The notes under the pieces were generated by a model. The model was not told the origin of the DNA. It did not search any database and was given only the letters and a program-made list of their open reading frames with translations. The translations under genes and the position numbers were made by a program. From contig JAAXWG010000002.1 in the NCBI GenBank assembly GCA_013350285.1, positions 186,001-250,000 on the forward strand: DNA of 64,000 nucleotides, written 5' to 3'. This document shows positions 1-64,000 of the stretch, in pieces. The stretch is from Candidatus Altimarinota bacterium (GTDB lineage Bacteria; Patescibacteriota; Gracilibacteria; BD1-5; UBA6164). Position 1 is the first letter of the stretch. Each line of letters begins with the position of its first letter.

Positions 1-4
1 CTAT

Positions 5-50
5 AAAAATCAAATATTTTTTTCTATAAAAATATTTGATTTTTATTTTT
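5..50. terminator. Perfect 17-bp hairpin, probable bidirectional terminator
   Basis: Arms at 5-21 and 28-44 are exact reverse complements around a 6-nt loop and are followed by a T-rich stretch. It probably ends a gene lying left of the window. Both strands have A/T runs, so it could work in either direction. Confidence 0.7.
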
Positions 51-60
51 TGTTTCCAAA

Positions 61-538
61 AAAATCTTCAGTAAAGATAATAAAGAAGAGAAAAAAGAAG
101 AATGTTAAAAAGTTTTTTTCTTAAAAAGATTAGAAAAAATATTTTTGAAAAGAGAGTTTTTTACAAAAAATGATACAAAAGCTTAGGAAAGATTTTTTTT
201 TATAAATTTCAAAATATTTCAAAAAATATTTACTATTATAAAAAATGAAATATCCTAAAACTATAATTTATAATAATTCCCTCTTAATTTTGTAATTAAA
301 TTAAAATTATTAAAAAATTTCCTTTTCCTTTTGACATTAGATTATTTTTCTATACACTCATATTTAGATTATTTCTTCACCAAGCACTAGATGAAGCTCA
401 CATGACTTGAAACCAGTTTAAATTTTATTCTTTCTTAAAAGTAAGAGTATTTTTTGGTACCAAGTATATGTAAAAATCAAAAACTCTACTTTTAAAAGGT
501 ATGAGTTTATTTTTTTATTTATTAATTTAAAAAACCTT
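61..538 (+). promoter_or_regulatory. thrS upstream region with leader hairpin
   Basis: No plausible gene is seen on either strand in this 478-nt stretch. A TTGACA box lies at 331-336, with TATACA at 351-356, which is shorter spacing than ideal. A hairpin pairs about 435-448 with 483-495 (13 bp, one bulged A) around a roughly 34-nt loop, about 40 nt before the thrS start. A role in thrS control is inferred. A T-box was considered and not supported. Confidence 0.35.
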
Positions 539-2473
539 ATGAACATAGAAATAAAAAGACACTCTCTTGCACATATACTTGCACAAGCAGTAAAAGAAAT
601 CTACCCAAATGTAAAAATAGCCATTGGTCCAAGTATAGAAAATGGATTTTATTATGATTTTGATTTTTGATGAGAAGAATTTAAAGAAGAAAATCTCAAA
701 GAAGTAGAAAAAAGAATGAAAAAAATTATTCAGCAAAATCAAGATTTTAGAAAATTTGAAGTTGATTATGATCTTGCAAAAAAAATACTTACAGCAATGT
801 GAGAAGAATTTAAAATAGATATAATTGATAAAATCCAAAATAATGACTTCAAAAATAAAGAAAAAATAAGCTGAAAAATCACTTTTTATCTCAATGTTGC
901 AAAATGAAAATCTGAAAATTATCTCCATATCCAAGAAAATCTTAAAAAATGAATTGAATGAAAAAGTGTATATTCATTTGATGAAATGGATGGAGACCAA
1001 GTTAAAAATCTTAAATTTATAGATATGTGTACTTGACCTCATGTAGAAAATACTCGTGAAATTGATGCAAATAGTTTCAAGCTGACAAAACTTGCCGGAG
1101 CTTATTGGATGGGAGATTCAAAAAATAAAATGCTCACTCGTATTTATGGACTGGCTTTTGATACTCGTGAAGAACTTGATGCTTATGTAAAACAAATGGA
1201 AGAAGCAAAAAAAAGAGACCACAGAGTGCTTGGAGCTTCTATGGAAATTTTTATGATTGATGAAGAAGTTGGAGCTGGACTTCCTCTCTATCTTCCCTAC
1301 GGAGCAAAACTCAGACAAATCCTTGAACAATATATGATACAAGAAGCAGAAAAAGCTGGATACCAATATGTCTATACTCCACACATTGCAAAATCAGATC
1401 TTTTTTCTCATTCATGACATCTTGATCATTACAAAGATGGAATGTATGCTCCGATGAAAATGATGAATCTTAATGGAGAAGGAGTTATTGATGGACAGGT
1501 AGATGAGTTTTATCTCAAGCCGATGAATTGTCCTATGCATCACAAAATCTATCTTCACAAACCAAGATCATATAAAGAATTGCCTTATAAACTTATGGAA
1601 TATGGAACCGTCTACAGATATGAAGAAAGTGGAGTACTTTCTGGACTCATAAGAGTGAGAGGATTTACTCAAAATGATGCTCATGTCTATTGTATGAGAA
1701 GCCAACTTTTTGAAGTCATCAGTGAAGCTCTTTCAAGATTTATCAGAGCCTATGAAGTCCTTGGGATAAAAGATTATAAAATAAGATTTTCTCTTCCTGA
1801 CTTTGAAAATAACAAAGAAAAATATGGAGAAGAAACCGTAGAATGGAGGGATGCTATTAGAGCAATGAAAGAAGTGCTTGATAAAATCGGAGTGGAATAT
1901 TATGAAGCTCCAAACGAAGCAGCTTTTTATGGACCAAAAATAGATATTCAAGTAAGAAATGTAAACGGAAAAGAAGATTCTCTTTCTACTATCCAAGTGG
2001 ATTATTCTATCGCTCCAAAATTTGGAATTACTTATAAAAATAGTGAAGGAGAAGATGAAATTCCTGCAATTATCCATATGGCACTGATGGGATCTATAGA
2101 TAGATTTATGGCATTTTTGATAGAGATGAATGGTGGAAGATTTCCTTTTTGGGTTGCTCCTGAACAAATAAGAATCCTTACGGTTGTAGATAATGTTGCT
2201 CCCTATGTAGAAGAAATACAATCAGTTTTGGATGAAACTTACTTAATGAAGCCATATAAATTCAATGAAATTCGTTATAGTATAGATGATAAACAAGATT
2301 CTCTTGGGAAAAAGATTAGAAAAGCCGAAATGCTCAAAGTTCCTATGATATTTGTTATCGGAGAACAAGATATGAATGATAAAACTATCAGTATCAGAAT
2401 AAAAAATGAAGAAACAAAAATCAAGTTTGATGAGCTGAAGAAATATATAGAAGATTTTGGGAATGTAGGATAA
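539..2473 (+). CDS. thrS: Threonyl-tRNA synthetase lacking the TGS domain
   Basis: Charges tRNA-Thr in the cytoplasm; 644 aa. The protein begins directly at the editing domain: H8-x3-H12 pairs with C164-x3-H168 (MCTGPH, its Gly coded by UGA). The class II core follows, with motif 2 [19 protein letters not shown] near residue 360, the KPMNCPMH zinc-site cysteine, FYGPKID, and an anticodon-binding domain at the C-terminus. The roughly 60-residue TGS domain found before the editing domain in E. coli ThrRS is absent. The ATG at 539 fits because the homologous sequence starts at residue 6. Nine or so UGA-Gly codons lie before about 1088 and only one after, although the C-terminal part is glycine-rich. 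Identity is certain. Confidence 0.97.
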
Positions 2474-2505
2474 GGTGTTATAATTTTATGTTTTTATGTA
2501 AGTTT

Positions 2506-3906
2506 ATGAATAAACAAATATTCACAATTGGATATGAAATACCTGGGTATTCTGAAAATTATGTGGATTTCAATTCTAAGAAATCACTAATGGATGCTGA
2601 TGTTTTGTTAATTTCGCCAGAATCATTGCATCCAAGTTATAATGGTTTTGTTAGTTTTTCTTCAGGAGGTGGTGGTTGTCATGATGTTGCAAATTCAAAG
2701 AAATATGAGGAAAATATATCTCATCTAAAAAAAGAAATTGAGGACTTTTTACAATCTGGAAAGAATATTTATATATTTTTATCAAAGAAAGAAAGTTATA
2801 TTCTTGCATCTAGTGTTACTTCACAGAGAAAAGGTGAACATTCATATAGCACCTATACAAAAAATAATTACGAATTTTTACCAATAAATATTGGAACACT
2901 AGTATCAGCTTCTGGAAAACATATAGAATTTTCTGGAAATTCTATTTTTAGTGATTTTTATAATAAATTTAAGAAAAATTTAGAATATCAATTATATGTT
3001 GAAAATCCAAGTAATGCTCAAATAATCTTTACTGGTAGAGATAAGGCAAAAATACTAGGTGCAGTCTATAAGGTAGGAAATGGCAATGTAGTTACTTTGC
3101 CTTATTTAAAATATGATAATGATGAATTTACTGAATATAAAGAAAATGGGAAAGAAGATTGTTGGACAGATGAAGCGATGAATTTTGGAAATAATTTTGT
3201 AGATTGCTTTTTGTCTATAGATCAACAATTATTACAAGAATCCGAGAAAACACCACCTCCACAATGGAGTAATAAAGAAGTTTATTCTTCAAAGAAGGCA
3301 ATTAAAATTGAAAAAGAAATAGAAAAAAACGAGATAGAAATAGAAAAAATAAAATCAAAAAATAAAAAATTAAATGGAGAATTAGAAAATGAAAATATTT
3401 TAAAAGATTTACTATTTGAGCAAGGAAAACCATTAGAAAATGCAGTTATTAAGGCATTACATATTTTAGATTATGAAGCAGAAAATTATAACGATGGTGA
3501 GCTTGAATTAGACCAAGTAATTTTAAGTCCAGAAAAACATAGATTTATAGGCGAATGTGAATGAAAAGATAATAAAGTTATAGATATAACAAAATTTAGA
3601 CAATTATTAGAATCATTAAATGCAGATTTTGCAAGAGATGATGTAGAAGAAAAGGCTTTAGGTATTTTATTTGGAAATCCAGAAAGATTAAAAAATCCAA
3701 CAGAAAGAACATTAGATTTTACTCAAAAATGTAAAATTGGAGCAGATAGAGAAAAAATTGCATTAGTAAAAACATTTGATTTATTTGTAGTTGTTAATTA
3801 TTTGAATGAAAATAAAAATGAAAATTTTAAAAAGGCTTGTAGACAGGCAATTTTAGATGGACTTGGTAAGATAGTAGAATTTCCAAAAATTCCTATAATT
3901 AAATAA
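2506..3906 (+). CDS. Putative PD-(D/E)XK-like nuclease, two-domain
   Basis: 466 aa from ATG 2506; an in-frame ATG at 2488 would add 6 residues. The N-terminal ~230 residues (IGYEIPGYSENYVDF, then DADVLLISPE) are not assigned with confidence but vaguely resemble glutamine-amidotransferase/ThuA-like folds. A charged coiled coil covers about 265-310. The C-terminal part has LDQVIL followed by GECEGKD near 349-355, which fits the D...ExK signature of restriction-like nucleases. The glycine inside that motif is the gene's only UGA; the other ~30 glycines use GGN. Neighbours use UGA far more, which may mean recent acquisition. Function is inferred from the motif only. Confidence 0.55.
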
Positions 3907-3977
3907 GGTATTTTTTCAATTCACCCCTATCCCCTTTTTAAAAAATAAAAATTATCTTATACCAATTCCTTTAAACT

Positions 3978-4537
3978 ATGAAAACAATCATTGAAAAAGC
4001 AAAGGCAAAATTTTTGGAAATGGTAGATAGTTTTTGATCAGATTACCTCATGTTCCAGAAGCTGAAAAATGGGCGAAATTTATGTTAAGAAAATATCCTC
4101 AAGCAAATGAAGAAATTGTTTTATTGTCTGTATGGCTTCATGATATTGGACATTATCCACTTCCAACCGAAATAGATCATGCAATAAGAGGTGAAGAGCG
4201 AGCGAGAGAATTTCTGGAACAAGAAAAATATGACTCAAAAAAAATGGAAGAAGTATTGCATTGTATTCGTGCACACAGATGTCGTGATGTTATGCCTAAA
4301 ACATTGGAAGCAAAAATCATAGCCTTTGTCGATTCTGCCAGTCATATGACAGATCCGATGTATTTTTATATGTCTAAACAAGATAAAAAAAATAATGAGA
4401 ATTTCAAAGCATATGCTAAAATGGAAAGAGATATACGAGATTTATCAGCCTTTCCTGAAGTTCAAAATGAACTTATTGGACTTTATGATGCATGGAAAAA
4501 TCTTATCAAAGAATATGAAAAAATTGATCTAAGATAA
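3978..4537 (+). CDS. HD-domain phosphohydrolase with apparent frameshift
   Basis: The frame from ATG 3978 (MKTIIEKAKAKFLEMVDSF) runs out of the conserved sequence at a five-T run at 4031-4035. The conserved part continues one frame over from about 4034 to 4537: HVPEAEKWAKFML, then WLHDIGHYPLP, IRAHR and FVDSASHM, which supply the H, HD, H and D metal ligands of the HD superfamily. Adding one T would fuse the two parts into one ~186-residue protein. Alternatives are a TTG start at 4034 (167 aa), a real homopolymer mutation, slippage, or an assembly error. The substrate is unknown; the family usually cleaves nucleotides or phosphate esters. Confidence 0.75.
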
Positions 4538-4637
4538 GAGATATTTTTTAAAAAAAGTAAATGTATTTTTTCTATAAAAATAATTTAGGTCCTTTTTAAA
4601 AAATAAATTATTTTATAATTTTTAAGCAAAACTAAAT

Positions 4638-5000
4638 ATGAATATGAAAAATTTAGCACCCAATATAAAAAGACAAAGATTACTTATTGAATGATTTTAT
4701 ACTATTGATGCTGATAAGAAAACAATTGAAGATTATTTTGAAAATATCACTGAATATTTAAATTTAAGAATGTATGGAAAACCTATAATTTTTTCACCAT
4801 GATGAGAAGGAAAACAAGAAAATCAAGGATATGATGCCTTTGTTCCTTTGATTGATTCTGGAATATCTGTTTATGTTTGGTCAAACTCAAAATTTTTATC
4901 CCTTATCATCTATACTTGTAAAGATTTTGATGAAAAAAAAGCAATAGAATTTACAAAAAATTTTTGGAATATTAATAAAATAGAAACTCTTTCTTTTTAA
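4638..5000 (+). CDS. S-adenosylmethionine decarboxylase-like protein
   Basis: 120 aa (a second ATG at 4644 is possible). The region LIDSGISVYVW followed by LSLIIYTCKDFD matches the SpeH/AdoMetDC layout around the pyruvoyl-forming serine (here about S74) and the conserved Cys. The histidine found in the usual HTW segment is replaced (YVW), so true SAM decarboxylation is doubtful. Homologues of this fold that decarboxylate ornithine or arginine are known, so this could be a pyruvoyl amino-acid decarboxylase. A TATAAT-like box lies about 20 nt upstream. The 3' end overlaps the convergent amidase gene by 4 bp. Confidence 0.5.
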
Positions 5001-5932
5001 TTCCCCTCCATTCAACTATTTTTTATAGGTTTGTAATACATTGTTTCATACTGCAAATCTTTTCTGATTTGTAACATCTTTTTATAAAGCTCATCTCAAG
5101 GACAACTTGTATTTCCTCCATCTCTGTGTCCAGAAAGAGGATAATAATCTTCCGTTTTTATTCAAAGAGGACAATTTTTTCAAGAACATTCTTCATGAAG
5201 TGGAAAAGTATCATTCATATTGATACCATATTTATATGCTAGATATCTTACAAGATTTTTTAAAGCAATATATTGTTTTTCAGAAATTGGCTTTTTACTA
5301 TAATTTCACATTACAGAAATCCCTACGGTTGATCTATTGTTCCACAAAGCATGAGCTCATACGACATAATCACCTCAAGCTCTTCATTCAAAAATTTCTC
5401 CATTATATCAAATAATATAATTGTAGCCTATATCACCCCATTGTCTACTAAGAGAATGATATCTATAAATTGCCTTGATTCATCCATAAGAATCTTTGTA
5501 TTCATCTGCCGTATGATGAAGAACAATAGATTTTACATATTCTGTTTTTTCTACTGGCCGTGCAAGTTCATTAACTCACTCAAAACTAATTTTTTGTACA
5601 ATTGCATTATCTTGATTAAAATACTTGTTTATATAGGCATAAATTCCATTTTTCTTTTTTTGTTCTTTTTCATTTGCTTCTATTTGTTTTTGTGTAAGAT
5701 TTTTTGACAGAGTTTCTTGTTTTTTTATTATATCTTTCCATTCATTAGAATTCAAATACCTATAATTCTCATCTGCTCACCACTCTGCCCTTGTTATAAT
5801 TTTTTTTTCGATTGTTTCAAAAAATAAAGCCTTTTTATTTTCTTCAGTCAAAAGATTGCTTGTAACAGAGAAAGTATGAGGTATAAAAGAAAAAAGCAAG
5901 GCGAAAAAAATTCAATATCGTAAATTTTTCAT
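4997..5932 (-). CDS. Secreted N-acetylmuramoyl-L-alanine amidase (Amidase_2/PGRP)
   Basis: 311 aa with an N-terminal signal peptide (MKNLRYGIFFALLFSFIPHT). A RAEWGADE segment near residue 47 and the zinc ligands HHTAD, SGHRDGG and TSCPG mark the Amidase_2/PGRP fold, which cuts the bond between N-acetylmuramate and L-alanine in peptidoglycan. It probably acts outside the membrane, on the cell's own wall or a host's. Several motif glycines are UGA-coded, for example in GEIFEGRAGGDYV. It begins 9 nt after the cyclo-ligase stop, so the two genes are probably co-transcribed. Confidence 0.88.
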
Positions 5933-5941
5933 TTTCTATTT

Positions 5942-6478
5942 TTAAAAAATAATTTCATCCATTTTTATATCCCAAGTATCTTCTTGGAAATCAGGAACTA
6001 TTTGAAAGTCATAGCAAATCCCTATTTTATAGGCATTTTTATATTTTTCTCCTGAAAAAAATTTATCATAATATCATACTCCTCTTCAGACTCTTTTTCC
6101 ATCATAAGTAAAAGCCCTTCAAGGAACAAGAAAAATATCTATTTCTCAATCATAAATATCAAAGATATCTGGCTCTAATATATTATATTGTCATTTTTTT
6201 AATTTAACTCCCTTTTTTAATTCTCCAAAAAATAAGTTTTTATCTTTGATAAGAGGAATATAAATATTTTTTCACATTTCAAAAAAAGTACTTATCACTT
6301 TACTTGTATTTGGCTCATCAGCTTGAGAAATATAAAGAGCTACTTTTTTACAAGTTTTTATCTTTTCGTGTTCAAAAATTTTACTCATTATATGTAAGTC
6401 TTTCTGTTCTCGTGATACACTTGAATAATTTAAAAAGTTCTCTTTTATAATTTTTCGTATAGATGTTTTTGTATACAT
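5942..6478 (-). CDS. 5-formyltetrahydrofolate cyclo-ligase family protein
   Basis: 178 aa. The C-terminal signature VPGRAFTYDGKRVGRGVGYYD and the N-terminal basic helix TSIRKIIKENF identify the MTHFS family, which uses ATP to convert 5-formyl-THF to 5,10-methenyl-THF. ATG 6478 is chosen; an upstream TTG at 6493 would add five residues. A TATAAT box sits about 35 nt upstream. It is the first gene of a probable two-gene unit with the downstream amidase, a pairing with no obvious metabolic link. Confidence 0.88.
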
Positions 6479-6578
6479 AGAAAATTTTTTCAAAACAAGG
6501 GCATTATAAAAACTTTTTTGTTTTTATAAATTTTTTGTTGAAAAAATAATTTGTGATTTTTTAAATATTGTGTATAAA

Positions 6579-7631
6579 TTATAAACTTTCATCAAGTCTT
6601 CAAAGAAATTTTAGATAATTATTGTAATTATCTTCATAAATATATCCTTTCTCATAAAGAAACTCTAGACTTTTTTTCATCGTAATCATTCCATTTGCTT
6701 TTCATGTTTCTATCGCATTGTTGAGCTGATGAGTTTGTCATCTTCTTATAATATTTGCTACATTTGTATTATTTACAAGTATTTCTACAGCAGGAATTCT
6801 TCCCTCTTCATCTTTTCTTTTTAGTAAATCTTGCCATATAACAGCAATAAGAGACTCAGAAAGCTGTTGCATTACTTGTTCTTTTTCTTCACTTGGAAAC
6901 ATATCTATAACTCTTGAAATAGTCCTTGCTGCTCAAGAAGTATGAAGAGTTGCAAGAACAAGATTTCCTGTCTCTGCAGCTCTAAGTGCTAATCTAAAAG
7001 TTTCTAAATCTCTCATTTCCCCAACCATTATAACATCTGATGCTTGTCTGAGTGCATATTTTAAACCATTTTCAAAACTATGAGTATTAACTCCTACTTC
7101 TCTTTGTTCAATAAGTGATTTATCATTGCTAAACATATATTCTATTGGGTCTTCTACAGTAATAATGTGTTTTTTAAAATTTTTGTTTATATAATCAATC
7201 AAAACACTCATTGTTGTAGATTTTCATGTTCCAACAGCTCATGTAATGAGGATAAGACCATTTTTTCTTTCTACAAAATTAAGTACATGTGGAGGAAGCA
7301 TAAGCTCTTCAAAACTAGGAAGTTCATTTCTAATTACTCTAAAAACAACTCAAAATCATTTTTTATGATAAAATGCATTGACTCTAAAACGAGAATATCA
7401 TTTTAAATCTATAGAAAAATCTATTTCAAGCTTTTCTCTAAATTCTATTTTTTGTTTTTCTGACATTATAGAAAAAATTTCTGTTTCCATTATTTCTTTT
7501 GAAACTATACCATATTGTTCCAAAAGAACCATTTCTCAATTTATTTTTAAATATGGTAAAGCATCTGATATGATTATGACATCAGATGCTTTCTTATTAA
7601 TTGAGTCCCTTAATATTTCTCAAATTATCAT
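6579..7631 (-). CDS. pilT: Type IV pilus retraction ATPase, PilT family
   Basis: 350 aa. The N-terminal domain (SDVIIISDALPYLKINGE) is that of PilT/PilU-type secretion ATPases. Walker A is TGAVGTGKST at residues 130-139, where G131 and G136 are UGA-coded. Asp box ITVEDPIEY, Walker B VIMVGEMRD and His box TLHTS follow. It powers pilus retraction at the inner membrane and is the usual basis of twitching or host contact. No other pilus gene is adjacent; pilC lies at 51.6 kb. It is divergent from the next gene, with about 127 nt between. Confidence 0.93.
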
Positions 7632-7758
7632 ATAATGGATGGTAAAAAATTAATTTATGTTCATTGTAACACATATTTTTCTTTCTTCCAAATTTTAAAG
7701 AGTTGAAATAATATTTTTTTCTCTATAATAAAAAGCATTAGTCTTCATCAGTAAAATA

Positions 7759-9816
7759 ATGGAAAAAATCATAGAAACAAAAATTTGTAGATATTGTGGA
7801 GCGAGTTTTGATATCACAGACAAAGATTTGGAATTTTATGAAAAAGTAAGTCCAGTATTTCCTCTATCCCAACCTTTCCCCCAAAAGGAGAAAGGAGTAG
7901 AAGAAAATCTTCCCCTCAATTGAAGGGAAGATGTCATTCCTGCGAAGGGAGGAATCTATGAAAATGAAAAAATACCTTCTAATGATTCTGAGTCGGAATG
8001 ACAATTTTCAGAACAAAGACCAGTCTCTTTTCATGAGACCGGTCTTAATTGAGGGAAAAGTTCAAACTTTGAAGAGTCTGGACTTAAGAAGTATCTTATT
8101 CCTCCTCCAACTCTTTGCCCTCATTGTAGAGAACAAAGAAGATTGAGTTTTTCAAACCCAATGCACTTATACAAGAATGTATGTTGAAAATGTGGTAAGG
8201 AAATAGTATCAAGATTTTTCCTAAACAGTTGATTTAAAAATTATTGCAATGAATGTTGGTCAAGCGAAGATTGGAATCAGCTTGAATACTGAATTGATAT
8301 AGATTTTAATAAAAGTATTTTTGAACAAATAAATTATTTGATTAAAAATACTCCCTTTCAAAATCTTATTTGATCTGCTTCAAATGTCATACATAACTCT
8401 GTTTATACAAATCATACTTCAGAAATTCATAATTCTTATTTAGTATTTGAAGCCAATACTATAAATAATTCTTTTTACTGATTTGCCTTAAAAAAATCAG
8501 ATTATATTATGGATAGTTGTTTTATTTGAAATTCAGAATACTTATATGAATGTGTTGATTGTTATGATATGTTTAATTCTTTTTTTTCAAGAAAATCATT
8601 TTGATGTAAATTTAGTTATTTTTTGGATAATTGTTATAATTGTTCTTATTGTATAGCTTGTAGTAATCTAAATAATAAAAGTTATCATCTCTTTAATGAA
8701 CCAATAAGTAAAGAAAAATATAATGAGCTTATTGAAAAATTTAAAAATTATTCTCTTTTGATTGAATTCAAAAACAAGTTTAATTTATTTACTCAAAATA
8801 GTATAGTAAAATCATCTAATTTAGTCGGAAGTGAAAATTGTTTATGAAATAATATTATAAATTCAAATAATTGTTCTCTCTCATTTGATGTTTTAGAATG
8901 TAATGAATGCAAGTATTGCACCAATGTAAATTATTCAGATGATTTATTTGATATTTCTTCCTATGGTGAAGAATCATGAAAAATGTATGAATCTGTTTCT
9001 GTTTGAAGATACTCTCATAATATTTTATTTTCAAGTATTGTCTGAAAGTGAGAAAATCTTATTTATTGTATTGATGTAAAAAAAAGTAGGCATTGTTTTG
9101 CCTGTGTAAATTTAGAGAATAAAGAATATTGCATTCTCAATAAACAATATACAAAAGAAGAATATGAAATACTTGTTCCTAAAATTATAGAGCATATGAT
9201 GATTCCCCCTAAATCCCCCTCAATTGAGGGGGAAAGCTGAGCGATAGTGAAGCAGGGGGAGCAAGAGTGGTGAGAATTTTTTCCTAGTTCTCTTAGTCCT
9301 TTTGGATATAATGAAACGGTTGCAAATGAATATTATCCGATAAATACTCCCCCTATCCCTCACCCTTTCCCCAAAAAGGAGAAAGGGAATAATTCTTGTC
9401 TTTTTTCTTTCTCCCTTGGGGGGAAAGATGCCTGAAAGGCAGATAGGGGGACTTTTAACTGGTCTACTTATGAAGCTCCTTTTCCTAAGGTAGAAAAAAT
9501 TATTCCTGCAAGTAAGCTTCCTGAAAATATTACAGATATTCCTGATGATATTTTGAACTGGGCTATTGAGTGTGAAGTTACTAAGAAACCTTTTAAAATA
9601 ATAAAAGAAGAATTAGCTTTTTATAGAAAACATAATCTTCCCATACCAAGAAGACATCCAGACCAAAGACATCTTGATAGGATGAGTTTAAGAAATCCAA
9701 GACATCTTTATACAAGAAAGTGTGATAAGTGTGGAAAAGAAATACAGACAACTTATGCTCCTGAAAGACCTGAGATAGTCTATTGTGAAGAGTGTTATAA
9801 TAAGGAGATGTATTAA
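7759..9816 (+). CDS. Cysteine-rich zinc-ribbon CPR protein with palindromic insertions
   Basis: 685 aa, no signal peptide. It begins with a CRYCG zinc ribbon, has PTLCPHCREQRR near residue 120, a long region of repeated CxxC pairs (YNCSYCIAC, ECNECKYC), and ends in another ribbon (CDKCGKE, CEECYNKEMY). This type of protein is common in CPR genomes and has no known function that I recognise. Three segments rich in Pro, Gly, Lys and Glu are encoded by GC-rich palindromes at 7861-8046, 9204-9260 and 9347-9451, each a whole number of codons. The frame is continuous only with UGA as Gly. A paralogue at 26093-27997 carries different insertions at the same places. Confidence 0.8.
7861..8046. repeat. 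Compound palindromic element inside coding sequence, site 1
   Basis: Four GC-rich units in a row: 7861-7898 (CCTTTCCCCC with AAAGGAG), 7908-7929 (CTTCCCCTCAATTGAAGGGA), 7933-8002 (ends GTCATTCC and GGAATGAC, inverted) and 8016-8046 (AAGACCAGTCTC with GAGACCGGTCTT, one mismatch). The stretch is read in frame by the host gene. The 7933-8002 unit is closely similar to the one at 27518-27593. Confidence 0.8.
9204..9260. repeat. Palindromic element inside coding sequence, site 2
   Basis: CCCCCTCAATTGAGGGGG core with flanking CCCCCTAAAT and GCAGGGGGAGC. It is read in frame between EHM and EWGEFFP of the host protein. The same site in the paralogue holds a different palindrome (27390-27427). Confidence 0.75.
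9347..9451. repeat. Paired palindromic elements inside coding sequence, site 3
   Basis: The first unit (CCCTTTCCCC, AAAAAGGAGAAAGGG) and the second (CTTTCTCCCTTGGGGGGAAA, GCCTGAAAGGC) lie in frame just after YYPIN of the host protein. The second unit resembles the intergenic copy at 44321-44365. The paralogue carries the GTCATTCC element at this same site. Confidence 0.75.
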
Positions 9817-9883
9817 AAGAGATTAAAAGAGGAAAAGGGGGAAAGATTTATCACATCTCAAAAATTATTTTCAGAGAAAGGTA

Positions 9884-9911
9884 TTGACATAATTTATATT
9901 TATGATAATAT
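9884..9911 (+). promoter_or_regulatory. Promoter, TTGACA / TAATAT
   Basis: TTGACA at 9884-9889 and TAATAT at 9906-9911 with a 16-nt spacer, about 33 nt before the start of the orphan gene at 9944. The leader is A/T only. Confidence 0.6.
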
Positions 9912-9943
9912 AAATTATATTAATTTCAAAATTATTAAAAATA

Positions 9944-10585
9944 ATGAGTATTGAACCTCTAAAATTAGGAGAAAATGAAATATTTAATATTCCCCCTTCT
10001 CAAGGACATAAAGAATGAGAATTAGTTAAAGAGTTATTGGATTTTAGATATCATACGAAAAATTCTCTACAGCCAGTTAAAGTTCAATGATGTAAGAACT
10101 TATTTAGTGGAGTATTAGAAAAATTTCAATGATTTGAATGAATTGATATAGCTTTTCAATATACTAAAAAATGATGAAAAATAAGTGCTCACAAACATAC
10201 TTGAGAGCAAGATACAACAGATGAACTCATTTGTCTTATAGAGTGAACATATGGAAATATATGAAATTTTGAAAATAATAATTGAATCATTAAAATTGCC
10301 TCTTGAGAAGAACACTGATGAAAAAGTCATTGAACTTGGATGAGTATAAAACCAAGATGATATAATCTTGTAGAGCAGAATGAGTATTGAATTATTTATG
10401 AAAAATGATGAAAAAAAATATTAATATCAAGATGAAAAATTTTAGAAAAACATAAGTTACTTTTATATAAAAATAACTTATTGATGATAGATCTTTGAGT
10501 AAATAATGTAAGTATAGGAAAAATAGGAAAAGATAATTTAAGAGAGCAAAATTGAGAATTTATATTAATTTGAGAAACATATTAA
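9944..10585 (+). CDS. Orphan protein, UGA-rich
   Basis: 213 aa, no signal peptide or membrane segment. I do not recognise a family. Visible features are an AHKHTGEQD stretch near residue 80, a Gly/Asn-rich segment TYGNIGNFENNNG, and EEHGGKSHG. Around twenty UGA-Gly codons are present, including several UGA-UGA pairs, so the frame exists only under code 25. It sits alone behind its own promoter between the cysteine-rich gene and the recombinase. Dense UGA use marks it as a long-term resident of this genome. Confidence 0.75.
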
Positions 10586-10709
10586 AACACATATAAACTC
10601 TTGATGATATACATCAGCTTTTTCAAACCAAAAACCTTATAAAAAATAAATCTTTATTTTTTATAAAAAATAGATAATATAAAGAAACTATATTTTAGTC
10701 TCTTTTATA

Positions 10710-11627
10710 ATGGAATTCAAAATAGGAAAAGATAAATTTCTCAATTGGTTAGAGCTTATCAAAAATAAATCTCCAAAAACAGTAGAACAATATGATAGGC
10801 ATTTAAAATATTTTCAAGAATATCTCAAAACTATAAACAAAGAAAATATCATCATAGAAAATATTGATTTGGACATAGCAGAAGGATTTAGAACTTATAT
10901 CTATAAAAAATCTCAAAAATCACTCTCTCTCAAAACCATCAATGCCTATATGATTACTCTGAGAAGCTTCTTGAAATATTGCGAAAAAACTGGAATACAA
11001 TCACTCTCCCCTACCGCAATAGATTTGATAAAAGCAGAACAAAGACAGGTAGAGTTTCTCAATGAAGATGAACTCAAAAAACTTTTTTCTCAAGTAAATA
11101 TTACTACTATTATAGGAAAAAGAGACCTTGCAATTATGAAATGTATTTATTCAACTGGTCTTCGTATTAGTGAACTCTGCCAGCTCAATAAAAATGATAT
11201 CAATCTTGAAACAAAAGAATTTGTCGTGAGGGGGAAAGGAAGAAAACTCAGAATTGTCTATCTTACAGATGAAACAGCAAAAATAATAAAAGAATATCAA
11301 GAAGCAAGAAATGATATATATGCTCCTCTTTTTATTCGCCATAATTTCAAAAAAGAAAATATAAGTGAACTTGATGATGAAAATCTGAGATTGACACGAT
11401 TTTTTATAACAAGTATGATAAAAGAATATGCTCTCAAAGCTGGAATTCTCAAAGATATTTCTGCTCATACCTTGAGACATTCTTTTGCGACAACACTTCT
11501 TTGTAACTGAGCGGACTTGAGAAGTATTCAAGAAATGCTTGGACATGCGAGTATTACAACAACTCAAGTCTATACTCATGTGAGTAATCCTCATCTCAAA
11601 GAAATACATAAAAAATTTATGAACTAA
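10710..11627 (+). CDS. Tyrosine recombinase, Xer family
   Basis: 305 aa. The N-terminal SAM-like core-binding domain spans about residues 1-95, then the catalytic domain with TGLRISEL (Arg near 151), HTLRHSF (His-x-x-Arg near 254-257), GHASITTTQ and YTHVS (Tyr near 288). The length and the absence of linked phage genes favour a XerC/XerD-type enzyme for chromosome dimer resolution, but an integrase role cannot be excluded, because repeated gene ends lie 5-9 kb downstream. UGA codes the Gly in LLCNGADLRS just after the HxxR motif. Confidence 0.88.
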
Positions 11628-11635
11628 AAAAAATT

Positions 11636-12220
11636 ATGGAACAACATGAAATACAAAGGATAAAAGAAGTAGGAAAACAAAAATTCTCATGGAGAATCAT
11701 AGGAGAAAATTTTGTTTTCAAAGACTGAGAACATTACTATAAAATGCCTTGAATTGTTGGAAAAAATATTTTTTATAAAAAAAATGATTCCTACAAACAA
11801 GCCATTAAAAATTTTGAGATGATTAAGACTTATTTTTCAAAAATTGTAAAAATAGCTGATACAGAAATTATTCAAGATAATGATGGGCATTATATAATCA
11901 AACAAAAAGAAATTGCTTGAGAAAAACTTACAAAAAAAATGCTTGAAGAAAATCATCACCTTCTTATGAAATTTAAAAAACTTGTTATCATCAATGAAGT
12001 AATGTGGGAAAAAGAAGGATTTTGTCTTGATATTCTTGGAAGCGATTTTATTTATGATATGCGAGTAATTCCAAATATTTTTACTGATTGAAGTCATCTT
12101 TATCTATTTGATATAGGCTTACTTGAAAGAAAACCTGAAAGAAAAATTTTTGAATTTATCAGTAAAATTGCTCGTTTTTTACAAGATATTATTATAAAAA
12201 AATGATTTTTTAAAGAATAA
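11636..12220 (+). CDS. Kinase-like fold protein (weak)
   Basis: 194 aa, starting 8 nt after the recombinase stop and probably translated with it. The layout suggests a small protein-kinase-like fold: YYKMPGIVGKNIFYKK at the start, HYIIKQKEIAGEKL as a hinge-like strand, and LYLFDIGLLERK near residue 160, where the Asp could be the metal ligand. No complete catalytic loop (HxDxxxxN) is seen, so it may be an inactive or divergent phosphotransferase. Function unknown. Confidence 0.6.
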
Positions 12221-12282
12221 TTTTTGCTTCATTTTCAATTTTATGTTAGTATTTATAGGATAATTATTTTTCACTTATAAAT

Positions 12283-13818
12283 ATGGATACAAAAAAATCA
12301 GAAAATAACTTAATTAAAGAATTTTGAAAAGATAAAAAATTAGATGGAAAAGACATAATATTTTTAGAAAGTATGTCTTCAAGAACAAAACAAAGTCTTA
12401 TTCCTCTTTTTCAGGAAATGTTGGAAGAAAAAGGTTATACTATAAAAAATGAAAATGACCTTAAGGTTTTTAATCATATTTATACACTTATATTTTGAAA
12501 AGAAAGCTGAATTCTTAAGTTAAATTGAAATAAAATTTCATCTATGTGAATATTTTTATTAAAAAATAATATTAAAATAGAGTTTTTATCTCTAAAAATA
12601 GATAAAAATGGGAAAATATTTTTATATAAGCAAGCAAATATTGAGTGAAGTTTTTGATATATAGAAAATGGAAAGTTTTATGAAAATACTAATTTTTCTC
12701 AAATAGATTACAAATGAAACAATAATAATATTGAAATACAATCATTATCTTCTCAAGAAAAAATTCCTAATTGATATCATCATATAAATAAAATTTATAT
12801 AAATGGTGATACTTATATATGAGAAACAAATATTTGAAAAAAATGGGGAAAATGAGTTTATAGTTGGTGAGATAATTCTTCATACAAATGAGAATTTTAT
12901 AATGGAAGAATAAATAATACTAAAGGAGTTTATACTAATACAAGTGGTATAAAATTTTCTTGAAATTTTGAAAATCAAGCTTCAAATGTACAAAAAGACT
13001 CAATTATTTCTAAAAATACAATAAAAATCCTCAACTGAGTTTTTGCTTGAATGACATTAAAAGAAATAGATGCTATCTCAAATCTAGAAGCTTATCTCAT
13101 AAAAGAAAAAAAAGAATGATTTCCTGAAATTAGATGAAAAACTATAATAAGCTCTCTCGTAAAAGTAATGTGGCCAGATGGAACTATAAGTGAAACTGAA
13201 AGTGATGAAAATTGAAATTATGCAATATGAGCAACTAAAAAACAAAATGGATGAGAAATAAGAGTAAAAATCCCTACAGAGGAAGAATATTATGAAATGA
13301 TTAGCCCTCTTATGGCAAAACGAGAAAATATATATAATGGAAGACTTCTTATATATAAATGAAAAAAACAAAAAAGTGAATTATTAAAATTGGATAATCC
13401 TATCACCAATATTCCAAAATTAAATCGTCCAAAAATGAATAATTCTATGATAAATACCCCTATAATTCCTATTGATCCTTTTTTATCTAAGCTTCAATTA
13501 GTAAATAATCTCATTGTCAATAACCCTTGATTAGAAAATCTATGATTTGATTATAAAAATCCAAAAAAACAAGATATTATAGATATATTGAAAAAAGAAA
13601 AAAATAATGATGAAAAAGAAAAAATATATTCTCCTCTTTTTATTTATGCTCTCCAAGTAAGTTTGAGTTTATTATGACAATGAACAATTCTTGGAAATAT
13701 TGATGGAATATGGGGAAGAAAAACAAAAAAATCACTGGAAACTTTACTCAGTAGTGACACAAATATACTCTCACCAAAATCTATTCAAAATATTATAAAT
13801 AAGTTATGGATAATATAA
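12283..13818 (+). CDS. MORN-repeat protein with C-terminal peptidoglycan-binding domain
   Basis: 511 aa. The N-terminal ~90 residues (EEKGYTIKNENDLKVFNHIY) match the neighbour at 13935. MORN-like repeats follow at about 185-235 (YIGETNIGKKWGKGVYSWG, YKGEFYNG, KFSGNF). The C-terminus has a PGB_1-like module (FIYALQVSLSLLGQ, GNIDGIWGRKTKKSL) near 450-510. No N-terminal signal peptide is present, unusual for a wall-binding module. UGA-Gly is very frequent. Its role is unknown; wall attachment is inferred from the C-terminal module. Confidence 0.72.
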
Positions 13819-13835
13819 TATAAATAATAAATTAA

Positions 13836-13873
13836 GCACTTGTCAATTTAAAAATATTGGCAAGTGTTTTTTT
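13836..13873 (+). terminator. Rho-independent terminator after the MORN-PGB gene
   Basis: Stem CACTTGTCAAT with ATTGGCAAGTG (one G-T pair) around a short loop, followed by seven or more T. Confidence 0.85.
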
Positions 13874-13934
13874 ATATGCTATGATTTAATAGTTAAAAAA
13901 ATAAAAACAAAATTATTTATTAAAAATAAAAATT

Positions 13935-15293
13935 ATGGCTGAAAATAATAACATAGCTCAAGGTTCTTCTTTAGAAAATATCCTCAATGATCAACAAATT
14001 AATGAGAGAGATTTAAAAGAAATTGAAAATTTAAAAGATACAGAAAAAAAACTTCTAAAATCTATTACAAAAGAAATGTTGGAAAAATGATATACAATAC
14101 AAAATAAAAAGAGTTTTGAAGTTTTTCAAAAAATGTATCAAATTGCTTACTGAAAAACATCATGAATGTTTGATTGGAAAAAAATAGAATGAAGCAAAAT
14201 TTGACAAGTAACAGTTCTAAATGAAAAAAATAAAAATGAAGATATAAAAATAAGATCAGTTACTGTATGAAGGGGGGGTACTATTTATATTTTTTCAAGT
14301 AATAACAGTTATTCAAATAGAATAATACAAAATTGAAAATATTATCCTAATTCAAAATATTCAGATAATAATAGTGAATTTAATGATAATGAATTTAAAA
14401 TTGCAAAAATAGGGAGTGATAATAGACCAAATTATCATAATTGAATATGAAAAAAATTTTTCCAAAATTGATCTTATTATATTTGAGAATTTAAAGTATG
14501 AAAACCTAAATGAAGTTGAATTTTTGTAAATATTAATAAAGAAAGGTTTATTTGAAATTTTGATACAGCAAATTGAAAGACTATTATTACTGATTGAGCT
14601 CATGGTTGAAAGACATTAGAAGACCTTGATAAAATTGCTACTCCTGCCGCTGCTCCTGCCACTACTCCTGCCACTACTCCTGCCGCTGCTCCTGCCGCTG
14701 CTCCTGCCACTACTCCTGCCGCTGCTCCTGCCGCTGCTCCTGCCACTACTCCTGCCGCTGCTCCTGCCACTACTCCTGCCGCTGCTCCTGCCACTACTCC
14801 TGCCGCTGCTCCTGCCGCTGCTCCTGCCACTACTCCTGCCGCTGCTCCTGCCACTACTCCTGCCGCTGCTCCTGCCACTACTCCTGCCGCTGCTCCTGCC
14901 ACTCAAAAAGAAACTTGAACTAATTCAATAAAAATAAACCAAGCATGGGCAAAAAATCAAATTCTTACATATAAAGAAAATTTTGATTATGAAAAACCAA
15001 CAAAACAAGATATTATAGATATATTAGCTAAATATAAAGATGCTGATTTTAGTAAAAAGGAGAATATTCCAGAAAATTCAGCTCTTGTAATCTATGCAAT
15101 TCAATTAGCTATAAAAGAACTTTGATATGCTAATGATTTATGAAATATAGATGGAATTTTTTGACAAAAAACAATTGAAGCATTAAAAAAACTCCAAGAA
15201 AAAAAATTATGATTTACATGAGAAGATATAGATGGTATTCCTTGACCAAAAACTATTCAAGCAATGATAGAAAAATTAAATGCTCCAGCATAA
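13935..15293 (+). CDS. MORN / Thr-Ala-Pro linker / peptidoglycan-binding protein
   Basis: 452 aa with the same plan as the gene before it: N-terminal domain (LEKGYTIQNKKSFEVFQKMY), MORN-like segment near 170-215 (NGIGKKFFQNGSYYIGEF, RFIGNF), then a low-complexity T/A-P-A linker of 88 residues encoded by 22 12-bp units. A two-part PGB module ends the protein (YAIQLAIKELGY, NIDGIFGQKTIEAL, DIDGIPGPKTIQAMI). The linker is typical of wall-spanning proteins. There is no signal peptide. Its 3' end, stop and terminator recur in degenerate form at 19865-20019. Confidence 0.75.
14640..14903. repeat. 22 x 12-bp GC-rich tandem repeat
   Basis: Units are ACTCCTGCCGCT or GCTCCTGCCACT variants of RCTCCTGCCRCT, giving a 264-bp GC island in an AT-rich genome. 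Translated it forms the TPAA/APAT linker. All frames are open here because the repeat lacks stop codons, so the overlapping Leu-rich and Gly/Ser-rich frames are not genes. Confidence 0.95.
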
Positions 15294-15357
15294 TTCCCCC
15301 CTCTTCCCTTCCAAAAAAATGAGAAAAACTTTTTTTTCATTTTTTTTTGTTATAATA
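15204..15357 (+). repeat. Direct repeat, left copy (PGB gene 3' end plus terminator)
   Basis: Covers the last ~30 codons of the PGB gene, its stop and its terminator. A second copy lies at 19865-20019 with a 3-nt insertion, a 2-nt deletion and several substitutions. Together they bracket the 1446-residue gene. Confidence 0.85.
15313..15349 (+). terminator. Terminator of the 13935-15293 gene
   Basis: Stem AAAAAATGAGAAAA with the facing T-rich arm TTTTTTTTCATTTTTTTT (imperfect), ending in a T tract; the copy at 19975 retains a better-paired stem. Confidence 0.6.
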
Positions 15358-15424
15358 GAAATAATATTTCTTAGAAAAATAGGAAAGTAAAAAATTTTAT
15401 TATTAAGAATATAATATAAAATCT

Positions 15425-15470
15425 AAAAAATAGAAAAGTCAATTAAAAAAATTGACTTTTCTATTTTTTT
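15425..15470 (+). terminator. Perfect 20-bp hairpin before the giant gene
   Basis: Arms 15425-15444 and 15450-15469 are exact reverse complements with a 5-nt A loop and a T tract. A TATAAT box lies at about 15350, so a short ~110-nt transcript, or a leader with attenuation for the gene at 15513, is possible. Otherwise the 15294-15512 gap holds nothing recognisable. Confidence 0.7.
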
Positions 15471-15512
15471 ATTATATTATTAAGTAGTATATATTTTTAA
15501 TTATAATTTTTT

Positions 15513-18500
15513 ATGAATAATTCAACAACAACTATTAATTTTTCAGAACAAGAAAGTATTAATGAAATAGATAGTCAGATAAACGAGAAGAAAAAAAGAC
15601 AAGATGAACTAAATAAAGAAATGAATCATGCGAGTAATAATCGTGCAATTTGAAAAAAACATGATGAAATAGAACAAGAGTATTTACAATTAGAACAAGA
15701 AATAAAAGACTTAGAAAAAAGAAAAATTAGTTTAATAAATCACGAAAAAAAAGAGAATATTTCTCATCTTAATTTGACTCAAGATAATATAGTAGAGATA
15801 TCATGATATGCTCTTTGAAATATAGATAAGATGATTGAATTAAGGTGAGATACATTGAATATTTTAAAGAGAAAAATGAATTATAAATCTGGAAAAGAGT
15901 ATAAGGATTTAGAAGAAAAATTTAATTGAATAAAAAAAGAGATAGAAGATCTAGAACATAAAAAGAAAATATTACTTTCTTGAATAGAAGTTTATAATCA
16001 GACTTTAAGAGCCTTAAAAATAGCACAAAAAAAAGAAAATAATAATGATGAAATTAATTTTTTAAGGGAGAATATAGCTAATACATTCAGTAAACTTGTA
16101 AGTATTTTAGAAGATTTTTGATGATTTTGAGAAAAAGATAAATTAATAGATAGTACGAAAAATACTGTAAATAGTATAATAACTGATTCAAGTAGACTTC
16201 TTCCAGCTCATAAAGATCCATTACAATTAGAAGCTCATAAAGATCCATTACAATTAGAAGCTCATAAAGATCCATTACAATTAGAAGCTCATAAAGATCC
16301 ATTACAATTAGAAGCTCATAAAGATCCATTACAATTAGAAGCTCATAAAGATCCATTACAATTAGAAGCTCATAAAGACGAGACTTTAGATATAGTAAAT
16401 AATATTATTCCCGTTCTTACAAATATTTCTGATATGGAAGAAGTGATGATGAGAGAGGCAAGAAAAAGAGCAGAAGAAAGAATAACAAATGAACATGCCG
16501 AAGATAAGGAAAAAAAAGGTTTTGGAAAAATTACAGGACTTTTTAATAGAGGAAAAAGATTTTTTAATAGAAAAAATATCTTGGATCAATATATACAAGA
16601 AGAGCTTGAAAAATTAAGAGCAGAAATGTTTACTTGAAAATTTGCTCAAGCATCTGATAGGCGAGAAACTGAATTTTATGGTAATTTTGATGCAAGTACA
16701 AAGAGAAGTGAAAATCTTACTCATAGTATAGAAACTACAGAACTAAATGAACTCGCTCAACAATATGTAAATGGAGAAATAGATGACAATCAATTTCAAA
16801 ATTTATTTCAGACATATATTCAAAATAATGAAGAATTAAATAATGCTCTTCAAGATATACAAAATCAGGGGACAAATGTGCTTCTTAAACTTAAAAAAGA
16901 AAAAGAATACAGAGATTTTATAAAAAGTATAAGTAATTGACAAATAAATGATACAGATATTAAAAAATACAAAATATTTTTAGAGAGAGATTTTGGAGTT
17001 TCTTTCACAAAACAAAATATAGAATTATTAAAACTAAGTCTTGGTAATAATGAAATTATAGAAAAAATATTATCAAAACAAATAAATCTAAAAATAGATG
17101 TACTTGTAGGATGAGATGGAGCATTTGATACAAAAAATCAAGTAAGACAAAATAATTCTATTGAGAAAAATACTGTAAATAGGATTTGAAAATGGCTTGA
17201 TAGACATCCTATATTTACACTTTGATCTACTCCTATTGCAGTTGTAGGTACAGCACTTGCTTTTTCTAACCCACTTATTACTATGCTTGTATGAGCTGGT
17301 ATGGCTTGAGCTATAGTATGAGCTAAAAGAGCATCTAATTATAGTGATTCACATAATCAATATGAAGAAAGAGTAGTAAGATGAGAAGATGAATATGCAA
17401 GAATACTAAGAAAAATACAAGAAGATGAAGAAAACCTTAAAAATAATAAACTTTGATTTATAAAAAAGATTTTGCTTAATAGAAGGATTAAAAACAATAG
17501 AAAAAAATTAAAACTCTATCAAAGAAGATGAGTAGATGGAAATCCTCAAATAGAAACAAGAAAAGGGACAACACATAGACATTTTGCTCCTATCAATGTA
17601 TTAAATGAAAAATTAGAAAATTATTTAAATAAAGAGGATTGAGAAGAAACAAAACATTGACTTGTATATAATCCAGAGAATCATAGTGAAAACTATCAAA
17701 AATTAACTTCTGAAAGACAATTTTTTGAAATGTGGCTTGGACAAGCATTAGCTAGACTTGATAATTGGAGAGCAACAGGTTATAATTTCTTGAAAATGAA
17801 AGAAAATATATGAAAAACAAACGAGCAAATGGATGAAGAAATGGAAGTGGAGATGAATAGACTTCATAAAAATATTCTTGCTTGAGCAAATAAGCTTGGT
17901 ATAAAACTAGAAGATATACAAAGTAATAATGAATCTTATAAGAAAACGATGGAAAGACTTAATGCAGATTTAATGCTTGCTCAAGATAATTTTAAAACAA
18001 CAAGAAGAAATGAGGCTTTGAAAAAATGAGCAACATCATCAGCTGTCTATCTTGGTACAAGTTTAATTTTTCAAGGAATTTTCCATAATTGAATTTTTGC
18101 AAAAACAGAAATTATTCCTTGAAGTGAATCTATTAGTATAAGTGATGCTAAATTAAGGAGTCTTATTCCTCAAAATATAACGACAGAAACAAGTTATACT
18201 GACTGGATACAAAGACCAGAAAATATAGAGATGCTTAAAAATAATGGTTATCTAGTTCAATGAGAAAATATTTTTTCAATAAAAGAAGCACTTGATCCTA
18301 ATATAGCAAGTAGACTTGAAATTATCTTATGACAAGAAAAAGCAAATAAGTTTATTACTTCTCTTGCTCAAGATACTCGTCCAAATACACTTTGGGAAAC
18401 ACTCAAAGATACTATATTTAATAATACTCATGCTTGAAATGATGCAAAAAATCAAGTTATGCAATTTATACTTGAAGCAAGTGCTGAATGAAAAAATGAT

Positions 18501-19853
18501 CTTCTTTCTCCAGAACTCTTTAATGAGGCAGTAAGTAAATGAATTTTGAGTGATGTTGTGAACCATACACCAAGAATAGATAAGATAGTAAGCCTTATGC
18601 ATAACTGGGGATATACAGATGTAAATTATGATTTTATTGCAAATGCAGTAGGAGAATTACAAAATAATTGAAATAATGCACTTTCTGCTTGGTCAACAGA
18701 AAAAAAAGTAAAAGTATCAGAAGCACTTTGGTGTTATGTACATAGAGATGGTATTGCTAGCTGATCCCCTATGTATGAAGTATTTATAGATAAAGTAGCT
18801 AATCAAAGTCTTGTAGATTTTACTCAGGTAGCTGAGCAGATTAAAAAAGCTCCAGCATGATTATTCAGTGGACTTTGAATTCCAACATTTAGAAATACTT
18901 TTTTATCTCCACTTGGAAACGAAAAAATTAAAGATGAAAATTGAGTATGAGATGATGATAAAAAAGAAGAATGAGCAAATCCAGTTCCTAATAAATGAGA
19001 AAAAAAGAAAATTCCTATACAAGAAAGATTAAAATGATATAGAGGTAGATTTATTTCTTCATTTAATGAATGATTAAAATTAGCTAAAGATGATGGAAAA
19101 AGAAATGGAAATATTCAATTTAACTTTATTCCTAATAAAAATTTAACAGATTATAATTCGATTGCTCAGGCAATTGATGAATTAACTAAGGAATATAATA
19201 GTAAAAAGCTTAAGCTTAGAAAAGAATGGAAAACTCAAAACTCTAAAAATATGGAAATAATTGAAGGTGAAATGAATCTTCTTCTTATAGAATATTTAAG
19301 ATTATTTAAAAGTATTCCTTTAGATATATCATCAGAAGATAACTTAAAAAAATCTTATGATTTTAAAAAAGATAACCTTAGAAAAGAATGGAAAACTCAA
19401 AACTCTAAAAATATGGAAATAATTGAAGGTGAAATGGATCTTCTTCTTAAAGAATATTTAAAATTAATTAGAGAAAAAGGTTTTAAAGCAGAAAAAAAAG
19501 AAACTTGAGAAGTATTTTTAGATTTTATTAAAGCTCTGGAATATGAAATTAGTAAAAATTGAGGTGATTTAGATTTATTTAAAAGTTGAGCTACAGAAAT
19601 AATGACTATTTATATAAATAATATTGAAGCATTGATTCTAGAAGAAAATTTAACTGCAAAGCAAATTAAAACACGAGAAACTGAACTTTATAAAAATTCA
19701 GAATCTTTACTAATTAGATTAGCAGAAAGAGCAAAAAATAGAAAACAGGTTGGAGAGGAATGAGCAAAAGATACTCCTCCATCAAACGATCAAATTGATG
19801 AGGATACAAAAAAATATATACAAAAAATAAGAAGACAAAGACAAAGAACATAA
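15513..19853 (+). CDS. Giant 1446-residue coiled-coil membrane protein
   Basis: No family recognised. N-terminal coiled coil (about 15-170), then six exact copies of AHKDPLQLE (about 232-285), a charged helical region, a hydrophobic glycine-rich segment at about 566-606 (PIAVVGTALAF, MLVGAGMAGAIVGA), a second hydrophobic stretch near 840-863, a long globular part, a KKEEGANPVPNKGEKKK linker near 1150, and a C-terminal region with a 54-residue internal duplication. There is no signal peptide. The gene is bracketed by direct copies of the neighbouring PGB gene end. UGA-Gly is dominant. Likely a surface or envelope-spanning structure; this is inference. Confidence 0.8.
16206..16367. repeat. 6 x 27-bp tandem repeat in the giant gene
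   Basis: Six identical 27-bp units starting GCTCATAAAGATCCATTAC, encoding AHKDPLQLE, plus a partial seventh. The lack of any nucleotide divergence indicates recent expansion. Confidence 0.97.
19215..19462. repeat. 162-bp tandem duplication in the giant gene
   Basis: CTTAGAAAAGAATGGAAAAC begins copies at 19215 and 19377; the first ~85 nt of each are nearly identical (LRKEWKTQNSKNMEIIEGEM in both). The period of 162 bp keeps the frame. Confidence 0.9.
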
Positions 19854-19864
19854 AATTCTTTAAT

Positions 19865-20019
19865 AAATTATGATTTACATGAAAAGATATAGATGGTATT
19901 CCTCCTTGACCAAAAACTATTCAAGCAATAATAGAAAAATTAAATACTCCAGCATAATTACCCTCTTCCCTTCCAAAAAAATGAGAAAAACTTTTTTCTC
20001 ATTTTTTTTTGTTATAATA
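19865..20019 (+). pseudogene. Remnant of a PGB gene 3' end plus terminator (right copy)
   Basis: Encodes, without a start, KLGFTGKDIDGIP then GPKTIQAIIEKLNTPA and a UAA, matching the end of the 13935-15293 product. It lies in a different frame from the giant gene, whose stop is 11 nt upstream. Likely the scar of a duplication or insertion, or a lost C-terminal domain of the giant gene. Confidence 0.8.
19975..20010 (+). terminator. Terminator after the giant gene
   Basis: Arms AAAAAATGAGAAAA and TTTTCTCATTTTTT around a short loop, ending in T9. It is the right-hand copy of the terminator at 15313. Confidence 0.75.
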
Positions 20020-20045
20020 ATAAAAATACAATTTATAAAAAAATT

Positions 20046-20570
20046 ATGAAACTTATCGTTTGACTTGGAAATCCATGAAAAGAATATGAAATAACAAGGC
20101 ATAATCTTGGTTTTCTATTTTTGGATTATTTTCAAAAAAAACAGAATCTTCCTGAATTTTCCTATGAATCTAAATTTAAGGGAGATATCACAACTGGATT
20201 GATAAAAGGAGAAAAAGTGATACTTTTAAAACCACAAACTTTTATGAATCTCTCTTGAGAAAGTATAAAAAAATGTAGTGATTTTTATAAGATGAGTCAA
20301 AAAGATATGTGTATCATTTATGATGATATCAGTATGGATTTTGGAAAAATACGAACGAGGGAAACGGGAACTGCATGAGGACATAATGGTATAAAAGACA
20401 TTATCCAATTTTTTTGACAAGAGTTTCAAAGAATAAAATTTTGAATTGGTTATAATTCAAAATATGAAGTTTCTGATTGGGTACTTTCAAAATTTAGTGA
20501 AGAAGAACAAATTGAATTAGAAAATAAGTATTTCTCAGAAATAGAAAAAGAACTTTTAAATATTTTTTAG
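20046..20570 (+). CDS. pth: Peptidyl-tRNA hydrolase
   Basis: 174 aa. Rescues tRNA from prematurely released peptidyl-tRNA. The N-terminus VGLGNPGKEYEITRHNLGF has G6 and G11 coded by UGA, with Asn9 and the catalytic His19 in place. KPQTFMNLSGES and TAGGHNGIKDII are also family motifs. CGA at 20352-20354 falls at the arginine of the family's GKIRxR segment, so CGA is read as Arg here. It is a monocistronic-looking gene behind the terminator at 19975. Confidence 0.96.
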
Positions 20571-20686
20571 ATAAAATTGAATTAAAAAATAATTTAGTTA
20601 TAGTTATAGTTGTCAATAAAAAAATAAAGGAGTTATTTTGTAAATGGGATTAAAATTTTATTTATTTCTTAAATATTACAAAAAAT

Positions 20687-21241
20687 ATGAGTACAGAAAA
20701 AAAAGAAACTTTGGATAACTTTATCCAAAAATGAGAAAAATTATCAGATAATCTTGTGAAAGGTTTTTATAATGAATCTTTGGTAAAAAAGATAGAAAGC
20801 TTAGATTTTATGAAAAGTCTTATAGGAAGCTCTTTTTTACAGGCAATTCAAAGTTTTTGAAAATGATGGTTTAAGCAGGTATTTATATTTTTCTGATATC
20901 TTGCAATAATTTTTTGAATCCTCGGTGCTTTGATGCAAATATTTTCAATTTTTAACTCATTTGTATATATAAAATGGCTTTTATTTGATATTCTCTCAAT
21001 AGGAATGTCTCTTCTTGTCATTATTATTTGATTTTGAATGATAAGATTCAAAACTTGGTACCCTTTTATTGTTATTATAAGCTTTTTTTATCAAATCATT
21101 TTTTCTATATTTTCAAGTCTTTATGCAAGTATATATTATTATCCTCTTTCATCTTTAATTTGATATATTATAATATCTTGTCTATTTTTTATAGTTTGAT
21201 TTGCTTTGATATTAAAAAACAAAGAATTATTTCATAACTAG
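20687..21241 (+). CDS. Small integral membrane protein, four predicted helices
   Basis: 184 aa. A soluble N-terminal ~55 residues are followed by hydrophobic segments at about 65-90 (VFIFFGYLAIIFGILGAL), 95-115, 120-145 and 155-178. No family recognised. The start ATG follows an A/T-only leader. A weak hairpin at 21252-21274 may terminate it. Confidence 0.7.
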
Positions 21242-21324
21242 AAATTCTCTTAAAAAAGAGATAAAAAATCTCTTGAAAATTTCAAAATATAATTTTTTAT
21301 AAAAAACTTGCAAAAAATATTTTT

Positions 21325-21354
21325 TTGACTATAAGTAAGATATTACTTTATAAT
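21325..21354 (+). promoter_or_regulatory. Promoter of the chitinase gene
   Basis: TTGACT at 21325-21330 and TATAAT at 21349-21354 with an 18-nt spacer, ending 9 nt before the ATG, so the mRNA leader would be very short or absent. Confidence 0.6.
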
Positions 21355-21363
21355 TAACACATT

Positions 21364-23319
21364 ATGAAAAAAATATTTTTTACTTTTTTAAGCATCATAC
21401 TGATTTTTTCTCTTCATTCTTGATTTGCAATATCTCAGTTTTATTCTGGAACTTCTTACAAAGCAGGAGACATTGTCATCAACAATAGTAGATATTATGA
21501 ATGTAGAGACCATCTTTATACAAGTCTTTGTAAAGAGTGAGGTTTTTATGAACCATGAGTTTGAAAATATTGGGAAGAAGCTTGGGAAGATGTAACTGGT
21601 GAAGTAGAAGGAACTTCTGTAATTTCTTCTTATACAACTATTTCTGGTTATCCTTGAGTTCCTCTTATTACAAATCTTTCTCGTACTTATTCTGAAGGAA
21701 ACTATAGTATTTCTTGGATAATTCCTCAAAATACTCCAACGGGAACAAAAGTAAAACTTGAAGAAAATGGAGATATTATTCAAATAAAAAATATATCTTC
21801 AACTGATAGTCAAAGAAGTGGAACTTTTTATATAAATGGAAGAAATAATGGAACTTATACTTACAATGTTTATATGTGTGATACTCTCTCTTATGAAGAA
21901 AGATGTAGCAGAAGTAAGTCTTTGGAAATAAAAGTAAGTGGATATTCTTCTTCTACAAATTCAAATCTTTCATCTACAGATTTTTCAGAAAGTCTTATTC
22001 TTACAAATGATAACATAAAAAGAGTAAGAGAATCTATAAAAATATATACTGGAAGTACTCAAATTGATATAAATAAACATTCTAATAATCTTCCAAATGT
22101 AAGAAGAGTAATGAATATTCTCTCAGAAGAAAAATGGGATACACTCTTCCCTATTGCAAAATCTCAATATACTTACGAAAAATTTCTCCAAGCAGTTGCT
22201 CTATTTCCAAAATTTTGTGGAGAACAAGGAGCCTATATAGGAGAAGATAAAGATACGACTTGTAAAAGAGAACTTGCAACACTTTTTGCACATATGACCT
22301 ATACAAGTTGACTTCAAGCAAAATCTTCATCTATCCCTTGATATGAAAGTCTTTCCCTTCCTACTTGGAAACAAGGACTTTTCTATACAAAACAATCTGG
22401 AATTATTGGAGATAAATATTGACCAAGATGACCTATGATGATAGAAGGAAAAGAAAATTATAAAATTCTTTCTCTTGGTCTTTACAACAATGAAAAAATA
22501 CTTCTTGATTCTCCTGAAATTATTTCTGAAAACGGAATCATCTGACTTGCTTCTGCAATATGGTATTATATGATTCCACAAAATCAAAAACCAAGTCTTC
22601 ATGATATTGTTACTTGATATTGGAAACCAAATGCAACAGAAATGAGAAACTGACTTGAACAATGATTTTGAGCAACAATCAATGCTATAAATAATGATTT
22701 ATGTGGACAAGGAAAAGAAACAGAAGAAGCTCAAACAAGAATTGATTTTTTTAGTGAATTTGCAAATGCTCTCCAAGTAAATATGGGATCAAGTTATTCT
22801 TGTAAGAAAGCCGGAGATTTTGAAATTTCTAATTATCCAGTAGTAAGATATTATTGGGAAAAAGATTCAAGATATTCTTCTTGTAAACTTGTAAGTTATA
22901 GTACAAATTATTCATTTTTTGCTTGGGATGGTTTTGAAAAATGTAGTAACTCTACTGCAACAAGCTCATCAAGTTCTAGTTCTACAAGTACTTCTACCAC
23001 AACTTCTACAACAACAAATACAAGCACTTCATCTTCTACAAGTTCATCTGGAATAAAAAGAAGTGAAATTCCAAAATTTGACTCTCTTGCAGGAAATAGA
23101 AGTTTTATAAATTATGAGCAAGTTCTAGAAACAAGAGTAATAAAAACTATAAGAAAAAATGATATGTCAAAAGCTCATATAAAAGCTATGGCAAAAAAAA
23201 TAGATGCTTGGGTTGCATACCTTCAAAATCTTAATAGAGATGGAAAACTTACAGGAAGTGAAAAAAGAAGTATGTTTATTCTCAAAATGCTCAAAGAAAA
23301 ATTTGAAAAGTATGTTTAA
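21364..23319 (+). CDS. Secreted GH19 chitinase/endolysin with CBM5/12 module
   Basis: 651 aa. A signal peptide (about 1-22) is followed by a chitin-binding CBM5/12-like module (YKAGDIVINNSRYYECRD, about 28-75), an Ig/FnIII-like domain (about 95-190) and a GH19 domain with the catalytic-Glu segment CKRELATLFAHMTYTSG (Glu303), then KYGPRGPMMIEGKENYKIL, IWYYMIPQNQKPSLHDIVTG. A Ser/Thr-only linker near 535-560 and a helical C-terminal domain end it. GH19 enzymes cut chitin or, in endolysins, peptidoglycan glycan strands. In an episymbiont this could attack host or prey wall material or scavenge chitin; that is inference. Confidence 0.9.
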
Positions 23320-23325
23320 TATGTT

Positions 23326-23359
23326 GGAGAGATGAAGTTATACTTCATCTCTCCTTTTT
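23326..23359 (+). terminator. Terminator of the chitinase gene
   Basis: Perfect 13-bp stem GGAGAGATGAAGT / ACTTCATCTCTCC with a TAT loop and T5. Confidence 0.95.
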
Positions 23360-23429
23360 GTAATAAATCTTGCCTTTTTTAAAAGTCAAGATAAGATAGA
23401 AGGAATACTATTATTATTTTTTTTATTTT

Positions 23430-24356
23430 ATGGAAAATTTTTCTGATTATATACTCTACAAAACTCACCAACATAAACTTATTTTACTTTCCAATTTTAT
23501 TATAACTTATCTTAAGTATGGGATAATAAGCTCCATTGTTTTTTATTTTATTCTGAAAAATAATACTTTTTTTCTTATTTTTGTGCTTATTCTGATTCCT
23601 ATCATTATTTTCTTTTTTCATTTTTTCTTTTGGAAAAAATCATATTTTATTATTACAAATGAAAAAATACTTATCAAAGTAAGAAATGGAATTTTTTCAA
23701 AATTTCATATGAATATTTTTTACAAAAATATTCGTGATATGGCTTACTCAAAAAATAATATTTTTCATTATATGTTTGATTATTGAACATTTTTTGCTCG
23801 TTCTAGTGCTGGGGCTGATGGAGATTTTGAAGCAAAATATATTCCAAAAGTAGAAAAAATATACAAAATTATTAATTATCTCTATCTTCTTGATCCAAAA
23901 GAGAGACAAGCTATCACTTCCCTTTCTCAAATAGAAAATGGGAAAAAAGAAATAATAAAAGAAGAAGAAAAAGAAACGAAAGAATCTATCATCACAAAAG
24001 AAATGAGTGTCTTAAAAACTATTGTTTGAGTCAAAGAGGTCATAGCTCTTTCAAATGAAGACAAAAGATATATTTTTGAAAACGAAGAAGATAAAAATCA
24101 TGGAGTTTATGATTGTCTCAAAAGAGATATTTTACTCTGTATCACACACGATGAAATCTTGAGACAACCAGATAATCCTATAGTGCATAAACTAGGGAAA
24201 AAAGTAATTTTTCCTTCTGTTAACTTTCACGAAATAAAAAGAAAAAATGTCGTTTCAAGCTCTCCATGAATAGAAATTCATAAATATCTTATAAAAAAAT
24301 TTAAAAATGTAGATGAGTCTGATGCTACTATTTTGATAGGTTTTGACTTAGACTAA
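23430..24356 (+). CDS. Bacterial PH-domain (bPH2) membrane protein
   Basis: 308 aa. Two hydrophobic helices at about 27-67, then a bPH2-like domain (YFIITNEKILIKVRNGIF, FYKNIRDMAYSKNNIF, YGTFFARSSAG) to about 150. The C-terminal half is soluble and has no family I recognise (EIHKYLIKKFKN, DATILIGFDLD). Proteins of this type sit at the membrane with unknown roles. It is bounded by the chitinase terminator and its own A/T-rich downstream gap. Confidence 0.75.
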
Positions 24357-24403
24357 AGGATTTTCTCAAAAAATAAAAATATCTTTCCCAATAAAAAAAT
24401 TAT

Positions 24404-24431
24404 TTGACAAAAAAATATAAATACTTACAAT
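24404..24431 (+). promoter_or_regulatory. Promoter, TTGACA / TACAAT
   Basis: TTGACA at 24404-24409 and TACAAT at 24426-24431 with a 16-nt spacer, about 35 nt before the coiled-coil gene. Confidence 0.65.
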
Positions 24432-24466
24432 TTTTTTATTTACCCCTTGAAACAACTTATTTTTTT

Positions 24467-25525
24467 ATGATAACTCAAATTTTTCAACACTCTAACAATA
24501 AATGAAGGGTAATTTTTGAAAGAATAGAAAAAATACCTAAAAGTCATAAATATCCTGAACATCTAAATGGAAATGAAAAAAAATACATAACTTCTAAAAT
24601 AAATTTTTTTAACTTCCTAAAAAAATTTAATAGTCTTCTTCTTGAAAAATCTCAACTCATTGATGGAAAAGAAATAAGAATTCAAGCATCATTTACTACC
24701 TTTGATTTTAGAGATATGGACATTGAGGAAATAAATAAAGAGCTAGATGAAATAATCCAAGAAAGTATATCTTCCTTATTGTTCCTTATTCAAGGGATTC
24801 AAAAAAGAATAAAAACAAATAAAATATTGGGAGAATTACAAGAAAAAAAATCAAGAATAGAAAAAATAGAAAAAATTAAGGAATTAAAAAGCATAAGAAT
24901 AAATCTAAAAAAGAAAATTAATAAAGATAAATATAGTATTTGAGAAACTAGATTATGAGAGATAAAAAAAAGAATAGAAGAAATAAAATCTGAAATAATA
25001 ATTTTAAAACAAAATATTAGTCAAATATCTGCAAAAGAAACAATAAAAAAATTAGAAAAAGAAAAAAGTGCTTTAGAAAAAAGAGAAGATAATCACTACT
25101 ATAAGCTAGAAGAACAAGAAAAACAAAAAATTGAAGAAGAGATATATTCTATAGAAGAAGAAATATCTATTTTAGAACAAGAATTAAAAACGATACCTAT
25201 AGAACAATTAAAAGAAAAAAATAATCTAAGTGAAATTCAAGGAAAACTCCAAGAAATGAATGTATTTATAGACTGAACATATTTGGAATCCTCATTTGAA
25301 AAAGCTTTTAACATTATATATTGTGGATCTTCCTGAGAAAAAAAGTATTGAATAATTGTAGAAACCTTTAAAGCTTCTACAATTAAAATTTTAGATTTAG
25401 AACTAGAAAGATGAAAAGAGATGTTAGAAGAAATTAATGATTGAGAAACTATAGATTCTATGAGACAAGTTATTATCTTTGTAAATAATATTCTCGACCA
25501 ATCACAACTAAAACAAGCTTCTTAA
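24467..25525 (+). CDS. Coiled-coil protein, paralogue of the 28038-29063 product
   Basis: 352 aa. The N-terminal block KYPEHLNGNEKKYITSKINF with FNFLKKFNSLLLEK and the C-terminal block GTYLESSFEKAFNIIY match the gene at 28038-29063 (KYPKNLKTNERKTLKSQVKF; GTYFLESLEKAFKGIY). A long Lys/Glu coiled coil (about 115-265) lies between. No signal peptide or membrane segment. Function unknown. The two paralogues face each other across about 2.5 kb holding tRNA-His, a small orphan and the second cysteine-rich gene. Confidence 0.75.
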
Positions 25526-25535
25526 AAACTTTTTT

Positions 25536-25563
25536 TTGACATCCGTATCTTTTTTTATATACT
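25536..25563 (+). promoter_or_regulatory. tRNA-His promoter
   Basis: TTGACA at 25536-25541 and TATACT at 25558-25563, 16-nt spacer, 18 nt before the tRNA. Confidence 0.75.
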
Positions 25564-25581
25564 TTGCTGGCATATTTTTAT

Positions 25582-25659
25582 GGTACTCGTAGTTCAGTTG
25601 GTTAGAATGCCAGATTGTGACTCTGGAGGTCGAGGGTTCGAGCCCCTTCGAGTACCCCA
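25582..25659 (+). tRNA. tRNA-His(GTG)
   Basis: Full cloverleaf: G-1 plus GTACTCG pairing with CGAGTAC, anticodon arm CCAGATTGTGACTCTGG (anticodon GTG), T arm GAGGGTTCGAGCCCCTT, and encoded CCA. The extra 5' G opposite C73 is the histidine identity element. Own promoter and terminator. Confidence 0.97.
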
Positions 25660-25664
25660 TTTTT

Positions 25665-25698
25665 AAAAAGTACAAGCCTCTTAGTAAGTACTTTTTTT
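25665..25698 (+). terminator. Terminator of tRNA-His
   Basis: AAAAAGTAC pairs with GTACTTTTT across a 14-nt loop; T-rich end. Confidence 0.65.
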
Positions 25699-25710
25699 AT
25701 TTTTTCTATT

Positions 25711-26040
25711 ATGCAAGAACTTAAAGTAGAAGACATATTAGATGAAGAAAATTCTCTTATTTTTGATGAAGATAATCAACAAATAAATATCTGAAACCAT
25801 ATTTTTAAAATAGAAGTTATAACTACCATATTAAGCATAAAGGTTACAATATGGAAAATTGAAAAAAAGGAAGAAAGTATTGAAATTTATTGAAAAATAC
25901 CATTTTATAATTGAAAAATAGAAATTACAAAAAATGAAATAGAGAGTATTCTTAATTTTTATAATCAATATGGTTTTTATGCATGAAAAGAAAGTGTAAA
26001 TTGATTTGAAGTAGAGGTAAGTATAAAAAAACTTCTATAA
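25711..26040 (+). CDS. Small orphan protein
   Basis: 109 aa, acidic start (MQELKVEDILDEENSLIFDE) and mixed strands after it (IGNHIFKIEVITTILSIKV). Several UGA-Gly codons. No family recognised, no signal or membrane segment. It stops right at the stem of a strong terminator, which supports the chosen frame. Confidence 0.65.
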
Positions 26041-26073
26041 AAAGACTTTTTGATTATAATCAAAAAGTCTTTT
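26040..26073 (+). terminator. Terminator after the 109-residue orphan
   Basis: AAAAGACTTTTTGAT / ATCAAAAAGTCTTTT with a 4-nt loop, then a T-rich tract. The stem begins within the stop codon. Confidence 0.9.
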
Positions 26074-26092
26074 ATTTTTTTCTTTGTAAAAT

Positions 26093-27997
26093 ATGAAAAA
26101 AGAAGTCTATGATTATATTGCCAAAAAAGTAGATGATAGAGTTATAGAAGAAAAAATCTGTAAAATTTCTGGAGAAAAATTTTATATTTTTCAAAGTGAA
26201 AAAGATTTTCTTGAAAGAATAAGTCCTCGTTTTCCCCTTAACTCAACCCCGGGGTTGAAAGGAAACCCCGGGGTTAAAATTTTCCCACTTCCCTTCCCCA
26301 CTCTCAGCCCACAAGAAAGACAAAGAAGAAGAATGCTTCACAAAAATGATAGATCACTCTATTCAACAACATCAGCACTATCATGAGAAAAAATAATCAC
26401 CATCTATAATCCAGAAAAGCATAAAAAAATTTATAGCTCAAAAGAATGGTGGAGTGATTCTTGGGAAGCTCTTGATTATGGAAGAGATTTTGATTTTTCT
26501 CAGAGTTTTTTTGAGCAATATGGAAAATTACTTGATGATGTGCCAAAAATTGCTATGGTCAATGACAATGGAGTCGCAAGTGAAAATATAGAATATTGTC
26601 AAAATGTTGCTTATTCAAAAGACTGCTATCTTACAACCGTTGCTTGGAAACTTGAACACTCACATTATTCTTCCAATATGGCTTCATGAAAATGGCTTCT
26701 TGATTGTTTTTTTGTGATGGATAGTGAAAATTGTTATGAATGTTTTGATAGCTATGATTTAAATCAATGTTTTTTCCTTCAAAATTCTCAAGCCTGTCGT
26801 GATTGTTATTTTTGATATGATCTTACTTGATGTGAAAATTGTCTTTTTTGTGTTTCACTAGAAAATAAAAAATATCATATTTTTAACAAAGTTTACTCAA
26901 AAGAAGACTATGAAAAATATGTAAAAACCTTTCAAAAGAACCTAAAAGAAAATAGAGAAAAAATGGAACAAAATTTTTCTGATTTTTTGAAGCAATTTCC
27001 AAAGAAAAATATGAATCTCTACAAAACTGAAAGGAGTTTTTGAAATAATCTTGTGAATGCAAAAAATAGTCTTTTTTGTTACAATCTCAAAAATAGTGAA
27101 AATTGTAAATACTGGACTTTTTGAGATACAGGAAAAAATGCTCAAGATCTCACTGTTTGAGGAGAGCTTGAACGGTGTTATGAATGAATCGTTCCTGATC
27201 ATTCACATAAAGCCTGTTTTACTATTTTTTGTTGGTCGTGTTATGATGTACGGTATAGCGAAATGTGTCATCATTGCGAAAGTTGTTTTGGCTGTGTCGG
27301 ACTCAAGCGAAAAAAATATTGTATTTTAAACAAACAATACTCAAAAGAAGACTATGAAAAACTAGTTCCCAAAATTATAGAGCATATGTCCTCACCCCAG
27401 CCCTCTCCTGAAAGAGAGGGAGAAATAGAATGGTGAGAATTTTTTCCTGCTTCTCTTAGTCCTTTTGGCTACAATGAAACTATTGCACAAGATTATTTTC
27501 CGATAAATCCTAACAATGTCATTCCTGCGAAGGCGGAAATCTATAAAAATGAGAAAATACCATTTAATGATTCTGAAACAAGTTCAGAATGACAAAGAAA
27601 TAGTTTTTCTTACATTGATAGAAAATGAAATACTTATAATTCTTTGGAAGAAGCTTGAAAAATACGAGTTTTTCAATGGAGTCCAAAAAAAGATATAAAT
27701 ATTCCTGTGTGAATAAAAATCCTCAAACAAAATAAAAATCGGAATGATGAAGAAATACTCAAAAATGTATTTAAATGTGAAAAATCATGAAGACTTTTTA
27801 GGCTTATTGCTGATGAACTCAAATTTTATCATCGTTTTCATCTTCCGCTTCCGCTCCTCCATCCTGATGAAAGGACAAAAAAAAGAATTTCCCTCATGCC
27901 TCCAAAAGAACTTTTTCTCCACAAAAATAAAAACGGAAATGAATTTATTTCCGTTTTTAATCCTGAGGAAAATGGAAATGTTTTTGAGAATAAATAA
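26093..27997 (+). CDS. Second cysteine-rich CPR protein with palindromic insertions
   Basis: 634 aa, paralogue of the 7759-9816 product. Shared blocks include LVPKIIEHM, EWGEFFP and SLSPFGYNET, the repeated Cys pattern (NCYECFDSYDL, CRDCYF, CENCLFC) and KKYCILNKQYSKEDYEKL. The N-terminal ribbon is partly lost: the homologous PTLCPHCREQRR is PTLSPQERQRRR here, so those zinc ligands are gone. GC-rich palindromes are read in frame at 26244-26275, 27390-27427 and 27518-27593, at the same three sites as in the paralogue but with different elements. Function unknown. Confidence 0.8.
26244..26275. repeat. Twin palindromes inside coding sequence
   Basis: CAACCCCGGGGTTG at 26244-26257 and AACCCCGGGGTT at 26264-26275, extreme GC in an AT-rich gene. 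Encodes a short Pro/Gly loop (TPGLKGNPGVK) at the position where the paralogue holds its 62-codon compound insertion. Confidence 0.85.
27390..27427. repeat. Palindromic element inside coding sequence
   Basis: CCCTCTC/GAGAGGG stem at 27401-27420 with flanking CCTCACCCCAG. Encodes SSPQPSPEREGEI between EHM and EWGEFFP. Confidence 0.75.
27518..27593. repeat. 76-bp GTCATTC...GAATGAC element inside coding sequence
   Basis: Inverted ends GTCATTC and GAATGAC. The body is closely similar to 7933-8002, which is 6 bp shorter, and is read in the same frame (NVIPAKAEIYKNEKIPFNDS here, DVIPAKGGIYENEKIPSNDS there) but at a different site of the host protein. Confidence 0.85.
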
Positions 27998-28037
27998 TTA
28001 AATTTGATTTTGGCATCTAAAATTTAAAAGAGGATTT

Positions 28038-29063
28038 TTAAGAAGATGGAGAAGCTTCAGAATGGGGGATAATATTTTTTACAAAAAGAGCAAAGGGTCT
28101 TATAGATTTTATAGCTTCTTTCCATGTGAGTTTTCTATGAAGTGGTACAATTGTGTCATTATTTCTACGACTATTAATTAAATCATATATACTTTTTTTA
28201 AAAAGTTCTATTAATTCTTCATACTCCACTTTTCAGTCTTGTTTTCAATCAATATATATACCTTTAAAAGCTTTTTCAAGAGACTCTAAAAAATAGGTTC
28301 ATCTATATCTACCTAAGAAAGTTCTAATTTCTTCTATTTCATTATAGATTTTCTTATCATCAAGGAAAGATTCTAATAATAATTGAATTTCGCCTAAAGC
28401 ATTTATAGCCAACCTTGTTTCTTTTCTTTCATCCTCAATTTTTTTAAATTGAAGATTTATCCTTTCTTCTATATTAGATAATCTTTCTTCTATACTTGTT
28501 AAACTTTCTTGTTTATTATTCTCTTTTTTTATTCTTCAACTCTTTTTTTCACTTAACTCATTCATTGATATTTGTAAATCTCAAATATTGATATTTTTTC
28601 ATCACCTTTTACTCATAATATTTTGAAATTTATCTAATATTTTTTCTTGAGTTTGAAATATTTCCTCAAAGATTACTATATTTAATTCTAATCAATCTAA
28701 TCTAGTTGAAATATTACATAAATCTCTTTCTTTATTTTCATTAATTAATTTTTCAATTCTTTTAATGTTTTTTAATGTACTAAAAATATAATCTTTAATA
28801 GTTGCATCTAACCTCCGTTTTGTATTTGTAAATATAAGATTAGAAAAATTAAAATTTAAAGCTGTCAATTCTGGTGCTAAAGTTCATTTTCATTCAAACT
28901 CTCTAAATTCTTTATTGAGGAGAGAATTTAGTTTTATCAGAAAATTGATAAACTTTACTTGAGATTTTAATGTTTTTCTTTCATTTGTTTTTAAGTTTTT
29001 AGGATATTTTCTAGGATTAGTTTGTTCTGTTATCTCTTTTCAGAGAAGAGTAGTGTAAGTCAT
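28038..29063 (-). CDS. Coiled-coil protein, paralogue of the 24467-25525 product
   Basis: 341 aa. N-terminal block KYPKNLKTNERKTLKSQVKF and NFLIKLNSLLNKE, then helical coiled coil (IEERLSNIEERINLQFKKIE near 195-215), then GTYFLESLEKAFKGIY near 268, matching the paralogue. The C-terminal tail (TWKEAIKSIRPFALFVKNI) is unique to this copy. No signal peptide. Function unknown. Confidence 0.75.
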
Positions 29064-29115
29064 AAAAAAATATAAAATTAGTAATTTTTATTTCCTTATA
29101 ATAAAATTATATTAT

Positions 29116-29142
29116 TTGTCAAATTATTTTTTATGCTATAAT
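29116..29142 (+). promoter_or_regulatory. rpsA promoter with extended -10
   Basis: TTGTCA at 29116-29121, 15-nt spacer, TATGCTATAAT ending at 29142. The mRNA leader would be about 205 nt, long for this genome, and has a small hairpin GCTTTC/GAAAGC near 29207-29225. S1 autoregulation through the leader is possible but unproven. Confidence 0.7.
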
Positions 29143-29355
29143 CTTTCTTTTTGCAAAAAAATCAAAAATCTTTTGACTTTGAAGCCTTTTTGTATAAAAT
29201 TGTTCTGCTTTCGCAAAAGAAAGCTTATTTTTTGTAATGAGAAACTTTTTAGTTTGATGTTTTAATTTTCCTTATTAAAGCCTTGCTAGTAAAAAGTTTT
29301 AGCATTTTTAAGCTATTTTTTTACTTTTATATTTTATTTTTTAATTATTGCTATA

Positions 29356-30576
29356 ATGGCAAAACAAAGTGATTTAACTCTGTTTGAAGAGTTATTTAAA
29401 AAATCTCCTGAGATTAAATATCCAAAAGAAGGAGAAGTTATTTCTGGTACAGTTGTAAAAGTTGAAAAGAAAAATATTCTTGTCAATGTAAACAATCAAT
29501 TTACTGGTCTTGTTATTAGTAAAGAGCTTGGAAATACAGTTGATGTAAATTCTCTCCATGAAGGAGATATCATTGAAATAATGGTTCTTGGAGATTCTGT
29601 AGAAAGAGGGCTTTTGATACTTTCTCTTAAGAGAGCAAATCAAATTAAAAGTCTTTCTAATCTTGGAGCATATTTCAAAGGTGGTGAAGTTATCACTGTA
29701 AAACCAACAGAAGCAAACAAAGGATGACTTCTTGTTGATATTGATGGATTAAAAGGGTTTATCCCTGTTTCTCAACTCACTCCTATTCATTATCCAAGAG
29801 TAGAAGGAGCTGATCCAGAAAAGATTTTAGAACATTTAAATGGACTTGTAGGAAAAGATTTTAAAGTAAGAGTTATTAATGTAGATGAAGAAGGAAAGAA
29901 AATTATTTTCTCTGAAAAAGCAGCTATTCAAGAAACAAGAGAAAAAGCACTAGAAAAATTAAAAGAAGGAGATATCGTAGAATGAGTAGTAAGTGGTATA
30001 CTTACTTATGGACTTTTCGTTACATTTGATGGACTTGAAGGACTTGTGCATGTATCTGAAATAGATTGGGGACATGTAAATAATCCTTCTAAATTTGCAA
30101 AAGTAGGACAAAAAGTAAAAGTAAAAATTATTGGACTTGATTCTGAAAAAATTTCACTCTCAATCAAGAGACTCAAAGAAAATCCTTGGGATGTTCTTGC
30201 AGCAAAATACAAACTTGGGGATACTATCAAAGCTCCTATTTCAAGAATTTCTCAATTTTGAGCATTTATTGAGCTTGATGGAGGAATCCAAGGTCTTATT
30301 CATCTTTCTGAGATTTCTCATGGTGTCGTAAAAGATATTAGAGAATTTGTGAAAGTAGGAGAAGAAATAGAAGCAAAAATTATCAATTTTGAACCAAAAG
30401 AAAAAAGAATTGGTCTTTCTCTCAAAGCTTTAAAAGAAGCTCCAGCTTGAAGTGAAGAAACAAAAGCAGAAGAAGGAGAAAAAACAGAAAAAAAAGAAAA
30501 GAAAAAAACTGCTAAAAAAGAAGAAACTGAAACTCCAAAAGAAGAAAAAGTTTCTGAATGAGAAAAAGCAGAATAA
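29356..30576 (+). CDS. rpsA: 30S ribosomal protein S1, four S1 domains
   Basis: 406 aa. Four S1/OB repeats at about 22-90 (GEVISGTVVKVEKKNILVNV), 105-180 (KGGLLVDIDGLKGFIPVSQL), 197-265 (GDIVEGVVSGILTYGLFVTF) and 282-352, then a Lys/Glu-rich tail to the end. E. coli S1 has six domains; shorter versions are usual elsewhere. S1 unwinds and recruits mRNA to the 30S subunit, which matters here because most genes lack a Shine-Dalgarno. UGA-Gly is used sparingly. First gene of the rpsA-rpsB-tsf block. Confidence 0.96.
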
Positions 30577-30674
30577 TTATTTTATAAGCTTTTATATACG
30601 ATTATACTTCCTGCTAAATTTTTTAAAATTTGGTCACGGTATAAGATGACTATATAAAATACATTTTAACTTTT

Positions 30675-30679
30675 AAGGA
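30675..30679 (+). promoter_or_regulatory. Shine-Dalgarno of rpsB
   Basis: AAGGA 7 nt before ATG 30687. It stands out because nearly every other start in the window has an A/T-only leader. A TATAAA-like box at about 30650 may drive rpsB separately. Confidence 0.65.
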
Positions 30680-30686
30680 TAACACA

Positions 30687-31547
30687 ATGGAAAAAGAACT
30701 ACTTAATACAATGTTTGATAATCTCTTACATATAGGAAATAAAACAAATTATTGGAATCCAAGAATGAAACCATATATTTATGGAGCAGTTAATGGAATA
30801 CATATTATAAATCTTGTAAAAACAGCTGAAAAACTTGAAGAAGTAAAAGCAACAATTACAGAACTATCAAAAAGTGGAAAAAAAGTACTTTTTGTTGCAA
30901 CAAAACTTCAAGCAAGAGATGCTTTTAAAAAACTTGCTGAAGAAACTGGAAGTTTTTATACTATCAATAAATGGGTTCCATGACTTCTTACAAATTTCCA
31001 AACAATTAAAAAAAGAATTAATACTTATACAAAATTACAAAAAGATTTTGAAGCTTGAGCTTTAGAATGACTTACAAAAAAAGAAATTGCTATGAGAAAA
31101 CTAGAGCTTGAAAAATTAGATGCTGCTTATGGATGATTAAAAGAAATGAAAAAAGCTCCTGATATGATTTTTGTCGTAGATGGTGTTTTTGAAAAACAAG
31201 CAGTAAAAGAAGCAAATACTTTAAAAATTCAAGTAATTTCTATTTCAAATACAAATGGTGATGATTTGGTTGTAGATAATATAATTCCAGCAAATACAAA
31301 TTCTGTTACTTGACTTCAATTTATTGCTCAAGAATTAAAAAAATCTTTTAGTGAAAAAGTTGTTGTAGAAAAAGCTGGAACAAACGAAGGGAAATTTAAA
31401 AAAATAGATGATGAAAAAGTAGCTGGGATGAAAAAACCACAAGTGAAAAAAGATCTTGGACTAAAAGTTCAAGAAGATAATAAAGACGAAGTAAAAGAAA
31501 CAAAAGAAGATGTTGTTGTAGAAAAAGAAGTAAGTTCTGAAGAATAA
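30687..31547 (+). CDS. rpsB: 30S ribosomal protein S2
   Basis: 286 aa. Family motifs include HIGNKTNYWNPRMKPYIYG at the start (usually HxGH; the second His is replaced by Asn), LVKTAEKL, KVLFVATK, KWVPGLLTNFQTI (UGA at the first Gly) and PDMIFVVDG. The Lys/Glu-rich C-terminal extension of about 40 residues is longer than the standard length. S2 binds late to the 30S head and is needed for S1 binding. The order rpsB-tsf is conserved in bacteria, here interrupted by a small membrane-protein gene. Confidence 0.96.
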
Positions 31548-31555
31548 AAATAGAC

Positions 31556-31612
31556 AAAAAAAGGAGTATTATTATAATCTCTTAGGAAGCTTTTTAGTCT
31601 TACTCCTTTTTA
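31556..31612 (+). terminator. Hairpin after rpsB
   Basis: AAAAAGGAGTA pairs with TACTCCTTTTT over a loop of about 32 nt, ending in a T-rich stretch. Probably a weak terminator or attenuator between rpsB and the next genes. Confidence 0.5.
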
Positions 31613-31630
31613 ATTTTTAAAATATTTGCT

Positions 31631-31978
31631 ATGTCTCAAGAAGAAAATACAAATCAAGAAGAGCAAAAAACAAAAAGTGAGAAATTTAAATACACTATTT
31701 GTTATATTCCTCTTGTTGCTATTATTCTCTTTTTTATAGAAGATGATAAAAATCCAGAATTTAGAAAGCATATAAAATATGGAAGTTTCCTTTTTATAGC
31801 CTACATACTTTTGGTATTTTTATTTAATCTTATTTTACCTTTTCTCAATCTCGGATGAATACTTTTTTTGATATATATCATTATTTGTATTTATCTTGGC
31901 TACAAAGCTTATTCTGGAGAAAAAGTAGAACTTGAATATTTTGATAAAATAGAAGAAAAAATAAAAGATAAACTCTAA
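31631..31978 (+). CDS. Small membrane protein, Tic20/DUF4870-like
   Basis: 115 aa. An acidic soluble start, then three hydrophobic helices (YIPLVAIILFFIE, SFLFIAYILLVFLFNLIL, ILFLIYIIICIYLGYKAY) with FRKHIKYG between the first two, as in small Tic20/DUF4870-type proteins. It sits between rpsB and tsf, 23 nt before the tsf start. Function unknown. Confidence 0.7.
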
Positions 31979-32001
31979 TTTAATTTTTAAACTTTTAAAA
32001 T

Positions 32002-32793
32002 ATGGCTATAACTGCTGCTCAAGTAAAAGAACTTAGAGATATTACTGGTATTTCTATGATGGAATGTAAAAAAGCTCTTGAAGAAACAAATGGAAATATA
32101 GAAGAATCTATTGATGTTCTCAGAAAAAAATGACTTTCAAAAGCTGCAAAAGCTGCTGATAGGCAGACTTCTGAAGGAATTATCAAAGTAGAATGTGAAG
32201 GAAATAAATGTTATATTGTTTCTGTACAATGTGAAACAGATTTTGTTGCAAAAACAGATGTTTTCCAAAAAATGGCTTCTGAATTTTTACAAGTACTCAA
32301 AACTGAAGGAAATGAAGAAACAGCAAAAGAAAAAATGGAAGTTATGAAAACAGAATATGTAATGAAAATGGGAGAAAATATAAATATAAAAGATGTGAAA
32401 ATTATTTCTGGAGGAAAAGTTGTTCCTTATCTTCATTCAAATGAAAAACTTGCTGCTGTCGTAGTAAGCAAAGAAACAACTACTGATGATGAAAAATTAA
32501 AACAAGTAGCAATGCATGTAACCGCTACAAATCCTGATGTACTCAGTCCTGCAGATATTTCTGAAGCAGTGATTACAAAAGAGAAATCTATCCAACTAGA
32601 AATAATGAAAAATGATCCAAAAATGGCTGGAAAACCAGAAGAAGTTTTACTTAAAATTATTGAAGGAAAAATGGATAAATTCAAGTCAGATATTTCTCTC
32701 CTTGAACAAGCTTTTGTTATCAATCCAGACCAAAAAGTAAAAGATTTTATTGGGGCTAATACACTTGAATCTTTTTATAGATTTAATATTTAA
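32002..32793 (+). CDS. tsf: Elongation factor Ts
   Basis: 263 aa. Exchanges GDP for GTP on EF-Tu. N-terminal UBA-like domain [20 protein letters not shown] and the TDFVAK hallmark near residue 80 are present, followed by the two core subdomains. A single UGA codes the Gly in [15 protein letters not shown]; the other glycines use GGN, as expected for a highly expressed gene. A/T-only leader. Confidence 0.96.
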
Positions 32794-32796
32794 TAC

Positions 32797-32831
32797 AATT
32801 TCTCTGAAATAAAAAATATTTCAGAGAAATT
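32797..32831 (+). other. Hairpin between tsf and tRNA-Trp
   Basis: A 15-bp stem (AATTTCTCTGAAATA with its complement) ends 3 nt before the tRNA and has no following T tract. It may be a terminator that needs no U-run or a processing site releasing tRNA-Trp from a tsf-tRNA transcript. Confidence 0.6.
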
Positions 32832-32834
32832 TCT

Positions 32835-32909
32835 AGCCCTGTAGTTCAACGGTTAGAATGCAGGACTCCAAATCCTGCGATCAGAGTTCGATTCTCTGCG
32901 GGGCTGCCA
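32835..32909 (+). tRNA. tRNA-Trp(CCA)
   Basis: Acceptor AGCCCTG/CGGGGCT, anticodon arm CAGGACTCCAAATCCTG (anticodon CCA at 32878-32880), T arm CAGAGTTCGATTCTCTG, discriminator G and encoded CCA. The CCA anticodon decodes only UGG, consistent with UGA not being Trp in this organism. Confidence 0.97.
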
Positions 32910-32920
32910 TTAAAAAAATA

Positions 32921-32952
32921 AAAAAGTTCTCACGAAGTGAGGACTTTTTTTT
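32921..32952 (+). terminator. Terminator of tRNA-Trp
   Basis: AAAAAGTTCTCAC / GTGAGGACTTTTT with a GAA loop and T tract (13-bp stem with one G-T pair). Confidence 0.92.
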
Positions 32953-33051
32953 GTTAGAAATAAAAGAAATTTATTTTTATAAAATTATATTTTACATAAA
33001 ATCTAAATATAATATAATTTCAAAGAAAAATTATTTTCTATATATTTATGA

Positions 33052-33276
33052 ATGAAAAAAAATCAACATGTAGTTCCTTATTCTGATGGTAAATGGGCTG
33101 TAAAAAAAGCTTGATCTGATAAGGTAACTAAAACATTTTCAACTCAAAAAGAAGCTATAGATTTTGGTAAAGATATTGCAAAAAATAACAAATCTGAACT
33201 CTTTATCCATTGAAAAACATGAAGAATTAGGGAAAGAAATACTTATGGTGATGATAATTTTCCTCCAAAATGATAG
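33052..33276 (+). CDS. DUF2188 family protein
   Basis: 74 aa. KKNQHVVPYSDGKWAVKKAG, then FSTQKEAIDFGKDIAKN and ELFIHGKTGRIRERNTYG match the short DUF2188 family, which is widespread and of unknown function. The gene ends ...CCAAAATGATAG: UGA is Gly and UAG the stop. The next gene's ATG overlaps the last codons by 7 nt, so translation is probably coupled. Confidence 0.85.
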
Positions 33277-34040
33277 AATATAAATCTTCAGCAATCACAA
33301 TATGGGTTGATGAGTCACTTAATATCAAAATTGGTTGAAAAGAATATGTATTAATGTGATATTTAATTACTAATTCCTATATAGAAGAATTAGATTTTTT
33401 AAGGAAGTTGAAAGTTGCAAGAAAAGAAACTAATTCTTGGCATACAATGCATTGATGTAAGATTACAATAAGTGATGTTAGACAAATTAAATTAATAAGA
33501 GAATGGATGAAGATTTTCAATGAAGATAATAATGTATATTTTCACACATTTTTATATAAAGTTGACAGAAGATATATACCAAGGTGAGAAACCTATGAAC
33601 ATTACTTTGCTAAACAGTCAATTTTTGCATTAGCTAATAAGATGAAGGATAGTTGATCTCTTATACAAACTATGTTTAGAGAGATAAAGACAATAAATAT
33701 AATATTTGATAGAAGAAGAGATTATGAATGATGATGATGAGAAGTTGTAAATTGATTAGAAGAAGTATATAGAAGTAAAATAACAGAACAAATTAAACTT
33801 ATAACATGAAAAAATATTACAATTAGATTTTCTTTTGTAAATTCGAGATGTTTTGATGCCATACAATTTACTGATATTTTTTTATCTTTATTTAGAAATA
33901 AAATTTTAGAAAATGATAAATTTTTTACAGAAATATTTGATGAGTTTTTTATAAATGATTTAGATGATGATGTAAAAATATTACCTTTAGAACAAATATT
34001 TTGAGAAGACTCAAAATTAAACTACTTTATATGAAAATAA
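33270..34040 (+). CDS. DUF3800-like (RNase H fold) protein
   Basis: 256 aa. The start AITIWVDESLN resembles the YxDESG opening of DUF3800 proteins, and NIIFDRRRDY near residue 150 may supply a second acidic position. DUF3800 is predicted to have an RNase H-like fold and is often found in defence or mobile contexts. It overlaps DUF2188 upstream by 7 nt and GNAT downstream by 10 nt. The assignment rests on a few motifs only. Confidence 0.5.
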
Positions 34041-34498
34041 TCAAAGCAAATACATCACATAAAGCAGAAATCCTCAGACTTCTTGATGATTTTCGCACAG
34101 ATTGTGCTTATCAAATCAATCCTAAAAAAGCCTCTCTTTCTCATACTGCAAAAGATTTTGGATGAAAAATATTTGATGAAGTTATCAGCTCAGATAATTC
34201 TGCTATTTTCCTCGGAATAGAAGATGGTAAATTTATCGCCATTGCAACCGTTCATAAAATTCCTCAAATCAGAAAATGAGAATATTCAGCAGAAATAGAA
34301 GAAATATTTGTAGCTGATGAATTTCAAGGAAAATGATTATGAATATTTCTCATTGATGCAATAACTCTTTGGGCAAAAGAAAATGACATAAAAACTATTC
34401 GTCTTGAATCAGATAACCATCTCAAAAATGCACATAAGTTTTATTTTAAAGCTGGTTTTGAAGAGTATGGAAAAGCTTTTATAAAAATTAAAATATAG
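34031..34498 (+). CDS. GNAT family N-acetyltransferase
   Basis: 155 aa. AEIEEIFVADEFQGKGLGIFL is the acetyl-CoA pyrophosphate-binding loop (its second Gly UGA-coded), followed by IRLESDNHLKNAHKFYFKAG and FEEYGKAF, the usual C-terminal half. It transfers acetyl from acetyl-CoA to an amine; substrate unknown. Overlaps the stop of the DUF3800-like gene by 10 nt and is the last gene of that trio. Confidence 0.88.
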
Positions 34499-34540
34499 AT
34501 ACAATAAAAAGAGTAATTTTTTAAAATGATATCCCTATTA

Positions 34541-35050
34541 TTAACTATTCTTTATGGTATCAATACATAATTGTTTAAATATATCACTATCAATTTTTTC
34601 ACAAATACTTAAATCTTTTAAATCCTCAGCAACAGAAGAATAACAAGCATTTTTTAGAGTTGAATCAGTAACTTTATCACAAATACTAGAATCTTTTTTT
34701 ACCTTTGCTACTTCAGTATAACACCCTCATTTCAATAATACATCTTCAGATTTTTCACATAGTTCTAAATCATTATTTTGTATTCATATAGATGCATAAC
34801 ATAAATTATCACAATCAACTTTCATATCAGCACTTGTTCTTTCGTTGTTTCAAGGATTACTTTTCCACATTATCTCACATCCTTGCATACATTCCTGCAT
34901 AGTTTGTTTTTTTCATACACTACTTGAGTCTTTGCTTGTATTAATACTTACTTCTTCTGTACTTGTATGATTATTTTGAGCTTTATCACCAGCACAAGAA
35001 GTTAGTATAAGAGATAATACTAAAACGAATAAAATAAGTAACTTTTTCAT
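34541..35050 (-). CDS. Cysteine-rich lipoprotein
   Basis: 169 aa. Lipoprotein signal peptide ending LTSCAGDK (lipidated Cys at about 19). The mature part has repeated paired cysteines about every 24 residues (LELCEKSEDV...GGCYTEVAKV, SSICDKVTD...NACYSSVAED, LSICEKI...LCIDTI), suggesting small disulfide-linked helical hairpins. Function unknown; anchored outside the membrane. Another lipoprotein lies upstream on the same strand. Confidence 0.78.
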
Positions 35051-35074
35051 AATAAATAAATTAATAAATAAAAA

Positions 35075-35656
35075 TTATTCTCACATTGTTCAGTTTGGAA
35101 TTTCAGGCATATTAGGCATATCAAATTCTTGAAATTTTATATCACTAGGCAATTCAAACATAGATGAATTAGCTCATTTTTTACAACTAAATTCATAAGT
35201 TTCATTCATTTCTTGTGCTTCCATTTCATTTCATTCTTCGCTTGTTTCTTCATTTAAATTTTCTTTCATTTTAAATCATTGTTTATCCATATTTGACCAA
35301 GTATATGAAAATCCATCTTTTATTAATACATTATTTTCAAGCTTTTGTCATTCAATTTCTCATTTCATAACATATTTAAGCACCTTTCAATCAATATACA
35401 TTATAGAATCATACACAGCTCAATCTTCTCAAGTAATCTTGAAAGTACAAGTTGCTGGTTTTCATTTTTTATATATTTCCATCATTGTTGCATTCATTTT
35501 TTCTTCTGTAGTTTCTTCTAATACTGTTTTTTCTTCACTTACTGTTTTAGTAGTTGTATCACTAACTTTTACATCAGTGTTTTCAACTTCTTTTTTTCCA
35601 CAAGATACAAGTAATAAAGATAATATAAGCAAAATCCCAATTATATTTTTTTTCAT
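35075..35656 (-). CDS. Lipoprotein, unknown function
   Basis: 193 aa. Signal peptide with lipobox LLVSCGKK, then a Thr/Glu-rich linker and a mature domain (CTFKITGEDGAVYDSIMYID, GFSYTWSNMDKQGFKM). The C-terminal cysteine of ETYEFSCKKG may pair with the one in ATCTFKI. It precedes the cysteine-rich lipoprotein by 24 nt on the same strand and may be co-transcribed with it. Confidence 0.78.
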
Positions 35657-35740
35657 AAAAACAATTATTATTTAATAAGTATAATTATACTATTTAAATA
35701 AAAAGCTAAGTCAATTTTTACGGTGAACAATTTTTTTCTT

Positions 35741-35791
35741 AAAATAAAAATAATCCCAAAAAGAAATTTTTTTTGGGATTATTTTTATTTT
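35741..35791 (-). terminator. Perfect 22-bp hairpin terminator
   Basis: Arms 35741-35762 and 35770-35791 are exact complements with a 7-nt loop. It ends the leftward gene at 35816-37150. Confidence 0.9.
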
Positions 35792-35815
35792 TTAATCAAT
35801 TTTTTGTGAATTCTC

Positions 35816-37150
35816 TTAATCTGTAGTTGATGTATCTGTAACCTCTTCATTTGATGTAGCTGATTGTCAATTTTTCAAAAATTCTAAATAATCTTTTACT
35901 GTTTGTTCATCAAATTTTCATGTTATTTTTTGATCTTGTCATGCTTTATCTTCTCAATATATTTTTACTTGAATATCCTTTACTGCTTGTTTTGTTTTAT
36001 CTCCATATACATATATTTTTTTATCTCATTCTTCTTTTGTTTCTGCTTCTATTCAAAGTAATTTTTGTACAGTCATTATATAACCTTGATTTTTTTCAGA
36101 ATTAATATCTTCAAATTCGCCTTTATCATTAAAAAAAATATCTTTAAAAAATTCTACCTGATCGCTTGAATTCTTTTTAAGCATATTTGTAAGAGTTTCT
36201 ATTTTTTCATCATTATTATTGATTTCGCTTTCCATTATTCATCATTTTGAACCAAGAAGACTTTTAAAAAGTGTAAAAAAAGCTTCAAAAAACTTTTTTA
36301 ATCCTTCTCATATTTTTCAGCTTTTTCATAATTTATCAAGGAATTCTTGTAAATTTTGTTCATTTACTCAATTTTGTGCCATATCTTGTGTTATTTTCGA
36401 AAGGCTTGTTTCTCATGCAGTAGGAGTATCCTTTGTATTAACAAAAATTACTTTCCCAGATTCTATTTTTAAAACTTTTTTCTCTTGCTTATCGTCAAAC
36501 TTAAGATCTTTAATTTGTTTTTTTATTTCTTCACTTCAATTATTTTTTATAAAATCCATATCAGCTTGAGAATTTATTGTATATCAAGATGTAAGTATAC
36601 TTTGAATAAGAGCATTTTTAATTTTTTGTTTAATCTCAATATTTCATTCTATTCATTCTATTCATTCTATTATAGTTTTTACTTGTTCTTGAGTAACTTT
36701 TATATTTTTTAATTTTTCTAAATTTGTATCTTTTTCTCTAGCAAATTCGGGATTATTAATTTTAGTAATAAGAGATTCTGGAGTTTCTTGTGAAGGATTT
36801 TGTTGTTCTCACTTTAAAACTTGAGGAGTTTTTATATGGTCTTTTACTACTTTTAATAAATTTTCAGAAGGAATTGTAGCTCAAATGTATAATTTGTGAT
36901 ACATTTCTAAAATTTCTTTTTGAGACTTAGTAAGTTGATTTTGACTATCAGGAATATTATTTATAAAATTTTTTAGTGGTTCTTTTAAGACTTCTTTATG
37001 ATCTTTTAATTTTTCAGGTCTTTTTAAGAAATCGCCCATTGCTCCTAATGTTTCCTCAGAAACTTTTCCTTTATTTAATTCTTCCACAAATTTTCCTAAT
37101 TCTCTTTCATTTGACTTAGGAACTTCTTTTTGTACTTCTACTTCTGTCAT
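35816..37150 (-). CDS. Peptidoglycan-binding-like repeat protein without signal peptide
   Basis: 444 aa. No signal peptide. The N-terminal two-thirds is helical (KFVEELNKGKVSEETL, LKNIKVTQEQVKTII). SGYTINSQADMDFI near residue 190 recalls the KGYTI-N block of the MORN-PGB proteins at 12-15 kb. The C-terminus (MTVQKLLGIEA, YGDKTKQAVKDIQ, ITGKFDEQTVKDYLEFL) fits a two-part PGB-like module at about 360-425. An acidic Thr/Ser tail ends it. Probably a third member of that family. The 102-residue gene upstream is 26 nt away on the same strand. Confidence 0.65.
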
Positions 37151-37176
37151 ATTTTTTATTTAAAAAAGTAAAATAA

Positions 37177-37485
37177 TTATAGTTTTAGGAGTTCTAGCTC
37201 TGCAAGTTTTATATCTTCTGCTCTTTCTTGAGCTTCAATTTCCCTAATTTTCTCAATCAATTCAAGTCATTTTTGTATTTTCTTTTTTATTTTTTCATCT
37301 TGCACATTTTCAATAGCATCACTCAATATTTGGGTAAGAGAATCTAAAAGTTCCTGAGTAACAAATTGACTGGATACAAGAGCATGGATTCATTCTGCTA
37401 AATCCCAATATCAAAAAAGACTTTCTAAAACTGAAAGTATAAGCTCTCTCTTTTTTTCATATACTTGTTTTTGTATTTCATCCAT
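37177..37485 (-). CDS. Small helical protein upstream of the PGB-like gene
   Basis: 102 aa, no signal peptide, mostly helical (EKKRELILSVLESLFGY; KIREIEAQERAEDIKLAELE). It precedes the PGB-like gene by 26 nt in the same direction and may form an operon. No family recognised. Confidence 0.65.
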
Positions 37486-37655
37486 AAAAATTACTTAAAT
37501 AATATTTGGAACATTGTAGCATATATAATTTCTTATGTCAAAATACTATTAAAAACTATTTTTAAGATTAAAAAATAGTTTTTAAAATATATTTTTGACT
37601 TAAATACAAGTAAGATAATAATGATAAAGTAATTTATATTTTTAGATTCTTTCTT

Positions 37656-39047
37656 ATGAAAAAAATATTCATTAAAATTATTTTGATTTTAATTACTATT
37701 TTCCTTATATCTTTTTTTATTTTTTGGTTTTCAAAAAATGAAAAAGACCTTTGAAACAAAAATAAAATAGCTCCTTCTAAAGAACAACAATTATTACAAG
37801 AAACTTATGAAGTTTCAAAAAATTATATTTCTCTTCGTTATAAAACAAATGATATTTTAGTAAATGCCGAAGATTATGGTAATTATAAAAATTGGAAAAA
37901 TGAACTTGATAAAATTTCCTCTGATTGGGAAATTTTAGAAATAGCTTCTCAAAATCTACAAAATTTAGCAAAAAAAGAATCAAGTAAAATAAGTATAAAT
38001 AAATTTATGCTAAAGGCTCAAGCCTATGATAAAAAAACAATATCAAATATATTTGATATTGCATTTGCTAAAGAAAAAATAGACTCTTTAGCTAAATATA
38101 TTTTAGCAGATACAAAAAAAGTACCTCAATTATTAAGACAAAATCAGTATGAAATAAAAGAAAATGCTTGGACAGGATTTTCTGACTCTTTTCAAAAATT
38201 AGAATTTTCAGCAGGTATGATAAATGATTCTTGTAAAATTACTTGATTTGTATGAGGAGTAGAAATTGGTAAAATTTCATGAGAATCAAATATTAATCAA
38301 TTATCTATTATAATAAATTGATGAGATTTAAGTCTCTTAATTAATGATGATAATGCGAGCATTTCTTTAGCAAACAATAATAAAATTTCTGGAATAACTA
38401 TAAAAGCTAATAGGTTAGGAAAAAATATTCCTAATGTATTAACCTTAAAAAATATTAAAGAAAAATCTACTAATAGTACTATTATAGTACTGGGATTAGA
38501 AAAATTTAGAAAAAATATTCAAGAATGAAAAATTATATGAGTTGAATTAAAAGATAAAAACCCTATGAATATTTTTATATTAGATAAAAATGAAATTGAA
38601 AAATGGTTAAATTCAATAGGAATAAAAGATGAAATAAATGATAGTGATATAACAATAAAAGATATTTTAAACATTAGTAATGAAGCAAAAAAAATTATAT
38701 CTAATAAAAAGATATTAAATGCTTCTGTTACTTGAAAATGGGAAGGAAATTTACAAAATATTATCAGTGGGGATCAAAAAAAATATAATTATAAATTTAA
38801 ATTCAATATAAAAAATGATGGAACCGTAAAAATGGAGGAATGAAATATAAACTTTATCAAATGGGAACAAAATGAAAAATTTATAAATCTCTATACAGAG
38901 GATAAATCTAAAGGATATTATATATTTGAATTAGTTTGAAATTCTTTAGTATTTAATAAAATTGCTTGAGAAAAATTAGAAAAATGAGAATGATATACTT
39001 CTCTATGAAAAGTAAATTTAAAATGAATACTAAGAAAATCTAGATAA
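37656..39047 (+). CDS. Membrane-anchored extracellular protein
   Basis: 463 aa. N-terminal hydrophobic anchor (IIILILITIFLISFFIFW-like, residues 5-27) with the rest outside. Helical region at about 40-170, then a beta-rich part (GISGESNINQLSIIINGGD near 215-235). No known domain recognised. A TTGACT with a TAATAA box upstream (37595-37621) may be its promoter. A thioredoxin-fold lipoprotein gene follows 23 nt later. Confidence 0.7.
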
Positions 39048-39070
39048 TTTAGATAATTTACAAAAATAAT

Positions 39071-39472
39071 ATGAAAAAAATTTTATTTATCTTTATTGTG
39101 TTGATTTCTTTTAATTCTTGTAGCAAAGAACAAGAAAACACACATTCAAACCAATGAAAAAAACAAATAATCATTTGGGGCTCTACCGCTTGTCCACACT
39201 GTGTAAATGCAATGCCTCAGTTTAAAGAAAAAATATATGATACTTATAAAGAAAAAATAGATATCCAAGTAAACTCTATCAATTGAAAAAAATTTGAAGT
39301 TGATATTCCTCAAAATCTAGACACAAATACCATACCAGATTTTGAAACTCTTGTATGAAAAAAATGTGATTATATTCCTTCTTTTGTTGTTTTTGATGAA
39401 AATAAAAAACTTATACTTAGCTCATGTTGATGAGAAAAAAATATTGATGATATACTCAATGTACTAAAATAA
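39071..39472 (+). CDS. Thioredoxin-fold lipoprotein (CPHC)
   Basis: 133 aa. Lipoprotein signal with lipobox FNSCSKE. GSTACPHCVNAM holds a CxxC pair of the DsbA type (CPHC), followed by a thioredoxin-like layout ending in IPSFVVFDENKKLILS with the cis-Pro before the beta strand. It probably makes or shuffles disulfides in exported proteins, which fits the Cys-paired lipoproteins nearby. Convergent with the HD fusion gene, 2 nt apart. Confidence 0.85.
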
Positions 39473-39474
39473 AT

Positions 39475-40713
39475 TTATAAAAATACTTCATCATACTCCC
39501 TTTTCCAGTCTTTTCACCACTTTTTATATTCTTCTTTGAGTCTTGTTTTTAAAATTTTCAGAAGTGGAAGTAATTCAGGAACTTTTTTGAAATGTGTATC
39601 ACAGTGAGTTGCTATAATATCTGGTTCATCAAAATTTTCATATCAATAATAGAGAAGATGAGAAATTCATTCAAATTTATCAAAAGCTTTTACAATTTGT
39701 GCTTCTTTCGTTTCTCACTTTTCATATTCTTCCCAAAGAGAAAATATTTCATCACCGATTTCGTGAGGAAGCATTTCTCGTATTTTTTGCATTGCGACGA
39801 GTTCATTTTTGCTTTTCTCTTCTTTTGAGACAATTCCTTTATAGATAAGAACACAATCTATTTCTTCTGTAAGAGTTTCTGCAATATCATGAAAAATAGC
39901 AATATTAAAAGCTTTGAGAAGATCAATATCTACTTCAAAGAATTCTTTTACGAGAAATACAATAAATACAAGACGAAAAGTATGTTCTGCTACTGTGGAT
40001 TTTTCTTTTACTTCTGGACTTGCCCCATATCGCTCTGTTTCTTTGAGTTTTTGAGCCAACTGAAAAAAAGTAAATATTTTCTCAAAATCTTCCATTGTTT
40101 CCTCCATATCGTAGGAATCTTTCCAATCCAATCATCCACTTTGACAAACTTCTTTGAGTTTTCTTTTTACTTCGGCATAATACGGATGTAATTCACTACA
40201 TTCTTTCATCGCATTATCACAATAAGTCGCAAATTTATCAACAATATTGATATAAGAATCTCCGTAATAAATAGTATGTAATATTGATTCTGTTTTTTCC
40301 AAGGCTTTTACAAACTTTGCTTCTTTTGTTATAGCTTTTTCATAATCCATCCAAAGAAAAAAGATTTCATTTCCTATTTTTTCTGGCAAACTTTCCCTTA
40401 TTTTTTGTATTGCCTCCAATTCTTTTTCTGCTTTTTCTTCTTTTGAAACAAGTCCTAAATAAACAGAATTATAGTCTGTATCTCCAACTACTCATTCTAT
40501 GATATCGTGAACAAGAGCAATTTTTAAAGTTTTGAGTAAATCAATATTTGGCTTAAGTTTTCTATACATTACAAAAACAATAAGCAAAACTCTAAACGAG
40601 TGATCAGAAATGGACTCTTTTATCAAAAAACTGTCCGTTTTTGTCCATCGTTTATTGATGCTCAATTTTTCCAAAAAAAGTATAAAATCAAAAATTTTCT
40701 CTCAATCTTGCAT
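39475..40713 (-). CDS. Tandem HD-domain protein (YfbR/HDDC2-like duplication)
   Basis: 412 aa; one continuous frame holding two HD hydrolase domains. Copy 1: SDHSFRVLLIVFVMYRKL and ALVHDIIEG (about 1-205). Copy 2: AEHTFRLVFIVFLVKEFF and AIFHDIAET (about 215-412). Both keep H and HD metal ligands. Each copy matches YfbR/HDDC2-type 5'-nucleotidases, which hydrolyse deoxynucleoside monophosphates. UGA codes the glycine joining the copies (VCQSGGLDW), so a standard-code reading would split it in two. Confidence 0.85.
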
Positions 40714-40795
40714 AATTATTTATTTTTTTATTAAGGGAATACTGAAAAATTAAGAAAACAATAATTTTGTCATTCTGAATTTAATGTTAATTGTA

Positions 40796-40863
40796 GAAAA
40801 ACTCCTCCTAATTCGCTTCGCTCAATTTCCCCCTCAATCGAGGGGGACTAAGGGGGAGTTTTT
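40796..40863. repeat. Intergenic palindromic element
   Basis: Ends GAAAAACTCC and GGGAGTTTTTC are inverted; the centre has CCCCCTCAATCGAGGGGG, the same core as the coding insertion at 9204-9260. GTCATTCTGAAT just before it (40769) may be part of another unit. Confidence 0.75.
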
Positions 40864-40998
40864 CAAAAAAAATCCTCATTAAAAAAATTCTCTTTCCAAG
40901 TATACTAAAAATAAAGAAAATGAAAAAACTTTTTCCTTGCTTGAATTTTCTGAAAAAAATCCTATACTTTCCTTACTTATTTCATAATTTTTAACTTT

Positions 40999-41466
40999 AT
41001 GAAAAAATATTTTTCTTTTTTGTGCATCATTTTTTTTCTCTTTCTTTTTTCTTGCAGTTTCCAAAAACCTGAAACAATCAAAATAAAACTTTTTTACTAC
41101 AATCAAGCTCTTGATACAAATCAAAGCTGTGCTGAGCAATTTGTAGTCCCTATAGAAAGAACTATCCCTAAAGATACTGCAAATGTTATACAAAAAACTC
41201 TCACACTTCTTTTAGAGTGACCAACAGAAGAAGAAAAAACAAAATGACTAACAAGCGAGTTCCCACATAAGGAATTTCAGATAAAAAATATTTCTCTTGA
41301 TAAAAGTAATGGAATCCTTACTCTTGATTTCCCCGTAATTCCGTGATTTACTTCTTGAGGAAGTTGTCGTGTTGGGCTTATGAATGCTTCTATCCAAAAA
41401 ACTGCAAAACAATTTGCAGAAGTAAAAGATGTAAAATATACAAGTGAAGAAATTTTTCAACCATAA
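40999..41466 (+). CDS. GerMN-domain lipoprotein
   Basis: 155 aa. Lipoprotein signal with Cys at about residue 19 (LFSCSFQK). The body LTLLLEGPTEEEKTKGLTSE, then FQIKNISLDKSNGILTLDF and GFTSGGSCRVGL match the GerMN (Germane) domain, which is found in envelope proteins. Its function is unclear. The YgjP-like metallopeptidase gene starts 3 nt after its stop. Confidence 0.8.
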
Positions 41467-41469
41467 TTT

Positions 41470-42042
41470 ATGATACAATACACTATAAAATATGCTCGTA
41501 TCAAACATTCTCGGATACGAATGTCAAAAAACGGAGAGTTTCTTTTTAGTATTCCTGTTAAAAAAGCAAATGATGAAAAATTACTCCAAACTTTGATAGC
41601 AAAAGCTGAAGAATTTAAGCAAAGAAAAATTAATAAAAAAAGACAAGAAATCAAAGAAGAGGAAGGAAATTATATCATTATATTTGGTGAAAAAATAGAA
41701 AAACAAAAAATCAAAGAAGATTTACATAAATATTTAGAAGCATTGCTCTCTAAAGAAAGTAGAGAATTCCTCAAAAAATATAGCAAAAAACTCAATGTTT
41801 CCTATCAAAAACTTACTCTCAAATCCTATAAATGAAAATGGTGATCATGCTCACATACAAATAATATTTCTCTCAATCTCAAACTTGTTCACTTACCTAT
41901 AATTTTTCTTGAATATGTGATTGTACACGAAGTCTGTCATATCAAAGAAAAAAATCACTCCAAAAATTTTTGGAGTCTTGTAGAAAAACTCTTTCCAGAA
42001 TACAAAAAGATAAGAAAAGATTTAAAAATGATACAGTTATAA
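41470..42042 (+). CDS. YgjP-like (DUF45) metallopeptidase
   Basis: 190 aa. VHEVCHIKEKNHSKNFW holds HExxH at residues 153-157 and a downstream His as third zinc ligand, as in the YgjP/DUF45 minigluzincin family. KGKWGSCS (UGA-coded first Gly) is the other family block. Cytoplasmic, substrates unknown. It starts 3 nt after the GerMN stop, so co-transcription is likely. Confidence 0.87.
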
Positions 42043-42057
42043 TTGAGAATTTTTTAT

Positions 42058-42085
42058 TTGACAAATAAATATTTATATTTATTAT
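42058..42085 (+). promoter_or_regulatory. Promoter, TTGACA / TATTAT
   Basis: TTGACA at 42058-42063 and TATTAT at 42080-42085 with a 16-nt spacer, ending 31 nt before the gene at 42117. Confidence 0.65.
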
Positions 42086-42116
42086 TATATAAATATATTT
42101 TTTAGAAAAATAAGAG

Positions 42117-43493
42117 ATGACTTGCGAATTGAAAGAATTCAATGATGAACCTAAAATACATATATTTATTGATTGAGAAGTAGAATCTTTAGAGAGGGAG
42201 CTTTTGCTTAAAAGGATAGGGAAAATACAAAATTGAGAAACTATTGATAAATATGATGTTTTTAGAATCAAATGACTCAATGATGAAGAAATAGTAAAAT
42301 TAGTAGAAGAAAAGCTAAATATTAATATTGTCGAAAAAAGTTGAATACAGCAATTGAATCAGATTTTTCAAGAAGCTCTTATTTTTTATAATCAGTATCT
42401 TTATCGTAGTATACCAAGAAATTTACAAAGTTTTCAATTTAGAAATAAACAAGATGTTATAGATTTTTTAAGAAGAACTGAAAAAGAATGAAATTATAGG
42501 CAAATTTATTGTAATATTGCAAAAACTTGTGTTGCAGTAAATGATATTTTGAACGATAAAAAATTAAAAGAACTTGATAAAAAATGAGAACGATTAATAA
42601 AAAATACTATTTTAACATGAATGCAAATATCTGATATAAGAGAATATTTTCCAAATAAACCTCTCCCAAAAGAAATAAAATTAAAATATACAAAAGATTT
42701 ATGAAATTGAAAAAACAAAGTAATAGATACAGCTATTAGATTTAGAGCAAAAAGCGAAGAAAGTGTCGTATCTAAAAGTATTTGAATGCCTTGAGAAAAA
42801 ATAAAAGACGAAATTGCTATGGAATTTGTTTGTAAAAATGAAGAGGATATTATTTATATTCTTGAATATTTATTTATAAATCTTTACAATAAAAAAATTT
42901 GAGAATTTAAACAAGCGAATTTAATTGATAATGATTATTTACAATGATTTTTAAATGAATATTGACATTTTTTAGATAATGATTTCAAAAATGCTTTAGA
43001 AAACTTAAAAATTAATACTGAAAGAAAAAATACAAATACAAAATTTAAAGATATAAAATTTAATTGATGAGTAGATATTCCTGAAGACGATCAAGAAAAT
43101 GCTCTCACTTGAAATCATATGGTAGAAGCAAGATGTATATTAGAAAATAATAAAAATGAACAAGGTTTAGCTAATCATAAAATCAGAGAATGAAGTAAAA
43201 GAATTTTTGCAATGATAAGATTACAATGATATGTTAGTGAAATATATATAAAAAGAGTTGTTGATGAAATAAAAAAGAAATATAGTTTAAGACATAATGA
43301 TGATAAAATATTTGAATTTTATATATCAAAACTTTATAAAATATATACAGCTAATTGAGGAAAAAAAATATATACAACTCCTAATAGATGGAAGGCTCTA
43401 TCTTGAACAAATATTTATCCAAAAAAAATTATAAATGCAACTGATTATAATGGAAAAAGTATAGAAAAAATTACCCACAAATCACTTCCCTAA
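42117..43493 (+). CDS. Orphan protein, possible RelA/SpoT-like core
   Basis: 458 aa, no signal peptide or membrane segment. The centre (DTAIRFRAKSEESVVSK, then DEIAMEFVCKNEEDIIYIL, about 200-250) faintly recalls (p)ppGpp synthetase cores (R-x-K-x-x-x-S; D-x-x-x-x-R/F), but the match is too weak to claim. The rest is unfamiliar. UGA-Gly is dense. The 3' end overlaps the convergent rsmA gene by 23 bp, both ends being supported by clear stops. Confidence 0.65.
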
Positions 43494-44268
43494 TTATCTC
43501 TCCATATTCCTCCAAACTCAAATCTTCTGCTCTCACATTTTCATCTTTTCCTATATTTTTGAGTATCTCCAAAATTTTTTCTTTGTTGTATCCAGCTTTT
43601 GCAAGATTATTGATAAGTTTTTTTCTTGGTTCTGAAAAAGATGATTTTATAAAATCAAGAAATACATCATCTGCTATTTCAGGAAGTCTTTGTTCACAAT
43701 AAAAAGCAAGAACAAAAGAATCTACTTTTGGTTTTGGTGAAAAGAATTCCTTTGGCACATCTATTACTCCTTCTGCACGAGCTTTTTTTGCTAGCATCAA
43801 ACTCAAAACACTTGATTTTCATTTTCTATATTCAAGTATTTTTTCTGCTACTTCTTTTTGCATCAAAATAAGCATTTTTTGAGGTTTGTTTTCTAGCTCA
43901 TATAAAAAATGTCTCAAAATTGGTGAAGTAATATAATAAGGAATATTTGCAATAACAATATAATTATCTTTTGATGGAAAAAATTTTAATACATCTTTAT
44001 GATGAAGAATAAAATCAATATTGTGTATATCAAAACTCTTATTTTCTACTTTTTCTTGCAAAATTTGTACCATATCCCTATCAAGCTCTACAAGTTCCAA
44101 AGACTGAGGTTTTTTTAAAATAAGCTTTTCAGTCAATGCTCCATATCATGGTCCTACTTCCACAATATTTTCTCACACAATATCAAAAAAACTTGCTATC
44201 GTTTCAAGAGTATTTTCATCGTGTAAAAAATTTTGTCCCAGTGATTTTTTTGCTTTTATTTTCTGCAT
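43471..44268 (-). CDS. rsmA: 16S rRNA dimethyladenosine transferase RsmA/KsgA
   Basis: 265 aa. Dimethylates two adjacent adenosines in helix 45 of 16S rRNA using SAM. KKSLGQNFLHDENTL starts the protein, VEVGPGYGALT is the SAM motif I (one Gly UGA-coded), ELDRDM motif II, and NIPYYITSPIL is the NxPY target-base motif. The C-terminal helical domain is intact. Overlaps the end of the convergent orphan gene by 23 bp. Confidence 0.95.
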
Positions 44269-44646
44269 AAAGTTTTTACTTATATTAAAAATTATAGCTC
44301 ATACAAATTGGTCTTCCTATTACCCCCTTTCTCCCTTGGGGGGAAAGGGCTGGGGATGGGGGGATATTTTAAAAATAATATTTTTATTTTTCTATATTAT
44401 ACAGAAATAAAATTAAATTTGAATATATTTATTTTTTTCTACCTTTTTACAATTTTTTTAATCATAAGACAAGTTTATGATATAATAAATAATTTTTGTA
44501 AAAATTAAGTTGATTTACTATCCTCTTAAAAATAAAAAATCCTTAGAAAATATTCTAAAAACACTTTAAATTACCTGTCAAGATAAAATTCTGGCTTTTT
44601 TCCCTGCTTATATGCTAAAATTATTATGAGAATAATTATCTTTCTT
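44269..44646. other. Intergenic region between rsmA and the propeller gene
   Basis: 378 nt. It holds the GC-rich palindrome at 44321-44365, otherwise only A/T-rich sequence. Near 44616 an extended -10 (TATGCTAAAAT) about 25 nt before the ATG 44647 is the best candidate promoter. No gene or RNA recognised; the short open frame at 44308-44508 is not supported. Confidence 0.6.
44321..44365. repeat. Intergenic palindromic element
   Basis: TACCCCCTTTCTCCCTTGGG with GGGAAAGGGCTGGGG, closely like the second unit of the coding insertion at 9407-9451. Confidence 0.75.
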
Positions 44647-47600
44647 ATGAAAACCAAAACAAGAAAATTTATCGCATCCTTACTCCTTTTCTTCTCATTT
44701 TGAGATATTTCTCATGTAATAGCTCTTGATTATGTGATAGATTTTTCTGTGCCTACAGATTATACTTCATCAAGTTCAACTCAAGCTTATGTCAATAATT
44801 CACTCGCTCAACTGAGTGAACAACTCAATCATAAATGAAAAATAAACAGTACTACAACTTACAGCTGAGCTTATGATGTTGTCGTAGATGGAAATTATGC
44901 CTATATGACAAATTACCTCAGAGATAGTGTATCTATTCTCAATATATCAAATCCTGCAAATCCAACTTTTGTCTCTGAAATAGTCAATAATGCAGGAACA
45001 ATAAGACTTGATGGAGCATCCGGAATAGTAAAAGATGGAAATTATCTCTATGTTGCTTCAAATGTGAGTGATGCTATCCAGATAATTGATGTTACCAATC
45101 CTGCAACTCCTACTCCTACTTGACAACTTATCAATTCTACTACTCTCAATGGAGCAAGAGGAATTGCTAAATCTTGAAATTATATTTATTTAACTTGTGA
45201 TACTTATGATGCTCTCCAAGTTATCAATGTCTCAAATCCTGCAAGTCCTACCATTGCTTGAACCGTCAGAAATACTACTACTCTTAATGGAGCAAGAGAT
45301 ATAAAAATTGTCGGTACTTATGCTTATATAACAGCATATGATTGAGATTATTTTACAGTAATTAATATTTCTAATCCTCTTGCTCCAACTGTTTCATGAA
45401 GTGTTACTGATGCAACAAATCTTAATGGAGCTCATCATGTTGAAGTATCTTGAAATTATGCTTATGTTTCAGCTTATCTTAATGCTTCAGTTAGAGTTAT
45501 TGATATTTCAACACCAACAGCACCTGTAGGTGTCATAAATATTTCGTGATGAAGTTATTCACTTACAAATCCGAGAGACTTATTAATTGATTGAGATAAA
45601 CTTTTTATCAGTTCCTATTGAAATGATGCCATAAATATAGCGGATATATCCGTTCCTACAACTCCTGTTTTTGTAAACAAAATTATTCATAATGCTGCTA
45701 ATCCTCTTCTTGATGGAGTAGATTGATTATTTAAAGTTTGAAATTTTATTTATGTCGCTTCTTACCTCAGTTCCGCTCTTGAAATACTTGAAGTATCCTA
45801 CCCTAAAACTATTCAATTTCAACAACTCAATCATAAATGAAAAATAAACAGTACTACAACTTACAGTTGAGCTTATGATGTCATCGTAGATGGAAATTAT
45901 GCCTATATGACAAATTACCTCAGAGATAGTGTATCTATTCTCAATATATCAAATCCTGCAAATCCAACTTTTGTCTCTGAAATAGTAAATAATGCAGGAA
46001 CAATAAGACTTGATGGAGCATCCGGAATAGTAAAAGATGGAAATTATCTCTATGTTGCTTCAAATGTGAGTGATGCTATCCAGATAATTGATGTTACCAA
46101 TCCTGCAACTCCTACTCCTACTTGACAACTTATCAATTCTACTACTCTCAATGGAGCAAGAGGAATTGCTAAATCTTGAAATTATATTTATTTAACTTGT
46201 GATACTTATGATGCTCTCCAAGTTATCAATGTCTCAAATCCTGCAAGTCCTACCATTGCTTGAACCGTCAGAAATACTACTACTCTTAATGGAGCAAGAG
46301 ATATAAAAATTGTCGGTACTTATGCTTATATAACAGCATATGATTGAGATTATTTTACAGTAATTAATATTTCTAATCCTCTTGCTCCAACTGTTTCATG
46401 AAGTGTTACTGATGCAACAAATCTTAATGGAGCTCATCATGTTGAAGTATCTTGAAATTATGCTTATGTTTCAGCTTATCTTAATGCTTCAGTTAGAGTT
46501 ATTGATATTTCAACACCAACAGCACCTGTAGGTGTCATAAATATTTCGTGATGAAGTTATTCACTTACAAATCCGAGAGACTTATTAATTGATTGAGATA
46601 AACTTTTTATCAGTTCCTATTGAAATGATGCCATAAATATAGCGGATATATCCGTTCCTACAACTCCTGTTTTTGTAAACAAAATTATTCATAATGCTGC
46701 TAATCCTCTTCTTGATGGAGTAGATTGATTATTTAAAGTTTGAAATTTTATTTATGTCGCTTCTTACCTCAGTTCCGCTCTTGAAATACTTGAAGCATCT
46801 TCTCTATACCCAACAGTTCCTTATATAACAACTAATACAAATACGACCTATTTATGAGCACTCTATAATATGATAGAAAAAGTTGGAGTTAATAATGCTT
46901 GAAATATGAAATACCAAATATCAAAAAATGGAGGAGTAAATTATTATTATTGGAATGGGAATGCTTGGATTATTTGAAATGCTTGAGATTATAGTCAAAC
47001 AAATGATATAGCCACTATACAAGCAAATATACTTAGTTTTAATAATGTCATTTCTGGAAACAGTTTTAGACTAAGAGCTTACCTTGAATCAGATGGAACT
47101 GAAAAATCAGAACTTGATGATGTAACAATTTCAAGTGATAATACTGCTCCTATTATTTCTTCATCTTCTCCAAGTAGTGATTGAATCCTCCCAAAAGGAG
47201 ATTTTACTCTTTCTTTTAATTACTCTGATAACGAATCTTGAGTAGATACAAACTCAAGTACTATAAGTCTCCAAAAATGGAATGGAGTTGGTGCTTGGTG
47301 ATGAGATATTGCTCCAAGTTATATTGATCAACTAGGAATATCTATAACAAGCTCTCAGGCAAATTATCCTATGCATACCTTAGGCTATGGAAAATACAGA
47401 GCAAATTTTTCTATAAAAGATATTGTTGGAAATACAAGAAATAGAGAAATTATATTTTATGTAGATGAAATTACTTGGAATATCAGTCGTCCAGATATAG
47501 CTATCAATGAAGCAAAAGCTTTCACTCATTCTTTTTCAGATGACGAAATAACACTTACTATACAAACTGTTTGAGCTTGATTTTCTCTTTACCTCAAAAA

Positions 47601-47874
47601 CAACACTCCTCCTACAAATGGAACTTGAAATATGATAGAAGATTGGGATGGAACAAAAGGATTTTGATATGATTTTGCTCCTTATACTTGAAGTGTACAA
47701 AAAATAAATAATTCAAATATTGTTCTTGTAAGTCAAAATAAAAATCTTAATACAAATGGAGAAAAAAATACTTATACTTATAAAATCAAACTTTGAGCTT
47801 ATACAAACTATTCTCATTCAAGTGGAAATTACAATGGAGAGCTTGGTTTTATTTTTTCTTCAGAATATCAATAA
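44647..47874 (+). CDS. Secreted LVIVD-type beta-propeller surface protein with duplicated propeller
   Basis: 1075 aa. A signal peptide (about 1-27) is followed by two almost identical propeller domains of about 325 residues, each a run of LVIVD-like blades (YDVVVDGNYAYMTNYLRDSV; SILNISNPANPTFVSE; DAIQIIDVTNPATP). A discoidin/Ig-like part follows from about 715 (NTNTTYLGALYNMIEKVG; ISSSSPSSDGILPKGDFTL), with no obvious anchor at the C-terminus. Such propellers usually mediate surface binding. The next two genes, a secreted protein and a DUF916-like protein, follow in the same direction. Confidence 0.8.
44820..46794. repeat. 1002-bp near-identical tandem duplication
   Basis: The stretch from 44820 recurs from 45822 (for example CAACTCAATCATAAATGAAA at 44821 and 45823) with only a few differences over ~970 bp. 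The period of 1002 bp (334 codons) keeps the frame. Copy number in the genome may be higher if assembly collapsed further copies. Confidence 0.97.
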
Positions 47875-47957
47875 TCATTCTCATTTTTTTGACACAATAA
47901 AAAATATATGTTAAGATAAGTCCACATAATAAAATTTACTTCTTAATTACATTTATT

Positions 47958-48620
47958 ATGAATACAAAAATAAAAAAAATCTCTGCTACTATAGCATTGA
48001 TTTGAATCCTTGCAACAAGTACAAATGTTTATGCTGATGTACAAATAGGTACAGGAAGTGTAACAGGAAGTGGTGGGCTTAGTACTCCTATAATGTGGGA
48101 TGAAGCTTTTCCATGAGAAGCAACGGCTACAATTGATGGGATTATTGTTACTGCTCAAGTTCTTCCTATACTTAATATGGTAATTTCTAGTGATTCCATT
48201 GCTCTTGGAACACTAAATAACACAACTTATACTACAGGAAGTATAGATTTAGAAGTAGGGACAAATGCTTCAAATGGTGTAGCAATAACTGCAAGCTCAA
48301 AAAATGGAGGGCTAACAAGTGCAACTAATGGTTCTACTATTAATAATCTTAGTGCTGATGGTATTGCTGAAAGTTATGTATTTAATTCTGCTCTCAATGC
48401 AGCTTCTGACTCAACTGTAGCTGGATATACTCAAACAGCAAATCTTAATACAGAAGTAAATAATACAACAAGTCATACTATTTATTCTACAAATAAACCT
48501 GAAGAATCTAATGGGACAAATGATGTAAGATTTAGTGTTGCATCAAGAATTAGTACTCAAACTCCTGCCGGAAATGACTATAAAGATACAATCGTTTTTA
48601 GCATAACTTGAAACTTCTAA
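47958..48620 (+). CDS. Small secreted surface protein (WxL/coat-like)
   Basis: 220 aa. Signal peptide (about 1-26, ending VYADVQ). Two-layer beta domain with TGSIDLEVGTNASNGVAIT and a closing DTIVFSITGNF strand, as in many secreted WxL- or coat-type subunits. No W-x-L motif is seen, so the family is uncertain. It lies between the propeller gene and a DUF916-like gene, a pairing that in Firmicutes means a wall-attached surface protein and its partner. Confidence 0.65.
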
Positions 48621-48642
48621 TTTTAAATATATAAATACTTTT

Positions 48643-48677
48643 AAAAAGATTTGAGAAAGATTCTCAAATCTTTTTTT
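48643..48677 (+). terminator. Terminator after the small secreted protein
   Basis: Perfect 15-bp stem AAAAAGATTTGAGAA / TTCTCAAATCTTTTT with an AGA loop and T tract. Confidence 0.92.
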
Positions 48678-48734
48678 GATTTTCAAAGCAAAAAAAATAT
48701 AATACAAACTATATTAAAAATTAAAATTTAGAAA

Positions 48735-49985
48735 ATGAATAGAAAAATTAGCTCTTTTTTTATTGGAATACTGTTTTTAATACCCTTTTATCAACATACT
48801 TTTTGAGCAGAAATTGATGTTACTGTTTCTCCTGTACGATATGAATTAACAAGTGATACTTGAAGCTCTGTTACAAAAAGTATAAAAATAATTAATAATT
48901 CAGAAGAAGCAGTTAATCTCAATATAAATGCAAAAGATTGTAATACTTTTAACAATAGCTGAACTCCTAAATGTTTTCCTCCTGAACAAAATACAAATAT
49001 GAGAAGAACACTAGCTCCTTGGATATCTTCTTTTCCTGAAACAATAAATATTCCAGCTCGATGAGAGGAAAATATAACACTTACCATAAATATTCCAAGT
49101 GATGCAAATCCTTGATGACACTATGGAGCTTTATTTTTTAGTTATGGAAATAGCTCTACAAATTCTACTATCAATACAATAAAAGAAGTATGAGTTATTT
49201 TACTCCTTCATGTAAATGGAGAGGTAGAAGTAGAAGCAGAAATAAAAGATATTTTTATTCAAGTCAATGGAGGATGAGATGGAAAATGAGCAAAAGATAA
49301 TACTGATATATCTCTCAAAGAAACTATTCTTAATTTTATACATACAAATCTTTTAAAAGATAATAAAGAAGAAAATGATGAAAAAAATGAAGATGATGAA
49401 AAAATAACAATAGATTTTTGAGTTACATTTGAAAATACATGAAACACTCATATAAAACCAAAATGAGAAATCATACTTGAAGATGAAGATGGAAATGTAA
49501 TAAAAAGAGTTGGAGAAGAAACTATAAAAAATGAAGATGGTATAATCATAGGAAAAAAAATAGTAGATTATATCCCTATCAATGATGAAGATGGAAATGT
49601 ACTCCCCTGATCTGAAAGAGTATTTTCTCAAGATTGGAAAGGTTTTCCCTATAAAAAAATAGATGAAGATGGAGAAATCAGTATAGATTATAAAAGTTTT
49701 AGTGATTATTATACCGAAAAAAATCTCAAAGATAAAGATATGCTCATGATGCGGGAACAAGTAAAAGAAAGGGAAAAAACTGAAAAAATGAAGGCAAAAA
49801 TAAATATCAAATATAAATGAAAAGATGATGAAGATATTGATTTTAACTCTGCAAAGGATTTTGATATCACTTATAAAGAACAATATATTGGTATAAATTG
49901 GCTTGTAGTATGACCTATATGATTTGTAGTTTTTATTTTCTTTATTATCTTAGTTGCAAAAAGAAGAAAAAAAAAGGAAGAATAA
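48735..49985 (+). CDS. DUF916-like membrane-anchored surface protein
   Basis: 416 aa. Signal peptide (about 1-24), then an Ig-like domain: IDVTVSPVRYELTSDTG, KSIKIINNSEEAVNL, LAPWISSFPETINIPARGEE, and IPSDANPGGHYGALFFSYG, the layout of DUF916/WxL-interacting proteins. An acidic stretch (KEENDEKNEDDEK) follows, and a C-terminal helix (LVVGPIGFVVFIFFIILVA) with basic tail anchors it in the membrane. It probably scaffolds the secreted protein encoded just upstream; that is inference from gene order. Confidence 0.7.
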
Positions 49986-50064
49986 ATAGAGATAAAAGAC
50001 GAGAAAAATAAAGTAATAAAAAAAGTTGTAAAAACAAAAAAGAAAATCAAATAAAAGAAAAAAA

Positions 50065-50754
50065 TTATTTATGCATATTATCCTTTATTTTTGATGGCCA
50101 TTTTTTCCATATTCTCTCTATATAACCAAGATTTACCATAATCAAATCAAGAACTCTATCATAAGCACTTCTTCTTTCTTGAAAATATTCTTTTTTATCA
50201 TCCTTTCTTATCTGCATTTTATTTAATTTTAGTACATTGTAAGCTGTTTCTTTTGCAATACTTATTTTTTTATTTGCGAGAGATTCACAGGTAACTGTCT
50301 TAAAATACTCTTTTGATTCATCAAAAGAAGTTCTTCAAACACAAGCTAGAAAATCTTGAATAATTTTTCATTTTGGTCAACAAAGCCCTAAATACTTCTC
50401 ATAATATTCTCCATATACTCAAAATTTTTTTGTTACTCCATTTATCCCTTCCAAAAAATTTTCTTGTTTTTCTTCTCAAAAATAATAATCCTTATTTTGT
50501 TCTAACCAATCAAGATATGTTAGCATTTCTTCATCATATTCCTTAAATTTTTCATCAAAAATAATTTGGTAAAGAATTTCTTCAGCACTTGTTGTTTGAG
50601 GACAAACATATTCTTCTACACTTTTTGTTGTTCCATTTTTATTTGCTTCTATACATTCATCTCTTTTCCCTATATACTCACAACCCTCAGCAGAAAAAAC
50701 TTGCAAAGAAGAGAAAAAAAACAAATATATTAAAAGGAAATAAAATTTTTTCAT
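50065..50754 (-). CDS. Secreted protein, unknown function
   Basis: 229 aa. Signal peptide (MKKFYFLLIYLFFFSSLQVF), then a helical domain with scattered cysteines (GCEYIGKRDECIEAN; LGLCGPKGKIIQDFLACVG). No family recognised. It is 2 nt from the small gene upstream (50757-50999) and likely shares its transcript. Confidence 0.7.
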
Positions 50755-50756
50755 AA

Positions 50757-50999
50757 TTATTTTTTCTTATTAAACAAAGATACAAATGAAGCAAGAGCTT
50801 TTCAAAAAAGGCTATAAGAACTTTTTACTGTATTTTTTGATTCTTTATAAACGAGATTTGTAATTTTTTTTCATGATTTTGTTTTTGAAAGTCAAAATAT
50901 AGAAGCAACTGCCCCACCAATAATAAGTCCTGTTACTATCTTATCTACCTTACTTACAGGGCTTGATTTTTTATCTTTTTTTGCTCATCAAAATAACAT
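50757..50999 (-). CDS. Small membrane protein with one hydrophobic segment
   Basis: 80 aa: VTGLIIGGAVASIFGLSKTK is the hydrophobic stretch, flanked by basic residues. It resembles the small YtxH-like glycine-rich membrane proteins but has no firm family match. Located between hsp20 and a secreted protein on the same strand. Confidence 0.6.
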
Positions 51000-51016
51000 A
51001 TTTTTTTCTTTAAAAA

Positions 51017-51457
51017 TTATCGTATCATTTTATTTACTTTTATATATTGAGAATTAAATCTCAATTTTTCTATGGATATAACCAGAAGATTATTATCCAT
51101 CTGAGCTTTTATACTATCAAAATTTAAATTTTCAGGCAATATTACATTTCTTACAAAATCTCACCAAAAACACTCTTTATTTCTCATTATAATATGAGAG
51201 TCTTTATAAATTTCTGGTTCTTCTCTTGTTCATTTTATTGTAAGAACTGTCTTACTCAAAGATACCTCTATATCTTGAAGCTCAACTCAAGCAATTGGAG
51301 CAATTATAAATAATTCTTCTTTTGTTTCCAAAATATCAAGAGCAATTTGTCATGCTTCCTCCTCAATCTCTTGAGGAAGTATTTCTTCATCAAGTTCAAG
51401 AAGATCTTCATTTTCAAGAGAATTATCTTCTTCTCCTATTCAAAATATTTTTATCAT
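51017..51457 (-). CDS. Small heat shock protein Hsp20
   Basis: 146 aa. Alpha-crystallin domain: LDILETKEELFIIAPIAGVE, SLSKTVLTIKGTREEPEIY, CFGGDFVRNVILPENL, and the C-terminal VISIEKL strand. An acidic N-terminal extension replaces the usual one. A holdase binding unfolding proteins. It starts 102 nt from the divergent pilC gene. Confidence 0.9.
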
Positions 51458-51558
51458 ACAACACTTTTTTAAAGATTAGTTTCTCTTATTATAAAAATTT
51501 TTGAAAAAAAACAAATAAAATGTTAGAATGATAAAGTAAACTAATATAAAAGAAATAA

Positions 51559-52662
51559 ATGGAAAATTTCATAGAAAAAATAAAAATCTCGCTCAAAAAA
51601 AACATAAAAATAAACTCAAAGGAAAAAATAAGTTTTTTTGAACAACTTTCAAATCTTATCAATTCTTGAATTCCTCTTTCTAATTCCCTCAAAATTATTT
51701 TGTATCAGACAAAAAATAAAAATGTTTCTCAAATGCTTACTACTATTATTGAGAATACAAATAAATGAGGAAATTTTGAGACAAGTATGCGACTATTTCC
51801 TTGAAGCTTCAATGAATTTGATTTTGCTATCATAGAAATGTGAGAAATAACAGGAAAACTTGGATATTCTCTTGAAACTATCAAGATTAAAGAAGAAAAA
51901 AATCAAGAATTAAAAAGTAAAATTATTTCTGCTCTTATTTATCCAAGTATTATTATATTTCTTGCAACAAGTATGATTATTGCTTTTATGCTTTATGTCA
52001 TACCAAAAATAGAAAAAATGTATAAAGATGCAAGGGTAAATCTCCCTTCTCTTACTCAATATATTATAGATATTTCAAATTTTCTTCAAAAAAACTTGAT
52101 TCTTTTGATTGGATTATTTCTTATTGTATTTGTAGGAATAAAAATATTTAAAAAATCAAAAAAAACAAAATTGTATTATGATAAATGGATTCTTTATTTT
52201 CCTATTTTTTGAAAAATCATAAAGAAAAAAATCCTTACACTTTTTTCTTCTACTCTTGGGACTCTGCTTGAAAATGGGATTATAATAAATAAATCTCTTA
52301 CTGTCTGTGGAAATGCCTTAGAAAATGAATATTATAAAAAAGAAATAGAAAAAATTATAGAGTGAGTATCCCTTGGAAAAGATTTAAGTACTCTTATGGG
52401 AATAGAAATGATAAAAACTAAAAAAGAAAATCCTTTTTTTCCTATTGAGCTTTCAAGTATTGTAAAAATAGGAGAACAAACTGGAAATCTCTCATGACTT
52501 CTTGTGAAAATCTGAATAAAATTTGATAAAGAACTTGATATAGTAGTAAAAAATATTCAAACAGCTATAGAACCAGTTGTAATTATCTGAGTTGGTCTTG
52601 TAATAGGAACTATAATTCTCGCTATAATGTTGCCTTTTTTTAATATGGTAAATGTGATATAG
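51559..52662 (+). CDS. pilC: Type IV pilus inner-membrane protein PilC
   Basis: 367 aa. Duplicated T2SSF domains: EKISFFEQLSNLINSGIPLS near 22-41 and TLFSSTLGTLLENGIIINKS near 225, with the GEITGKLGYSLE and GEQTGNLSGLL motifs and three membrane helices (about 130-155, 177-200, 340-360). Platform protein of the pilus or a type II-like secretion machine. It is separate from pilT at 6.6 kb and no pilin gene is adjacent. Confidence 0.92.
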
Positions 52663-52693
52663 TGTTTTATAAAAATCTTCTTCTAAAATCAAG

Positions 52694-53623
52694 TTAAAGC
52701 TCAATATCTCCTATAATTTTTTCCATATCTTCTTTTAAATTTGCTTGAAAAAAAGTATCTTTTCCATAAAGTTCAAAACCAAGTTCATAAGCATGAAGAG
52801 CCTGTCTTGTGAGTCAATATTTTTTTTCTACCAATTTATTTATTTCTTTATCTCCATACACTTTATCGCCAATGATAGGAAACCCAATAGAAGCAAGATG
52901 CACTCGTATCTGATGAGTTCTTCCTGTTTCTATTTTTATTTTTAAGAGACTAAATTCATCATCAATATAAGTAAGTAACTCTCAAGAAGTGTAAGCTAGT
53001 TTTGGATTGAGAGGATTTTTTGTTGTCATTTTTATTTTATCCGTTGGATGTCTTCCAATATATGATTCTATACTAAAGTTTTTTTCTTTTATCTTTCATT
53101 TAACGATTGTGAGGTAATATTTTTGAATTTTTCTTTTTTTTATGATTTCTTGTAAGTATTTCATCATCATATCATTTTTTGCTATCATAATAATTCAAGA
53201 AGTATCTTTATCAAGTCTATGCACAATTCATGGTCTTTCTGTCCCATTTATTGTGGGAAGTTTTTCTTTGCAATGATAAAGCAAAGCATTGACAAGAGTT
53301 CAAGTCTTTCCATCTTCTCAAGGAACAGGGTGAACATTGACTCAAGCATCTTTGTTAATAAGTATTATATTTTCATCTTCATAAATTATATCAAGCATTA
53401 TTTCTTCAGCTATTAAAATAGATTTTTCTATTTCTAGATTCATTTCTATCTCATCTTTTGGATTAATTTTTATATTTTTGGAAATAATTTCATTGTTTAT
53501 TTTTACTTCTCCCCTATCAATTATTTTTTGAATATAACTTCTTGAGAACTCTCAAAAAAGAGCTGATAAATATATATCAACTCTTTGTCTTTTTTCAATA
53601 TAAGTACAAAAAAGTATTTTCAT
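52694..53623 (-). CDS. RluA-family pseudouridine synthase
   Basis: 309 aa. N-terminal S4 domain ([20 protein letters not shown]), then the catalytic [10 protein letters not shown] motif near 135 and [12 protein letters not shown] near 240. These enzymes isomerise uridines in 23S rRNA or tRNA. The specific target cannot be assigned. Its ATG is 4 nt after the stop of the upstream 138-residue gene. Confidence 0.92.
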
Positions 53624-53627
53624 ATTT

Positions 53628-54044
53628 TTATAATCAAAGACTCTTTTTTATCTCATCTGCTTTTTGTTTATCCGCATCTTCTTTTGATTTATTTGCCAGT
53701 TCTGATTTATAAATATCTCCTAATTGAAGCCATTCTATTTGTTGTTTTTTCAAAAGTTTTTTTATATCATCTGGATGTTCTTTTGATAATTCCTTGAATT
53801 TTTCTCTTTCCTCTATAAAGACTTTTGCAAGCTCATCAAACTGAAATTGAGAAAGGTTAGGAACAGCATCTATAACTCTCTTTTTTTCTACTGTAGAAAG
53901 AGAAAGAGAATGTTTTAAGAGGTCTAAAAAAGTTTTTTCCTCTACTTGAACATCATTTGAATGTCATTCAATAAGTTGAAGAACAATACTATCTACTTCT
54001 TGTTCAGAAATATTTGGTTTTATAGAAGAATCTTCTTGAGTCAT
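53628..54044 (-). CDS. Small helical protein upstream of rluA
   Basis: 138 aa, no signal peptide. Mostly charged helices (VEKKRVIDAVPNLSQFQFDE; KKLLKKQQIEWLQLGDIYKS). It precedes the pseudouridine synthase by 4 nt, so the two genes form an operon. Not a family I recognise. Confidence 0.65.
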
Positions 54045-54141
54045 AATAAATATTTGATAATTTATAAAATTAAGTTAAATTATATAGAAAAAAAAAGCAA
54101 ATTCAATTTTTTTTGATTATTTTTATTTTTTTCTTTAATTT

Positions 54142-54690
54142 ATGCTATTTAAAACCAAAGCAATCATCCTCCATCTTGAAAAAAATAGTAAAAATGAATT
54201 TGTTTACAGTGTATTTTCTCAAGAATATGGAAAAATTCTTCTTCAAAAAAAATGAGGGAAAAAAGAAAAAATACTTGATATTGCTTATATTATAAATGCT
54301 GAAATAAAGACAAAACAATGATTCAATATTCATAAAGTAGGAAATATCAAGATAAAATCAGAATTTCTCTATGAAAATAAATCATTTGAAGAAATAAATG
54401 AATACTTAACAATAATAAGTATTATTCTCAAAAATTGTCCTTTTGGACTTAAAATAGAAGAAATATTTTTTATTATGGAAAAAGTGAATGAAGAAAAAAA
54501 TATAAATTTTCAAAAACTTCTTATTACAAAGCTAAAAATTTATAATATTCTCTGAACTCTAAAAACACATCATTCAAATAAAATTATTGAAAAAATTCTC
54601 AAGTTTATAGATAAAAACAAAATTGAGACTCTTTTTAAACTTGAGTCTCTTGATGATAATATTTTGAATGAGATGAAAAAAATAGGATAA
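54142..54690 (+). CDS. Short RecO-like protein
   Basis: 182 aa. The first ~80 residues (KTKAIILHLEKNSKNEFVYS, VFSQEYGKILLQKKGGKK) fit the RecO N-terminal OB fold; RecO helps RecA load on ssDNA. The second half is helical and lacks the zinc-binding cysteines of the full protein, so it is shorter than usual RecO (around 240 aa). Tentative. Confidence 0.55.
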
Positions 54691-54701
54691 AACTTGGAGT
54701 T

Positions 54702-55412
54702 TTAATATCCTACATTTTGTCTGATTTGTTCAAGAAGTTGCTTATCCACATCACTTAGATGTTTTGGCATAATTCCCTCTACTTTTACTATTAAATTTCA
54801 GGTATGACCAAGATGAGTTTTTCAAAAATCTTTGACACGAAATTTTGCTCCACTCTTGGTAGAAGGAGGAATTTTGAGTTTTGCTTTTTTTCTCCCCACT
54901 CATTCTACTTCTATCTTACATCATAAAATAAGATCAAAGATAGGAACTTCATAAGTTTTTTCTATATCAAGACTTTCTTCTTGTTGTTGTTTTGGCTCTT
55001 GTCTATGAGAATAAGAATTTTTTGTCTTTTTTCCTCCTGTATCCCCAGAAAACCCTCAAAAAATATCTTCAAAATCAAAAGAAAATCATTGATTTCTTCC
55101 CCCTTTAGTTCCACCACCAAAAGAGGAAAAAATATCTTCAAACCCAGCTCATCCATAAGAAGCTCAGCCTCAAGAAAAAGGATTGGATCAAGAAAAATCA
55201 GAACCAAACATATCATATTGTTTCCTTTTTTCTTTATCTGAAAGAACTCCATAAGCCTCCCCTATTTCTTTGAATTTTTGCTCTGATTCTTTATTGCCTT
55301 TATTTCTATCAGGATGATATTTCATCGCAAGTCTTCTATATGCTTTTTTTATTTCTTCATCACTTGCTTGCTTATCAACTCACAAAACTTTGTAATAATC
55401 TTTTGTTGCCAT
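54702..55412 (-). CDS. DnaJ/CbpA-type J-domain co-chaperone without zinc finger
   Basis: 236 aa. J domain ([20 protein letters not shown], then YHPDRNKGN with the HPD motif near 33), a Gly/Phe-rich region (about 75-130), then a single C-terminal substrate domain ([19 protein letters not shown]; GTxPKHL-like near the end). No Cys zinc module. Stimulates DnaK ATPase; no dnaK or grpE in the window. Confidence 0.9.
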
Positions 55413-55479
55413 ATTTTTTATTTGACTTTTAAAAAAATATTATTATAAATTATATTAATTACTTTTTAATTACTTTTTT

Positions 55480-55926
55480 ATGAAAAAGATATTTAGCATT
55501 ATAATTTTTATTGTTATTTTTTCAATACCGAATTTTGCAAATGCTGGAGAATGATATATAGAGCAACTTCTTCAATTTAAAGTAGGACCTGAGGCTTTTA
55601 CTATGAATCTCGCAAAAATAAAAAATGTAAGCTTCATAGCTCCAGATACTCAAGAAGTTTTTGATAGTTTCAAAGAAACTTCTGAACTTCTCAAAAATGA
55701 AATATTAAATAGGTATGAAAATGATGAATTTGAATATTATACTATGCAATGAATTGTTTCAAACTACAATAGTTATGTGTATTATACAAATAAATTATTT
55801 TATTATCTTAGCCTAAGGGAACAATATTCTGACCTTGATAGTGAGACTGAATATGGAGTATCAAAAAACTACTCAAAAGCAAGAAATTATTTTAAGAGAC
55901 TTAAATATTTAGTTTATAAAGATTAG
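55480..55926 (+). CDS. Secreted small protein
   Basis: 148 aa with an N-terminal signal peptide (MKKIFSIIIFIVIFSIPNFA). The mature part is helical (EVFDSFKETSELLKNEILNR; KARNYFKRLKYLVYKD). No family recognised. The next gene starts 1 nt after its UAG stop. Confidence 0.65.
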
Positions 55927-55927
55927 T

Positions 55928-56644
55928 ATGGAAAACTGAGTGGAACATAATACACTTAGCTCTATTTTTGAGTGTTTTATTAAGAATTCTCTTAATTTAC
56001 AAAAACAAAGAGTTCAAGAAAATACTCATAAAATTCTGGAATGTAGTAATTCTTTTTCTTGAATTTTTCTTGATTTTGTTGCTTTTATAAAAAAGAATAA
56101 TCCTTCATCTATGGCTCTTATATATGAAGAACTTAAAAAAAATAATTTACTAAAAATAAAAATAAAACAAGAAGAAAAAAAACTTGGGAAAAGAGAAAAA
56201 ATAAGTTTTGAGAGACTAACAGAAATTATTGATGAACTTTGATTAAATATTTTACTTCCTCAAAGTATTGAATTTCTTTTAGAAAGACCTATAAAAAGTA
56301 AAGATAAAATAAAAATAATTGATTTTTACAATAAATATCAAACTCTTTGATTAAATGAAGAAAATATAAAAAACCTACTTGCTACAGAAATATTAAACGA
56401 TATTGTTAGAATAATAATAGAGTGAGAAATCAATTTAAGTCTAGATTTTAAATTTTTTCTTGATAGTAGATATGAAAATTGAGAAAATATAAAAAATCCC
56501 TATATATTCCATCTTTATCTTCTAAGTTTTAAAAGTAAAAAGATGTTTCAGCTTTTTAAAGAAAAATATAGTCATTTAAATAATAGTCAAACTTCTATTG
56601 TAATAGATTATATGGAAAAGAAATTTCAAGAAGAAAAGAAATAA
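55928..56644 (+). CDS. Orphan helical protein
   Basis: 238 aa, begins 1 nt after the previous stop, so co-transcribed. Mostly helical, with FERLTEIIDELGLNILLPQS and a KSKKMFQLFKEKYSHLN C-terminal helix. No signal or membrane segment, no family recognised. Convergent with ftsE, 15 nt between the ends. Confidence 0.65.
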
Positions 56645-56659
56645 TAAATTTTTCTTGTG

Positions 56660-57340
56660 TTATTCTATATACATTCCTCTTTTTTCATCACTCATTATTT
56701 GCTTATCTTTGAAAAGAATAACTCTCTTTTTGAGTTTATCAACGATATTTTTATCATGTGTTGCGATGATAATAGTCTTTCCTTCTTTATTGAGATCAAT
56801 GAGAATATCAAGAATTTCATTTGCAGTCGTTGGGTCAAGATTTCCTGTTGGCTCATCTCCAATAATGACACTTGGATTATGAACTAATGCTCTTGCAATA
56901 GAAACTCTTTGTTTTTCTCCTCACGAAAGTTCACAAACAAATTTATCCTTTTTGATGAGGAGTCCTACTTGTTTGAGTGCTTCAGGAACTCTCTTTTTTA
57001 CATACTGATCTTTATATCAGCAGACTTCCATAGCAAAAGCAACATTTTCATATACTTTTTTTGAATCCATAAGCTTATAATCTTGGAAAATCACTCCTAT
57101 CTGTCTCCTATATTTTAGAAGTATTTCATCACTCAAATTTTTATACAAAAAAGCTCCATTATCCAAAACAATATCCCCTCTCATCGGTTTTAAATCACCT
57201 ATAAGCGATCGTATAAGTGAAGTTTTTCCAGAACCAGAATGTCCAATAAAAAAGACAAATTCTCAAGATTTTATCTCTATATCTATATCTTTGAGGACTA
57301 TTTTATTCCCAAAAGCAAGAGTTAAATTATCTATTTTCAT
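56660..57340 (-). CDS. ftsE: FtsE cell-division ABC ATPase
   Basis: 226 aa. Walker A GHSGSGKTS, Q-loop VIFQDYKLM, signature LSGGEKQRVSIARAL, Walker B VIIGDEPTGNLDP and the H-loop IIIATHDKNIVD are all intact; FQDYKLM and the D-loop favour FtsE over other ABC ATPases. With FtsX it controls peptidoglycan hydrolases at the division site. No ftsX in the window. Confidence 0.85.
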
Positions 57341-57352
57341 ATTTCTTTGTAT

Positions 57353-57390
57353 TAAAAAAAACTTATTCTTTAAGAGGATAAGTTTTTTTA
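57353..57390. terminator. Hairpin between ftsE and antiporter genes
   Basis: AAAAAACTTAT / ATAAGTTTTTT with an 11-nt loop and T/A tracts on both sides. It ends transcription of the antiporter gene, which stops at 57407. Confidence 0.7.
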
Positions 57391-57406
57391 GAAAAAATTC
57401 AAGTTA

Positions 57407-59545
57407 TTAAATAGCTTTTACATCTTTATATATTTCTTTTTCTATTTCTTCCATAAATCTCAAAAATAATTTTGGAGTAATAATCTCTTTTTCATACAAA
57501 TCTTCTATAACTCTTTCCTCTAATTTTAAGAGAGATTTATCTGCAAGTTTTGCTTCCATCATAAGTATAGATGATTTGTTTTGAGCAAATATTTCATTTC
57601 TTCTTTCTTGGGCAAGTTTATTAAAATGAGAATAAAGAGTAATAATTTCATCAAAAGCAGAGGTATTAAATCAAAAATTTATTGATCTCAGTTGTTCTAA
57701 TTCTTTTATTACCTTTCTTGTAATTACTACTTTTGTCCTATTTTTTATATACATATCTGTAAAATCAAGAGAATTATGAGAAATCCTTTTTAATGCTTTT
57801 TGAAATATATCATATTCTTGAGGAATTTCAGCAATATCTTTGAGTTGTGGTTCTCATGCTTCTAGTCTTTCTACTTGTCTTGTAATTTTATTGAGAATAT
57901 GTTTAAAATTTTTTTCATCAATTTCATTATAAAGAAAAAGTTCTTTTAAATATTGTTTTTCTATTCAAAGAGCATGGAGACTTATTGCTCTCCTTATGAG
58001 AGTACAAGCTTTATCTTTTTGTCATTCAAGTAAATGTGTAAGAGCCTGTACGGCATTACTGAGATTTAATTCATATTTTGCTTTTAGTTCATTATATTCT
58101 TCTTCTACAATATAACCTTTTTGAAAAGAGTTATTTAATTTCTCTATCACTTTAAAATTTGCGAGTATTTTTCCTTCTTCATATTCAAACTCTTCTAACT
58201 CATGAAGAGCATCTATTTTCATCTTTTTCATAATATAAGCGATACTTGTTGCTTTTATAAAAAGAGTAAACATAATACTTCCTATAGTGATAACAAGAAT
58301 AAAGTCTCTAATAGAAAATGAATATTCCCAAGAAACAAGATTTTGAAAGGCAAGGATTTTATCATATCATTCATCACCAACTCATGGAATGAGAAGCACC
58401 ATCATAAGAGCAAGAGCTCACCTCAAACTTCCCCAAGAAAGAAGGTGTTGCCAAGTCATAGGAATAGAATCTTCTAATTTGAATATATTTATAAATCAAA
58501 GAGGAAGGTAGACACTTATTGCTCTTGCAATCATTACAACAACAATTACCACAAAAATAGGAATAAGAAATTCTGAAAAAGAAATATTTACTGTAGAAAG
58601 AATCAATCCCATAAGTATAAAAACAAGAGAGTTTGCTACAAAAGCAAAAAATCACCAAAATTTTTCCATATATTCTTCTACTTTTGGACTAATTTTATAT
58701 CTTCCATAATTTCCAATAATAATCGCTGCAACAGCAGTAGAAATAACTCCAGATATTTGAAGATGAAATCATCCAATACTCACATGTTCTGTGATAAGTT
58801 CTGAAAGGACAAAAGTAAGATGAGCAAGAATAAGAGTAAGAGAAATTTCAACGAGTTCATTATTTTTTACTTTTTGTATTATTTTTGAAAAAACAAGTCA
58901 AGTAAAAACTCAAAAAAGAATTCCTCAAAAAAGCATAGAAGCAAAAGACAATAATCAACTTCCCACAACTCAAATTCCACTTTTTCATTCCAAAATAATC
59001 CCAAGAATAACAAGAAATAATGCAACAGAAGTTCCATCATTTGCTACACTTTCTCCTTCAAATATAAGAGTAAGTCTTCTTGGAGCTCCTATACTTTTAA
59101 AAATAGAAAGTACAGCTACGGGATCAGTTGCTGATATAAGTGATCAAAATAAAAGACAAACAAGAAAAGGAATAGAAAATCAAACAAGAGGAAAAATAAA
59201 AAACAAAGCTCATGCTATAACAAAAGCAGAAATAAGAAGACCAAAAACGGCAAGTCAAGTTATAGATTTCCAGTTTTTTATAATTTGCCTATAGTTCATA
59301 TTATAAGCAGCTTCAAATAATAATATTGGAAGAAAAACAAAAAATAATATATCAGGAGTGAGACTAAAATCATCTATAAAAGAGAAAAAATGAATTTTTG
59401 AAAGAGGAACAAATAAAAGCCCTATAATTACTAAAAGTACTGTATAGGGAAAATTTACTTTTTTAGAAAATATGTAAGTGAAACTTGATATAAGCAAAAG
59501 TATCAAAAGAGAGAGGGTTGAGCTCAAAAAACTTACTTCTTCCAT
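57407..59545 (-). CDS. CPA1 (NhaP-type) sodium/proton antiporter
   Basis: 712 aa. Twelve or so helices in the first ~430 residues, with SATDPVAVLSIFKSIGAP and FEGESVANDGTSVALF, the CPA1 motifs carrying the ion-binding Asp pair. The remaining ~270 residues are a cytoplasmic helical tail with IKATSIAYIMKKMKIDALHE at its start, likely a regulatory or dimerising domain. It moves Na+ (or K+) against H+ and controls internal pH. Confidence 0.9.
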
Positions 59546-59640
59546 ATAATTTTTTTATAAAATAAAAGGTTTTTTATAAACGACTGGAAAATTTATATTT
59601 TTTTTATTTTTTTGCAAATCTTTTTATTTTTTTAAATCTA

Positions 59641-59675
59641 AAAAAGAAGGAAAAATTTTATTTTTCCTTCTTTTT
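59641..59675. terminator. Terminator of the VirD4-like ATPase gene
   Basis: AAAAAGAAGGAAAAA / TTTTTCCTTCTTTTT with a TTTTA loop; the stem includes the stop codon of the leftward gene. Confidence 0.85.
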
Positions 59676-62054
59676 TTCTTTTTCCTTTTTTTCTTCCCTT
59701 TCTTCAACTCCTTCAAGCATTTTATTTATTTTTTCTACGACAAGTTTTCTTGGTTTACAATATTTTTCTCTACTTACCTGAAGAATTTTTTCGTATCTCT
59801 CTTTAAATTCATCATCATCTTTTTTATGAGGAGCAAAAGTATCAGCTGAGAATATAGGAGAAGGAACTCCATCAATCAACATTTTGAGATAGATAGAATA
59901 TTTTTTTATATTTACTAAATCTTCTTCCTCTATTCATCAAGCAAAGGCTTCTTTGAGAATACGAGCATCTTGATACCCTACTTGAAAAGAAATAAGGCTT
60001 CATACATTTCAAAAAATTGCTCATTTAAGAGATTCTGTCATCTGGTCTACATATTGATTTGCCATAACAAGATTAAGCTTGTATTTTCTCGCTTCAGAAA
60101 GGATTACAGAAAAACTATCGGTCGCAAAATTTTGAAATTCATCAACATAGAGATAAAAATCTTTTCTTTCACTTTCTTTTATATCTGCCCTACTCATTGC
60201 TTCAAGCTGAAATTTTGTAATTATCATTGCTCAAAGAAGACTCGAAGCATCTTCTCCTATTTTTCCTTTTGAGAGATTAACTATAATAATTTTTCCATTA
60301 TCCATTGCCCAACGAAGATTAAAAGAATTTTTTGTCTGCCCCAAAATATTTCTCAAAATCGGACTTGAAAGAAGTTGTCCCACTTTATTAAGTACAGGAT
60401 TTATTGTTTCTATTCTTTGCTGAGGAGAAAGTTTTGCAAATTCTCAAATCCAAAAATTTCTCACAACAGGGTCTGTTATCTTCGCTACAACTCTTCTTCT
60501 AAAATCATCAGAAGTCAGCATCAAAGGAATAGAAATAAGAGTAGAATTAGGATATTCAAGTAAAGCAAGAATTGTATTTCTCAGCACATGTTCTAGTCTT
60601 GGTCCCCAGCTTGTTCAAAATATTTTTTTGAAAATCCCTACAAGTCAAGAAGCAATAAGTGGTCTCAACTCTGGCTCTATATCTTCAAGCATATTAAAAG
60701 CTATTGGCCATTCTTTATCACTTGGATCAAAAATAATTGTATGATTTGTCCTATTTTTTGGTATAAACCCTATAACTCCTTCTGCTAAATCTCCATGAGG
60801 ATCAACAAGAGCTAAACCTCTTCATTTTTTCATATCATCTATAATCATATTTTCTAGGAGTGTTGATTTTCCCATTCAAGTTTTTCAGATAATATAAATA
60901 TGTCTTCTTCTATCGTCAGGAGCAATTCAAAAACTCATATCTGTTCCTCTAAAATTTGTTTTTCCAAGAGGAGTAAGAAGGTTTTCAGGATTGATAGAAT
61001 CTTTTAAATCTGGATCAATAATAGGTAAACTTGTCGGTGGTTCAAAGGCTCTTGAACTTATCCAATTAATAGAAGAAGTTTTTACATAGCTTGTCGGAAG
61101 ATGCACAAGTCAAGCAAGTTCAGAGCTATTGAGTATGATTTTTTCATCTACTCTTCTTTTTATAACATTTCTTATTTTCTTTTCATCATTTGTGATTCAT
61201 TTGATACGAAAGGAATTATTTCAAAAGTTTGTATAAACACTCAATGTTGAAAATATTTCTTTTATAGCAAATCTTCCTTCCATTGGTTTTTCTCAAGCAT
61301 GAACGACATTGATAGAAACTCAAAATCAAGGATGTGATATTTTTGTAAGAAAACTTGGTTTTATCTCTATTTCATCATCTTTTAATTTTTCTCAAGAAGA
61401 AAATCCTTTTCAGAAAATAAGCTTTATGAGAAAAGCAATTCAATAAAGAGGAAAAAGTCAAAGTTTCAAGAATTTTATTTTTTTACTGAGAAGCAATTTT
61501 TTATAAAAATTAGAATGGTGTGAAGACAAAACCTCCATCGTATGATGTATATTTTTTTTCCATTCATTTTCTGCGAGAGGAAAAAAATTTATTTGAAGAG
61601 TATTAAGGCTATATTTTCCTATTTTTGAAAGAGAAGAAGTAATAGAAGCATAGGGATCTATTTGTGTTTTGATACTTGCATCTTGAAGTTCTCAAAAAGT
61701 ATTGATAGGATAAATATAGTGTTTTTGAAGTTCAAGTTCAGCAAGTTGAATTTTATCTTTTGGAACTGCAGAAAAATAATCTTTTACTTCATGGATTTCT
61801 ACATTGCTATAATGAGCATAAATTTGATTTGTGAGAAAATCTTTGTATTTTTTATCACAAGTGATAAAAAATCGTATCCTATTGCCTATTTTTGTTATTT
61901 CAAATGAAAAAGTATCAGAGAGAGTATCATGTGAAGACTTTTTTATTCCTTTATCATATATTTTATGCAAAACAAGAAGCACTTGCTCAAATACTCAAGC
62001 TCATTCAAGATTATTCTTATCAACAAGTATTTCTAAAAAAACTCTTTGTTTCAT
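59658..62054 (-). CDS. VirD4/TraD-like ATPase, DNA-translocase family
   Basis: 798 aa. An N-terminal beta-rich domain (about 1-160) and one short hydrophobic segment near 210. The P-loop ATPase has IGKTGMGKST at about 389-398 (two glycines UGA-coded) and Walker B FYLYVDEFQNF near 633. The VDPHGDLAEGVIGFIP and RRHIYIIGKT contexts are those of type IV secretion coupling proteins of CPR genomes. Lys/Glu-rich tail. Without other secretion genes nearby, it may pump DNA for uptake or cell contact rather than conjugation. Confidence 0.85.
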
Positions 62055-62099
62055 AATGACAATTTACTTTACCATAATTATATAAAAAAATTAAAATTT

Positions 62100-62579
62100 C
62101 TAAAGAGAATTTATATTTATTTTTCCACTTCCCCACCAAAGATGGAGAGAACAATATATTTTTATTTCAAATTCATCAAGGTATTGTATATCAAACTCTG
62201 CTATACAATCATCTTCTGGAGAAAGAAATTTTTCTTCTATTTTTTCATCATTTTCATCAAAAAGAGCAATACAAGCAATAAAATGTCATTCTTCCATAGG
62301 ATGTTCTTCGTCTTTTCCAACATATACTTTAAGTACATCATTTTCAAGAGAATAATTTATATAATGTTCTTTTTCCAAAGCACTAAGATTTCCTTTGTTA
62401 TCATAAGGATAGTTGATTTCTTCTTTTATTTCTTGAAAATTTTCTTTTTCTTCATAGCAACTTGGACAAACAAAATCTTCTCATAAATCATCAAACAAAG
62501 TTCAAGAAGCTATTCACTCGAGTGCATCTCAAAGTGCTTCATCATAAATATAAGAACAATTTGTACAAAGGTATCGCAT
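62100..62579 (-). CDS. Rubredoxin-desulfoferrodoxin (superoxide reductase-like) fusion
   Basis: 159 aa. The N-terminal ~45 residues are a rubredoxin: YLCTNCSYIYDEALGDALEG with the second pair in DFVCPSCYEEK. The C-terminal part has EEHPMEEGHFIACIALFDEN and the Cys-x-x-His of KIYCSLHLWW, the His4Cys iron site of desulfoferrodoxin-type superoxide reductases. It would reduce superoxide to peroxide, taking electrons through the rubredoxin part. Only one EHxIE-type His pair is clearly seen. Confidence 0.75.
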
Positions 62580-62583
62580 AGTT

Positions 62584-63231
62584 TTATTTTTTTGCAAATA
62601 TTATTCACACTTTAGGAGTATATCTAGATGGAAATATTTGGGAAGAAGAAAAATATTTTTCTAATTTTTGTATAATTTTTTCTTTCTTTTTATTTTCATC
62701 ATCAAATATTTCGTGATATTCAATAACAAGAATTTGTACTTTTTTGAGAAATCTTTCATCTATATTTTCGAGGAGTTCAAATTCATATCATTCTATATCT
62801 ATTTTTAAAATATCAACAAATTTTGAAAAATTTTTTTCTTCAAAAAAATTAGATATATTGATAAATTCTCTCTCTCTTTTTTCTCAACTATTACATAAAA
62901 AACTATGATTAAATACACTTGATTGCATTGTTTTTTCGCTATTATAATACATTTCTCAGATATAATCTTTATTGGAAATTCATTTGTTATAAAAGTAAAT
63001 ATGAGATTTAAAATTTTCTAGATTCTTTTGTGCTTCTTTGAAATTTTCTTCAATAGGTTCAAAAAAATAGATTTTTCAAGAAAATCCTTTTGAAAAAGCA
63101 TATAAAGAAAAAAATCCTTTATGTCCGCCAACATCTACAATTATTTTTGATTCTGAAAAAAAACTATCCAAAAAAGCATATTCTCAGGATTCAAAGATTT
63201 CGTAGTAAAGTGCTTTGTCGTATTTTTGCAT
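62584..63231 (-). CDS. FkbM-like SAM methyltransferase
   Basis: 215 aa. The SAM fold starts IIVDVGGHKGFFSLYAFSKG (motif I VDVGGHKG) and continues with IYFFEPIEENFKEA and VDILKIDIEGYEFELL, the typical FkbM-type order. The acceptor is unknown, often a sugar or small metabolite. 4 nt lie between its end and the start of the rubredoxin fusion gene; with the Nudix gene just upstream these form a leftward operon. Confidence 0.82.
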
Positions 63232-63236
63232 AGATT

Positions 63237-63686
63237 TTAAATTCAAATAATTTTTATTATTTCCTTATAAGCTTCAAGCTTGAATTTAATTTTTCCAAGA
63301 GAAATATTAAATTTGTGAATTTCGTGTGGATATATCCATACAGGATTTTCAAACTCATTGCTTTGAGAAAAGTTCATTTTTTCTTCATCAAAAAAAATTT
63401 TAAATATTTTCAACTCTTGTCCTATAAATTCTGTTTCGTAATAATCAAGACTTTTATCTTTTACCCATTCGCATTTCACTATTTCTTCAAATTCTGCTTC
63501 TAAATCTTCATCACTTATTTTAAACCCAAGCTCTTCTTTTACTTCTCTTTTACAAGCTTCTTTTGGTGTTTCTCATTCTTCAATTCCTCATTGGCACATA
63601 GTATACACTCCATCTTTTGAATTAAAACCAAGAAGAATTTTATTTTCTTTGTTTACAAAAACTGCACATATCGCTTGTCTATACAT
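63237..63686 (-). CDS. Nudix hydrolase
   Basis: 149 aa. The Nudix box is complete: GGIEEGETPKEACKREVKEE followed by LGF. AVFVNKENKILLGFNSKDG at the start and VWIYPHEIHKF near the end suggest an RppH/nucleotide-type substrate, but the specific one cannot be given. The protein ends IIKIIGI with a UGA-coded Gly before UAA; the frame would end early under the standard code. Its stop is 5 nt from the methyltransferase start. Confidence 0.88.
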
Positions 63687-63709
63687 ATTTTTTAATAAGT
63701 AATTATTTT

Positions 63710-64000
63710 TTATTCAAAATATTTTGAATTTAATTGTCATTGACTGATACATTCTTCACAATTCAATCTCACAATATTTATTCACCCAGCAAGATTGATA
63801 GAATTATAACCATTTTCATTTAAAATTCTTGTTACATAAGCACTTCTTGATCCAGTTCTACAAATAAAAATAACCTCTTTACTCCAATCAATTTCATTTA
63901 TTTTATTTTTTAATTCTCCTATAGGAATAAGTTTTGAATTTTTTATTTTTATTTGTTCAAATTCACTTTTTTCTCTTACATCTATAAGTTCTAAAGTATC
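63710..64000 (-). CDS. Rhodanese-domain protein (partial, runs off the window)
   Basis: At least 97 aa; the start lies beyond 64000. LELIDVREKSEFEQI is the rhodanese N-terminal strand and FICRTGSRSA the active-site loop with catalytic Cys. It transfers sulfane sulfur to acceptors; the physiological donor is unknown. The truncation is an artefact of the window. Confidence 0.8.

What the first reader, a model, noticed from the sequence alone, without database searches (positions are those of the whole stretch)
3553..3570. Only UGA of the nuclease candidate lies inside its active-site motif
GAA TGT GAA TGA AAA GAT encodes E-C-E-G-K-D. The other ~30 glycines of this gene are GGN. Read with the standard code the protein would stop within the ExK motif, so activity would need the code-25 tRNA. 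It could be a barrier making the enzyme inert if transferred to standard-code cells, or chance in a recently acquired gene.
Basis: partly seen in the sequence, partly recalled or inferred. Interest (0 to 1): 0.6.

Follow-up and report, generated by a model that had tools for sequence, protein, structure and literature searches.

The report
Acquired nuclease gene with one UGA-glycine
A DNA-cutting-enzyme-like gene that a bacterium with an altered genetic code seems to have picked up from a normal-code bacterium has gained one altered codon (UGA read as glycine), which sits in its active site most likely by chance and not as a safety lock.

Summary
Gene 2488-3906 has 28 glycine codons: 27 GGN and one TGA (3562-3564), inside D342...E356-C-E358-G359-K360-D. 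The genome uses code 25: it has a tRNA with anticodon UCA and RF1, and no separate RF2. A predicted structure (mean pLDDT 91.7) gives the C-terminal domain a PD-(D/E)XK fold (FokI cleavage domain Z 12.5), so the domain guess holds. G359 is invariant in 42 aligned homologues; every homologue read (Bacteroidota, Campylobacterota, Pseudomonadota, standard-code Patescibacteria, others) writes it GGN. No other code-25 genome found in the class has the gene.

What is unusual is the gene's lack of UGA: 4% of its glycines, against 48% window-wide (P about 3e-7). This fits recent acquisition from an AT-rich standard-code donor. One GGA-to-TGA change has since drifted in. Hitting this glycine has chance 1/28, and any >=90% conserved glycine 10/28. 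UGA in catalytic glycines is routine here (15 of 27 in P-loop-type motifs), and 56 of 57 window ORFs carry in-frame UGA, usually much earlier. Nothing supports a special "barrier". The UGA is better read as a mark of residence: the gene has lived and stayed intact in a code-25 cell. Ordinary.

The parts
2488..3906 (+). Nuclease-like ORF (472 aa in code 25; probable true start ATG at 2506, 466 aa)
   Evidence: homologues begin at the residue matching M7
3562..3564 (+). The single in-frame TGA, read as Gly359; invariant Gly, GGN in every homologue read
3553..3570 (+). E356-C-E358-G359-K360-D361, end of the third core strand of the nuclease domain
3511..3513 (+). Asp342 codon (GAC), invariant in 42 of 42, first acidic residue of the D...ExE/K site
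3391..3882 (+). C-terminal PD-(D/E)XK-like domain, residues 302-465
   Evidence: VIA-align Z 12.5 to the FokI cleavage domain
2506..3243 (+). N-terminal domain, residues 7-252, class I glutamine-amidotransferase-like fold
   Evidence: Z about 9-10 to GATase1-like and ThuA-like proteins
3292..3417 (+). Long linker helix, residues 269-310

Best explanation
The gene encodes a restriction-endonuclease-like protein: an N-terminal GATase-like domain, a long helix and a C-terminal PD-(D/E)XK nuclease domain. It belongs to an uncharacterised family that spreads between phyla and can sit beside restriction-modification genes. A code-25 Gracilibacteria-type cell acquired it recently from an AT-rich standard-code donor (inferred). 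Since then one GGA codon has mutated to UGA, which tRNA-Gly(UCA) reads as glycine, so the protein is unchanged. The mutation fell on the invariant active-site glycine by chance. It shows that the gene has been resident and kept intact in a code-25 cell. Shown: sequence, code, conservation, UGA depletion, predicted fold. Inferred: nuclease activity, defence role, the transfer and its direction, neutrality.
For: Code 25: tRNA with anticodon UCA at C5:45287; the only release-factor match is RF1, above the prfA cut-off and below the prfB cut-off. UGA is 563 of 1167 Gly codons in the window; the gene has 1 of 28, P = 2.7e-7. Homologues are absent from the other 47 genomes of the family and from the other code-25 genomes of the class but present in 43 genome-contig loci of about 11 phyla. 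The nearest tree neighbours are Bacteroidota, 91/91. The gene's codons lean more towards AT-rich Campylobacterota and Flavobacteriaceae than any of 54 other window genes, with GGT over-used, p = 0.019. Gly359 is invariant in 42/42 and GGN in all homologues. Random-placement odds are 1/28. UGA is 15 of 27 glycines in P-loop-type motifs. Fold.
Against: Overall synonymous codon usage apart from Gly and Leu is not among the most deviant in the window. Low UGA also occurs in translation genes here (S1 protein 5/38, EF-Ts 1/12, thrS 9/42), so expression level could lower UGA too. No donor closer than 62% identity was found, so the age of the transfer is not fixed. One GGA-to-TGA event cannot by itself separate drift from selection.
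Confidence: 0.85

Rival explanations
1. Selected barrier: the UGA is kept in the active site so that the nuclease is inert if the gene moves to a standard-code cell.
For: Termination at UGA would remove K360 and the rest of the domain, about 114 residues. The family moves between phyla.
Against: Only one instance; no second code-25 homologue in the class. UGA is the commonest single glycine codon and sits freely in other catalytic motifs. Nearly all window genes would be blocked earlier. A benefit to the bearer from disabling a gene elsewhere is hard to see.
Confidence: 0.03
2. UGA depletion reflects selection for GGN in a well-expressed native gene, not recent acquisition; the single UGA is then a tolerated exception.
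For: EF-Ts, ribosomal S1-type protein and thrS in the same window are also UGA-poor.
Against: Those genes favour GGA (S1 22 of 33 GGN, EF-Ts 9 of 11, thrS 28 of 33); this gene uses GGT for 10 of 27. The gene is absent from all searched relatives of the family. Nuclease/defence genes are not expected to be highly expressed (general knowledge).
Confidence: 0.08
3. The TGA is an assembly or sequencing error, or a minority variant, for GGA.
For: It is one base from GGA, the commonest GGN codon in the gene; reads are not available here.
Against: The rest of the ORF is intact, and GGA-to-TGA is the change expected in this code. Most of the window's genes carry UGA at glycines.
Confidence: 0.04

Closest known systems
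PD-(D/E)XK nuclease superfamily (FokI cleavage domain, NucS/EndoMS, HindIII, Nt.BspD6I, AF1548)
   Same: Predicted helix/three-strand/helix/strand core with invariant D342 and E356 on adjacent strands; Z 12.5 to the FokI cleavage domain and to AF1548.
   Different: ExE instead of ExK at the third catalytic position, followed by Gly-Lys; one divergent member (L007) has E-V-K. No Pfam, NCBIfam or PADLOC family claims P0001.
Unnamed family of 'hypothetical proteins' (e.g. WP_049126869 on Enterobacter hormaechei plasmids)
   Same: Full-length homologues at 31-62% identity with the same architecture and GE[ACSTV]EG[KR] motif.
   Different: This copy has a UGA codon at the motif glycine; all others read have GGN.
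Genetic code 25 of Absconditabacteria and Gracilibacteria (UGA = Gly; PMC4032931, PMC6851277, PMC10746230)
   Same: UCA-anticodon tRNA, no separate RF2, UGA about half of glycine codons.
   Different: Nothing; the single UGA here is ordinary use of this code.

Membership tests
PD-(D/E)XK nuclease superfamily | Core alpha-beta-beta-beta-alpha-beta fold | tested here: met
   AlphaFold2 model pLDDT >90 over 312-469; strands 330-335, 340-346, 352-359, helix 367-381, strand 391-397; Z 12.5 to the FokI cleavage domain
PD-(D/E)XK nuclease superfamily | Acidic residue at strand 2 and D/E at strand 3, conserved | tested here: met
   D342 and E356 invariant in 42/42
PD-(D/E)XK nuclease superfamily | Lysine (or accepted substitute) two residues after the strand-3 acid | tested here: inconclusive
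   E358 in 41/42, K in one (L007); K360 nearby in 41/42, R in one. ExE occurs in BamHI (from memory, not tested)
PD-(D/E)XK nuclease superfamily | Metal-dependent DNA cleavage | not testable with these tools
   needs bench assay
Genetic code 25 | tRNA with UCA anticodon | tested here: met
   G000:C5:45287-45362; ARAGORN prints it as SeC because the bacterial code was assumed; charging with Gly not testable
Genetic code 25 | No release factor 2 | tested here: met
   The only prfB-profile match is RF1: prfA 463.9 bits (cut-off 423), prfB 280 bits (cut-off 370); genome about 98% complete
Genetic code 25 | UGA frequent at glycine positions | tested here: met
   48% of Gly codons in window ORFs; P-loop-type motif glycines 15/27 UGA
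Class I glutamine amidotransferase-like (N-terminal domain) | Fold | tested here: met
   Z 9-10 over 160-180 residues to several GATase1-like chains; middling, so only the fold class is claimed
Class I glutamine amidotransferase-like (N-terminal domain) | Cys-His-Glu triad | not tested
   No Cys among the invariant or nearly invariant N-terminal columns of A3; the triad was not mapped on the model
Restriction or anti-phage defence gene | Recurrent linkage to restriction-modification genes | tested here: inconclusive
   N6-methylase, HsdM/S, RhuM, Vsr plus C5-methylase, ResIII neighbours at several loci, but solo at others and here; no statistical test made

The most novel reading that the evidence does not exclude
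Code-25 cells keep UGA at catalytic glycines of self-harmful enzymes as genetic containment, and this gene is an example in which a single UGA falls exactly at the active site.
Probability: 0.02. Interest if true: 0.7.

Novelty: new member of a known kind. Interest (0 to 1): 0.15.

Why it matters
As a barrier it does not stand. As a method it is of modest use: in code-25 genomes the UGA share of glycine codons works as a rough clock for genes imported from standard-code donors, and a first UGA at an invariant glycine suggests that the import is real (not a chimeric contig) and still maintained.

Tried and rejected
A single-sequence scan of genome contigs and viral contigs found nothing; an alignment scan found 43 + 1. 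That scan used GGN-containing patterns, so by itself it cannot show absence of UGA homologues; the read-through searches of whole genomes can. No phage record matched. L003 is a chance hit in DNA ligase. Sequence profiles of Pfam, NCBIfam, PADLOC and PDB gave nothing useful; only the fold comparison worked. A codon log-likelihood score and a scaled chi-square did not flag the gene; a donor-table comparison did. Foldseek's top rows (glycosidases) match the N-terminal domain only. The first-reader reading of E-G-K as the ExK triad was replaced by E-C-E followed by G-K.

Full report
Observation. Window 3553-3570 reads GAA TGT GAA TGA AAA GAT, in frame in the ORF 2488-3906. The TGA (3562-3564) is codon 359 and the only TGA of the gene; the other 27 glycines are GGN (13 GGA, 10 GGT, 2 GGC, 2 GGG). 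Homologues begin at the residue that matches M7, so the gene probably starts at 2506.

Code. The genome has a tRNA gene with anticodon UCA (G000:C5:45287). Its only release-factor match to the prfB profile is an RF1 that passes the prfA cut-off and fails the prfB one. In 57 window ORFs UGA supplies 563 of 1167 glycine codons (48%), and 48% in a wider sample of 114 ORFs. This is code 25 as described for BD1-5/Gracilibacteria (PMC4032931, PMC6851277). The window's genome lies in a class that also holds Peregrinibacteria, whose homologue locus (L038) reads as standard code.

What the protein is. No Pfam, NCBIfam, PADLOC or PDB sequence profile gives a convincing match. An alignment of 42 homologues gave a model with mean pLDDT 91.7. 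The pTM of 0.57 suggests that the two domains are not fixed relative to each other. Residues 302-465 match the FokI cleavage domain and AF1548 (Z 12.5), NucS/EndoMS, Nt.BspD6I and HindIII. D342 lies on strand 340-346 and E356-C-E358 on strand 352-359, as in PD-(D/E)XK enzymes. The usual lysine is a glutamate in 41 of 42 (E-V-K in L007), with K360 next to it; activity is therefore likely but not shown. Residues 7-252 resemble class I glutamine-amidotransferase-like proteins (Z 9-10). Homologues can lie beside N6-methylase/HsdM/HsdS, RhuM, Vsr plus C5-methylase or ResIII genes, so a restriction or defence role is the best guess. Here the gene stands alone between thrS and an HD-domain gene.

Distribution. 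The gene is absent from the other 47 genomes of the family and from all 353 class genomes except this one and G626, plus one divergent copy in G538. Both of those loci read as standard code. A profile-guided scan found 43 loci in Bacteroidota, Campylobacterota, Pseudomonadota, Patescibacteria, an archaeon and others, plus one viral contig; Enterobacter plasmids carry it too. In the tree the window protein groups with Cytophagaceae and Aquimarina sequences (91/91) inside a fully supported clade of Bacteroidota and Patescibacteria. Every homologue read has GGN at the motif glycine. The scan patterns demanded GGN, so the unbiased evidence on other code-25 genomes is the read-through whole-genome search.

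Is the UGA more than chance? What is not chance is its rarity: 1 of 28 against 48%, P = 2.7e-7. Together with the phyletic pattern and a codon lean towards AT-rich Campylobacterota and Flavobacteriaceae stronger than in any of 54 other window genes, this points to recent import from a standard-code donor. Some translation genes are also UGA-poor, but they use mostly GGA, while this gene over-uses GGT. Given one UGA among 28 glycines, the exact site has odds 1/28 and a glycine conserved at 90% or more 10/28; the site was picked after the fact.

The barrier idea. If UGA were placed in active sites on purpose it should stand out there. Instead 15 of 27 glycines in P-loop-type motifs of this genome are UGA, much as elsewhere. 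In 56 of 57 window ORFs a standard-code cell would stop somewhere, at a median 11.5% of the length; in the nuclease it would stop at 76%. Any containment is therefore a general by-product of code 25, weaker here than in almost any neighbour. Published work likewise treats dense in-frame TGA as a general feature of code-25 genomes and their prophages, and describes phages compatible with both codes (PMC10746230).

Verdict. The feature is real and correctly read; the enzyme-fold guess is supported; the barrier is not. The likeliest history is import, then a single neutral GGA-to-TGA change at an invariant glycine. That change is only readable in a code-25 cell, so it also argues against the gene being an assembly contaminant. 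The family itself is uncharacterised and may merit a bench assay, but the UGA is ordinary.

Noticed in passing
window 3978-4537: The HD-domain gene just downstream seems frameshifted near 4030: an ATG start at 3978 is in another frame than the HD ORF 4034-4537. The ORF has no UGA among 3 Gly codons and has only weak relatives (34-35%) in 2 of 14 related genomes, so it may belong to the same imported block.
   Followed up: partly
window 10710-11627: Tyrosine recombinase (Phage_integrase) gene with 1 UGA of 10 glycines, at 88% of its length; another UGA-poor gene.
   Followed up: no
L004:9310-9400: The Enterobacter hormaechei plasmid copy ends at an in-frame TGA about 22 codons before the family's usual end, at an alanine position, with the homologous reading frame continuing beyond it.
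   Followed up: partly
L053:5010-6092: The copy in a Methanophagales archaeon contig is interrupted by a stop right after the EGKDNKDI motif: a natural truncation close to where a standard-code reading of the window gene would stop.
   Followed up: no
L048:1796-7816: In a Peregrinibacteria contig the homologue sits between an N6-methylase/HsdR_N protein plus RhuM and a specificity-subunit-like protein, a compact restriction-type locus.
   Followed up: partly
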